Shown piece after piece: positions 1 to 45,577 of a stretch of 45,577 nt of DNA. The notes under the pieces are model-generated. The model saw only the letters and a list, made by a program, of their open reading frames with translations. It was not told the origin of the DNA and searched no databases. Each line of letters begins with the position of its first letter. The stretch's first letter is position 1. The position numbers and the translations under genes were made by a program. Source of the DNA: Lachnospiraceae bacterium (lineage in GTDB: Bacteria; Bacillota; Clostridia; Lachnospirales; Lachnospiraceae); the NCBI GenBank assembly GCA_014804485.1, contig JAAUZT010000052.1, positions 1 through 45,577 of the forward strand, in the 5' to 3' direction.

Positions 1-522
1 GATGCGATCACATCACTTGGAAGTCTGTTGCGGTACAATATGAAATGGACGGCGAACAATGTACCGGTGGAGGAAGAAATCGAATATATCAAAAATTATC
101 TGGCGCTTATTAACCTGCGGTTTGATTATGAAATTTATCTATCCTTGAATATACCGGAAGAAGTATTAAAGCAGGAGATACCCAAAATGTCCCTGCAGCC
201 AATCATCGAGAATGCGATCTACCATGGAATTGAAGAACTTGCAGAAGATACCAATATCTATATTAAAGGCATTGTGAGTGAAGGGGAATGTTTCATCGAA
301 ATCACAGATTCAGGAAGAGGTATGAGCGAGGCGGAGATGGAGAAGCTGAGGAAAAAGCTGGAAGGTGAGATTGAGACAGACGGGGATTCGGGTGACGGAA
401 TCGGATTAAAGAATGTACAAGATAGAATACGCATGAGTTTCGGAGAAGCGTATGGAATCGAAATCAATTCCAAACGTGGCTGTTATACGAAGGTTACGGT
501 ACGTGTACCGATGCAATATTAA
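1..522 (+). CDS. YesM-like sensor histidine kinase, C-terminal part (5' truncated by window edge)
   Basis: The frame is open from base 1, so only the last 173 residues of a larger gene are seen. They include the end of the His_kinase domain and the ATP-binding domain of the YesM/LytS type: an N-box (QPIIENAIYHGIEE), a G1 box (DSGRGM) and a G2 box (GDGIGLKNV). The sensor, the membrane segments and the phospho-accepting histidine lie upstream of the window. The gene ends 17 bases before an AraC-type response regulator, the usual YesM/YesN operon order, so the protein probably phosphorylates that partner. The signal is unknown. YesMN pairs in Clostridia often control neighbouring sugar transporters, but none is visible here. 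Confidence 0.9.
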   Translation, partial: DAITSLGSLLRYNMKWTANNVPVEEEIEYIKNYLALINLRFDYEIYLSLNIPEEVLKQEIPKMSLQPIIENAIYHGIEELAEDTNIYIKGIVSEGECFIEITDSGRGMSEAEMEKLRKKLEGEIETDGDSGDGIGLKNVQDRIRMSFGEAYGIEINSKRGCYTKVTVRVPMQY

Positions 523-539
523 AAGGAAGAAGAGCAGAA

Positions 540-2033
540 ATGAAAACGGTTCTGATCGTAGAAGATGAAAAGTTGATACGGCAGGGAATACGGACAATGA
601 TTCAGAGAAGCGGTGTTCCGGTTGAGATGATCATGGAATGCAGTAACGGAGAGATGGCTCTGGAGATCTTGCAAAATCAGAAGGTGGATGTAATGTTTAC
701 GGATATCCGTATGCCCAAAATGAACGGCATTGAATTGGTGCAGAAAGTGCAGGAATTTCCTGAAAAACCGATTGTTGTAGCCGTCAGCGGGTATGCCGAT
801 TTTACCTATGCGGTAGAAATGATGCGTATGGGAGTGCGCGAGTATATTCTAAAACCTGTGGAAAGAGAAAAGCTACAGGACATTATGAAGAGACTGGAGC
901 AGGAGATTGTACAGAGTCAGGAAAGCAGCCGTACCAGCAAACGGCTCGGACACCAGCAACTGAAGTATCTGATGCTGAACGAACAGATTACGGAAGAGGA
1001 ACTGAATACGATGCAGACTGAGTATGAGAGCGAATTTGATCTGCATGATTTTTATGTATGTGTCACCAGGCTCAGAAAATTTCAGGCTGTGGAAGAGAAG
1101 TATACTTATTTGCATAATGTGGATGGTTATGATGTATACCTTGCTACGGATGAGAATATGCAGCTTCTTCTGAAAAATGAGCTGGCACAGGAATATGTAG
1201 GAGTGAGTGGGGGTCACGGCGGAATCAGGGAGTTGAGAGCGGCGTATCAGGAGGCGGTGGAAGCCAGATACCACGGGTTTTGTACCAATCGGAAAGTATT
1301 TCATACCGGAGAGAAAAGAGTGCGGAGTTCGGCGGATTTTCAGGAGAGAGGAAAGAAACTGACCGGCGCGGAAATGAAGCTGCAGAGAGTGCAGCTGATC
1401 GGTACAGATAAGACCGAAGAACTTGTGAAGGCCTGGAACGGATTGTTTTATGGGGTAAAAAATGAGTGGATAGAACCAGCGGATTTTATAGATTGTATGA
1501 ATGATTTCTTCATTGATCTGCGCAAGACTTATCGGAATGTGCTTACAGGTGAGGAGGAAAGCATAGAAAGGTTAGCGGATTATTTTGGGTTTTCCGTATT
1601 GGCAGTCTGGCAGACGGAGTTTATGGAATGGCTGCTCGAACTTCACGATCGCATTAACAGTCAATTTGATACGAGTAAGAATCAGCAGAAGATCAAGCAG
1701 GCGATAGACTATATACAGAAGAATTATGACAGCGACCTGAACATGGCGGTTGTCTCAAATCATATTTCCATGAATTATTCATTATTTTCGTATCTCTTCA
1801 AGGAATACACCGGCAGTAACTTTGTAAACTATTTAAAAAGCATCCGCATGGAGGAAGCGAAGAGACTGTTGACCGAAACGGATCTGCGGATCATAGAGAT
1901 CAGTGCCAAGGTGGGGTATGATAACGAAAAACATTTCATGAGAATTTTCAAGTCATCCTGCGGGGTGTCTCCCAGCGAATACCGGAAAAATGCGCAAATG
2001 CAGCATTTTTCAACGGGGGATAAAAATGACTGA
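540..2033 (+). CDS. YesN-like response regulator, receiver plus AraC DNA-binding domain
   Basis: This 497-residue protein has an N-terminal receiver domain (residues 1-125) with the acidic pocket VEDE near residue 10, phospho-acceptor Asp55 in FTDIRMP, and Lys in the YILKP motif. A long linker domain follows, then a C-terminal AraC-type double helix-turn-helix (about residues 390-490) with the usual VGYDNEKHFMRIFK and GVSPSEYRK motifs. It lies directly downstream of the kinase gene and very probably forms a two-component pair with it, acting as a cytoplasmic transcription activator. Its targets cannot be read from the window. Its stop codon lies only a few bases from the stop of the convergent gene. 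Confidence 0.93.
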   Translation: MKTVLIVEDEKLIRQGIRTMIQRSGVPVEMIMECSNGEMALEILQNQKVDVMFTDIRMPKMNGIELVQKVQEFPEKPIVVAVSGYADFTYAVEMMRMGVREYILKPVEREKLQDIMKRLEQEIVQSQESSRTSKRLGHQQLKYLMLNEQITEEELNTMQTEYESEFDLHDFYVCVTRLRKFQAVEEKYTYLHNVDGYDVYLATDENMQLLLKNELAQEYVGVSGGHGGIRELRAAYQEAVEARYHGFCTNRKVFHTGEKRVRSSADFQERGKKLTGAEMKLQRVQLIGTDKTEELVKAWNGLFYGVKNEWIEPADFIDCMNDFFIDLRKTYRNVLTGEEESIERLADYFGFSVLAVWQTEFMEWLLELHDRINSQFDTSKNQQKIKQAIDYIQKNYDSDLNMAVVSNHISMNYSLFSYLFKEYTGSNFVNYLKSIRMEEAKRLLTETDLRIIEISAKVGYDNEKHFMRIFKSSCGVSPSEYRKNAQMQHFSTGDKND

Positions 2034-2040
2034 CCTGTTA

Positions 2041-3948
2041 TCAGGTGCGTATAGCATGATGCAGGCTTTTCTCTATGTACATTTTTTTATCCGCTTCGGT
2101 AAACAGTTCCTGTATGTGCTCCGAAGTAAATCCGGAAGCGGGAACTGCGGATGCAAAGCCGCAGCTGCAGGAAACAAGATATTCTTTGCTGCTTAGCTTG
2201 TTGTAATTGTCAAGATAAGCGGCGATAGATTCTGTGCGGTGTCTGGCTTCTGTCTCAGAGAGTCCGACAGTGAGCATATAGAACTCATCTCCGGAGAATC
2301 GTGCACACAGATCTCCGTCATTTGCAGTGCTTTCCAGGGCATGTCCCAATACCTGAATGGCAAAATCACCTTCCTTATGTCCGTAGGTGTCGTTGATCTT
2401 TTTCAATCCGTCCATATCGATCATAAAAGCGGTGAGTGGCAGATTCCCAGAAACAGCACGATTTAAAAGCTGCTCCTCAAAATGGCTGTAACCGTGTCGG
2501 TTGTACAGTCCGGTCAGAAGATCTTTCATATATATATCTTCCAGGCGGCTTACCAGCATACCGGTGCGTTTGGAATCACAGAGGGTCTGTAACATCTGGT
2601 TTATGTTGATCTGCCATTGTACCAGACGAAAATGATAGTCGAGTCGGTTGTTTTCATACCCCAAGGCAATGTAGCCAAATTCCTTATCCTCGAAGAATAA
2701 CGGTGTATAAATATATGCGCAGTCGGAATCGTTGTAAATATAGTCCGGAAGCAGATTTTTCTTTTGATAACTGCATTCAGGCAGCCGTTTTCCGTTTTTC
2801 AGCGCAAGCTTTAACAGGATAGTATCAGTATCCGTGGGCGTTTCTTCATGATTCGTAAGAGCCAGAATATGGCTGGAAACGGAATCCCAGTCAGAATACA
2901 GGCAAAGGTAGAATTCACGGCAATTCTCTATTTTATGCACGAACTGTTCCAGTAACTCCATGCTGCTGTCAAGATCGGTAACATGCTGCAAAGTGGAAGA
3001 CATATTCATGGAGTCGATAATCGATTCCTCTACCGCCTCGATTCGTGAGGACAGCTCCCGCGTGAGGAAGACCGGATTCATATTTTCCGCGGCCTTACAG
3101 CCGCAGGAATTACGAATGAGCGGTTTCGCCGTCTGCCAGGTAACGGGCGGCAGGTCGTTGCCGCGGATCAGGGCGAGCAGATTTTCAACGGCGGTAACGC
3201 CCAAATCATAGACCGGAAAGGAAACTGTAGTAAGCATCGGTGAAACATTGCGGCCTTCCGGTGTATCATCACAGCCGGTTATGGCGATGTCTTCCGGTAT
3301 GCGATAGCCTGCGGCAAGCACGGCAGCAAGAAACAGAAGAGCCAGACGGTCGTTGTAACAGATGACAGCTTCCGGTGTTCCTGACTGGCAGAAAAAGGCA
3401 AGTGCGTCGCCTACGGCAGCACGGTCATAACCGCAACGGTAAATATCGTTTTCGCCGGGTGTCATTCCGGCTTTGTTAAGGGCTTCCTTATAATGGGTTT
3501 CCCGTATATCCGAAAAGAAAGACTCCTCCGAGCATCCTAAGTAACAGACGCGGGAAGCATGATGTACTGTCAGAAAATGGGAAGTCAGTTCTCCCGTCAT
3601 GGAGCTGTTTTCCAAGGCGACAGACGGGAAATGGCTGTTTGCCACGGCAATCTCCACGATCGGGCAGGAAAGTGTCTCCAGCTTGTTTAGGACCTTTTGT
3701 TTCAGATCTAAGGATATATAGGTATCCGAGGCATAAATAATGCCGTCAAAACTGTCATAATTAGGGATTCGCAGAATACTTTCTTCACCAATTTCATAAG
3801 TGCCGAGATTTTCACCGTCAAAGGAGGTGAAAATTTCGGCGGTGTATCCGTATTCCAGCGCTTTGTCGATAATGCCCTGGCATACGTCCTGCTGATAGGC
3901 ACCGAATATATGAGAAATAAAAACACCGATTTTTTTTGAGTGGTACAT
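2041..3948 (-). CDS. LacI-type ligand-binding sensor fused to a GGDEF diguanylate cyclase
   Basis: This 635-residue protein has no signal peptide or membrane segment. Residues 6-275 resemble the periplasmic-binding-protein-like sensor domain of LacI/GalR regulators (GVFISHIFGAYQ, the FDGIIYAS region, AVICYNDRLA, AITGCDDTPEGR), but there is no helix-turn-helix ahead of it. Residues 290-460 form a GAF-like middle region. Residues 470-635 are a GGDEF domain with DLLTGLYNR, IDMDGLKKIND and the signature SGDEF at 552-556, a variant normally compatible with catalysis. The likely role is cyclic-di-GMP synthesis tuned by a small cytoplasmic ligand, perhaps a sugar. Start chosen: ATG 9 bases after a strong AAGGAGGTG. 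A good promoter lies upstream (3983-4011). Confidence 0.88.
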   Translation of the reverse strand: MYHSKKIGVFISHIFGAYQQDVCQGIIDKALEYGYTAEIFTSFDGENLGTYEIGEESILRIPNYDSFDGIIYASDTYISLDLKQKVLNKLETLSCPIVEIAVANSHFPSVALENSSMTGELTSHFLTVHHASRVCYLGCSEESFFSDIRETHYKEALNKAGMTPGENDIYRCGYDRAAVGDALAFFCQSGTPEAVICYNDRLALLFLAAVLAAGYRIPEDIAITGCDDTPEGRNVSPMLTTVSFPVYDLGVTAVENLLALIRGNDLPPVTWQTAKPLIRNSCGCKAAENMNPVFLTRELSSRIEAVEESIIDSMNMSSTLQHVTDLDSSMELLEQFVHKIENCREFYLCLYSDWDSVSSHILALTNHEETPTDTDTILLKLALKNGKRLPECSYQKKNLLPDYIYNDSDCAYIYTPLFFEDKEFGYIALGYENNRLDYHFRLVQWQININQMLQTLCDSKRTGMLVSRLEDIYMKDLLTGLYNRHGYSHFEEQLLNRAVSGNLPLTAFMIDMDGLKKINDTYGHKEGDFAIQVLGHALESTANDGDLCARFSGDEFYMLTVGLSETEARHRTESIAAYLDNYNKLSSKEYLVSCSCGFASAVPASGFTSEHIQELFTEADKKMYIEKSLHHAIRT

Positions 3949-3982
3949 GAAGAAAGCACCTCCTTAATGTATTTACTCTTAT

Positions 3983-4011
3983 ATTGTAAGGGAAAGGAGA
4001 GGGTTTTGCAA
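3983..4011 (-). promoter_or_regulatory. Predicted sigma-A promoter of the sensor-GGDEF gene
   Basis: On the minus strand TTGCAA (4011-4006) and TACAAT (3988-3983) are separated by 17 bases, a near-consensus vegetative promoter about 35 bases upstream of the start codon. It is back to back with the ECF component promoter. Confidence 0.65.
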
Positions 4012-4038
4012 TATTTCTGTGAAAAAGACGGAAAAATA

Positions 4039-4067
4039 TTGTCAAAAAAATATCAATATGATATGAT
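4039..4067 (+). promoter_or_regulatory. Predicted sigma-A promoter of the ECF component-coaX-coaBC genes
   Basis: TTGTCA (4039-4044) and TATGAT (4062-4067) are spaced by 17 bases. A start of transcription near 4075 would give a short leader of about 40 bases to the ATG at 4117. Confidence 0.65.
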
Positions 4068-4116
4068 GTCACCGTATTGTATCTCGTATGAGAATAATAA
4101 CAGGAGGATTCGTACC

Positions 4117-4968
4117 ATGAAAAATGAAAAGACTTATGAACTGGTGCTTACGGCACTGTTCACCGCCATAATCGTGATTATGGCATTCACACCGCTGGGA
4201 TACATCCCGCTTGTAGTCATTAATGCGACGATCATTCATATCCCGGTCATCCTTGGAGCGCTATTTCTCGGACCGAAGAAAGGTGCATTTTTGGGATTCG
4301 TATTTGGTCTGACCAGTTTCATCAACAACACATTTAAGGCAGTTACGGCATCGGCATTCGTGTTCTCGCCGGTCATAGCGTATGACGTAGTCGGCGTATC
4401 GGGGATTTTTAAGAGCATATATATCTGCTTCGTACCGAGAATTTTAGTCGGCGTAGTTCCTTATTTTGTCTACATTCTGATCCGTAATGCGCTGAAGAGC
4501 GAAGGACAGACAGGTAAGATTGTTGTGAATTTACTGGCATCTTTGATTCTGTTTATTTCCGTCAGGGCATTCCTGATTCATCTGCTGCCTGAGACACTCA
4601 GCGCGCTTGTATGTACCATCATCGGTATAGCGGCAGGCAGCGTACTTATGGCTGTTCTCACGGTCAGCGGCAATAAGAAAGAGTCTGTAAATATTGCGCT
4701 CGCATACGCAGGACTGGCGGGTGCCTTCACCAACACACTGTTTGTCATGAGCGGTATTTTTATTCTGTATAAAGATGCTTATGCACAGGCGGTCGGCGTG
4801 GCGGGAGAGGCCGTGCTGGACGTGATCATGGGCGTCGTAACATTTAACGGTATCGTGGAAGCGGTTGTGGCTGCGATCATCGTTGCGGGTGTCGGCTTTG
4901 CGCTTACGAGGGTGAAACCGATCTATTCTATAAACCGAAATAAAGCAGAAAGCAGGGTAAAGACATGA
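4117..4968 (+). CDS. ECF transporter S component, probably pantothenate-specific
   Basis: This 283-residue, very hydrophobic protein has about six membrane segments. The N-terminal pattern (ALFTAIIVIMAF followed by IIHIPVILGALFLGPKKGA) is typical of the substrate-capture (S) subunits of energy-coupling-factor vitamin transporters. The ATPase and T subunits are not nearby, as is usual for group II ECF systems with a shared energising module. It overlaps coaX by four bases (ATGA) and coaBC follows, so pantothenate is the most plausible substrate; that is inference from context. Start chosen at the ATG 9 bases after AGGAGG rather than at the upstream in-frame ATG at 3940, which lies upstream of the promoter. 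Confidence 0.8.
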   Translation: MKNEKTYELVLTALFTAIIVIMAFTPLGYIPLVVINATIIHIPVILGALFLGPKKGAFLGFVFGLTSFINNTFKAVTASAFVFSPVIAYDVVGVSGIFKSIYICFVPRILVGVVPYFVYILIRNALKSEGQTGKIVVNLLASLILFISVRAFLIHLLPETLSALVCTIIGIAAGSVLMAVLTVSGNKKESVNIALAYAGLAGAFTNTLFVMSGIFILYKDAYAQAVGVAGEAVLDVIMGVVTFNGIVEAVVAAIIVAGVGFALTRVKPIYSINRNKAESRVKT

Positions 4969-5735
4969 TCTTAGCGATCGATATCGGAAATACAAATATT
5001 GTTATCGGCTGTATTGAGGGAGAGCGGGTGTGTTTCGTGGAGCGCGTGTCCACGAATCTTGCCAAGACCGAGTTGGAATACGCGGTGGAATTCAGGACGC
5101 TGTTTGAATTGTACCATATCGGTATGGAGGACATCACGGGCAGCATCATATCATCAGTCGTTCCGCCCCTGAATAATATTGTGCGTGCGGCGCTTGAGAA
5201 GACCTTCCATAAGGCACCGCTGTTGGTAGGCCCGGGGGTGAAGACCGGGCTTAATATCCTGATGGATAATCCGGGGCAGCTCGGCTCCGATCTGGTGGTT
5301 AATGCGGTGGCAGGACTGCAATATTACGGTGCCCCGATTATTATGATTGATATGGGAACGGCAACTACCATCAGCGTGGTGGACGATAAGAAGAATTATA
5401 TCGGCGGCATGATCCTGCCGGGGGTCAAGGTTTCTCTCGATTCTCTGGTCAACAGGACTTCCCAGTTACCCCGCATCAGTCTGGAGGCGCCGAAGAAGGT
5501 GATCGGTAGAAATACCATTGACTGTATGAAGAGCGGTATCGTGATGGGTCAGGCGGCATGTCTGGACGGCATGATCGAGCGCATTTTCGATGAACTCGGC
5601 TATGAGGCGCCGGTAGTCGCCACAGGCGGGCTGTCGGGCAGCATTGTACCTTATTGCAAGAGAAAGATTGTATATGACAATGAATTGACCCTGAAAGGGC
5701 TGGGTATCATATATAGGAAGAATGTTGAGAGTTAG
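4965..5735 (+). CDS. coaX: Type III pantothenate kinase
   Basis: This 256-residue protein of the ASKHA fold phosphorylates pantothenate, the first step of coenzyme A synthesis. It shows the phosphate-1 motif AIDIGNTNIVIG at the N-terminus, a catalytic-type acidic motif in NPGQLGSDLVVNAVAG, and MIDMGTATTISVVD as the second nucleotide-binding motif, followed by GGMILPGVKVSLDSL. Its length is normal for the family. It starts inside the stop codon of the upstream ECF gene and is followed by coaBC, so uptake and the first three CoA steps are co-expressed. Type III kinases use ammonium or potassium and are insensitive to CoA feedback (family knowledge). Confidence 0.96.
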   Translation: MILAIDIGNTNIVIGCIEGERVCFVERVSTNLAKTELEYAVEFRTLFELYHIGMEDITGSIISSVVPPLNNIVRAALEKTFHKAPLLVGPGVKTGLNILMDNPGQLGSDLVVNAVAGLQYYGAPIIMIDMGTATTISVVDDKKNYIGGMILPGVKVSLDSLVNRTSQLPRISLEAPKKVIGRNTIDCMKSGIVMGQAACLDGMIERIFDELGYEAPVVATGGLSGSIVPYCKRKIVYDNELTLKGLGIIYRKNVES

Positions 5736-5775
5736 AATAGAATGCATTAAGCGAGACCGAACGGAGGAAGATAAG

Positions 5776-6981
5776 ATGGTAGCAGGCAAACATATTGTGC
5801 TTGGCGTGACAGGCAGTATCGCCGCATATAAAATAGCATCACTCGCCAGTATGCTGGTGAAACAGAAGGCTGATGTGACTGTGATCATGACACCCAATGC
5901 CACCAACTTTATCAATCCGATTACGTTTGAATCGCTGACCGGTAATAAGTGTCTGGTGGATACCTTTGACCGAAATTTTGAGTTTCAGGTGGAGCATGTG
6001 TCGCTGGCGAAACAGACCGATGTATTTCTCGTGGCGCCTGCGTCAGCGAATGTGATCGCCAAGGCGGCTCACGGCATAGCGGATGATATGCTGACAACGA
6101 CACTGCTTGCCTGCACTTGTCCGAAGATCTTCGCACCGGCGATGAATACCAGAATGTACCAGAATCCGATCGTGCAGGATAACATGAAGACGCTTGCACG
6201 GTACGGCATGGAAGTAATTATCCCCGCCAGCGGCTATCTGGCATGCGGCGATACAGGCGAGGGCAAGATGCCCGAGCCGGAAGTGCTCTATGAGTATATC
6301 GTAAAGGCGCTGACACCGAAAGACCTGTCAGGGAAGAAAGTGCTTGTCACTGCCGGTCCTACGCAGGAGAAAATAGATCCGGTGCGCTATATCAGCAATC
6401 ACTCCACCGGTAAGATGGGATATGCAATCGCAAGGCAGGCGATGATGCGAGGTGCAGAAGTGACACTTGTGTCGGGAAAAGTAAGCATACAACCGCCTAT
6501 GGGTGTGCAGGTAGTGCCCGTGGTATCTGCGGCGGATATGGCGCAGGCAGTCAAAGCGGCGGCGCCGGAGCAGGATATCATTATTAAGGCGGCGGCAGTG
6601 GCTGACTATCGTCCCGGTGTGACAGCTGATGAGAAGCTTAAGAAAAAGGATGACGAGATGTCCATCGAACTGGAGCGCACGGAGGATATTCTGGCATATC
6701 TCGGCGCAAACCGCAGGGAAGGACAATTCCTGTGCGGCTTTTCCATGGAGACGGAGCATATGCTGGAGAATTCCCGCGCTAAGCTTAAAAAAAAGAACAT
6801 AGATATGATCGTTGCTAACAATCTGAAACAGGAAGGCGCCGGATTCGGTACCGACACCAATGTGGTGACCCTTCTGACGAGGGACGAGGCGATCGAGCTG
6901 CCCATCATGAGCAAAGAGGATGTGGCAGACAGACTGCTTGACCATATTGTAGAATACGGGCGTATAAAGATCCGGCAATAA
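5776..6981 (+). CDS. coaBC: Bifunctional phosphopantothenoylcysteine decarboxylase / phosphopantothenate-cysteine ligase
   Basis: This 401-residue protein carries out the second and third steps of CoA synthesis. The N-terminal flavin decarboxylase (CoaC, residues 1-185) shows VTGSIAAYKIA, the histidine of VEHVSLA, the PAMNTRMYQNP substrate motif, and the redox-type cysteine in GYLACGDTGEG. The C-terminal ligase (CoaB) shows TAGPTQEKIDPVRYISN followed by HSTGKMG, and the basic DEKLKKKDDE segment of the CTP-dependent family. Start placed at the ATG six bases after ACGGAGGAAG; an in-frame ATG at 5722 would add 18 residues and overlap coaX, with a poor ribosome site. Confidence 0.95.
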   Translation: MVAGKHIVLGVTGSIAAYKIASLASMLVKQKADVTVIMTPNATNFINPITFESLTGNKCLVDTFDRNFEFQVEHVSLAKQTDVFLVAPASANVIAKAAHGIADDMLTTTLLACTCPKIFAPAMNTRMYQNPIVQDNMKTLARYGMEVIIPASGYLACGDTGEGKMPEPEVLYEYIVKALTPKDLSGKKVLVTAGPTQEKIDPVRYISNHSTGKMGYAIARQAMMRGAEVTLVSGKVSIQPPMGVQVVPVVSAADMAQAVKAAAPEQDIIIKAAAVADYRPGVTADEKLKKKDDEMSIELERTEDILAYLGANRREGQFLCGFSMETEHMLENSRAKLKKKNIDMIVANNLKQEGAGFGTDTNVVTLLTRDEAIELPIMSKEDVADRLLDHIVEYGRIKIRQ

Positions 6982-7017
6982 TTGATACCTGATATAACCG
7001 CATATGGAGGAGAAAAC

Positions 7018-7563
7018 ATGAGAATCGGAATGGGTTATGATGTTCATAGACTGACGGAGAACCGCAAGTTGATCCTGGGCGGTGTCGAGATACCATATGA
7101 GAAGGGACTTCTCGGTCATTCAGATGCGGATGTGCTGCTTCACGCCATCATGGATGCACTGCTTGGTGCGGCGGCTCTCGGCGATATCGGCAAACATTTT
7201 CCGGATACCGATCCCGCTTATAAGGGGATTTCTTCGATCGAGCTGCTGAAACGGGTGGGAGAGCTGCTTACGGAAAACAGCTTCTTAGTCGAAAATATCG
7301 ATGCCACCATTATTGCACAGGCACCTAAGATGCGGCCCTATATCGATCAGATGCGGGAAAATATCGCGGAGGCGCTGGACATTGAGACGGAACAGATCAA
7401 TGTGAAAGCCACCACCGAAGAGGGACTGGGCTTTACAGGCACAGGTGAAGGCATATCGTCCCAAGCAATCTGTATGCTGACCAGTCCGCGTGAACTGTAC
7501 AGCGAGGATGTCAGCGCAGCTAAGTGCGACGGATGCGGCGGGTGTCCGAGGCAGACTGAATAG
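7018..7563 (+). CDS. ispF: 2-C-methyl-D-erythritol 2,4-cyclodiphosphate synthase with cysteine-rich C-terminal tail
   Basis: This 181-residue enzyme of the MEP isoprenoid pathway converts CDP-ME 2-phosphate to the cyclodiphosphate. Family signatures are MGYDVHRL at the N-terminus (metal Asp and His), [17 protein letters not shown], and [15 protein letters not shown]. The enzyme is normally about 155-160 residues. This one carries about 22 extra residues ending in [13 protein letters not shown], a CxxCxxC cluster not part of the catalytic fold. Start at the ATG 7 bases after TGGAGGAG. Next to cysE-cysS as in Bacillus (ispF-gltX-cysE-cysS), though gltX is missing here. Confidence 0.95.
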
Positions 7564-7601
7564 TAACACAGATATTATTGTTCAGGCATATTCAATACTC
7601 A

Positions 7602-7753
7602 GCACAGATGGAAGTTAATATCTTAAGGAGCCCCTTAAAAAGCGTCAGCGCTTAACGAGGTTATGAGTTGCAAAGCAACTCACGAGTTTAGCGTCTGCTA
7701 CGCTTTTTACGGAGCGAAAGCGCGGCTCCGTAGATATTAACTTTCATCTGTGC
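7602..7753 (+). repeat. 152-nt intergenic palindromic repeat, copy 1
   Basis: The ends are complementary over 22 bases with a single G-T pair (7602-7623 with 7732-7753). Inside, GGAGCC (7627-7632) can pair with GGCTCC (7724-7729), AAAAAGCG (7637-7644) with CGCTTTTT (7701-7708), CGCTTAAC (7649-7656) with GTTTAGCG (7686-7693), and an apical GAGTTGC-AAA-GCAACTC hairpin occupies 7665-7681. There is no reading frame, transposase or terminal T-run. Two further copies and one remnant occur in this window. Confidence 0.9.
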
Positions 7754-7800
7754 GGACGGCTTAGATAAACTGTGGTTTAGATGAACCAGATAGAATAGCA

Positions 7801-7829
7801 TTGACAAAACCAAAATTTTTGCATATCCT
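7801..7829 (+). promoter_or_regulatory. Predicted promoter of the T-box leader and cysE-cysS operon
   Basis: A consensus TTGACA (7801-7806) and TATCCT (7824-7829) are separated by 17 bases. Transcription starting near 7836 would include the entire T-box leader. Confidence 0.65.
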
Positions 7830-7835
7830 ATTAGC

Positions 7836-8125
7836 AGAAACTTATCAGATATAAGATGCAAGCGACTAATACGGAATATGGACATTGAAAGGGAAGAGTA
7901 CCTTTGTCAGAAGCAGACAGAGAGGAACCGCCGTCGGCTGGAAGCGGTTCTTGCGAAGAGAATGGGAAGTGCGCCCCGGAGTCCGGCTTATGCCCGGCTG
8001 ACCCCGTTACAGGTCTTGAGTGAAAGAATGCAGATGTATTCTTTAAGTAGAGTGGAACCGCGGATCATTTCGTCTCTATTTCCGAACCGGAATAGGGCGG
8101 GTACCGCGGTCTTTATATTTCATAG
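7836..8125 (+). promoter_or_regulatory. T-box riboswitch leader, probable cysteine (TGC) specifier
   Basis: The conserved T-box core AGAGTGGAACCGCGG is at 8049-8063. It is preceded by a stem III hairpin (AAAGAAT 8023-8029 with ATTCTTT 8038-8044). TAGAG (8048-8052) pairs with CTCTA (8074-8078) in the antiterminator. The competing terminator pairs ACCGCGG (8057-8063) with CCGCGGT (8104-8110), followed by a T-rich stretch. Stem I features include GAAGAGTAC near 7892 and an apical CAGAGAGGAACCG segment. The likely specifier codon is TGC at 7970-7972, in GGGAAGTGCGCC, which fits the downstream cysE and cysS. Uncharged tRNA-Cys would be expected to allow read-through. The leader is open in the cysE frame, but it is regulatory RNA, not an N-terminal extension. 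Exact ends are approximate. Confidence 0.88.
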
Positions 8126-8166
8126 GGTAAGTTCGGACAATTCCGAGTTTGTGAAGCATATTTCGC

Positions 8167-8187
8167 AAGCGAACCGGTTCGCTTTTT
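8167..8187 (+). terminator. Second intrinsic-terminator-like hairpin just before cysE
   Basis: AAGCGAACC/GGTTCGCTT is a perfect self-complementary stretch (8167-8184) running into TTT, 20 bases before the cysE start and immediately upstream of its ribosome site. Upstream TTCG (8162-8165) could instead pair with CGAA (8170-8173), giving a weaker competing hairpin. Confidence 0.45.
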
Positions 8188-8207
8188 GCAGGGAAAAGGA
8201 AAAAGAC

Positions 8208-8876
8208 ATGAGTTTTATACAAAATATCAGGGAAGAGATCAGGATCATACGAGAGCGAGACCCGGCGATCCACTCCAATATGGAAGTGTTCTTATATCCC
8301 AGCTTCAAAGTGATGATCTATTATCGGATAGCACATAAGATGTATCTGAACGGGCATTACTTTCTGGCAAGATGGATATCTCAGAAGGGGGTCCGTAAGA
8401 CGGGGATTGAGATCCATCCGGGGGCGCAGATCGGCAAGGGATTCTTTATCGATCACGGCAACGGCGTGATCATCGGAGAGACTACGGTCATCGGCGATAA
8501 CGTGACACTGTATCAGGGCGTGACGCTGGGAGGCACCGGCAAGGAGCAGGGCAAACGTCATCCTACTATCGGCAACAACGTAATGATCAGTACAGGCGCT
8601 AAAGTGCTGGGATCCTTTAAAATCGGCGACAACAGTAAGATCGGAGCAGGCAGCGTGGTGTTAGAGGAAGTACCGCCAGGCTCCACGGTAGTTGGCGTGC
8701 CGGGACGGGTGGTGAAGCGCAATAACAGGTTGCTGCCACAGGAAGAATTGGATCAGATCAACCTGCCCGATCCTGTCAGAGAGGATATTGCGGGCCTGCA
8801 GCGCGCCAACGCGGAGCTGACGAACCGGTTGATCGAGCTGGAACGGGAAATCAAACGACAAAATCGTGATAAATAA
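8208..8876 (+). CDS. cysE: Serine O-acetyltransferase
   Basis: This 222-residue enzyme acetylates L-serine with acetyl-CoA, giving the O-acetylserine used for cysteine synthesis. It has the N-terminal helical part (MSFIQNIREEIRIIRERDPA) and a left-handed beta-helix of hexapeptide repeats with IDHGNGVIIGET and the GVTLGGTGKEQGKRHPTIG loop containing the usual catalytic and substrate residues. The length fits the shorter Gram-positive CysE class. Start at 8208 was chosen over the open frame from 7878 because the upstream segment is a T-box and the ATG follows AAAAGGAAAAAGAC. Transcribed with cysS 18 bases downstream and probably induced by cysteine starvation. Confidence 0.95.
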   Translation: MSFIQNIREEIRIIRERDPAIHSNMEVFLYPSFKVMIYYRIAHKMYLNGHYFLARWISQKGVRKTGIEIHPGAQIGKGFFIDHGNGVIIGETTVIGDNVTLYQGVTLGGTGKEQGKRHPTIGNNVMISTGAKVLGSFKIGDNSKIGAGSVVLEEVPPGSTVVGVPGRVVKRNNRLLPQEELDQINLPDPVREDIAGLQRANAELTNRLIELEREIKRQNRDK

Positions 8877-8894
8877 TAAAGAGGAGTGTACATT

Positions 8895-10304
8895 ATGAAA
8901 GTTTTTAACACACTGTCGAGACAGAAGGAAGAGTTCGTACCACTGCAGGAGGGGAAGGTCAGCATGTATGTCTGCGGACCTACGGTGTATAATCTGATCC
9001 ATATCGGAAACGCCAGGCCGATGATTGTGTTTGACACTGCCAGACGGTATATGGAACACAAGGGGTATGCGGTTAATTACGTCTCCAATTTTACCGATGT
9101 GGATGATAAGATTATTAAGAAGGCAAATGAGGAAGGGGTAGATCCTTCCGTGATTTCAGAGCGTTATATTGCCGAGTGCAGGAAGGACATGAAAGCGCTT
9201 AATGTAAAAGAGGCGACCACACATCCGAAGGCGACGGAGGAGATAGACGGCATGATCGAGATGATTCAGACTCTGATCGATAAGGGTCATGCTTATGTGG
9301 CAGAGGACGGCACGGTATATTATAAGACGAGAAGTTTTAAAGAATACGGAAAACTTTCGCATAAGAATCTGGATGATCTTCGAAGCGGCGGCCGTGCACT
9401 GCTGGTGTCAGGAGAGGATCAGAAGCAGGACCCGCTTGATTTTGTGTTATGGAAGCCGAAGAAAGAAGGGGAGCCTTATTGGGAGTCGCCCTGGTGCGAG
9501 GGACGTCCGGGCTGGCATATCGAGTGCTCCGTTATGAGTAAAAAATATCTCGGCGAGGAGATCGACATCCATGCGGGCGGCGAAGACTTGATTTTTCCCC
9601 ATCATGAAAATGAGATCGCCCAGTCCGAAGCGGCCAACGGCAAGGAGTTTGCCAAGTACTGGCTGCACAACGGTTTTTTGAATATCGACAATAAGAAAAT
9701 GTCTAAATCGGCGGGAAATTTCTTCACGGTCAGAGATATCAGTGAGAAATATGACCTGCAGGTACTGCGCTTCTTTATGCTTTCGGCACATTACCGGAGT
9801 CCGCTTAATTTCAGCGCGGATCTGATGGAGGCGGCTAAGAACGGACTGGAGCGTATTGTTACCAGCGTGAGCAATCTGAATTTCCTTATGGAAAAAGCGG
9901 CGGATGTGCCCATGACCGGGGAGGAGCAGCAGCTATTCAAAGAAGCGGAAACGTATATCACGAAGTTTGATGAAGCGATGGACGACGATTTCAATACGGC
10001 GGATGCTGTCTCGGCTATTTTTGAATTGGTAAAATTCGCAAATACCAATGTGAATGAGAGGTCGGGTAAAGCATTTATACAGGCAGTGAAAGATGAGATC
10101 GTAATGTTATCCGATATCTGCGGTCTGGTCGTGGAGAAAAAGGCGGAGATCTTAGATGCACAGATCGAAGCGCTCATACAGGAGAGGCAGGAAGCCAGAA
10201 AAGCGAAAAATTTTGCCAGAGCGGATGAGATCCGGGACACTTTGGCAGCGCAGGGCATTATTTTGGAAGATACACGAGAGGGTGTCAAATGGAAGAGAGC
10301 ATAA
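8895..10304 (+). CDS. cysS: Cysteinyl-tRNA synthetase
   Basis: This 469-residue class I aminoacyl-tRNA synthetase charges tRNA-Cys. It shows the HIGH-type motif HIGNARP after CGPTVYNL, zinc ligands in CGPTVY, the [11 protein letters not shown] region and [11 protein letters not shown], and the KMSKS loop as KMSKSAGNF. The C-terminal helical anticodon-binding region is present ([16 protein letters not shown]). Start at the ATG eight bases after GAGGAG. It is cotranscribed with cysE under the T-box; mrnC begins inside its 3' end. Confidence 0.97.
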
Positions 10305-10729
10305 CGATCTTAGAGGCCATCAAGAGAGATTTCGGTTGCGGTGAGATCGACATCCGTACCTATTCGCCTTTGACGTTAGCGTATATCGGAGACGCGATCT
10401 ATGATCTGGTGATACGGACCATCGTGGTGGAACGGGGAAACCGCTCCGCCAATAACCTTCACAAGAAGACAGTGACCTATGTAAACGCCCGGGTGCAGGC
10501 AAGGATGATCGATGCGTTGGAAGAGGAACTGACAGAGGAGGAAGCGGCAGTCTATCACCGCGGTCGCAATGCCAAGTCTTATACGTCGGCCAAGAATGCT
10601 TCTATTATAGAATACCGCAAGGCAACGGGACTGGAGGCGCTCTGCGGCTATCTGTATCTGCAGGGGCAGCAGGAGCGGATGCTGTATCTGATCCGTGAAG
10701 CCATTGCGAGATTAGATATGACGATATAG
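10289..10729 (+). CDS. mrnC: Mini-ribonuclease III (23S rRNA maturation)
   Basis: This 146-residue protein is the RNase III catalytic domain without a double-stranded RNA-binding domain, the size of Bacillus MrnC, which trims the 23S rRNA precursor. The nuclease signature is visible as [13 protein letters not shown], followed by [13 protein letters not shown] and [16 protein letters not shown]. It overlaps the end of cysS by 16 bases, so the two are probably translationally coupled. The position between cysS and rlmB is the classical Firmicutes arrangement. Confidence 0.94.
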
Positions 10730-10825
10730 AGATAGCAAAGTAAAGTCAGCAGAGTATAGACTCAATGAAGAAATATAAAGTCAACCAAAAGGAGATATAG
10801 CTAACGAAAGGGATATCACATAATA

Positions 10826-11563
10826 ATGGAACATACAGAATTTACGATCGAGGGCAGAAATGCTGTAATCGAGGCGTTTCGCGCAGGAAGAACAATAGAC
10901 AAGCTGTTTGTGCAGGACGGTTGTCAGGATGGGCCGATCCTGACCATCAAGCGGGAGGCGGCTAAGTGCGGCAGTCTGATTAAGTACGTCTCTAAGGAGC
11001 GGCTGGATCAGATGTCCGAGACAGGCAGACATCAAGGCGTTATCGCATATGCGGCGGCTTATGCCTATGCAGAGGTAGAGGATATTCTGAAGCGGGCGAG
11101 AGATAAGGGCGAAGCTCCTTTTATCTTTCTGTTAGATAATATCGAAGATCCGCACAATCTGGGAGCGATCATCCGTACCGCGAATCTGGCGGGAGCGCAT
11201 GGTGTCATTATTCCGAAGAACCGGGCGGTTGGGTTGACGGCAACGGTGGCGAAGGCATCTGCGGGAGCAATCAATTACACGCCTGTAGCGAAGGTGACGA
11301 ATCTGGGGCAGACGATCGAGGAGCTGAAGAAAGAAGGTTTGTGGTTCGTCTGTGCGGATATGGATGGTACCTGTATGTATGATCTGGACTTAAAAGGTGC
11401 GATCGGTCTGGTGATCGGCAGTGAGGGAAACGGCGTGGGGCGTCTTGTAAAAGAAAAGTGTGACTTCGTGGCGGCGATTCCGATGAAGGGCGATATTGAT
11501 TCACTCAACGCTTCGGTGGCAGCCGGTGTGCTGGCCTATGAGATCGTCAGACAGCGGCAGTAA
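10826..11563 (+). CDS. rlmB: 23S rRNA 2'-O-ribose methyltransferase, RlmB/TrmH family
   Basis: This 245-residue SPOUT-superfamily methyltransferase has the N-terminal substrate-binding domain (IEGRNAVIEAFRAGR) and the three knot motifs: DNIEDPHNLGAIIRTANLAG, VIGSEGNGVGRLVKEKCD, and IPMKGDIDSLNASVAAGV. The family methylates a guanosine ribose in 23S rRNA (G2251 in E. coli); the exact site here is inferred from the family. Context (cysS-mrnC-rlmB) matches Bacillus. The ribosome site AAAGGG is rather distant. Confidence 0.92.
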   Translation: MEHTEFTIEGRNAVIEAFRAGRTIDKLFVQDGCQDGPILTIKREAAKCGSLIKYVSKERLDQMSETGRHQGVIAYAAAYAYAEVEDILKRARDKGEAPFIFLLDNIEDPHNLGAIIRTANLAGAHGVIIPKNRAVGLTATVAKASAGAINYTPVAKVTNLGQTIEELKKEGLWFVCADMDGTCMYDLDLKGAIGLVIGSEGNGVGRLVKEKCDFVAAIPMKGDIDSLNASVAAGVLAYEIVRQRQ

Positions 11564-11665
11564 TGACGGTATGCAGTTCAGGCTTTGAACTCGTTTGACA
11601 TATGGGGATTACGGCGGTGCACAGAGTTAATTTGAGGCGGTAAGTGGAAAGTCAGATGATTTGAA

Positions 11666-13267
11666 ATGAAAAAAATAAATGAAATATTAGTGGTGATGAT
11701 CTTTATATTGACGGCTGTTCTGGCGGCTGCAGTCTGTTTCAAGGCATATGATGTGTATGATACAAACAAGCGGCTTGCCAAAGAGCAGGAAGAGATGGAA
11801 GTACACCGGATATTCGTGCGGAATCAGGAAGCCCAGAACCGCGTTATGGAAATGGAAGCGGAAATTCAGGAACTGACCGGTGATGTGGCCGGGCTGGAAC
11901 AGTTGATCGCGCAGATTCAAAGCGGTGGTCAGAATGGTTCTGCCAGTCAGGACGATATGGAGGAGCCTGCCGTTTCCGTGAATCGAACGGTTTCGGAGAA
12001 TGTTTCGGTATCCGGAAATGGGACAGTATCAGGTAATGGTACGGTATCGGGCAACGCCGCGATATCCGGTAATGGTACGGTGTCAGGCAATGCGACAGTA
12101 TCGGGCAACGATGCGATATCAGGCAATGCGACAGTGTCGGGCAACATCGGGGTGTCATCGGATGATTTCTTCCGGCATGGTTTCCCGGGACTGATGGGAG
12201 AAAATACGGTATCGGGTAACTATTCCGTTTCGGGGAATTTTCCGTCATTTATGCCCGACGGCGTGTCGGATAACGGAGAGATCAATTATTATGACGGATC
12301 TATGACGGAGAGCAGTATTTTCGACGCGTGGCGCGGTATCTACGAGCAGCCGGACGGTATGTCACTGGAACAGAGGAGAGAACTGCGCACATCCTTTCAG
12401 GAGACACTGGAAGTTAACCAGTCGGACAGAGAGCGGATTGCAGAGAATAAATATGATTTTTCGGGATTAAAAATAGCCTGTCTGGGCGACAGCATCACCG
12501 CGGCGGCTAATCTGGAGAACGAGGAAGGGTATCAGCAGTATTCTTATCCCGCAAGGCTGAAAGAACTGTTAGGGGCAGAAGAGGTCTATAATTTGGGAAT
12601 CGGCGGTTCATCCATCGGACGGTACTGGTCGGACCCTTACGTGGACCGCTATCAGGAGATACCGGAAGATGTTGATGTGATTATCGTTATGGGAGGTACC
12701 AATGACGGCTTCTGTGTTTCCGACAAGGAGTTCGGTAATCTGGAAGAACGGGTTTATCGTACCTTTTGCGGAGATCTGGACGAACTGATGCGCGGTCTGC
12801 GTGAGAATTATCCCGCTGCAGAGATTTTCTTCGTTACGCCTCTGCCGAATATATTGCAGGATTATCTGATGAATGAGCGGGATTATCTGTTACCGCAGCA
12901 GCAATTTGCGGACGTGATACTGACACTGGCACAGGAATATGATTATGAAGTGATTGATCTGTATAACTCTAATATTCTGGACTCTCATGATGCGAATGTG
13001 GTGGCGGAGTATATACCGGACGGCGTGCACGGTAACCACGCGGGATATCAAGTTATGGCGGAGCATTTTGCGGCGGAGATTATAGAGTACTATGATGAGA
13101 ACGCGGAGGATGAGGCAGGAACGGAAGAAATAAGCGATACGGAAGAAGAGATGGAATCGGAAGCGTCAGACAGAACAGAGGAAGAGGCTGATTCGGAAGA
13201 GAAAAACGGTACGGAAGAGGCAGAAACAGCAGAAAGCGGTATAGAAGAAGATATGGAATGGGAATAG
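11666..13267 (+). CDS. Membrane-anchored SGNH/GDSL hydrolase with VSGN hexapeptide repeats
   Basis: This 533-residue protein has a signal anchor at residues 7-25, a coiled coil at about 33-85, a VSGN repeat region at 115-191, an SGNH esterase domain at about 265-475, and a strongly acidic Glu/Ser/Thr tail (476-533). Catalytic blocks are GDSIT (Ser276), the block II glycine in GIGGSSIG, GGTND (Asn346), and DGVHGNHAG (Asp452, His455). The enzyme should face outside the membrane and act as an esterase, perhaps deacylating or deacetylating cell-wall polymer; the substrate is unknown. It occupies the slot held by yacP between rlmB and sigH in Bacillus. No strong ribosome site precedes the ATG. Confidence 0.85.
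   Translation: MKKINEILVVMIFILTAVLAAAVCFKAYDVYDTNKRLAKEQEEMEVHRIFVRNQEAQNRVMEMEAEIQELTGDVAGLEQLIAQIQSGGQNGSASQDDMEEPAVSVNRTVSENVSVSGNGTVSGNGTVSGNAAISGNGTVSGNATVSGNDAISGNATVSGNIGVSSDDFFRHGFPGLMGENTVSGNYSVSGNFPSFMPDGVSDNGEINYYDGSMTESSIFDAWRGIYEQPDGMSLEQRRELRTSFQETLEVNQSDRERIAENKYDFSGLKIACLGDSITAAANLENEEGYQQYSYPARLKELLGAEEVYNLGIGGSSIGRYWSDPYVDRYQEIPEDVDVIIVMGGTNDGFCVSDKEFGNLEERVYRTFCGDLDELMRGLRENYPAAEIFFVTPLPNILQDYLMNERDYLLPQQQFADVILTLAQEYDYEVIDLYNSNILDSHDANVVAEYIPDGVHGNHAGYQVMAEHFAAEIIEYYDENAEDEAGTEEISDTEEEMESEASDRTEEEADSEEKNGTEEAETAESGIEEDMEWE
12008..12151 (+). repeat. Eight tandem 18-bp repeats coding VSGNxx hexapeptides
   Basis: Eight consecutive hexads of the form (V/I)SGN followed by GT, AA, AT, DA or IG run from residue 115 to 162 of the SGNH hydrolase. 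Two more VSGN units lie at 182-191. The DNA repeats are imperfect in third positions. Confidence 0.92.
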
Positions 13268-13319
13268 ACGGACGGAATAGGAAAACTGTGCCGAAGAAAT
13301 CTGCAGAATGAGGATTCAT

Positions 13320-13946
13320 ATGGACAAGGACTATGAACAATATAGTGATGAGGAACTTATCGTCCGGCTCCGGGACGGAGACGAGGGCATCACGGAATAC
13401 CTTATGAATAAATATAAGAATCTGGTTCGGAGTAAGGCCAGATCCATGTACATTCTCGGAGCTGACAATGACGATCTGATCCAGGAGGGAATGATCGGAT
13501 TGTTCAAGTCCCTGCGGGATTATGATATCGGCAGGGACGCCAGCTTCCTGACTTTTGCGGATCTGTGCGTATCCAGACAGATGTATACGGCGGTGCAGGC
13601 CTCCAGACGGCAGAAACACATTCCGCTCAATACTTATGTGTCTCTGTACGGCAGCGCAGGGGTAAATCGGGACGGAGAGGAAGAAGAACTGGTCAATGTG
13701 CTGTCTGTCAGCGCGGGGCAGAGCCCGGAAGAAGTTGTGATAGACAAGGAAAATGTAGTGCAACTGGAGCAGACGATAGAGAGAGAACTCAGCAATTTTG
13801 AAAAACAGGTGCTGGACTTGTATCTGACCGGTATGGGATATCAGCAGATCGCGAAGGTGCTTGGCAGAGACGAGAAGTCAACCGATAACGCGCTACAGAG
13901 AATTAAGACCAAGCTAAAGAAAGCAATTAACAGGACAACAGTATAG
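13320..13946 (+). CDS. sigH: RNA polymerase sigma-H type factor
   Basis: This 208-residue sigma-70 family protein is close in size to Bacillus SigH, which directs stationary-phase and early sporulation genes. Region 2 is evident (YKNLVRSKARSMYILGADNDD, then LIQEGMIGLFKSLRDYD and FADLCVSRQMYTAV). Region 4 follows near the C-terminus (FEKQVLDLYLTGMGYQQIAKVLG). The ATG at 13320 is six bases after GAGG and is preferred to the ATG at 13308, which overlaps the ribosome site. It follows the rlmB block as in other Firmicutes. Confidence 0.93.
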   Translation: MDKDYEQYSDEELIVRLRDGDEGITEYLMNKYKNLVRSKARSMYILGADNDDLIQEGMIGLFKSLRDYDIGRDASFLTFADLCVSRQMYTAVQASRRQKHIPLNTYVSLYGSAGVNRDGEEEELVNVLSVSAGQSPEEVVIDKENVVQLEQTIERELSNFEKQVLDLYLTGMGYQQIAKVLGRDEKSTDNALQRIKTKLKKAINRTTV

Positions 13947-13978
13947 TTCACCGGGGTGTGTTCACCGAGAAAGAATTG

Positions 13979-14008
13979 TTGACAAAGGCAAAAAGACTAT
14001 GATATACT
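13979..14008 (+). promoter_or_regulatory. Predicted promoter of the tRNA-Thr gene
   Basis: TTGACA (13979-13984) and TATACT (14003-14008) are spaced by 18 bases, and TGA before the -10 gives an extended -10 element. This lies about 37 bases upstream of the tRNA. Confidence 0.7.
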
Positions 14009-14044
14009 ACAGCATGGTGGTTGGCATAGCATGGCCACCGGAAT

Positions 14045-14117
14045 GCTGCTGTGGCTCAGTCGGTAGAGCGTCGCATTGGTAGTGCGGAGGTCACGGGTCC
14101 GATTCCCGTCAGCAGCT
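14045..14117 (+). tRNA. tRNA-Thr (anticodon GGT)
   Basis: A complete cloverleaf of 73 nt can be folded. The acceptor pairs GCTGCTG (14045-14051) with CAGCAGC (14110-14116), the D stem GCTC/GAGC, and the anticodon stem TCGCA/TGCGG with loop TTGGTAG reading anticodon GGT. The T arm is ACGGG-TCCGATT-CCCGT and the discriminator is T. CCA is not encoded. An intrinsic terminator follows within 10 bases, so it is a single-gene unit. Confidence 0.95.
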
Positions 14118-14122
14118 TGTGA

Positions 14123-14149
14123 AATCCCTGGCGTTTGTCAGGGATTTTT
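14123..14149 (+). terminator. Intrinsic terminator of the tRNA-Thr unit
   Basis: AATCCCTG (14123-14130) pairs with CAGGGATT (14139-14146) across an eight-base loop, followed by a T-run. Confidence 0.9.
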
Positions 14150-14247
14150 CATTTCACAGGAAAGCGCTCCATATGAAAAAGACTTCATTGCTCTTGTGCG
14201 ACAGTTTAGTTGTGGGTTATGATAATTTTAGAAGGAGGAAGGCAGAA

Positions 14248-15570
14248 ATGAATGTATTGGTGATCAATGGAAGCCCTAAGGGGAAGAACAGCATTACTTA
14301 TCAGACGATCCGGTTCCTGCAAAAGCAGTTTCCGCAGGATGAATTTGAGACGCTCCATGTGGGTGCGCAGATTCGGTTATTCGAACAGGACATGACGCAG
14401 GCGCGGGAGGCGGTAGCAAAGGCGGAACTCATTTTATTCAGCTATCCTGTTTATACTTTTATCGCGCCGTCACAGCTTCATCGCTTTATAGAGCTGATGA
14501 AGCAGGAGCAGCTTGATGTGGAAGGAAAATATATGGTTCAGATCACCACATCCAAGCATTTCTATGATATAACGGCTCACCGCTATGTGGAAGATAATTG
14601 CCGTGATATGGGAATGTGTGTGCTTCGGGGATTTTCGGCGGATATGGAAGACCTTTTGAAAGAGCAGGGACGCAGGGATGTACTCAAATATTGGAAATAT
14701 ATAACTTATAGAATAAAAAGAGAGACAGATTCCGATTTCAAGACAGACAGAGAGCTGTCCGTGCATGGAAAAGATGAAAAATACCGTGTTGTGATCGTGA
14801 CGGACTGTGCTAAGGATAACGAGCGACTGCGCCGCATGATCATTGATTTCAGGAAGACATTTCCCTATGTAAGCCATGTGGTTAATCTGCGCAATTTCGA
14901 GTTTAAGGGAGGGTGCCTCGGCTGTTTTCACTGTGCCGTAGACGGAACATGTATTTATCAGGATGGATTTGACAGTTTTCTGCGGGAACGGATACAACGA
15001 TCGGACAGCATTGTTTATGCTTTTTCCATCAAAGATCACTCCATGGGGTCCTTGTTTAAGACCTATGATGACAGACAGTTCTGTAACGGCCACCGCACAG
15101 TTACGATGGGGAAACCCACGGCGTATCTTGTGGACGGTGAGTTGGATAAGGAAGAAAATCTGCGTATGATTATCGAGGCGAGAAGTCAGGTAGGAGGAAA
15201 CTATCTCGCGGGAGTGGCAGTCAACGAAAACGGTGGGGAGGATGGAAGCAGTGATGAGATTCGCGTCTGCGCGGCCGATCTTGCCTATGCATTGGAAAAT
15301 CAAATGATGGTGAATGAAAATTTCTACGGAATCGGGGGCATGAAGATTTTCCGAGACCTGATCTTTGAGATGCAGGGCATGATGAAGGCAGATCACCAAT
15401 TCTATAAGAAGCATCATTTCTACGACTTCCCGCAGAAGAAAATCGGGAAGATCATGATGATGCAGGCAGTCGGAGCGTTGATGCGCATGCCGGTGGGCAA
15501 AAATCAGCTCCAGGCGAAGATGACGGAAGGGATGCTGATGCCATATGAGAAACTGCTTAACGATCAGTAA
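14248..15570 (+). CDS. Tandem flavodoxin-fold oxidoreductase with an iron-sulfur flavoprotein motif
   Basis: This 440-residue protein is made of two NADPH-dependent FMN reductase-like halves. The first half (1-175) begins with VLVINGSPKGKNS, the FMN phosphate-binding loop, and contains FSYPVYTFIAPSQLHRF. The second (about 178-345) begins with YRVVIVTDCAKDN and carries Cys223, Cys226, Cys229 and Cys235 in GGCLGCFHCAVDGTC, a CxxCxxCx5C pattern like the compact [4Fe-4S] motif of archaeal and clostridial Isf proteins. The second half lacks the SP-G loop of the first, so flavin may bind in only one half. The role is probably cytoplasmic electron transfer; the substrate is unknown. The ATG follows GAAGGAGGAAGG. 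The upstream in-frame open region overlaps the tRNA terminator and is not coding. Confidence 0.75.
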   Translation: MNVLVINGSPKGKNSITYQTIRFLQKQFPQDEFETLHVGAQIRLFEQDMTQAREAVAKAELILFSYPVYTFIAPSQLHRFIELMKQEQLDVEGKYMVQITTSKHFYDITAHRYVEDNCRDMGMCVLRGFSADMEDLLKEQGRRDVLKYWKYITYRIKRETDSDFKTDRELSVHGKDEKYRVVIVTDCAKDNERLRRMIIDFRKTFPYVSHVVNLRNFEFKGGCLGCFHCAVDGTCIYQDGFDSFLRERIQRSDSIVYAFSIKDHSMGSLFKTYDDRQFCNGHRTVTMGKPTAYLVDGELDKEENLRMIIEARSQVGGNYLAGVAVNENGGEDGSSDEIRVCAADLAYALENQMMVNENFYGIGGMKIFRDLIFEMQGMMKADHQFYKKHHFYDFPQKKIGKIMMMQAVGALMRMPVGKNQLQAKMTEGMLMPYEKLLNDQ

Positions 15571-15606
15571 AGACATGAAACCATTCACTAAAGCGAGGAC
15601 ATGATC

Positions 15607-16374
15607 ATGAAACAATACCGCAACTACATATTCGACCTATACGGCACACTGGTAGATATCCGCACCGATGAGACGGAACGGAAGCTGTGGGAGCATTTAA
15701 GCCTGTTTTACGGTTATTACGGGGCACGGTATGAGGCGGAAGAACTGCACCGGGCATATCTTACTTCGGTACAGGGTAAGGAGAAAGCGCTTAGTCAGGA
15801 GCATGCCGTACAGTATGCCCATGAGGCTTATCCCGAAATTCCGATCGAGGAGGTGTTTCGGGAACTGTATGAGGCCAAAAGGGTCAGTCCGGATCAGCAG
15901 CTTACCATCCATACGGGGCAGATGTTTCGGGCATATTCCACGAAATATATCCGTATCTATCACTATGCGAAAGAACTGCTTGCAGCACTACGGGAGGCCG
16001 GCAGGGGCGTATATCTGCTCTCTAATGCGCAGCGTATTTTTACGGAGTATGAATTGCATTATCTGGGGATTCATGATCTCTTTGACGGAATTCTGATTTC
16101 TTCCGACCACGGGTGCAGGAAGCCTGATGAGCGTTTTTACCGGATACTGTTTGAACGATACGGGCTGCAGCCGGAGGAGTCGCTGATGATCGGCAATGAT
16201 ATGGCGACCGATATTGCGGGCGCGAAGCAGGTGGGCATGGACAGCTTCTATATTCATTCTGCCATATCGCCGCGGTCACAGAAGACGATCGAAGAAAAGG
16301 ACAACATGGCGGATTATGTTATGAGCCGGATGAATCTTCGCTCGTTGTGTAGCCGGCTTCTTGCCACTGACTGA
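15607..16374 (+). CDS. HAD-superfamily hydrolase, haloacid dehalogenase-like class
   Basis: This 255-residue protein has the HAD motifs FDLYGTLVD (nucleophile Asp10), LLSNAQRIF (motif II), the lysine in HGCRKPDERFY (motif III), and GNDMATDIAGAKQ (motif IV), with a helical cap between motifs I and II. In motif I the usual second aspartate of DxD is Tyr12, as in haloacid dehalogenases and some YjjG-like phosphatases. A phosphatase acting on small phosphorylated metabolites is still possible. The second ATG (15607) is eight bases from GAGG and is preferred to 15601. Confidence 0.85.
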   Translation: MKQYRNYIFDLYGTLVDIRTDETERKLWEHLSLFYGYYGARYEAEELHRAYLTSVQGKEKALSQEHAVQYAHEAYPEIPIEEVFRELYEAKRVSPDQQLTIHTGQMFRAYSTKYIRIYHYAKELLAALREAGRGVYLLSNAQRIFTEYELHYLGIHDLFDGILISSDHGCRKPDERFYRILFERYGLQPEESLMIGNDMATDIAGAKQVGMDSFYIHSAISPRSQKTIEEKDNMADYVMSRMNLRSLCSRLLATD

Positions 16375-16492
16375 CGTGTGGTGTAAAATAAATATCAAGG
16401 CTGACAGATTAAGATAGACATGGTTATCAGCATATAATAACAGTAACATATCGCGAGTCTGCTTTTGACAGCGGACAGAAACGGAGGGGATG

Positions 16493-16771
16493 ATGGATTT
16501 TTTTGACAGAATCGGTGAGACGATCACAACCAAAGGAAGAGAAATGACGGATAAGGCGAAGGACATGGCCGAGGTGGCGAATCTGAAAGGGCAGATTCAT
16601 ACCTGTGAGGATATTATCAAGAAACGTTACACCGAGATCGGCAAAATCTATTACGATAAACATGGGTCTACGCCGGAGGAAGAGTATGGGGATGCGTGCA
16701 GAGATATCGAGAATGCCCAGAATACGATCGTGGATCTGGAAGCTAAGATCAGGGAGATCAAAGGTATATAA
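16493..16771 (+). CDS. Small helical protein of unknown function
   Basis: This 92-residue hydrophilic protein starts with an amphipathic DFFDRIGETITTKGREM segment, followed by two long heptad-rich helices (about 20-50 and 60-90) separated by a YYDKHGSTPEEEYG turn. No enzymatic motif, signal peptide or membrane segment is seen. Similar small proteins in Clostridia sometimes end in a zinc ribbon, which is absent here. The ribosome site GGAGGGG is strong and a terminator follows, so it is probably expressed alone. The ATG at 16493 suits the ribosome site better than the one at 16490. The function is not recognised. Confidence 0.75.
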   Translation: MDFFDRIGETITTKGREMTDKAKDMAEVANLKGQIHTCEDIIKKRYTEIGKIYYDKHGSTPEEEYGDACRDIENAQNTIVDLEAKIREIKGI

Positions 16772-16828
16772 TGGGGAACTATATTTTACAAGAAATCAAG
16801 TGACAGGACTTTTGGTTTATTAAAAAGA

Positions 16829-16871
16829 GCAGGTACAGAGTTCGTATAGAGTCTGTACCTGCCGTCTTTTT
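16829..16871 (+). terminator. Intrinsic terminator between convergent genes
   Basis: GCAGGTACAGA (16829-16839) is perfectly complementary to TCTGTACCTGC (16852-16862), followed by CGTC and a T-run. It ends the small-protein transcript ahead of the convergent penicillin-binding protein gene. Confidence 0.9.
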
Positions 16872-16927
16872 GTTCTATAGGAAATTCTTACGTTCATGCA
16901 CTAGTTCGCGAAGCAAATTTACTTTTT

Positions 16928-19669
16928 TTACTGTGCCTCAGGCTGCGGTTGTTCCGCGGCCTGTTGTGCAGCTGCCTGTGCGGCCGCTTGCGCCGCTGCT
17001 GCCGCGGCAGCGTTACGCTGTTCTATCTCCGCCCGCTGTCCGTTTACGATCGCTTCCCAATCGGGATTCGCAAAGAACTCCGCGTTGTGAGGACACATAT
17101 TGGTCTGCGGCGTAGGTGTGGGTGCGGGAATAACGGAGCCGTCTTCGCCGACGACGGGCTCTTCAGGTGTCTCAGGCTGTGCCAGTGCCGAGCCGGAACC
17201 GCTCTGCAGGGAGACATCTTCAATCGGTGTAAGTTCCAACACACCCTCTACCTTGAACGGACATCCTTCACATGCGGGCAGACTGCTGTATGTGCAGACC
17301 TGACCGGCATAATGTACGTCACAGGTTTCTGTGGGTACGGTTCCCTCGGCGAAGTATTCAGAGCGGAGGGTGCCGCTGCATAACCCGTCAATCGGCAGTT
17401 TGCCGGAACGGGAACATACCGTGGCAGTCACGATGCCGGAAGGAACATTGAACGGTTCGTTAGGCAGTTCTTCATGGATCTTAGACATTACGGTACGCCA
17501 CAGCTTCTTGGCAAGATTCTTTTCATCTCCGGTAAGTTTAACATTATTATCAAATCCTGCCCAGGTAGTTGCTGTATAATAGGGTGTATAGCCGGAGAAC
17601 CATACATCGTTGTAGTCTGAGGTCGTACCGGTTTTGCCGGCCATTGCCATGTCACTGAAATGCACGGAGCCTCCGGTTCCCACCGTGACCACGTCCACCA
17701 TGGCGTTGGTCAGCAGGAATGCGGTAGTTTCCTTAATTACCTGTCTGGATTGAGGCATTGTATTGTCCAGGATGATATTGCCGTCGTGGTCAAGTACCTT
17801 CGTGTACAGCTTGGGTTTGATGTAAGTGCCGCCGTTGGCAATACATGCGTAGGCAGCGTTTAACTCTTCATTTGTGACGCCGTTGGTAATACCGCCCAGC
17901 GCCAGTGCCTGCTGGATATCGGAATATATTTTTCCGTTGATCTCTTTGCGTTCTTCCAATGTGGTAAAGCCGAAGTTCGTCAGATAGTCATAACCGAGCT
18001 GCGGCGTGATCTGTGTCAGAGTCTTGACGGCGACGATATTCATGGACTGCGCGATACCTTCCCTGAGTGAAGAGAGCCCTCGGTAAGTCTCGCCGTACCA
18101 GTTCGCTACAGGGCGTCCGTCCGCATAGTTAAACGGCGCGTCATTCATCACTGTGGCAAGAGTAAGTCCGGCGCTGTCCAAAGCCGGTGCATAGGTCGAT
18201 ACGACCTTAAAGGTGGAACCGGGCTGTCTGGTGGTGTCTGTTGCACGGTTCAGCGTCCGGCTTCCCGATTTGGCGCCGCGTCCGCCTTCCATGGCAACGA
18301 TATAGCCGGTGCTCTGGTCTTCCACAACAATGGATACCTGCGGCTGGGGTGTTAGGCTGATGGTCTCGCCGAATACCTCATCGCCGAAGCCCATAACGGC
18401 TTCCTTGTATAATTCGATATCCTGATATGCTTCTTCCTGAGAGGAATAGATCAGGTTATAGGACTTGGAACGATTATCTCTCCAGAAGGTACGGAACATT
18501 TCCGTGCTGTGATTTTCCCGGTCGCCGTTGCTTTTTTCTATGGTCAGCTCATAATTCAGATACCATTTCGTATTGGCGGGGAAGTTGGTTTCGTCCGCAA
18601 AAGTCTCGTCGCATATCTGCTGGATCTTCGGGTCCTGTGTGGAATAAATTTTCAGACCGCCGCTGTAGAGCAGTGTAAATGCCTGTGTTTCATTGTATCC
18701 GGCAGCAATCAGATCTTCCAGAACATCTTCCGTCAGTGCATCTACGAAGTATGTATTGACGGCGGAATCCTCATTCTCGGAATCAGCGATCTGGATACGG
18801 GAATATACGTCGTCCGCCATCGCCTCATCATACTGCTCCTGTGTAATATAGCCTTCCTTCTTCATATCGTTCAGCACACGTTCACGACGCTCAGCATTGT
18901 AATCGGGATGCGTGATCGGATTATATCTGGAAGGATTCTTGGTGATTCCTGCGATGACAGCGCACTCTGACAAGGTCAAATCGCTGACGGACTTGTTGAA
19001 ATAGCGCATGGAAGCAGCCTGAACGCCCAGTGTATTCTGCCCCAAATTAATGGTGTTCATATAGTTAATCAGGATAGAGTCTTTATCCATGACTTTCTCA
19101 AGTTCCAGAGCCAGATACTGCTCCTGTATCTTACGCTTTAACCGGTCGGCAAAAGAATCCTCGCTGGTCCAGTTCGTGAAGACATTATTCTTGAGAAGCT
19201 GCTGCGTGATCGTGCTGGCGCCCTCCGTGAAGTCGCCGCCTTTTAATTTATTTACGATGCCCACTTTGGCGGCACGGATGATGCCCTTGATATCGATGCC
19301 GTTGTGGTCATAAAAACGGGCATCTTCCACGGCTACGAAGGCGTTCTGAAGATCCTTGGGAACCATGTCGATGGTGACGGGGATTCGGTTGGAATCCGTA
19401 GACACCAGCTTCGCAATCTGCCTGCCTTCTATGTCATATGCAAAAGTGGAAAAACCTGTGGGTGTAACGTCGATATTGCCAATGTCCGGGGCTGTGGCGA
19501 GTACGCCCTTGAAGATACCGATACCGGCGCTGACGCCGATGATCCCCACTCCGATTATGGCGACCAGACACAATTGGATAAAAGTGAATCCGAATTTTCT
19601 TGCCCACTTGGTGGATTTAGAGTGAAGTGCCTGCTGTTTCTTGCGGACACCTTTTTTTCCATAATTCAT
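16928..19669 (-). CDS. Class A penicillin-binding protein (PBP1A-like transglycosylase/transpeptidase)
   Basis: This 913-residue bifunctional peptidoglycan synthase has a basic cytoplasmic N-terminus, a membrane anchor at about 27-52, and a GT51 transglycosylase domain (about 95-270) with catalytic Glu115 in VEDARFYDHNGID and EGASTITQQLLKN. The penicillin-binding transpeptidase carries Ser485-TFK488, Ser542-M-N and Lys679-T-G. After the transpeptidase comes a cysteine-containing region (CDVHYAGQVCTYSSLPACEG), then a Pro/Thr stretch and an Ala/Gln-rich tail (about 875-913). The ATG is seven bases after AAGGAGG. It acts outside the membrane in wall synthesis and is a beta-lactam target. Confidence 0.95.
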   Translation of the reverse strand: MNYGKKGVRKKQQALHSKSTKWARKFGFTFIQLCLVAIIGVGIIGVSAGIGIFKGVLATAPDIGNIDVTPTGFSTFAYDIEGRQIAKLVSTDSNRIPVTIDMVPKDLQNAFVAVEDARFYDHNGIDIKGIIRAAKVGIVNKLKGGDFTEGASTITQQLLKNNVFTNWTSEDSFADRLKRKIQEQYLALELEKVMDKDSILINYMNTINLGQNTLGVQAASMRYFNKSVSDLTLSECAVIAGITKNPSRYNPITHPDYNAERRERVLNDMKKEGYITQEQYDEAMADDVYSRIQIADSENEDSAVNTYFVDALTEDVLEDLIAAGYNETQAFTLLYSGGLKIYSTQDPKIQQICDETFADETNFPANTKWYLNYELTIEKSNGDRENHSTEMFRTFWRDNRSKSYNLIYSSQEEAYQDIELYKEAVMGFGDEVFGETISLTPQPQVSIVVEDQSTGYIVAMEGGRGAKSGSRTLNRATDTTRQPGSTFKVVSTYAPALDSAGLTLATVMNDAPFNYADGRPVANWYGETYRGLSSLREGIAQSMNIVAVKTLTQITPQLGYDYLTNFGFTTLEERKEINGKIYSDIQQALALGGITNGVTNEELNAAYACIANGGTYIKPKLYTKVLDHDGNIILDNTMPQSRQVIKETTAFLLTNAMVDVVTVGTGGSVHFSDMAMAGKTGTTSDYNDVWFSGYTPYYTATTWAGFDNNVKLTGDEKNLAKKLWRTVMSKIHEELPNEPFNVPSGIVTATVCSRSGKLPIDGLCSGTLRSEYFAEGTVPTETCDVHYAGQVCTYSSLPACEGCPFKVEGVLELTPIEDVSLQSGSGSALAQPETPEEPVVGEDGSVIPAPTPTPQTNMCPHNAEFFANPDWEAIVNGQRAEIEQRNAAAAAAAQAAAQAAAQQAAEQPQPEAQ

Positions 19670-19788
19670 GATACTCCTCCTTAGGTTGATAGTCCCCCTC
19701 AATGGACACATAATACCTTGCAATGCGATCAGGCTTAAGAATGCCCGGCTGATTTAATATGCAAAAAGGTACTATAAACCTATCATGC

Positions 19789-19817
19789 ATTATAGCAAAG
19801 TTTTCGGGCTAAATAAA
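19789..19817 (-). promoter_or_regulatory. Predicted extended -10 promoter of the penicillin-binding protein gene
   Basis: On the minus strand TGCTATAAT (TATAAT at 19794-19789) is a perfect extended -10. The -35 (TTTATT, 19817-19812) at 17 bases is weak. Confidence 0.5.
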
Positions 19818-19908
19818 GGGTTTTTCTTCCATATTAAGAATTGTTTACGATTCTGTGCAGTTTTATACATGGGAGGGAGGGACTGTTTATGGGATGTCTA
19901 GGACGGAC

Positions 19909-20000
19909 GCTCAGAGGGAAGGCAATATCTACGGAGCCGCGTTTGCACTCCGTTGGTTCCGATCTGTATTGGCGAACTGTTGCTTGACGCTTTATTGTTT
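19909..20000 (-). repeat. Decayed, truncated remnant of the 152-nt palindromic repeat
   Basis: Plus-strand CAATATCTACGGAGCCGCG at 19923-19941 is the reverse complement of the 3' end of the repeat family. The 22-base arm 19909-19930 begins GCTCAGAGGG like copy 3 and ends AATATCT like all copies. Similarity fades beyond about 19960 and the matching second arm is not found. The rest of the 505-base gap 19670-20174 shows only the PBP promoter and ribosome site and no gene. Confidence 0.65.
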
Positions 20001-20174
20001 GGCGTAGTAGTATTAAAAAGTGGGCAGGCTCATGCTTGAGTCTGGCTGCGTATAAGAACTACATTGTGTAGATTATAGGTAATTGTTCAGAAGGTGCTTC
20101 GTAATTGTGAAGAACAGGGTTTTGAACAGTTACGATTATAGATGTATTATAAACGGAGTGTACAAAGATATCAT

Positions 20175-20819
20175 ATGGAAAACGGGCATGGTTTTGAGCC
20201 ATATAAGATTATAGAATATGGGGGCACTGGGGAAATCGAGGAGAAAAAATCTCGTTTTATCGCACATGTTGCGGCGGTAAGTTCCGAGGAGGAAGCGCTG
20301 GCTTTTATCGAAGGAAAGAAAAAGCAGTTCTGGGATGCGCGGCATAACTGTTATGCCTATATTCTCGGAGAACAGGCGCAGACAATGCGATTTTCCGATG
20401 ACGGGGAACCTACGGGAACGGCGGGAAGGCCGATCCTTGAGGTACTTATGGGTTCGGGAATCCGGAATATTGTGGTGGTGGTGACCAGATATTTCGGCGG
20501 TACCCTTCTGGGAACCGGCGGGCTTGTGCGGGCCTATACGAAGGCGGCGCAGGCAGGGATCGAGGCAAGCGATGTACGCGAGATGAGCTATGGGTATGAG
20601 ATGACCATCGTGACAGATTATAACGGTATCGGTAAGATACAGTATTTGTTAGCGAGGAGGGGCATACCGGTGGGGGAATCCGATTATGCCGAGCAGGTGA
20701 CTGTGCGGGTGAAGATTCCCTATGAGGAAAAAAAAGCCGTGATGAATGAGATCACGGAAGCAACGGCAGGTAAGGTTAAGATCACGGCCGGGGAGCCGGC
20801 TTATTATAAAAAGGAATGA
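20175..20819 (+). CDS. yigZ: YigZ/IMPACT family protein
   Basis: This 214-residue protein has the family signatures IEEKKSRFIAHVAAV, DARHNCYAYILG, the FSDDGEPTGTAGRPILEVL block, and RYFGGTLLGTGGLVRAYT, plus a smaller C-terminal domain. The family is conserved from bacteria to the eukaryotic IMPACT proteins; its biochemical role is not settled, with nucleic-acid or translation-related functions proposed. The start is uncertain: ATG 20175 begins close to the conserved part, but the GGAG element lies 16 bases away. ATG 20142 would add 11 residues and has no ribosome site. The mgtE gene follows almost directly. Confidence 0.9.
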   Translation: MENGHGFEPYKIIEYGGTGEIEEKKSRFIAHVAAVSSEEEALAFIEGKKKQFWDARHNCYAYILGEQAQTMRFSDDGEPTGTAGRPILEVLMGSGIRNIVVVVTRYFGGTLLGTGGLVRAYTKAAQAGIEASDVREMSYGYEMTIVTDYNGIGKIQYLLARRGIPVGESDYAEQVTVRVKIPYEEKKAVMNEITEATAGKVKITAGEPAYYKKE

Positions 20820-20824
20820 CGGAT

Positions 20825-22297
20825 ATGAGTGAAATCAGGGAAGAATTGAAGGAACCGAAGGTTGGAGCGGGACAGGCAGCAGGTGCAGGACAGGAATCCG
20901 ATGCGGGCAGAGAGACAGATGCAAGGCAGAAACGGGAAATCTACGAGAGTTATGAGGACTTCGGCAGGGAGGAGATACTGGAGCTTCTGCACAAAGGGCA
21001 GTATACCAGACTCAGACAGGTTGTTCAGGAATTAAACGATGCGGATATCGCAGATTATATAGAGGAGATGGATGAGGAAGAGATCGTGAAAATCTTCCGA
21101 ATCCTGCCCAAAGATATGGCGGCAAGCGTGTTTTCTTATCTGGAGATCGAACTGCAGCAGTCTGTTATTACGTCTCTTTCCGATAAGGATGCGGGTCACA
21201 TCATTGATAACATGATGTCCGATGATGCGAAGGAATTGATGGAGGAGATGCCTGCCAATGTGGTGAAAAGGCTGATTGCCAACACCAGTGCCGACACCCG
21301 CAAAGCAATCAATCACCTGATGCGCTATCCGGAGGATTCCGCCGGAAGCATCATGACCGTGGAGTATGTGGACTTAAAGGAAAATCATACTGTGCGGGAA
21401 GCCATCGAGCGGATTCGCAAGGTCGGGCTGGACAGTGAGACCATCAATATCTGCTATGTGCTGGATAACCAGAGGACGCTGGTGGGCACCGTAGCGCTCC
21501 GGTATCTGCTGCTCAGTGATGCGGATGCGGTGATCGGGGATATGATGCATCGGAATGTAATATCCCTGCATACCCTGATGGATCAGGAAGAAGTTGCCAG
21601 AATGTTCAAGAAATATGAATTTACGGCAATGCCCGTGGTCGATAATGAGGACAGACTGGTGGGTATCATCACCGTGGATGATGTTGTGGATATTCTGGAA
21701 GAGGAGACAACAGAGGATATCGAGAAGATGGCGGCTGTGATGCCATCCGACAAGCCATATTTGAAGACTACGGTATTCGATGCCTACAAGAAAAGGATTC
21801 CGTGGCTGTTATTGTTGATGATTTCAGCCACTTTTACGGGCAGTATCATCACTTCTTTTGAGACTGCCCTCAGCAGATATGTTGTCTTGACCGCATTTAT
21901 ACCGATGCTGATGGATACCGGCGGTAATGCGGGCGGACAGGCCAGCGCCATCATTATCCGTGGATTGTCGCTTGACGAGATCGAATTCGGCGACTGGTTT
22001 ACGGTGGTGTGGAAAGAGATCCGGACAGCGGCGCTGTGCGGTCTGACACTGGCACTCTGTAATTTTGCAAGATTGCTGTTGTTTGATAAAGTAACCGTTG
22101 CGGTGGCATTCGTCGTCTGCTTCACGCTTCTGGTGGCGGTTATCGTGGCGAAGATCGTCGGTTCTACGCTGCCTATGCTGGCCAAGAGGATCGGGATGGA
22201 CCCGGCAGTTATGGCGAGCCCGTTCATCACGACGATTGTGGATGCCATTTCACTGCTGATCTATTTCAGAGTGGCTACGATCGTGCTCGGATTATAA
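20825..22297 (+). CDS. mgtE: MgtE-type magnesium transporter
   Basis: This 490-residue protein has a charged N-terminus, the MgtE_N helical domain (about 45-150, LVEQ-type repeats such as LHKGQYTRLRQVVQELNDAD), and two CBS domains (about 155-275) with EDSAGSIMTVEYV and GIITVDDVVDILEEE. The five-helix membrane domain contains TGGNAGGQASAIIIRGL and DPAVMASPFITTIVDA. These sensors close the channel when cytoplasmic Mg2+ is high (family knowledge). ATG 20825 is ten bases from AAGG; an ATG at 20816 overlaps the previous stop codon. Confidence 0.96.
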   Translation: MSEIREELKEPKVGAGQAAGAGQESDAGRETDARQKREIYESYEDFGREEILELLHKGQYTRLRQVVQELNDADIADYIEEMDEEEIVKIFRILPKDMAASVFSYLEIELQQSVITSLSDKDAGHIIDNMMSDDAKELMEEMPANVVKRLIANTSADTRKAINHLMRYPEDSAGSIMTVEYVDLKENHTVREAIERIRKVGLDSETINICYVLDNQRTLVGTVALRYLLLSDADAVIGDMMHRNVISLHTLMDQEEVARMFKKYEFTAMPVVDNEDRLVGIITVDDVVDILEEETTEDIEKMAAVMPSDKPYLKTTVFDAYKKRIPWLLLLMISATFTGSIITSFETALSRYVVLTAFIPMLMDTGGNAGGQASAIIIRGLSLDEIEFGDWFTVVWKEIRTAALCGLTLALCNFARLLLFDKVTVAVAFVVCFTLLVAVIVAKIVGSTLPMLAKRIGMDPAVMASPFITTIVDAISLLIYFRVATIVLGL

Positions 22298-22311
22298 GGA
22301 GATTAGATTTT

Positions 22312-22989
22312 ATGGCTGATTTCTTTACGGATTTACTGGACGGATTTTTGAATCCGTCCTTTTTGGAGAAAGTGCGTGATAAATTTCATTATGAAGAAAC
22401 GCGGAGCAGTGAGCTTCGGGCAGTGGCAGAGCAGATGTTTCCTCTGATCCGCGAGGAGGCGTTCTGGGAGAGAAATGTATCTTCTCTGCAAAAATCATCA
22501 GGAGCGGTATATGAGGATGTCGTTATGTCTCTCGGAGCCGGAATAGATTCCCTGCAGGATCATTACAGCAGTCAGGGAATGCTGTCGAGAAGTTATATGC
22601 TGGAGGTGCTGGCAAGTGAGCTTCTGCTGCAGGGCTACGGAGCCTACAACCGTTATATCGAAAAGAATACCGACCGGCATGTGGCAAGGTATCATTTCCT
22701 CGGAAGTGAAGATTCCTTCCCGCTTTCGATGATTCCCCGCCTGTTAGATATAACGGACGGCCGGATCACCTGCAATGAGGCTTACTGCATGTTACCCAAA
22801 AAGAGCGTGGCATTTGTGGCGGAGCTGACGCAGGATGAGAAAGTACGCTGTGAGGGAGTCTGTGTCGGATGTAACCGGAGACAGTGCCCGAACAGAGTTG
22901 CCGGAAATCATCCCGATCAGGGCATAATAGCGCGTATGGCGGATCTGCCTTTGACCTATGGGTACGGCCGGATTTTCGGGAAAATATAA
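22312..22989 (+). CDS. Stand-alone protein resembling the B12-dependent methionine synthase reactivation domain
   Basis: This 225-residue soluble protein contains a middle part like the MetH activation (SAM-binding) domain family: RYHFLGSEDSFPLSMIPRLL, then GRITCNEAYCMLPKKSV, which resembles the TESxxMLPxxSV motif. It ends in a cysteine cluster, Cys180, Cys184, Cys187 and Cys192 (CEGVCVGCNRRQCPNR), that could hold Zn or an Fe-S cluster. Stand-alone forms are known in anaerobes, where they probably serve corrinoid-protein repair; that role is inferred. It lies directly upstream of the cobalamin riboswitch but in a separate transcription unit. AAGGAG precedes the ATG by 10 bases. Confidence 0.6.
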   Translation: MADFFTDLLDGFLNPSFLEKVRDKFHYEETRSSELRAVAEQMFPLIREEAFWERNVSSLQKSSGAVYEDVVMSLGAGIDSLQDHYSSQGMLSRSYMLEVLASELLLQGYGAYNRYIEKNTDRHVARYHFLGSEDSFPLSMIPRLLDITDGRITCNEAYCMLPKKSVAFVAELTQDEKVRCEGVCVGCNRRQCPNRVAGNHPDQGIIARMADLPLTYGYGRIFGKI

Positions 22990-23021
22990 GAGTGGTTTGT
23001 GTTATAGTATAGACCGTGCTA

Positions 23022-23049
23022 TTGACATCAAATATAAATGTGATATACT
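23022..23049 (+). promoter_or_regulatory. Predicted promoter of the cobalamin operon
   Basis: TTGACA (23022-23027) and TATACT (23044-23049) are spaced by 16 bases. TGA just before the -10 makes an extended element. The start of transcription is expected near 23056, just ahead of riboswitch stem P1. Confidence 0.75.
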
Positions 23050-23069
23050 TTGATAAAATCGAATATGTA

Positions 23070-23250
23070 ACATACAGGTGTCAAAACAGCGTAAGAAGTG
23101 CGTGAACGCTGGTTTTGGTGAAAAGGGAAACAGGTGCAAATCCTGTACGAACTCGTCACCGTAATTAGGGAGCAGAAGCCAATATGTCACTGGGAAACCG
23201 GGAAGGCGGCGGATGCGATGATCTTTAAGCCGGGAGACCTGCCTGAATGT
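23070..23250 (+). promoter_or_regulatory. Cobalamin (B12) riboswitch
   Basis: P1 pairs ACATACAGG (23070-23078) with CCTGAATGT (23242-23250), with one mismatch. CAAAACAGCG pairs with CGCTGGTTTTG in the next stem. The core includes GGTGAAAAGGGAA, GGTGCAAATCCTGTAC, and the CACTGGGAAACCGGGAAGG segment. The B12 box appears as AGCCGGGAGACCTGCC (23228-23243). A terminator lies about 100 bases downstream, so high adenosylcobalamin should switch off the operon at the level of transcription. Confidence 0.95.
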
Positions 23251-23353
23251 TGTACGGAAACGTTTGTTTCAGACCACGAGTAACTGGTTGTACGTTTGAA
23301 CTTGCAGAAGCGCAGTTGTTTATGAAGTGCATTCTGTAGGTTTGTTTGCGTAT

Positions 23354-23404
23354 AAATCCTTTACCTGTTGTAGAGCTCAGACACAATGGCGGAGGATTTT
23401 TTTG
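23354..23404 (+). terminator. Intrinsic terminator, expression platform of the B12 riboswitch
   Basis: AAATCCT (23354-23360) pairs with AGGATTT (23393-23399), with inner TTGT/ACAA pairing, and is followed by a T-run to 23403. It sits about 90 bases before the first gene. Confidence 0.75.
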
Positions 23405-23495
23405 TATGCTAAAAAATCGTTTCTTACACCTTTACATATTTGGTTCAAACATCAAAATTATTGATGACTGAATAAGTCAATCAAAAGGAGGAGAC

Positions 23496-25493
23496 ATGAA
23501 GAAACGATTAACAGCAGTATTGATGGCCGCGCTCATGGGCACATTGTGCGTGACCGGATGCGGAAACGATTCGGAACCGGCAGCGGCCCCGCAGGAAGAG
23601 GTTACGGAACAGCCGGAAGAGGAGGCAGAGGCACCGGAAACGCCGGAGGCGGAGGATGAGACTGTCAGCGATCAGGAAGCTGCCGACGAAGTTGCGGCTT
23701 TGATCGATGCGATCTATGTGCAGCAGAGGACAGAGAATACGGATAAGCAGTGTGCTGAGGCTAAGGCTGCATGGGATGCACTGACAGATGCCCAGAAAGA
23801 ACTGGTGGAAGGTGAAAATGCCGATCCGGATTATTTTGGCAGGGACACAGGCGATGCTTCCAAAGATGATCCCCGTAACCAGGATGACATCGGGGAGAAT
23901 GAAATTCTGGTAGTCAGTTTCGGGACTTCCTTTAACGGAAGCCGCGTCGATGATATCAAAGGCATCGAAGATGCGATACAAGAGGCGAATCCGGACTGGG
24001 CTGTAAGACGGGCTTTTACGGCACAGATCATTATCAATCACGTGCAGGCGCGCGACAATGAATTTATTGATAATATGGACCAGGCATTAGAACGTGCAGT
24101 GGCAAACGGCGTGAAAAATCTGGTGATACAGCCCACCCATCTGATGCATGGCGCAGAGTACGATGAGCTGATAGAGGCTGTGGAGGCATACAGGGATCAG
24201 TTTGATTCGGTCAAAGTTGCAGAGCCGCTTCTGGGTGAAGTCGGTACGGACGCGACAGTGATTAATGCCGACAAAGAAGCGGTGGCGAAGGCGCTTACAC
24301 AGGCGGCAGTACAGGATGCGGGTTATGATAGTCTGGAAGCGGCTAAGGAAGATGGTACGGCATATGTATTTCTGGGACACGGCACATCCCACACTGCGAA
24401 GGTGTCATACAGCCAGATGCAGTCACAGATGGGAGAACTGGATTACGATAACGTGTTTATCGGTACGGTAGAGGGTGAGCCGGAAGAAACCGCCTGCGAA
24501 GCGGTCATAGATGCGGTTGCACAGGCCGGCTATAAGAAGGTGATCTTACGTCCGCTTATGGTCGTGGCAGGTGACCATGCCAATAATGATATGGCTGGCG
24601 AAGACGAGGATTCATGGATCAGCACGTTTAAGGCTTCCGGTAATTTTGACAGTGTGGATACACAGATCGTCGGTCTTGGCTCTATTGAAGCCATTAAGCA
24701 GGTTTATGTGGAACATACCGCGGCAGCTTTAGAAACAGATAGTGAAGCAAATTCCGATCAGGCAGCAGGGCTGCCTGACGGAACATACATGGCAGACTTT
24801 AAAACAGACAGCAGTATGTTTCGTGTAAGCGAAGCCTGTGACGGCAAGGGCACATTGACGGTCCGAAACGGTGAGATGACGATCCATATTTCACTCGGCT
24901 CCAAAAAAATCGTAAATCTTTATCCCGGACTTGCAGAAGAGGCCGGGAAAGAAGATGCGCAGCTTCTTATGCCGACAGAAGATACGGTTACATACAGCGA
25001 CGGCATGACGGAGGAGGTTTATGGATTTGACGTGCCTGTTCCGGTATTGAATACGGAATTTGATCTGGCGCTGATCGGGACGAAGGAGAAGTGGTATGAC
25101 CATAAGGTCAGCGTTTCAGATCCGGTGCCGGCTGGGAAGGAAGCACAGGCGGACGGCGGGACAGAGGACATCGCTGCTTTGCAGGACGGCACTTACAGTA
25201 TGGAGATCACCTTTGAGGGCGGCAGCGGTAAAGCGCAGATCTTATCCCCCGTTACGGTCACGGTAACAGGCAAAAAGGCCACGGCGACAGTGCAGTGGAA
25301 CAGTCCGAATTATGATTATATGCTGGTGGACGGCGATAAATATCTGCCGGTCAATACAACGGGAGATTCTGTTTTCGAGATACCCGTCAAGAGTTTTGAT
25401 GAACCGATGGCAGTTATCGGCGATACCGTTGCGATGAGTAAGCCGCATGAGGTGGAGTATACGCTGACATTTCATTCGGATAAGGTGAAATAA
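23496..25493 (+). CDS. cbiK: Lipoprotein CbiK-type sirohydrochlorin cobaltochelatase with two extra beta-domains
   Basis: This 665-residue protein begins with a lipoprotein signal (lipobox VTGC, Cys22) and an acidic linker. The CbiK chelatase domain (about 135-412) has ILVVSFGTSFNGSR, His215 and His218 in QPTHLMHGAEYDEL, His295 in FLGHGTSH, and His361 in VVAGDHANNDMAG, covering the family's metal-binding histidines. Two beta-rich modules follow, each opening with DGTY (about 427-545 and 563-662). The second, with SPNYDYMLVDGDKYLPV, resembles NEAT-like or transport-associated surface domains. Known CbiK inserts Co2+ into (di)hydrosirohydrochlorin in the cytosol, whereas this one should sit on the outer face of the membrane. 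It is the first gene after the B12 riboswitch, followed by an ABC transporter. Exact substrate inferred. Confidence 0.85.
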   Translation: MKKRLTAVLMAALMGTLCVTGCGNDSEPAAAPQEEVTEQPEEEAEAPETPEAEDETVSDQEAADEVAALIDAIYVQQRTENTDKQCAEAKAAWDALTDAQKELVEGENADPDYFGRDTGDASKDDPRNQDDIGENEILVVSFGTSFNGSRVDDIKGIEDAIQEANPDWAVRRAFTAQIIINHVQARDNEFIDNMDQALERAVANGVKNLVIQPTHLMHGAEYDELIEAVEAYRDQFDSVKVAEPLLGEVGTDATVINADKEAVAKALTQAAVQDAGYDSLEAAKEDGTAYVFLGHGTSHTAKVSYSQMQSQMGELDYDNVFIGTVEGEPEETACEAVIDAVAQAGYKKVILRPLMVVAGDHANNDMAGEDEDSWISTFKASGNFDSVDTQIVGLGSIEAIKQVYVEHTAAALETDSEANSDQAAGLPDGTYMADFKTDSSMFRVSEACDGKGTLTVRNGEMTIHISLGSKKIVNLYPGLAEEAGKEDAQLLMPTEDTVTYSDGMTEEVYGFDVPVPVLNTEFDLALIGTKEKWYDHKVSVSDPVPAGKEAQADGGTEDIAALQDGTYSMEITFEGGSGKAQILSPVTVTVTGKKATATVQWNSPNYDYMLVDGDKYLPVNTTGDSVFEIPVKSFDEPMAVIGDTVAMSKPHEVEYTLTFHSDKVK

Positions 25494-25556
25494 TACTAAG
25501 CCGTGCAGCAAGCATACAGAAATAAAGGCCAACGATCACGGATAGGTGGGAACAGG

Positions 25557-26765
25557 ATGAGAAAGAGAAATAGACGTGTCATGATATGGCTGATTTTCAT
25601 AGGGCTGTTAGTATTATATGGCTGTGGCTCTCCGTCTTCCGGTTATAAGCCGGAACCGAAGACGCAGGCGGAGACAGAAGCAGATTCCGCGGACGGGGCG
25701 GAATCCAATCTGATCCATGATCACAGCATGGAACTTGAGTACGCCGAGAACTTCACGGTAGATTACTATGAGGGCGGATATACTTTGCTTACGACAACCA
25801 TGGACGGTGCGCGGTTTTTGATCGTGCCGGAAGGCAAGGAGACACCGGAGAACTTAGATATAGGAGGTCGGGAAGAAACAGATAAAGATGTGGTAGTGCT
25901 GAAACGTCCGATCAAGGATATATATCTGGTGGCATCTTCGGCAATGGACATGTTCGTTGCATTGAACGGTCTGGATGCGATCACTTTTTCGGGACAAAAG
26001 GCAGACGGCTGGTACATAGAAGCGGCAAGAGAAGCAATGGAAAAAGGCGATCTTCTCTATGCGGGCAAATACAACAAACCGGACTATGAGCTGATCGTCT
26101 CAGGGAACTGTTCCCTTGCCATAGAAAATATGATGATCTCCCATGCTCCTGAGGTAGTGGAGAAGCTGGAGGATTTCGGAATCCCTGCCATGATCGAGTA
26201 TTCCAGTTATGAGGCTCACCCTTTAGGCAGAGTGGAGTGGGTAAAATTCTACGGTGCGCTTCTCGGAAAGGAAGAGGAAGCGGAGAGGATATTTAAAGCA
26301 CAGGCGGTTGTTCTTAATAAGGTGAGCGGCGATGAACGGACAGATCAAACGGTAGCTTTCTTTTTTATCACGTCAAATGGGCTGGTGCAGGTGCGGCAGT
26401 CCTCCGACTATGTCCCGAAAATGATAGAGATTGCGGGCGGAAAATATGTTTTTGAGAACTTAGGCGATCCTGAGACAAGGCGCTCTACCATGAATATGCA
26501 GGTGGAGGAGTTTTATGCCGGCGCAAAAGATGCGGATTTCCTGATCTACAACAGTTCCATCGACGGCGGGGTTGCAAGTGTGGAAGCGCTTCTGGATAAA
26601 TGTGAAGCCTTGGCGGATTTTAAGGCTGTGAAAGAAGGAAATGTCTGGTGTACAACAAACGATATGTATCAGCAGTCTCTCTCCATCGGGTATCTGATTG
26701 AGGATATCCATGGGATGATACGGGGAGAGACCGAGGATATGCATTATCTTTTTCATTTGGAATAG
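25557..26765 (+). CDS. ABC transporter substrate-binding lipoprotein, BtuF/FecB family
   Basis: This 402-residue protein has a signal peptide with lipobox LYGC (Cys23), a charged linker, and a periplasmic-binding class III fold typical of iron-siderophore, heme and corrinoid receptors (VVLKRPIKDIYLVASSAMD, then DYELIVSGNCSLAIE, GIPAMIEYSSYEAHPLGR and VEWVKFYGALLGKEEEAE). The likely cargo is a corrinoid, cobalt complex or tetrapyrrole, because the gene lies in a B12-riboswitch operon between a chelatase and a FecCD permease; the ligand cannot be read from the sequence. ATG chosen six bases after AGGTGGG. Confidence 0.87.
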   Translation: MRKRNRRVMIWLIFIGLLVLYGCGSPSSGYKPEPKTQAETEADSADGAESNLIHDHSMELEYAENFTVDYYEGGYTLLTTTMDGARFLIVPEGKETPENLDIGGREETDKDVVVLKRPIKDIYLVASSAMDMFVALNGLDAITFSGQKADGWYIEAAREAMEKGDLLYAGKYNKPDYELIVSGNCSLAIENMMISHAPEVVEKLEDFGIPAMIEYSSYEAHPLGRVEWVKFYGALLGKEEEAERIFKAQAVVLNKVSGDERTDQTVAFFFITSNGLVQVRQSSDYVPKMIEIAGGKYVFENLGDPETRRSTMNMQVEEFYAGAKDADFLIYNSSIDGGVASVEALLDKCEALADFKAVKEGNVWCTTNDMYQQSLSIGYLIEDIHGMIRGETEDMHYLFHLE

Positions 26766-26818
26766 AGACAGGCTGCATACGCCCGAAGCAGCACTAAGAG
26801 AAAGGCAGCGTAATTAAT

Positions 26819-27838
26819 ATGCGTGAAAACAGGAAATACAGATATATTGCAGCCTTTATTTTACTTATCCTCTGTACCGTGTTCTTTTTTATCCTGAATG
26901 TATGTATCGGGAGTGTCACAATTGCGCTGTCGGATATCGTAAGGACACTGACCGGCAGAGTGAGCAACGAGACGTTTACGAGGATTTTGTGGGATATCCG
27001 GCTTCCGAGGGCGGTGGCTGTTCTGATTCTCGGCGGGGCGCTTGCGCTTGCGGGATATCTTTTGCAGACTTTTTTCGGTAATCCGATTGCGGGACCGTTT
27101 GTGCTCGGAATTTCTTCGGGAGCTAAAATGGTGGTGGCGCTTATGATGGTCTTCCTTATGGGGCGGTCAGTCAGGGTGACATCGGCGGATATGATCCTTG
27201 GGGCGTTTATCGGGGCGATGGTGTCCATGGGATTCGTGCTTTTGATGTCGCGCAGGGTAAACAGCATGTCAATGTTAGTCGTCAGCGGAGTCATGATCGG
27301 CTACATCTGTTCGGCGATTACGGAACTGGTCGTGACTTTTGCAAATGACGCAGATATTGTAAATCTTCACAACTGGTCGAGGGGGAGCTTTTCAGGGATG
27401 ACGTGGGAGAATGTTAAGGTTATGTCGGTGGTGGTAGCTGTAGTATTTATCGCGGTGTTTCTGATGTCGAAACCACTCGGCGCCTATCAGATGGGAGACG
27501 CATATGCTCGGAATGTGGGAGTGAACCTTAGGCTTTTGCGGGTGTGCATCGTGATTTTTTCCAGTATTTTATCAGCCTGTATCGTGGCGTTTGCAGGTCC
27601 GATCTCCTTTGTCGGTATTGCGGTGCCGCATTTGGTCAAGAAGCTCCTTAACTCGACGGAACCGATTCGGATGATACCTGCCTGCTTCCTGGGCGGAAGT
27701 GTTTTCTGTCTGTTTTGTGATCTGCTGGCAAGGATGATGCTTGCGCCGACAGAACTGAGTATCAGCACGGTGACGGCTGTTTTCGGGGCACCGGTAGTGC
27801 TTTGGATCATAACGAAGCGTAAGAAAACTCATGTGTAG
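26819..27838 (+). CDS. FecCD/BtuC-family ABC transporter permease
   Basis: This 339-residue membrane protein is predicted to have 9-10 membrane segments. Family motifs are RLPRAVAVLILGGALALAG, then GNPIAGPFVLGISSGA, the cytoplasmic coupling segment KPLGAYQMGDAYARNVGVN, and GPISFVGIAVPHLVKKL. It would form the channel for the preceding lipoprotein's ligand. The next gene starts inside or just after its stop. The ribosome site is weak (AAAGG at a distance), so translation may depend on upstream genes. Confidence 0.92.
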   Translation: MRENRKYRYIAAFILLILCTVFFFILNVCIGSVTIALSDIVRTLTGRVSNETFTRILWDIRLPRAVAVLILGGALALAGYLLQTFFGNPIAGPFVLGISSGAKMVVALMMVFLMGRSVRVTSADMILGAFIGAMVSMGFVLLMSRRVNSMSMLVVSGVMIGYICSAITELVVTFANDADIVNLHNWSRGSFSGMTWENVKVMSVVVAVVFIAVFLMSKPLGAYQMGDAYARNVGVNLRLLRVCIVIFSSILSACIVAFAGPISFVGIAVPHLVKKLLNSTEPIRMIPACFLGGSVFCLFCDLLARMMLAPTELSISTVTAVFGAPVVLWIITKRKKTHV

Positions 27839-27851
27839 ACGGGATGAGAAC

Positions 27852-28640
27852 ATGACAAATTACTATTTTTCTACGAAAAAGATGTGTGTGGGGCATGATA
27901 ATAAGCCTCTGATACGGGAAATGGAGATTGCATTGCAAAAAGGGGAGATCCTAAGCCTGATCGGACCTAACGGAGCAGGGAAATCTACGGTCCTAAAGAG
28001 CATTGCGGGGCAGCTTAAGCTGATCGGAGGAACGGTATACATCGGGGACGGTGTTTTATCCGGGATGAAAGCGGATGAACTGGCCAGGAAAATGTCAGTG
28101 GTATTTACGGAGAAGATCAAGGCGGAAATGAAAAGCTGTCGGGATGTGGTGGCGACAGGGCGGTATCCTTATACCGGATGGTTCGGAATATTGTCAGGAG
28201 AGGATGAACGGATCGTCGATGAGGTGATGGAGCTTACCCATGTCGCGGATATAGGAGAACAGGATTTTAACAGAATAAGCGACGGACAGAAGCAGAGGGT
28301 AATGCTGGCGCGGGCAATCTGCCAGGAGCCGGAGATCGTGATACTGGATGAACCTACTTCTTATCTGGACGTCAAATACAAACTGGAATTTCTATCCATA
28401 TTGCAGGAAATGCGGGATAAGAAAGGGCTTACCGTTATCATGTCGCTGCATGAACTGGAACTCGCAAGGATCGTTTCCGATAAGATACTTTGTCTGAAAG
28501 GGGAATATACGGAGCGGTTCGGTACGCCGGAGGAGGTATTCGAATCGGATTTTATAGAGCGGCTGTTTGATATCAGGGAAGAGGAATTTGCGGCAAACGG
28601 GAGGATGCTTGCGTATATCAGGCAGATCGGGAAAATTTAG
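27852..28640 (+). CDS. ABC transporter ATPase, FecE/BtuD family
   Basis: This 262-residue protein shows Walker A GPNGAGKST, a Q-loop region, the signature ISDGQKQRVMLARAI (SDGQK in place of SGGQ), Walker B VILDEPTSYLD, and the switch histidine in MSLHELE. It powers the FecCD-type permease encoded just upstream. ATG 27852 chosen; another at 27831 overlaps the permease gene. Variation of the signature loop is modest and compatible with function. Confidence 0.93.
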   Translation: MTNYYFSTKKMCVGHDNKPLIREMEIALQKGEILSLIGPNGAGKSTVLKSIAGQLKLIGGTVYIGDGVLSGMKADELARKMSVVFTEKIKAEMKSCRDVVATGRYPYTGWFGILSGEDERIVDEVMELTHVADIGEQDFNRISDGQKQRVMLARAICQEPEIVILDEPTSYLDVKYKLEFLSILQEMRDKKGLTVIMSLHELELARIVSDKILCLKGEYTERFGTPEEVFESDFIERLFDIREEEFAANGRMLAYIRQIGKI

Positions 28641-28655
28641 AATGGAGTAAATTGT

Positions 28656-30137
28656 ATGGCAAAAGTCATTATGGTGCAGGGAACCATGTCCGGTGCGGGA
28701 AAAAGTCTTCTTGTGGCGGGGCTGTGCAGGATCATGAGAAGGGACGGCTATCGGACGGCACCCTTTAAATCACAGAATATGGCGCTTAATTCTTTTATTA
28801 CGGAAGAGGGACTGGAAATGGGGAGAGCGCAGGTCATGCAGGCGGAGGCGGCAGGGATCAGGCCGGCAGTCTGTATGAATCCGATTCTGTTAAAGCCGAC
28901 GGATCATATCGGTTCGCAGGTGATCGTTAATGGGCGTGTGATCGGGAACATGAGTGCGAGAGAATACTTTTCTTATAAGAAGAAACTGATTCCCGATATC
29001 AGGAATGCATTCCGCAAGCTTGAGGAATTGGCGGATATCATTGTCATTGAAGGAGCGGGAAGCCCGGCGGAGATCAATCTGCGGGAAAATGATATCGTCA
29101 ACATGGGCATGGCGGATATGGTGGACGCACCGGTGCTTCTCGTGGGCGATATCGACAGGGGAGGCGTATTTGCACAGCTTCTGGGGACTTTGATGCTGCT
29201 TTCGGAGGAGGAAAAGAAAAGGGTAAAAGGGCTTGTCATCAATAAGTTCAGGGGTGACAAGACTTTGCTTGATCCGGGGATTGAGATATTGGAGGCAAAA
29301 GGCGGCATTCCGGTAAGCGGCGTGATTCCGTATATGGATATCGCTTTGGAAGATGAAGACAGTCTGACAGCGCGTTTCGACAGAAGTGAGAGGGGTATTA
29401 TTGATATAGCGGTCATCCGTTATCCGAGGATATCCAATTTCACGGATTTTAATATATTCGAGCAGATACCGGGAGTGTCTGTACGTTACGTGGATTCGGT
29501 GATGAAGCTGGGTACTCCGGACATGATCTTCTTGCCCGGCAGCAAGAATACGATGAGTGATCTGCAATGGATGCGTGGGAGTGGATTGGAGAGAGCCGTT
29601 ATGAAAATGGCGGGAAAGATTCCGATCTGCGGTATATGCGGAGGCTATCAGATGTTGGGCAGACAGATTTCCGACCCGGAGGGAGTGGAGTCCGGCGGCA
29701 CGGTAGACGGAATGGGACTGCTTCCCGTTACAACGCAGCTGCAGGATGAAAAGGTACGGCGGCAGGTGCAGGGCACAATCGACAGGACAGAGGGGATATT
29801 CTCTGTGCTTTCGGGACTTAGCTTTGAAGGATATGAGATCCATATGGGGAGAACTACGCAGACAGGCGGGGAGCAGATTTTCTGCTGCGGAGAAAATGAT
29901 GTGTACGGCACCTATATCCATGGCATATTTGATAAAGGTGAGACGGCATCGGCACTGGTCAAGGCGCTGGCAAAGAATAAGGGTGTTGATGTAAAGGGCA
30001 GCAGCTGTATGGAGAATGCAGTGTGTACGGATTACAGGACTTTTAAGGAACAACAGTACGATAAACTGGCCGATATTATGTCTGCATATCTGAACATGGA
30101 GGAAATATATGGAATGCTTCGGGAAGCATGCCTGTGA
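28656..30137 (+). CDS. cbiP: Cobyric acid synthase (glutamine-hydrolysing)
   Basis: This 493-residue enzyme amidates adenosylcobyrinic acid a,c-diamide at four carboxylates to cobyric acid. N-terminal dethiobiotin-synthetase-like ATPase: [18 protein letters not shown] and [14 protein letters not shown]-terminal class I glutamine amidotransferase-like domain: FLPGSKNT, nucleophile cysteine in [18 protein letters not shown], and the histidine of GTYIHGIFD. Length is typical. A synonym is cobQ. A GGAG lies seven bases before the ATG. Confidence 0.96.
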
Positions 30138-30195
30138 CGGGGATGAGAGAAGGGCTTATGACAATGGAAGCAAAAGTCGTTGCAGGAGAGAATTA

Positions 30196-31245
30196 TTGTC
30201 AGAATATACTGTAGATACGCCCGATGAGAAAATATACGGCAAGGTGTTGCAGAACTGGGATGGGATTGCGAAACCCCTTGACGGAATGGGAAGATTTGAA
30301 ACCATCATCGCGAGGATCGGTGCGATTATGGGGACGGATGAGATTGATCTGGCAAAAAAAGCGGTTATTATCATGTGTGCGGATAACGGAATCGTAGAAG
30401 AGGGAATCAGTCAGTCGGGGCAGGAGGTTACTGCGGCGGTGGCAAGGCAGATGGGGAAAGGCCTGTCCTGTGTGGGAAGAATGGCGGTTTCTATCGGTGC
30501 AGACACGATTCCCATAGATATCGGCATGAATTGTCAAGCTCCCATTCAGGGAGTGCTTGATCGGAAAATCCGCTGTGGGACAAGGAATTTCAAGAAAGAG
30601 CCCGCCATGACTGAGGAGGAGACGGTTCAGGCCATTATGACGGGGATAGAGGCGGTTGCAGTCTGTAGAGACGAAGGATACCGCATTCTTGCCACAGGGG
30701 AGATGGGAATCGGCAATACGACCACAAGCAGCGCGGTGGCAGCAGCGTTACTACAATGCGATGCGGACACCGTAACCGGGAGAGGCGCAGGACTTAGTGA
30801 TGAGAAGCTTGTGTATAAGCGACAGATCATTGCAGAAGCCATCGAAAAATATGAGCTTGCCGGAGCAGATCCTTTTCGGATTCTGATGACGGTAGGGGGA
30901 TTGGATATTGCGGGACTTGCAGGGGTATGCATCGGTGGCGCGCTTTATCATATCCCCGTTGTGCTGGACGGCGTGATCAGCATGACGGCGGCGCTTCTTG
31001 CCGATCGGATCGTGCCGGGGACGGCAAAGTATCTGATCGCCTCTCATAAGGGCAAAGAGCCGGCGGTCGAAGTGCTTATGAAGGAGTTAGGTGCAGAGCC
31101 TGTCATAGACGGGAAGATGGCATTGGGAGAGGGCACGGGAGCAGTCATGATGATGGCGCTTATAGATATGGCGTTGTGTATCTATCACGGAAGGACTTTG
31201 TTTTCGGATATCCGGGTGGAGCAGTATGAGAGGTATTTCGGATGA
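30196..31245 (+). CDS. cobT: Nicotinate-nucleotide-dimethylbenzimidazole phosphoribosyltransferase
   Basis: This 349-residue enzyme activates the lower-ligand base by making alpha-ribazole phosphate. The family's motifs are present: KPLDGMGRFE, CADNGIVEEGISQSGQEVT, GEMGIGNTTTSSAV, DTVTGRGAGLSDEKL, and the catalytic glutamate near the C-terminus in LGEGTGAVM. A TTG start at 30196, five bases after AGGAGAG, gives the usual length. The ATG at 30109 would add 29 unusual basic/acidic residues and overlap cbiP. It overlaps cobU by four bases. Confidence 0.93.
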   Translation: MSEYTVDTPDEKIYGKVLQNWDGIAKPLDGMGRFETIIARIGAIMGTDEIDLAKKAVIIMCADNGIVEEGISQSGQEVTAAVARQMGKGLSCVGRMAVSIGADTIPIDIGMNCQAPIQGVLDRKIRCGTRNFKKEPAMTEEETVQAIMTGIEAVAVCRDEGYRILATGEMGIGNTTTSSAVAAALLQCDADTVTGRGAGLSDEKLVYKRQIIAEAIEKYELAGADPFRILMTVGGLDIAGLAGVCIGGALYHIPVVLDGVISMTAALLADRIVPGTAKYLIASHKGKEPAVEVLMKELGAEPVIDGKMALGEGTGAVMMMALIDMALCIYHGRTLFSDIRVEQYERYFG

Positions 31246-31829
31246 TGGTTTTGGTAATCGGAGGGAGCGGGAGTGGGAAGTCTGCGTATGCGGAGAAAGC
31301 GGCGGATTCCTTTTTTAAAGAAAATAATGTGGCTGCTCTGTCAGCTCCGCGAAGCGACATGGCGGGAAGTATGAAAAAATATTATCTCGCGACCATGCAG
31401 ATCCTTGATGAAGAGGGACGTAAGAAGGTCGAAAGACACAGAAGGTTAAGAGACGGAAAAGGATTTGTTACGATAGAGCAGCCCACGGATATCTGCAGGG
31501 CGCTTGATCGGATGGAAACAGGAGAGAGAACTGTGCTCCTGGAGTGTATTTCCAATCTTGCGGCAAATGAGATGTTCTCTGGAGAAGAAGCCGTGGCGGA
31601 GAAGGAAGTTGTTGACAAGATCATAAGTGAAATTGAAGTATTGCAAAGAGGGACAACACATTTTGTTGTAGTGAGCAACAATGTGTTTGAGGACGGAATC
31701 AATTATGAGGAAGCTACTATGGCATATATTCGAGTTATGGGAGCCGTGAATCGGGAACTTGCCACGATGGCGGATCGGGTTGTGGAAGTGGTGGCAGGAA
31801 TTCCGATTATGATAAAAGAGCAGGATTAG
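31242..31829 (+). CDS. cobU: Adenosylcobinamide kinase / adenosylcobinamide-phosphate guanylyltransferase
   Basis: This 195-residue protein has the P-loop VIGGSGSGKSAYAE, the GMP-accepting histidine region VERHRRLRD, LLECISNLAANEMF, and a C-terminal segment VSNNVFEDG...MGAVNRELATMADRVVEVVAGIP like CobU. It phosphorylates adenosylcobinamide and attaches GMP to it in nucleotide-loop assembly. The usual VSNEVGxGIVP segment is altered to VSNNVFEDGIN. Starts within the cobT stop (ATGATG). A second, shorter cobU-like gene follows. Confidence 0.9.
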   Translation: MMVLVIGGSGSGKSAYAEKAADSFFKENNVAALSAPRSDMAGSMKKYYLATMQILDEEGRKKVERHRRLRDGKGFVTIEQPTDICRALDRMETGERTVLLECISNLAANEMFSGEEAVAEKEVVDKIISEIEVLQRGTTHFVVVSNNVFEDGINYEEATMAYIRVMGAVNRELATMADRVVEVVAGIPIMIKEQD

Positions 31830-31841
31830 GAAAAGGCCGAG

Positions 31842-31864
31842 GTTGAAAGAAAAGCGTTTTCAAC
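31842..31864 (+). other. Intra-operon hairpin upstream of the short cobU-like gene
   Basis: GTTGAAA (31842-31848) pairs with TTTCAAC (31858-31864) around a nine-base loop, in a 76-base gap. There is no T-run beyond four bases. It may be a processing or pausing site. Confidence 0.4.
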
Positions 31865-31905
31865 TATTGGTTTGAGTCAGATAAAGGAAACGGATGGGCT
31901 AAAAA

Positions 31906-32289
31906 ATGAGATTGGTGATAGGCGGATATGCGCAGGGGAAATTAGATTATGTGCTTGAAAAGTATCATCTGCGGGAAAATATGGTGTGGGACGGTCATCT
32001 GCCGGCAGATGAGGCAGGACAGGCAGGTACGGTGGTCATTAATCATTTGCACCACTGGGTAAAACGGCGTATTTTGGAGGGTGGATGTCCGGAAGAGGAA
32101 ATTCTGTCATTTGCAGAGAAGTTCAGTGACTGCATTATGATCAGCGATGAGATCGGAAACGGAATCGTACCGGTCGATCCCACGGAGAGGGAATACAGAG
32201 AGCGTATGGGAAAGATTCTTATACGGCTTGCGGACATGGCGGAAGGGGTAGAACGGGTGATATGCGGAATCGGACAGACCATCAAGTGA
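31906..32289 (+). CDS. Short CobU-like protein with altered P-loop
   Basis: This 127-residue protein aligns by eye with both ends of CobU. The N-terminus (VIGGYAQGKLDYV) keeps the G-x4-GK frame but has Leu in place of the Ser/Thr that binds Mg-nucleotide. The C-terminus (ISDEIGNGIVPVDPTEREY, then GKILIRLADMAEGVERVICGI) matches the canonical VSNEVGxGIVP region better than the full-length cobU gene beside it does. About 50-60 residues of the middle, including the usual HRxxR stretch, are missing. It has its own AAAGGA site, ATG and stop, and no frameshift is seen. Its role is unknown; it may partner with cobU or be a minimal guanylyl- or kinase-like subunit. Confidence 0.75.
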   Translation: MRLVIGGYAQGKLDYVLEKYHLRENMVWDGHLPADEAGQAGTVVINHLHHWVKRRILEGGCPEEEILSFAEKFSDCIMISDEIGNGIVPVDPTEREYRERMGKILIRLADMAEGVERVICGIGQTIK

Positions 32290-32888
32290 CATTGGTGTTT
32301 ATACGGCATGGGGCGACAAAGGCGAATAAGGAACACAGATATTTAGGGAGAACGGATGAGGGACTTTCGGAGGAAGGGATTGGAGAGTTGTTATCCTACC
32401 AAAGGCAGGGCAGCTATCCGAATGTTGACTGTCTGTTCACCAGTCCCATGAAAAGATGTCTGGAAACGGCGCGTATTCTCTATCCGAATCTGCATCCGAC
32501 AGTGATTCCGGAGTGGGCGGAAACAGATTTCGGACAATTTGAATATAAGAATTATGAAGAATTAAAAGGCGATCCGCTATATCAGGCGTGGATCGACAGC
32601 GGCGGTACACTGCCTTTTCCGGGCGGGGAGAACCGGGAGGAGTTTATTGCACGATGCGACAAAGGTTTTCTTAAGATATGCAATGAGCTGCGTCGGGAAG
32701 AATCTGCGACGGCAGGGATTATTGTTCACGGCGGTACGATTATGGCGCTGCTTAGTAAGTATTGTGGCGGCGATTATTACGATTATCAGGTGGAAAACGG
32801 CGGCGGATACATATGCCGGATGAAAGGATGGGGAGAAGGAACAATATGCGATACCATATTATTGCATTTTTTGCCGGATTCCTGTTAG
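32262..32888 (+). CDS. cobC: Alpha-ribazole phosphatase, histidine phosphatase family
   Basis: This 208-residue histidine-phosphatase (phosphoglycerate-mutase fold) protein has FIRHGATKANKEHRYLG, FTSPMKRCLETA, ETDFGQFEYKNYEEL, and the second histidine in IIVHGGTIMALL. In cobalamin operons such proteins dephosphorylate alpha-ribazole-5'-phosphate or adenosylcobalamin-5'-phosphate. It starts inside the previous gene; ATG 32262 is used, but GTG 32286, overlapping the previous stop codon as GTGA, is equally plausible. Its 3' end overlaps cbiB. Confidence 0.9.
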   Translation: MRNRTDHQVTLVFIRHGATKANKEHRYLGRTDEGLSEEGIGELLSYQRQGSYPNVDCLFTSPMKRCLETARILYPNLHPTVIPEWAETDFGQFEYKNYEELKGDPLYQAWIDSGGTLPFPGGENREEFIARCDKGFLKICNELRREESATAGIIVHGGTIMALLSKYCGGDYYDYQVENGGGYICRMKGWGEGTICDTILLHFLPDSC

Positions 32889-33916
32889 ACATGGTTTTCG
32901 GAGATCCTTATTTTCTGCCGCATCCGGTCAGACTTATCGGGAAACTGATAGCCGGAACGGAAAAGAGGTTGCGGGGAAGTGAAGCCAATAAGGCGGTAAA
33001 AACAGGGCAGAGCAAAAGCGGAAAGGCGACCGGGGTATGTCAGGGAATCATACTCGTGGCGGTTGTAATCATTTGTGTTGAATTGGTTGTATTTTGTCTC
33101 TTATCGGCGGCGTACCTGCTGCACCCGTACATGGGAACGGCGCTGGAAACGCTTATGACATATCAGACTCTTGCGGGCAAATGCCTGAAGGTCGAGAGTA
33201 TGAAAGTTTATCAATGCCTGAAAGAGGGAGATTCGGAACAAGCAAGAGCGGCAGTCTCCATGATCGTGGGCAGAGATACGGATTGTCTGGATGAGGAAGG
33301 GATAGCGAAGGCGGCGATAGAGACCGTGGCGGAGAATACTTCTGATGGGGTGATTGCGCCGATGTTGTATCTGGCTCTCGGCGGTCCCGTACTCGGTTTT
33401 TTCTATAAAGCAGTCAATACGATGGATTCCATGGTCGGATATAAGAATGAAACCTACTTGTATTTTGGCAGGGCAGCGGCGAAGCTGGATGATTTAGTAA
33501 ATTTCATTCCGGCGAGGATCAGCGCTTATCTGATGATTGCCGTGGTGTTTCTTATGGGTGGGAATTCTATAGGGAAATGTTTTTGGGGAAACAGTGATTC
33601 GTCGGATTGCTATTCTGCAAGAAGAGCGGTTACCGTCTATCGAAGGGATCGAAGGAAACACGCAAGCCCGAATTCCGCCCAGACAGAGTCGGTGTGTGCC
33701 GGGGCGCTCGGTATCAGGCTTGCGGGCGATGCAGTCTATTTTGGTAAAAGAGTGTCAAAGCCATATATCGGAGATGCGCTTCGTAAGGTGGAATATGAGG
33801 ATATCAGGCGTGCCAACAGGCTGATGTACGGGACAGCGTGGCTGTGCGAAATCTTGTGCCTTGGCGGTATGATCCTATGCAGTTGTATTCTATATGGAGG
33901 CTCCTTATGGCAATGA
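32846..33916 (+). CDS. cbiB: Adenosylcobinamide-phosphate synthase, CbiB
   Basis: This 356-residue membrane protein attaches aminopropanol phosphate to adenosylcobyric acid. Its motifs are DMVFGDPYFLPHPVRLIG, AAIETVAENTSDGVIAPMLY, then FYKAVNTMDSMVGYKN, RRDRRKHASPNSAQTESV, and AGALGIRLAGDAVYFGK. There are several predicted membrane helices. The ATG follows GGGAGAAGGA. It overlaps cobC by 43 bases at its start and cobD by 10 bases at its end, tight packing that suggests translational coupling. Confidence 0.94.
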   Translation: MRYHIIAFFAGFLLDMVFGDPYFLPHPVRLIGKLIAGTEKRLRGSEANKAVKTGQSKSGKATGVCQGIILVAVVIICVELVVFCLLSAAYLLHPYMGTALETLMTYQTLAGKCLKVESMKVYQCLKEGDSEQARAAVSMIVGRDTDCLDEEGIAKAAIETVAENTSDGVIAPMLYLALGGPVLGFFYKAVNTMDSMVGYKNETYLYFGRAAAKLDDLVNFIPARISAYLMIAVVFLMGGNSIGKCFWGNSDSSDCYSARRAVTVYRRDRRKHASPNSAQTESVCAGALGIRLAGDAVYFGKRVSKPYIGDALRKVEYEDIRRANRLMYGTAWLCEILCLGGMILCSCILYGGSLWQ

Positions 33917-34971
33917 TTCATGGCGGTGATATTTACAGAAACTATGTGAAATCGGACTTTTCGGTCAATATAAATCCGCTGGGGATACCGGAAAAGGTGA
34001 AAACAGCGCTTTGCGACGCGGTTGCGATGTGCGGCAGATACCCTGACCCGGAAGCGGAAGCGTTAAAGCGGGCTGTCGCGGCAATGCTGGCGGTGCCGGA
34101 AGAATATTTTCTTTTCGGAAACGGTGCGTCGGAACTTTTTATAGCTATCATGCATGGGATTAAACCGAAGAAGACAGTGATACCGGTTCCCTCTTTTTAT
34201 GGATACGAATATGCGGCGGAAGCCGTAGGCGGAGAGATTGTATATTATGAGATGAGGCGGGAAGACGCTTTTGGTCTGACACAGGACTTCTATTCAGTAT
34301 TGACAGAGGATGTGGAACTGCTTTTTCTTGCCAATCCCAACAACCCCACGGGAAAGCTTATGCGTAAGGAAGAAATCATAAGGATATTGGAATATTGCAA
34401 AGACCGGGGAATCTCTGTTGTGCTGGATGAATGTTTTATTGAATTTTGCGGCTGGAAAACATCTATGATTCCGGAGTGCGCACGGTTTGATAACCTGATT
34501 CTTGTCCGGGCATTTACGAAGATTTTCTCGATTCCCGGTGTCCGTCTGGGGTATCTGGCGTGCAGTGACAGTGCGCTTCTTCGGCGGATCAAAAGGCAGC
34601 TTCCGGAGTGGAATCTTTCGGTTTTTGCGCAGGAGGCAGGTCGTGTGTGTGCGGGACAGGCAGATTTTATTGCAGAAACGGAAAGCTATATCAGGAGAGA
34701 GCGGGAGTATTTGGTAAGTGGGTTGAGAGATATGGGTTATACAGTTTATCCGTCCGAGGCAAATTTTGTCCTGATCTGCCGTGAAGAAGCTCTGCATGGA
34801 GAGTGGAGAGAGGAGCCGCACGAGAAGCTGTATGATAAGCTGCTGGCCAGAGGAATCCTGATCAGGGACTGCGAAAATTTCCGGGGATTAGGCAGAGGAT
34901 ATTATCGGATTGCGGTAAAGAGCAGGGCGGAAAATGACATTTTGCTGAACATGATTGCAACGGAAATCTGA
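33907..34971 (+). CDS. cobD: Threonine-phosphate decarboxylase, CobD type
   Basis: This 354-residue PLP-dependent aminotransferase-fold enzyme decarboxylates L-threonine-3-phosphate to the aminopropanol phosphate used by CbiB. Signatures are MIHGGDIYRNY (typical CobD N-terminus), LFGNGASELF, FLANPNNPTGKLM, VVLDECFIEF, and the PLP lysine in RAFTKIFSIPGVRLGY. Start is the ATG six bases after GGAGG inside the end of cbiB. Histidinol-phosphate aminotransferase is the closest alternative, but the operon supports CobD. Confidence 0.94.
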   Translation: MAMIHGGDIYRNYVKSDFSVNINPLGIPEKVKTALCDAVAMCGRYPDPEAEALKRAVAAMLAVPEEYFLFGNGASELFIAIMHGIKPKKTVIPVPSFYGYEYAAEAVGGEIVYYEMRREDAFGLTQDFYSVLTEDVELLFLANPNNPTGKLMRKEEIIRILEYCKDRGISVVLDECFIEFCGWKTSMIPECARFDNLILVRAFTKIFSIPGVRLGYLACSDSALLRRIKRQLPEWNLSVFAQEAGRVCAGQADFIAETESYIRREREYLVSGLRDMGYTVYPSEANFVLICREEALHGEWREEPHEKLYDKLLARGILIRDCENFRGLGRGYYRIAVKSRAENDILLNMIATEI

Positions 34972-35013
34972 TTGATCAACGTAGTAACGGCAGAACAGGT
35001 TGGGAGATTATGA

Positions 35014-35670
35014 ATGGATAGGATAGAGTATTTACAGCCGGGAGAAATAGAAAAACGCAGTTTCGAGATCATCAGTGATGAACTTATGAGAAGGGGTATC
35101 AGTATTCCGCCGGATGAGGAGATGATCACGAAGCGGGTTATCCACACGAGCGCGGATTTTGATTACGCTAAGACGCTTCATTTTTCAAAGGGAGCGGCAG
35201 CAGTCATGACGGAACTGATCAGAAACGGTGCGGATATCGTGACGGATACCAATATGGCTCTGGCGGGAATTAATAAGAAGGTACTGGCAGGATTCGGCGG
35301 AGAAGCGCACTGCTTTATGGCGGATGAAGATGTTGCGCTTTTGGCGAAGCAGAGGAATATGACAAGGGCGGCTGTCAGCATGGAAAAAGCGGCGGCTATA
35401 GAGAAACCGGTTATTTTTGCGATCGGCAATGCGCCGACGGCCTTGATTAAGTTATATGAAATGGCAAAAGAGAGCGACTGGAAACCTGCCTTTATTATCG
35501 GTGTTCCGGTGGGATTCGTGAATGTGGAGGCGGCTAAGGAACTGATATTAGAGACAGAAATTCCGTATATTGTCAATGTAGGAAGAAAGGGCGGAAGCAA
35601 CGTGGCGGCGGCCATCTGCAATGCTGTTTTATATCGGGTGCAGAGAGTGTCGGAAGGAGATGCCAAGTGA
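35014..35670 (+). CDS. cbiC: Cobalt-precorrin-8 methylmutase
   Basis: This 218-residue enzyme moves the C11 methyl group to C12, giving cobyrinic acid. It shows LQPGEIEKRSFEIISDE, then RVIHTSADFDYAKTLHFS with the catalytic histidine, VTDTNMALAGINKK, and FAIGNAPTALIKLYE and GVPVGFVNVEAAKE. Length is typical. GGGAG lies seven bases before the ATG. It overlaps cbiD by four bases (GTGA). Confidence 0.96.
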   Translation: MDRIEYLQPGEIEKRSFEIISDELMRRGISIPPDEEMITKRVIHTSADFDYAKTLHFSKGAAAVMTELIRNGADIVTDTNMALAGINKKVLAGFGGEAHCFMADEDVALLAKQRNMTRAAVSMEKAAAIEKPVIFAIGNAPTALIKLYEMAKESDWKPAFIIGVPVGFVNVEAAKELILETEIPYIVNVGRKGGSNVAAAICNAVLYRVQRVSEGDAK

Positions 35671-36824
35671 GATACGGATTTACCACCGGAAGCTGTGCGG
35701 CTGCTGCTGCAAAAGCTGCGGCTTACATGCTTTTGACAGGAAGAAAGAAGACGAAGATCACCATAGAGACGCCGAAAGGGATTCCCTATACGGCACAGAT
35801 TTTAGATATCAGACGTGGGGAGAACGAGGTGAGCTGTGCCGTGGAAAAAGACGGCGGAGACGATCCCGATATCACCACGGGCGCGTGGATATATGCCAAA
35901 GTCTCTTATGCGAGTGACTCTGATGAAAAAGAAAGTAAACGAGGACCGGAAGAAAGGCGAAATCAGCAGCCGGAGCTCAGAATCGAGGGCGGCATGGGCG
36001 TGGGGCGGGTGACCAGAGTGGGACTCGACCAGCCGGTAGGAAATGCGGCGATCAACCATGTGCCGCGGGAGATGATCAGAAAGGAAGTCATGGAAGTGTG
36101 CCGGATCACGGATTATTCAGGCGGTCTGGAAATCGAGATCTCGGTGCCGGGCGGAGAAGAACTGTCGGAACGTACTTTTAATCCGAAACTCGGTATCGTG
36201 GGAGGCATATCGATCCTGGGGACAAGCGGGATCGTGGAGCCTATGAGCAGCCAGGCGATCTTAGACACGATTCGGATAGAACTGCGCCAAAGAAGAGAGG
36301 AAGGTTTCGATTATGTAGCGGTTTCACCGGGTAATTACGGTCTGGATTTTATGAAAAAGACTTACGGGTATGATCTGGACAGAAGCGTGAAATGCAGCAA
36401 TTTTATCGGAGAGACCATTGATATGGCGGTAGAACTGGGATTCCGGAAAATGCTTTTAACAGGTCATATCGGCAAACTGATTAAAGTGGCGGGCGGCATT
36501 ATGAATACGCATTCGCGGGAAGCGGACTGTCGGATGGAACTTCTTGCGGCGTTCTGTGTCAGGGAACAAATGGAATTAGGACAGGTGAGACGGATACTGG
36601 AGTGTGTGACCACGGAGGAGGCATTGCCTGTTTTAACGGAGAGTGGGAAGAGGCAGCCGGTGATGAATCACATCGCAGAGCGTATCTGCTATTACATGGA
36701 AAACCGTTCCGGAGGCAGACTGCAAACGGACTGTATTTTGTATGCAAACGGGTATGGAGAACTGGCAAGGAGTAAGGAGGCGGAAGCATGGTTTACTTTG
36801 TTGGCGCAGGAACAGGCGCGGTAG
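35667..36824 (+). CDS. cbiD: Cobalt-precorrin-5B C1-methyltransferase
   Basis: This 385-residue enzyme methylates C1 in the anaerobic route. It starts RYGFTTGSCAAAAAKAAAY, the family hallmark, and contains GGMGVGRVTRVGLDQPVG, PGGEELSERTFNPKLGIVGG, and ISILGTSGIVEPMSSQA. A GTG start overlaps the cbiC stop and follows GGAAGGAG. A charged insert of about 20 residues around positions 90-110 (DSDEKESKRGPEERRNQQ) lies before the conserved glycine-rich segment. Confidence 0.95.
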   Translation: MRYGFTTGSCAAAAAKAAAYMLLTGRKKTKITIETPKGIPYTAQILDIRRGENEVSCAVEKDGGDDPDITTGAWIYAKVSYASDSDEKESKRGPEERRNQQPELRIEGGMGVGRVTRVGLDQPVGNAAINHVPREMIRKEVMEVCRITDYSGGLEIEISVPGGEELSERTFNPKLGIVGGISILGTSGIVEPMSSQAILDTIRIELRQRREEGFDYVAVSPGNYGLDFMKKTYGYDLDRSVKCSNFIGETIDMAVELGFRKMLLTGHIGKLIKVAGGIMNTHSREADCRMELLAAFCVREQMELGQVRRILECVTTEEALPVLTESGKRQPVMNHIAERICYYMENRSGGRLQTDCILYANGYGELARSKEAEAWFTLLAQEQAR

Positions 36825-37546
36825 ATTTGATAACGGTCAGAGGCATGCGGCTGCTGAAACGTGCGGATGTCATTATATATGCAGGTTCTCTGGTCAATCC
36901 TGAGCTGCTTTCTTATGCGAAGAGAAGGTGTGAAATACATAACAGCGCCGATTTGACGTTGGAGGAAGTGCTGGAGATCATGCATAGAGCGGAAACGGAA
37001 GGAAAGGCTACGGTACGGCTTCACACCGGCGATCCCAGCGTCTATGGGACGGTCAGGGAGCAAATGGACGAATTGGATAAGATGGGGATTGCCTATGAGA
37101 GCTGTCCGGGTGTCAGCGCCTGTTTCGGTGCGGCGTCATCCCTGAATCTGGAGTATACACTGCCGGGAATATCCCAATCCCTGATCATTACAAGGATGGA
37201 AGGAAGAACAAAAGTGCCGGAGAACGAAAGTATTGAGAGCCTTGCGGCACATCAGGCGTCTATGGCGGTTTATCTGAGTGCGGGAATGCTGCAGGAATTA
37301 AGCAGGCGGCTGATACAGGGCGGTTATCGCACGGACACGCCTGCGGCGTTAATCTACAAAGCGACCTGGCCGGAAGAGGAAAGTTATATCTGTACGATAG
37401 GGACACTGTATGATACGGCGGCCGGGCATGGTATTACCAAGACTGCACTGGTGTTGGTAGGGGATGCGATTGCCCATCATCATTATGAGAGGTCCAGGCT
37501 GTATGCACCTGATTTTACAACGGAGTTTAGACGTGGAAAAGAGTAG
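36788..37546 (+). CDS. cbiF: Cobalt-precorrin-4 C11-methyltransferase
   Basis: This 252-residue member of the SAM-dependent uroporphyrin methyltransferase superfamily has VYFVGAGTGAVDLITVRG, then VIIYAGSLVNPELL, TVRLHTGDPSVYGTVREQMD, and PGVSACFGAASSLNLEYTLPG. It starts 37 bases before the end of cbiD with AAGGAGG as its ribosome site. cbiG follows 34 bases later, the next pathway step (lactone ring opening). Confidence 0.95.
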   Translation: MVYFVGAGTGAVDLITVRGMRLLKRADVIIYAGSLVNPELLSYAKRRCEIHNSADLTLEEVLEIMHRAETEGKATVRLHTGDPSVYGTVREQMDELDKMGIAYESCPGVSACFGAASSLNLEYTLPGISQSLIITRMEGRTKVPENESIESLAAHQASMAVYLSAGMLQELSRRLIQGGYRTDTPAALIYKATWPEEESYICTIGTLYDTAAGHGITKTALVLVGDAIAHHHYERSRLYAPDFTTEFRRGKE

Positions 37547-37580
37547 ATTATATTTGCCATGCAGATCGATGGAGGACGGC

Positions 37581-38669
37581 ATGAAATTATGCGTGATCAG
37601 TTTTACCCGAAACGGAAGACGGCTTGCGGAGCATATTGCAAAGGCGCTGCATGAAGTAGAAACCGTATTATACACGAAGTATAAGGGCGGAACAGATGAA
37701 ACGCCCGGCGTAGTATCAGGCGGAATGTCCGGGGCAGCTTTGGCTTTTGCGAAGACTTCATTCGTGGAGACGTCCTTAAACGAGTGGGCAAAGGTGCAGA
37801 TGGAGGAGAGAAACGCTTTGCTTTTTATCGGTGCCTGCGGGATTGCGGTGCGGGCAATCGCCCCTTATCTGACGGATAAGCTGCATGACAGTCCGGTGCT
37901 TGTCATGGATGAACGGGGAGAATATGTGATCCCGATTCTGTCAGGGCATATGGGAGGCGCCAATGAGCTGGCTTGTTATCTGTCGGAAAAGACAGGAGCG
38001 GTGCCGGTGATCACTACGGCGACTGATATCAATGACAAGTTTGCGATAGATTTATTTGCAAAGCAGAATGACTTATATATCGTAAATAAGGAAGGAATCG
38101 CAAAAGTTTCCGCGAAGGTATTGGCGGGGGAGGAGATTACCGTGTCTATAGAACCGGGATATGATGACAGGATGCCGGTAGGAATGTGCAGGGTATCATA
38201 CCCGCCGGTACAGCATGTTGATATTTTGATTACGTCCAAGGATGATGTGCATGATGCGGCAATCTTGTTAAAACCGAAAGAGTATGCCATTGGTCTGGGC
38301 TGTAAAAAGGGGAAGAGTGCCGGTGAAATAGAAGATTTCATTATGAGAAAGCTACAAGAATACGGCGTTTCAACCATGCAGATCTTTGCGCTTTCGTCTA
38401 TCTCAATTAAGAGTGAAGAGCGGGGAATTATTCGATGGTGCAGGAAAGAGCGTATTCCTTTTCTTACCTACACGGCGGAAGAATTGCAGGCAGTGGAAGG
38501 GAAAATTAAGAAATCCTCTTTTGTACAGGAGCATGTGGGTGTTGATAATGTATGTGAGCGGGCAGCGTTAAGGGCCTGCGGGGAAAGCGGACAGCTTATA
38601 TGCGCGAAGTACGCAGAGAATGGCATGACTTTTGCGCTCGCTAAGAGAGTGCGGAAGAGACAGGGATAA
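37581..38669 (+). CDS. cbiG: Cobalt-precorrin-5A hydrolase
   Basis: This 362-residue protein opens the delta-lactone and removes a two-carbon fragment as acetaldehyde. The N-terminal domain contains FIGACGIAVRAIAPYL, DERGEYVIPILSGHMGGAN, and ITTATDINDKFAID. The C-terminal CbiG domain contains AIGLGCKKGKSAGEIEDF and AEELQAVEGKIKKSSFVQEH. Start is the ATG five bases after GGAGG; the upstream in-frame ATG at 37464 lies inside cbiF and has no reason to be used. Confidence 0.94.
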   Translation: MKLCVISFTRNGRRLAEHIAKALHEVETVLYTKYKGGTDETPGVVSGGMSGAALAFAKTSFVETSLNEWAKVQMEERNALLFIGACGIAVRAIAPYLTDKLHDSPVLVMDERGEYVIPILSGHMGGANELACYLSEKTGAVPVITTATDINDKFAIDLFAKQNDLYIVNKEGIAKVSAKVLAGEEITVSIEPGYDDRMPVGMCRVSYPPVQHVDILITSKDDVHDAAILLKPKEYAIGLGCKKGKSAGEIEDFIMRKLQEYGVSTMQIFALSSISIKSEERGIIRWCRKERIPFLTYTAEELQAVEGKIKKSSFVQEHVGVDNVCERAALRACGESGQLICAKYAENGMTFALAKRVRKRQG

Positions 38670-38697
38670 CAGTAGACAGCGATTGAAAGGGACGGGA

Positions 38698-39450
38698 ATG
38701 CAGATGGCTGGCAGAATCTATATTGTAGGAATGGGACCGGGAAGGGAAGAAATGATGACAGGAGAGGCACTGTATGCATTGGAACAGGCCGATGTGATTA
38801 TCGGCTATACTGTTTACCTGAATCTTTTGCCGGAACGTTTTCGGGACAAAGAATTGTTGTCTACGCCCATGCGCATGGAGGAAGAGCGGTGCAGAATGTG
38901 TTTTACGGAAGCCGGAAAAGGAAAACGTGTGGCTCTCGTATGCAGCGGTGACGCGGGAATCTATGGGATGGCTTCCTTAATGTATGAGATCGGGCGGGAG
39001 TATTCGCAGACGGAGCTGGTAATGATTCCCGGAATCACGGCGGCAAGCAGCGGGGCGGCAGTTCTCGGAGCGCCTGTGAATCATGATTTCTGCGTGATCA
39101 GCTTAAGCGATCTGCTGACACCATGGGGCAAGATTGAACAAAGGCTGAAAGCGGCGGCAGAGGGAGATTTTGCGATCGTGCTCTATAATCCTTCCAGCCA
39201 TAAGCGAAAGGATTATCTGAGGAGAGCCTGTGATATTCTGCTTGCCGCCGTGGAGGAGGAACGAGTCTGCGGATATGTGGAAAATATAGGCAGGGAGGGA
39301 ACAAAAGCTGAAGTTTGCACTCTGCGGGAATTGCGGAACAGAGAGGTAAACATGTTTACCACGGTATTTATCGGGAATTCCGGTTCTGAGATTATAAACG
39401 GGAAATTGATTACGAAGCGGGGATATCAGATTGAGCGAGATCACAGATAA
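38698..39450 (+). CDS. cbiH: Cobalt-factor III / precorrin-3B C17-methyltransferase
   Basis: This 250-residue SAM-dependent methyltransferase performs ring contraction in the anaerobic pathway. Signatures are IYIVGMGPGREEMMTGEA, ADVIIGYTVYLNLL, VALVCSGDAGIYGMASLMYE, ITAASSGAAVLGAPVNHDF, and LYNPSSHKRKDYLRRA. The ATG at 38698 is eight bases from AAGGG; the next ATG at 38704 is also possible. It overlaps the following fusion gene by 20 bases. Confidence 0.93.
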   Translation: MQMAGRIYIVGMGPGREEMMTGEALYALEQADVIIGYTVYLNLLPERFRDKELLSTPMRMEEERCRMCFTEAGKGKRVALVCSGDAGIYGMASLMYEIGREYSQTELVMIPGITAASSGAAVLGAPVNHDFCVISLSDLLTPWGKIEQRLKAAAEGDFAIVLYNPSSHKRKDYLRRACDILLAAVEEERVCGYVENIGREGTKAEVCTLRELRNREVNMFTTVFIGNSGSEIINGKLITKRGYQIERDHR

Positions 39451-41536
39451 AGACAAAAGAAAAGAGAAATCGGGGGAGGTACTGGTTTTTGCGGGAACCA
39501 CTGAAGGCAGAAAGGTATCGGAATGTCTGGCGGCAGCAGGGGTAGGACATACGGTCTGTGTCGCCACGGAATACGGCGGCATTGTTTTAAATCCGCATCC
39601 TCTTGTCAGGGTCCGCCGGGGAAGAATGAACAGGGAAGAGATCGCTGCTTTTTTACAACATGAAAGATTTAAGGCGGTGGTGGATGCAACCCATCCTTAT
39701 GCGAAAGAGATTACGCACAATATCAAAGAGGCGGTGAAGGAGTTAGCGGAGCAGGGAAATAACATTGTCTGTCTGCGGCTGAAACGGGATAACACCCGGG
39801 CGGACAGGTTTGGAGATCCTATCGCCTTTTTTGAGACGAATGAAGACTGTGCGGAAGCTTTGGAATATACGGAAGGGAATATTCTGTTGACGACTGGGAG
39901 CAAGGAACTGCCGATATATTGCAGATCGGAGAATATGAAAAGCAGACTGTATGTAAGGGTGCTTCCCGGCATGGAAAGTCTTTCTCTCTGTATGGAGCAG
40001 GGGATTTGCGGGAAGCAGATCATCGCCATGCAGGGACCCTTTACTGCGGAAATGAACGAAGCGATGATTCGGCAATACCGTATCTCCTGTTTAGTGACAA
40101 AGGAAAGCGGCGTATCCGGCGGATATGGGGAGAAATTGGAGGCGGCAGAGAAGACGGGAACACAGGTGTTTGTCATCGGACGACCGGAGGAGGAAGAGGG
40201 ATACTCTTTTGCCGAAACGTGTGCGGAACTGGAAAAAATCTGCGGGAAAGAATTTCGGAAACAGGGCCGGCTGGAGATTACCCTGGCGGGTATCGGCATG
40301 GGCCATGAGAACTGCATGACAGAAGAAGTGCGTAAGGCGGTAGAAGAAGCGGATGTCCTGTTCGGCGCCGAGAGAATGTTTCGGGAGCCGTCATTGAAAT
40401 GTTGCAAAGGTAATTGCAAGGAGATTTATTTTGCCTACAAGGCGGAGCAGATCATCCCGTGCTTGCGGGAAGCACAGGAAAAGAATCAATTTACGGAAGA
40501 TAAACGGGCGGTTGTCCTTTTTTCCGGAGACAGTGGTTTCTACAGCGGCTGCCATGCTCTGTACGCGGCTTTGGAGCAGGAGATCCGGGAGCAAAGATTG
40601 AGGGCGGAAGTGCATATTATGCCCGGCATTTCTTCAGTAGCCTGTCTTGCGTCCTGCATCGGAATAAGTTATCAGGATGCGGCTGTCTATAGTATGCATG
40701 GCAAGGAAGTGTGTAATCTGATCCGCAGGATAAAGCACAATTCGAAGACATTCCTGCTCATGTCCGGCGTTCGGGATGTGAACCGTCTCGGCAGACTGCT
40801 GACAGAAGCGGGCATGACGGAGTGCAGGATCGTGACGGGATATCGGCTATCCTACGAAGACCAGATGGTCACAAACCATACGCCGCAGGAGTGCTGTGAA
40901 TTAAACCGGGAAGGGCTGTATACCTGTTTTGTCAGCAATCCATATGCGACGGACAGACAACTGACGCACGGTATTGCGGATGAAGAATTTATCAGGGATA
41001 AAGTGCCCATGACGAAAGAAGAGATACGGGAAGTCAGTATTTGCAAACTGCGCTTACATGATAAGGCAGTGGTCTACGATGTCGGCAGCGGAACCGGTTC
41101 TGTGGCGGTGGAAACAGCGTCGTTGTCGGATGATATACAGGTATATGCCATAGAACGGAACAAGGAAGCGGTCTCCCTGATCAAAAGAAATCAGGAGAAA
41201 TTCGGGTTGCAGAATATTACGGTGGTTGAAGGTGCGGCACCGGAAAGCTTATCCGGCTTGCCTAAGGCGACACACGCATTTATCGGAGGAAGCGGCGGCA
41301 GATTGAAAGATATATTGTCGGCGCTCAGACAGATCAACCCCGAAATGCGTGTTGTGATCAATGCCGTTACGATGGAGACTGTCTGTGAAGTGAAAGAGAT
41401 TTTGTCATTGTATGATATCCGGGAGGAAGAAATCGTGCAGATACAGGCAAGTCATGCAAGAAAAGCAGGGAATTATCATTTGATGCAGGCTGAAAATCCG
41501 GTCTGGATATGTGCGTTTCGGTTTACAGGTGATTGA
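39431..41536 (+). CDS. Three-domain fusion CbiJ-CbiE-CbiT (cobalt-precorrin-6A reductase and C5/C15 methyltransferase)
   Basis: This 701-residue protein joins three consecutive pathway enzymes. CbiJ (about 15-270) has LVFAGTTEGRKVSECL, AVVDATHPYAKEITHNI, LTTGSKELPIY and MQGPFTAEMNEAM. CbiE (about 285-480) has ITLAGIGMGHENCMTEEV, VLFSGDSGFYSG and MPGISSVACLAS. CbiT (about 500-700) has KAVVYDVGSGTGSVAVETA and THAFIGGSGGRLKDIL, and decarboxylates C12 as well as methylating C15. TTG is taken as the start, with GGGGA eight bases upstream and the frame overlapping cbiH. CbiE-CbiT fusions are common; adding CbiJ in front is rarer. Confidence 0.93.
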   Translation: MSEITDKDKRKEKSGEVLVFAGTTEGRKVSECLAAAGVGHTVCVATEYGGIVLNPHPLVRVRRGRMNREEIAAFLQHERFKAVVDATHPYAKEITHNIKEAVKELAEQGNNIVCLRLKRDNTRADRFGDPIAFFETNEDCAEALEYTEGNILLTTGSKELPIYCRSENMKSRLYVRVLPGMESLSLCMEQGICGKQIIAMQGPFTAEMNEAMIRQYRISCLVTKESGVSGGYGEKLEAAEKTGTQVFVIGRPEEEEGYSFAETCAELEKICGKEFRKQGRLEITLAGIGMGHENCMTEEVRKAVEEADVLFGAERMFREPSLKCCKGNCKEIYFAYKAEQIIPCLREAQEKNQFTEDKRAVVLFSGDSGFYSGCHALYAALEQEIREQRLRAEVHIMPGISSVACLASCIGISYQDAAVYSMHGKEVCNLIRRIKHNSKTFLLMSGVRDVNRLGRLLTEAGMTECRIVTGYRLSYEDQMVTNHTPQECCELNREGLYTCFVSNPYATDRQLTHGIADEEFIRDKVPMTKEEIREVSICKLRLHDKAVVYDVGSGTGSVAVETASLSDDIQVYAIERNKEAVSLIKRNQEKFGLQNITVVEGAAPESLSGLPKATHAFIGGSGGRLKDILSALRQINPEMRVVINAVTMETVCEVKEILSLYDIREEEIVQIQASHARKAGNYHLMQAENPVWICAFRFTGD

Positions 41537-41593
41537 TTGGCAGGATACGTGTATAAATTTTGTGCGCGGAATAAATATGGAGAGACAGATCAC

Positions 41594-43015
41594 ATGAAGT
41601 ATAGAAGAATCATGATTGCCGCACCTAAGAGCGGCAGCGGTAAGACCACGATCACCTGCGCTCTTTTGCAGACACTCATCAATGAAGGGTATCAGGCGGT
41701 TTCTTTTAAATGCGGTCCGGATTATATTGATCCTATGTTTCATGAGCAAGTAATCGGTGTGCCGTCGAGAAATCTGGATACTTTTTTCACCGGCGAAGAG
41801 CAGACAAGAAAGCTTTTTTTGAAGCATGCATCGGGAGACGGCTTTGCGGTTTTAGAAGGCGTTATGGGTATTTTCGACGGATTAGGTGGTGTCAGGAAAG
41901 AAGGCTCCTCTTATCATCTGGCACAGGTGACGGAAACGCCGATTGTGTTGGTGGTAGACGCCAAAGGGATGGGGCGCTCTCTTATTCCTATACTTGCGGG
42001 ATTCCTGGCATATGATAAGGAACAGTTGATAAGGGGCGTGATCCTGAACAGGATGTCCGAGGGATACTATGAGATCATGAGACCGCTGATCGAGAAGGAA
42101 TTAGGACTTTCGGTCTTGGGATTCCTTCCGGAAAAGAAAGAACTGTATGTGGAGAGCAGACATTTAGGGCTGGTCAAACCCGATGAGCTGACCGGGATGA
42201 AAGATAAAATGATGTTGCTTGCCGGGGAATTTGTGAAGACAGTTTCCCTGAAGGCGATTTTGGAAATTGCGGAAAGTGCTAAAGAGATTGGGAACGCGGA
42301 GAATGCAGAGAGTAATAAAAATGCGGAAGATTTAGATGTCAATAAGGATATATCGACTGATCGTCCTGTCATCGCCGTGGCAAGAGACGAGGCATTTTGC
42401 TTCTACTATGCGGACAATCTCTGCATGTTGGAAGAAAACGGCGCGGAAATAAAATATTTTTCCCTGCTTCATGATGACAGATTACCGGAACCATGCCATG
42501 CATTGTTGATCGGAGGCGGCTATCCGGAGTTGTATGCAGATAAGATCAGTGAGAACAGACTCATGCGTACCGCAGTGCAACAGGCGGTAGAAAAGGGCAT
42601 GCCTGTGGTGGCAGAGTGCGGCGGATTCATGTATTTGCATGCCGCGATTATAGACAAGGAAGGAACCAGCCATGATATGGCGGGAGCCATTCCCCGGCAA
42701 TGTTATGATACCGGTAAGTCAGTGCGGTTCGGCTATATTGAGCTGCGGGAAAAGAACAGCCATTTTCTGCCGGAAGGAGAAATCATTAAAGGACACGAGT
42801 TTCACTATTATGACAGCACGAACAGCGGTGAGGATGTTCTGGCGGTCAAACCGGTGACAGGCAGGGAATATTCCTGTATCATGGAAGGAGATAACTATTG
42901 GATGGGCTTTCCGCATTTGTATTATCCGTCCAACCCCGCATTTGCAAAGGCTTTCGTGGAAAAAGCGGCGCAACATCGACGCAAAATGACCGATAGAGAG
43001 AAAGGAGTAAAATAA
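41594..43015 (+). CDS. cbiA: Cobyrinic acid a,c-diamide synthase
   Basis: This 473-residue glutamine-dependent amidase has an N-terminal ATPase (APKSGSGKTTIT, KCGPDYIDPMFH, LEGVMGIFDG) and a C-terminal class I glutaminase-like domain (LIGGGYPELYADKISENR, nucleophile cysteine in AECGGFMYL, KGHEFHYYDST, GFPHLYYPSNP). An Asn/Glu/Asp-rich linker (about residues 235-252) joins the domains. The ATG is eight bases after GGAGAGA; a TTG at 41537 overlapping the previous stop would add 19 residues. Confidence 0.95.
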   Translation: MKYRRIMIAAPKSGSGKTTITCALLQTLINEGYQAVSFKCGPDYIDPMFHEQVIGVPSRNLDTFFTGEEQTRKLFLKHASGDGFAVLEGVMGIFDGLGGVRKEGSSYHLAQVTETPIVLVVDAKGMGRSLIPILAGFLAYDKEQLIRGVILNRMSEGYYEIMRPLIEKELGLSVLGFLPEKKELYVESRHLGLVKPDELTGMKDKMMLLAGEFVKTVSLKAILEIAESAKEIGNAENAESNKNAEDLDVNKDISTDRPVIAVARDEAFCFYYADNLCMLEENGAEIKYFSLLHDDRLPEPCHALLIGGGYPELYADKISENRLMRTAVQQAVEKGMPVVAECGGFMYLHAAIIDKEGTSHDMAGAIPRQCYDTGKSVRFGYIELREKNSHFLPEGEIIKGHEFHYYDSTNSGEDVLAVKPVTGREYSCIMEGDNYWMGFPHLYYPSNPAFAKAFVEKAAQHRRKMTDREKGVK

Positions 43016-43017
43016 GT

Positions 43018-43263
43018 ATGGAAAATTCATATCGCTTCTTTGAAAACAGAGACTGCCAATATTTCCCCTGCCATAAAGGCTTGGAGGACTTTAACTGCCT
43101 GTTTTGCTACTGTCCGCTGTATCTGATAGAAAAATGCGCCGGAAATCCCCACTACATACAAAGAGATGGGAGAAAAATCAAAGACTGCACAAACTGCACT
43201 TTCCCCCATCGCCCTGAAAATTATGACGCAATAATTCAATTCTTAAAAGCAAGCAATAATTAG
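43018..43263 (+). CDS. Small cysteine-rich domain protein at the end of the cobalamin operon
   Basis: This 81-residue protein has nine cysteines, in RDCQYFPCH, NCLFCYCPLY, EKCAGNPHY and IKDCTNCTFPHR. The pattern matches a small cysteine-rich family often encoded beside cobalamin genes, with metal or Fe-S binding likely. The function has not been established to my knowledge. It starts 3 bases after cbiA with AAAGGAG in the cbiA 3' end, so it is the last operon gene. Confidence 0.85.
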   Translation: MENSYRFFENRDCQYFPCHKGLEDFNCLFCYCPLYLIEKCAGNPHYIQRDGRKIKDCTNCTFPHRPENYDAIIQFLKASNN

Positions 43264-43307
43264 CTGACGGTCATTTGAGTACCATTCATAAGTTAGCCAA
43301 AACACCA

Positions 43308-43459
43308 GCTTGGACAGAAGCCAATATCTTAAGGAGCCCCTTGGAGAGCGTCAGCACTTAGCGAGGTTATGAGTTGCCCCGCAACTCACGAGCTTAGTGT
43401 CTGTTACGCTCGGAACGGAGCGAAAGCGCGGCTCCGTAGATATTGGCTTCTGTCCAAGC
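43308..43459 (+). repeat. 152-nt intergenic palindromic repeat, copy 2
   Basis: The 22-base ends (43308-43329 and 43438-43459) are perfectly complementary, although their sequence differs from copy 1. The apical hairpin GAGTTGC-CCC-GCAACTC and the GGAGCGAAAGCGCGGCTCC segment are kept. The element fills the gap between the convergent cobalamin operon and typA; it lacks a T-run. Confidence 0.9.
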
Positions 43460-43482
43460 GGCCTTATTAGAAGTTGCAAATA

Positions 43483-45324
43483 TTATTTCTTACTCGCCGC
43501 AGAAATAGCCGCCCTCTTTCTAAGCGTCGGATCCAAAATCTTCTTACGTATCCTGATCGTCTTAGGAGTCACCTCCAACAGCTCATCCGTATCAATAAAT
43601 TCCAAAGCCTGCTCCAGACTCAAAACCTTCGGCGGTGTGAGCCGCAGCGCCTCGTCCGCGCTGGAGGAACGGGTGTTGGTGAGCTGCTTCTTCTTGCAGA
43701 CATTCAGCTCGATGTCCTCGCCCCGTCCGTTCTGTCCCACGACCATGCCGGAATATACCTTAGTGCCCGGTCCGATGAAGAGTGTGCCCCGCTCCTGTGC
43801 GTTGAAGAGACCGTAAGTGATCGCTTCGCCTGCCTCAAAAGCGATAAGAGATCCCTGTTTGCGGTACTGGATATCTCCCTTGTAGGGACCGTAGCCGTCG
43901 AAAATGCTGTTCATAATGCCGTTACCCTTGGTGTCCGTCATGAACTCGCCGCGATAGCCGATCAGGCCGCGGGAAGGAATGGAGAACTCCAGACGGCTGT
44001 ATCCGCCGGAGGCAAGTCCCATGTTCAGAAGTTCACCTTTGCGCTGGCTTAACTTTTCAATGACAGTTCCGGAGAATTCCTCCGGCACATCTATATAGCA
44101 CAGTTCCATAGGCTCCAGTTTCTTGCCGTTTTCATCTGTTTTATATAATACTTCCGCCTTGCTGACTGCAAATTCATACCCCTCACGGCGCATATTTTCA
44201 ATCAGAACGGACAGATGCAGCTCGCCCCGTCCGGAGACCTTGAAGGCTTCCGTAGTCTCTGTTTCTTCCACGCGGAGGGAAACATCGGTATTTAACTCTC
44301 TGAACAGTCTGTCGCGCAGATGGCGGCTGGTCACATACTTGCCTTCCTGCCCGGCAAGAGGAGAGTCGTTGACGATAAAATGCATGGCGATGGTCGGCTC
44401 GGAAATCTTCTGGAACGGAATCGGCTGCGGATTTTCGGGAGAACAGAGGGTGTCTCCGATATGAATATCCGAGATGCCGGAGATCGCCACGATGGAGCCG
44501 ATTCCGGCTTCATCGACGTCTACTTTGTTTAAACCGTCATATTCATATAATTTGCTGATTTTGACTTTGCGCATCTTGTCGGGGTCGTGGTGATTGACAA
44601 TGATCACTTCCTGATTAACTTTGACGGAACCGTTGTCTACTTTGCCTACCCCGATACGTCCCACGTACTCGTTGTAGTCGATGGTACTGATCAGCACCTG
44701 TGTGCCGGCGTCGGGATCGCCCGTGGGTGCCGGAATATGCTCCAGAATCGTGTCGAAAAGGGGAGTCATGTTGCCGCCCTTCACGGTGAGCTGTGTGCTG
44801 GCGGTTCCAGTCTTGGCGGAAGCATAGACGAAGGGACAGTCTAACTGCTCATCGTTGGCATCCAGATCCATGAAGAGTTCCAGTACTTCATCTACCACCT
44901 GGACAGGTCTTGCTTCCGGACGGTCGCATTTATTAATACATACGATTACGGATAAGTCCAGTTCCAACGCTTTCTTCAGAACGAATTTCGTCTGGGGCAT
45001 GGGACCTTCGAAAGCGTCCACGACGAGGATGACACCGTTCACCATTTTGAGCACACGCTCCACCTCGCCGCCGAAGTCGGCGTGTCCGGGAGTGTCGATG
45101 ATGTTGATCTTTACACCCTTATACATAACGGCCGTGTTCTTGGACAGGATCGTGATACCGCGCTCTTTCTCGATATCATTAGAGTCCATGACACGCTCCG
45201 CAACTTCCTGGTTTTCCCTGAAAACACCGCTCTGTTTTAACAGCTCGTCTACCAGCGTCGTCTTGCCGTGGTCAACGTGAGCGATGATTGCTATATTTCT
45301 TACATCTTCTCTTGTCTGGTTCAT
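43483..45324 (-). CDS. typA: Ribosome-associated GTPase TypA/BipA
   Basis: This 613-residue translational GTPase has AHVDHGKTT (G1), ITILSKN (G2 region), DTPGHADFGGEVER (G3) and NKCDRPEARP (G4). The EF-G-like domains III and V and the TypA-specific C-terminal domain (GYDGYGPYKGDIQYR-type segment, IFIGPG-like GTLFIGPGTKVYSGMVVG) follow. It binds the ribosome and is linked to stress and low-temperature ribosome assembly. The ATG used is at 45324, where homologues begin (MNQTREDVRN); the ribosome site is AAAGG. An in-frame start 14 codons upstream has no site. Confidence 0.96.
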   Translation of the reverse strand: MNQTREDVRNIAIIAHVDHGKTTLVDELLKQSGVFRENQEVAERVMDSNDIEKERGITILSKNTAVMYKGVKINIIDTPGHADFGGEVERVLKMVNGVILVVDAFEGPMPQTKFVLKKALELDLSVIVCINKCDRPEARPVQVVDEVLELFMDLDANDEQLDCPFVYASAKTGTASTQLTVKGGNMTPLFDTILEHIPAPTGDPDAGTQVLISTIDYNEYVGRIGVGKVDNGSVKVNQEVIIVNHHDPDKMRKVKISKLYEYDGLNKVDVDEAGIGSIVAISGISDIHIGDTLCSPENPQPIPFQKISEPTIAMHFIVNDSPLAGQEGKYVTSRHLRDRLFRELNTDVSLRVEETETTEAFKVSGRGELHLSVLIENMRREGYEFAVSKAEVLYKTDENGKKLEPMELCYIDVPEEFSGTVIEKLSQRKGELLNMGLASGGYSRLEFSIPSRGLIGYRGEFMTDTKGNGIMNSIFDGYGPYKGDIQYRKQGSLIAFEAGEAITYGLFNAQERGTLFIGPGTKVYSGMVVGQNGRGEDIELNVCKKKQLTNTRSSSADEALRLTPPKVLSLEQALEFIDTDELLEVTPKTIRIRKKILDPTLRKRAAISAASKK

Positions 45325-45383
45325 GGTTGATCTTGCCTTTCTTAATTTTATGAACAAAAAACTCACTTTTACAAAACCTATTA

Positions 45384-45412
45384 ATTATATCACCACATGT
45401 CTGATCTTGCAA
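45384..45412 (-). promoter_or_regulatory. Predicted promoter of typA
   Basis: On the minus strand TTGCAA (45412-45407) and a perfect TATAAT (45389-45384) lie 17 bases apart, with TGA preceding the -10 (extended -10). Confidence 0.75.
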
Positions 45413-45474
45413 GCACTGCATTATTCCGGATTTCGCGATTTGCAATTGCTTTTCATACCCACGCCACAGCCTAA

Positions 45475-45577
45475 GCTCAGAGGGGAGTTAATATCTGAAG
45501 GAACCCCTCAAAAAGCGTCGGCACTTGACGAGGTATCTCACGAGTCTAGTGTCCGCTACGCTTTTTGCGGAGCGAGA
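45475..45577 (+). repeat. 152-nt palindromic repeat, copy 3 (cut by window end)
   Basis: It starts with GCTCAGAGGGGAGTTAATAT and continues with AAAAAGCG, then GCACTTGAC paired with GTCTAGTGT, and CGCTTTTTGCGGAGCGA. The apical hairpin is shortened compared with copies 1 and 2. The 3' arm lies outside the window. Confidence 0.85.

Follow-up and report, generated by a model that had tools for sequence, protein, structure and literature searches.

Introduction

REP and REPIN elements are repetitive palindromes, and the attC sites of integrons have conserved ends and a variable middle. The described systems closest in kind to the element analyzed here are the ERIC, RUP, and NEMIS repeats. According to one published review (PMC2229807), the ERIC elements of enterobacteria (IRU, RU-1) are dispersed repeats of about 127 bp with orientation-dependent effects on mRNA; RUP of the pneumococcus is a short dispersed repeat of 107 bp, which has ends in common with IS630-Spn1 and targets TA; and the NEMIS (Correia) elements form two length classes, distinguished by the presence of an internal piece, stem-loops having been proposed in their transcripts. 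Palindromic candidate RNAs have also been described in gut microbiomes, where 250 of them were listed, including 20 that are not predicted terminators; the main-text examples considered here are from Bacteroidetes, and the full set may overlap with the present family (Fremin and Bhatt, 2021; PMC8040213).

The element studied here lies in a stretch of 45,577 nucleotides (the window), which is contig C52 of a Lachnospiraceae genome assembly (GCA_014804485.1, here G000; 3.97 Mb, 85% complete). The original prediction described 152-nt palindromic repeats with covarying stems, interpreted them as a maintained RNA or DNA hairpin and assigned them to no named family. A dispersed, fold-conserved repeat family does stand, without any Rfam 15 match and occurring only in Lachnospiraceae as sampled. 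The likeness to ERIC is one of layout only, both being dispersed repeats of a similar kind, whereas the hypervariable but re-paired arms, the conserved core, the GNRA loop, and the occurrence only in Lachnospiraceae among the genomes sampled set the present element apart. In contrast with RUP, no partner insertion sequence (IS) was found in the examined loci, nor any clear duplication. It shares with NEMIS the existence of two length classes, but here a 15-nt apical hairpin makes the difference, and one site can carry different classes in different species. Some of the hairpins occur in tandem and are laid out like BIMEs, but in contrast with the REP and REPIN elements and their RAYT, no Y1 transposase was found in the element's own genome. 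Integron attC sites were set aside on layout only, their plan being the reverse of the conserved core and variable arms present here. No title or abstract opening among the literature matches listed names this element. The reading that we favor, at about even odds, is that the copies are short dispersed intergenic elements of the ERIC or RUP kind, probably non-autonomous, kept as a fold and not as a sequence and recognized by that fold.

Architecture of the Element

Copy 1 (7602..7753, + strand, the strand with the GNRA loop) and copy 2 (43308..43459, +) are complete elements of the long type, each 152 nt in length. As had been described, both have complementary ends of 22 nt which differ in sequence between the two copies, with one G-T pair in copy 1. 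The fold opens with the long basal stem P1, followed by an internal loop and the short stem P2; next come a stem P3, which ends in a conserved hairpin, and a hairpin P4 capped by a GNRA tetraloop. In copy 1, all on the + strand, the 5' arm of P1 (7602..7623), which is hypervariable between copies, pairs with the 3' arm at 7732..7753; the 5' strand of P2 (GGAGCC, 7627..7632) pairs with 7724..7729, this opposite side reading GGCTCC or, in some copies, GGCGAC, which introduces GA/AG mismatches; the core hairpin, CTTNNN-GA-GG...C-GA-NNNTAG, occupies 7651..7691; and P4 lies at 7714..7723, with GAAA as its loop. The unit is bordered by family-conserved ends, namely a AATACCCA-like end of the repeat unit on the left (7593..7601, +) and a GTCCGTCTTAGATAA-like end on the right (7754..7770, +).

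The sequence of P1 is almost free, and the conserved hairpin is defined by a U-U mismatch (T-T in the DNA), three covarying pairs (NNN/NNN), and a GA conserved on both sides, where it stands opposite GA. In the own genome, little or no variation is seen in the T-T mismatch, the internal loop, and the GA/GA, and the core motif is present in 144 of 156 distinct rows across the relatives, some of the remaining 12 being opposite-strand rows. The inner helices named in the original prediction were indeed found to change in concert while the same T-T mismatch is kept, and the replacement of CAG/CTG by CGG/CCG in copy 3 is real. The core hairpin is also the module common to the long element and to the tandem form described below. 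Small hairpins of roughly 23-30 nt are present within the P3 stem of some copies, with an identical insert at two loci of the relative G067 (L396 and L414, the orthologues of L028 and L030), in G069 at the site of window position 19909, and at L235.

The P4 loop, which follows GGAGC, is a GNRA tetraloop in 142 of the 144 copies counted (three alignments, 166 rows of which 156 are distinct, the 12 without the core motif having been dropped); of the other two, one contains an N and one was misparsed. The loop types are GAAA (61), GAGA (48), GCAA (13), GGGA (9), GGAA (8), and GCGA (3). Since a T-A closing pair replaces C-G in L230 and L111, the GNRA register is favored over the AAAG register drawn by RNAalifold.

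Rfam 15 gave no match over the element for the copies in the window and no family over the hairpins at 18 further loci. With a lax threshold, three divergent copies gave three sub-threshold names only, one of which lies on the hairpin (mir-71, 22 of 50 bits). With no match above threshold, the element belongs, as predicted, to no named family of this collection.

Copies in the Window and in Related Genomes

Two further copies are present in the window: copy 3 (45475..45577, +), which is without the apical 15-nt hairpin and is cut by the contig end, and a truncated remnant (19909..19954, -), the site of which holds a full copy in G067, G081, and G066 and a copy with a small insert in G069. Orthologues of copy 2 are present in the relatives G027, G067, and G069, and none in G081. 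The other near-full-length matches to copy 1 in its own genome have E-values from 1e-66 to 3e-23 (BLASTN). With a covariance model (R1) built from an alignment of 28 copies (A1), 96 rows were obtained in this genome, corresponding to about 57 places and 39 opposite-strand echoes; the places include partial copies at contig ends, two of which could be one copy. After removal of the opposite-strand echoes among the rows listed, the 79 rows of G067 give at least 65 places and the 85 rows of G069 at least 72. In all three genomes, two lengths prevail, 152 and 137 nt, the difference being the 15-nt apical hairpin. Three places in the own genome measure just 67-68 nt and resemble the core-deleted copy present at site 1 in G081. 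Contigs end within copies at window positions 45475-45577, in two other contigs of G000 (C6:1-111 and C28:8-72), and in G069 (C20:1-82); the copy numbers are therefore uncertain, the assemblies being broken by the repeat.

At L102, L103, L106, L107, and L199, two elements of different subfamilies are neighbors, oppositely oriented and separated by about 44-200 nt. The window also carries a T-box leader (7876-8080), about 120 nt downstream of copy 1, a cobalamin riboswitch (23059-23260), and a further short repeat (20080-20133), the inverted ends of which are TAACTGTTCA-like; in G067, this type of repeat is present as an insert, of about 75 bp, where the window has positions 10735-10747.

The covariance model matches 35 of 61 genomes, which comprise the own genome and 34 of 36 from the same genus, and none of the 24 from other families of the order. 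A pattern for the core hairpin was found in at least 120 stretches in named genomes; the 80 stretches listed are labeled mostly as Lachnospiraceae or its genera, with some labeled as Clostridia and one MAG as Bacteroides (L279). A form with a five-nucleotide loop, which is absent from the own genome, where the loops are longer, occurs in 60 of 299 genomes of the family, with up to 55 per genome, as against four matches to a reversed control pattern. In 291 genomes of the class, ten of which belong to the same family, there was a single match among the other 281, in which the pairs are not formed; the control pattern had two. One core pattern had no match in viral contigs, and copy 1, the only copy searched, had none in plasmids and phages. 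As far as sampled, the family is confined to Lachnospiraceae and is at background level elsewhere.

Tandem Hairpins and Gene Neighborhood

In other Lachnospiraceae, the core hairpin also occurs in intergenic tandem pairs or arrays, mostly with a spacing of 44-46 nt (L232, L239, L244, L258, L270, L294, and L415, the last on contig C5 of G342). At L270, the tandem hairpins sit between two tRNA genes beside the 23S and 5S rRNA. The existence of this form bears on an alternative in which the hairpins have been recruited by the host as cis-acting RNA, where a Lachnospiraceae protein would bind hairpins located between cistrons or in the 5'/3' UTR and in this way set the stability or processing of mRNA, the long element and the tandem hairpins being two architectures of the same signal. 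The tandem clusters are mostly sense to the right-hand gene (13 of 17 in a first set and 11 of 14 in a second), several of them lie 4-15 nt after a stop codon, and some lie directly behind a TATAAT-like box, as this alternative would have it. The left-hand genes speak less clearly, the clusters being sense to them in 14 of 18 cases in the first set and in 6 of 14 in the second. The 137- and 152-nt elements, on the other hand, are more often antisense, no constant neighboring gene was noticed in an unsystematic look, and the form searched for is missing from 239 of the 299 family genomes, so that we consider a recruited cis-acting RNA unlikely.

The orientation of the long elements was determined relative to the GNRA strand in 132 copies, with simple ORF calls and with orthologues included: the left- and right-hand genes are (-,-) in 66, (+,+) in 27, (-,+) in 28, and (+,-) in 11. 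Among the 77 copies with a gene reading towards the right end of the element, 52 have its stop codon at a distance of 0-51 nt; for genes reading towards the left end, the figure is 12 of 38, and a stop codon lies within this distance of either end in 63 of the 132 copies, about half. The gene at 43483-45366, for example, has its stop codon next to copy 2. From these orientations and stop-codon positions, a read-through mRNA would more often carry the strand complementary to the GNRA strand, which tells against a role of the latter as RNA. Copies 1 and 2 were scanned for regulatory signals: neither has an intrinsic terminator (a stem followed by a T run), copy 2 has no promoter-like site, and the sole one found near copy 1 is downstream (7801).

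The pairs themselves give a modest lean to the GNRA strand, with 69 G-U against 39 A-C in 78 copies of fixed length. This excess of G-U is weak for a strongly selected RNA stem, as is the ratio of 17 to 12 between orthologues, and choosing the strand from G-U versus A-C according to gene orientation was not decisive.

Covariation of the Paired Positions

In the 28 aligned copies, 98.4% of the 1483 cells pair, as against 91.2% when the 3' partners were shuffled and 33-45% with slid structures, over which the structure used has an advantage, being derived from the same sequences. Changes on both sides were observed at 27 of the 53 pairs, versus 10.5 in the shuffles, none of 500 reaching as high a number. 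One of the five control measures was not clear, namely that of further pair types (45 versus 41.7 in the shuffles, matched by 32 of 500). The collection of copies by covariance model and the covariation test that had been suggested with the original prediction were both run, and on copies from across the genome they yielded an excess of paired changes; the possibility that other copies would be free of such an excess was not borne out.

For the three free pairs of the core hairpin, 311 distinct contexts were compared: 922 of the 933 cells are Watson-Crick, six are G-U, one is A-C, and four are other combinations. The type AGC/GCT, which one fetching pattern fixes, accounts for 181 of these contexts; among the 130 others, 119 are fully Watson-Crick. 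The outer arms of 69 divergent copies have a mutual identity of 34%, and the arms pair at 95% within a copy versus 46% between copies, the lowest within-copy value (44%) being due to a register shift; this set includes a few overlapping records. Because these 69 copies were picked by a model which rewards pairing, the test was repeated on 39 copies chosen by the sequence of the core and P4 only. With at most two mismatches allowed, their longest stem has a median of 22 nt (range 10-35), versus a median of 12 nt and a 95th percentile of 16 nt when the arms were swapped; five of the 39 lack a GNRA loop and could have been picked wrongly.

Comparison of Orthologous Copies

By their flanks, copies from different close relatives could be matched into 38 pairs, of which 17 were set aside because they differ in length or contain N, and 21 were counted. 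In these 21 comparisons, 66 pairs had changed on both sides (54 still pairing) and 52 on one side (17 still pairing), and the unpaired sites had changed in 69 of 966 cases. Three comparisons are doubtful, since L197 was matched with the second of two neighboring copies in G067 and L004 and L016 match the same locus in G069. In the other 18, each covering 53 pairs, there were 35 changes on both sides (31 pairing) and 34 on one side (13 pairing), with 46 of 828 unpaired sites changed, whereas independence at the rate of the unpaired sites predicts about three and 100, respectively. The two comparisons that involve copy 2 account for 17 of the 35 (nine and eight); their flanks are 94-97% identical, and one replacement event may explain all 17. 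The comparisons between orthologues overlap, and no probability is attached to these counts. The one-sided departures between orthologues consist of 17 G-U, 12 A-C, and 22 others, and selection against single mismatches in the stems looks weak.

The position of the copies is stable on the whole. When 32 copies of the own genome were tested against the examined part of G067, 20 had a syntenic block, in which 16 copies are present with their core, one is core-deleted (L069), and three are absent; two of the 16 (L016 and L061) fall on one place in G067. None of the 16 is inverted, and one adjoins an extra copy. In G027 and G081, the element at site 1 lies in inverted orientation, its flanks included. 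The core is retained at 15 distinct places shared with G067; at four of these (L001, L028, L063, and L065), its length class has switched, whereas the outer stem and the flanks are still those of the orthologue. One identical small extra hairpin occurs in two of the switched cores, at different loci of G067. It seems that cores move between copies, and this would explain part of the double changes without intermediates.

Swapped cores of this kind, together with the fact that double changes are about as numerous as single ones between orthologues and that no intermediates exist at pairs 46-96, 48-93, and 49-92 among the 28 copies, are what would be expected if the arms were corrected from one another, hairpin-primed repair or template switching copying arm to arm and copies being converted by one another, without any selection on the fold. 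Such a process should, however, also remove the mismatch of T with T, the GA/GA, and the internal loop, all of which are nearly invariant, and it leaves the GNRA loop unexplained; we regard templated correction as quite doubtful. The idea that the hairpin is maintained holds as regards the fold, while the way in which it is maintained must be qualified in view of conversion and the weak selection on single mismatches.

Losses and Movement of Copies

The three absences in G067 can be deletions. At L009 and L018, the differences between sites join short direct repeats (GACG and ACGC), which is what the deletion of a palindrome would produce, and what looked at first like precise, transposition-like excision was discarded as such, a slippage deletion between these repeats being sufficient. 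At L007, TAAC occurs twice versus once in G067, which could be an insertion with a 4-bp duplication and is also explicable by deletion. Movement is probable from the dispersal of the copies. Ends resembling TTACTGTTCA / TGAACAGTAA, candidate terminal inverted repeats outside the palindrome, are present in many copies and degenerate in others. A scan of the examined loci of at least 4 kb, in which four seed words were used and pairs at a distance of 0.8-4 kb had to agree in 20 of 30 letters, found no autonomous IS with matching ends. A pre-existing target repeat as insertion site was rejected, the joined flank motif having one match, with eight mismatches, in 1.83 Mb, and this match being itself the right-hand half of an element.

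Movement in the REP manner, with a Y1 (HUH) transposase acting on the element as single-stranded DNA, would account for a fold with a conserved loop and mismatch, and Y1 domains do occur in 9 of 15 element-bearing genomes, but it is very improbable, since there is none in the own genome (85% complete) or in G027, only fragments or broken frames in G067 and G069, and no hairpin in seven of the nine Y1 neighborhoods. In the other two, a hairpin pair lies about 1.7 kb away (L447) and a single motif-like match without the GAGG loop about 300 bp away (L454). With none of the nine flanked by hairpins, a REP/RAYT system was rejected.

Discussion

The non-autonomous, fold-recognized dispersed element could work as follows. 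A factor encoded elsewhere would bind the conserved hairpin when the unit is single-stranded, the bound form being most likely an RNA of the GNRA strand, and P1 would need only to be double-stranded. Copies might spread rarely as non-autonomous elements, would be tolerated best just after stop codons, and would be homogenized through conversion between copies. A more specific reading, which we put forward tentatively and think somewhat unlikely, is that these are family-wide mobile elements recognized via RNA structure: a factor of the Lachnospiraceae would read the U-U/GA-GA hairpin and the GNRA loop, leaving the basal stem free in sequence and keeping the fold, and the module would have been reused in tandem as a regulatory hairpin.

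Palindromic repeats are usually known by their sequence, whereas here it is the fold that is conserved, the stem sequence being nearly free. The repeats limit the assembly of these genomes, several contigs ending inside copies. With roughly 57-72 places per genome in three close species, about half of them just after genes, the family provides many natural replicates, which are useful for distinguishing RNA structure from DNA hairpin biology and from arm-to-arm correction as the means by which palindromes are kept paired. The conserved fold is a candidate binding site for a putative family-specific protein, in a bacterial family common in animal guts.
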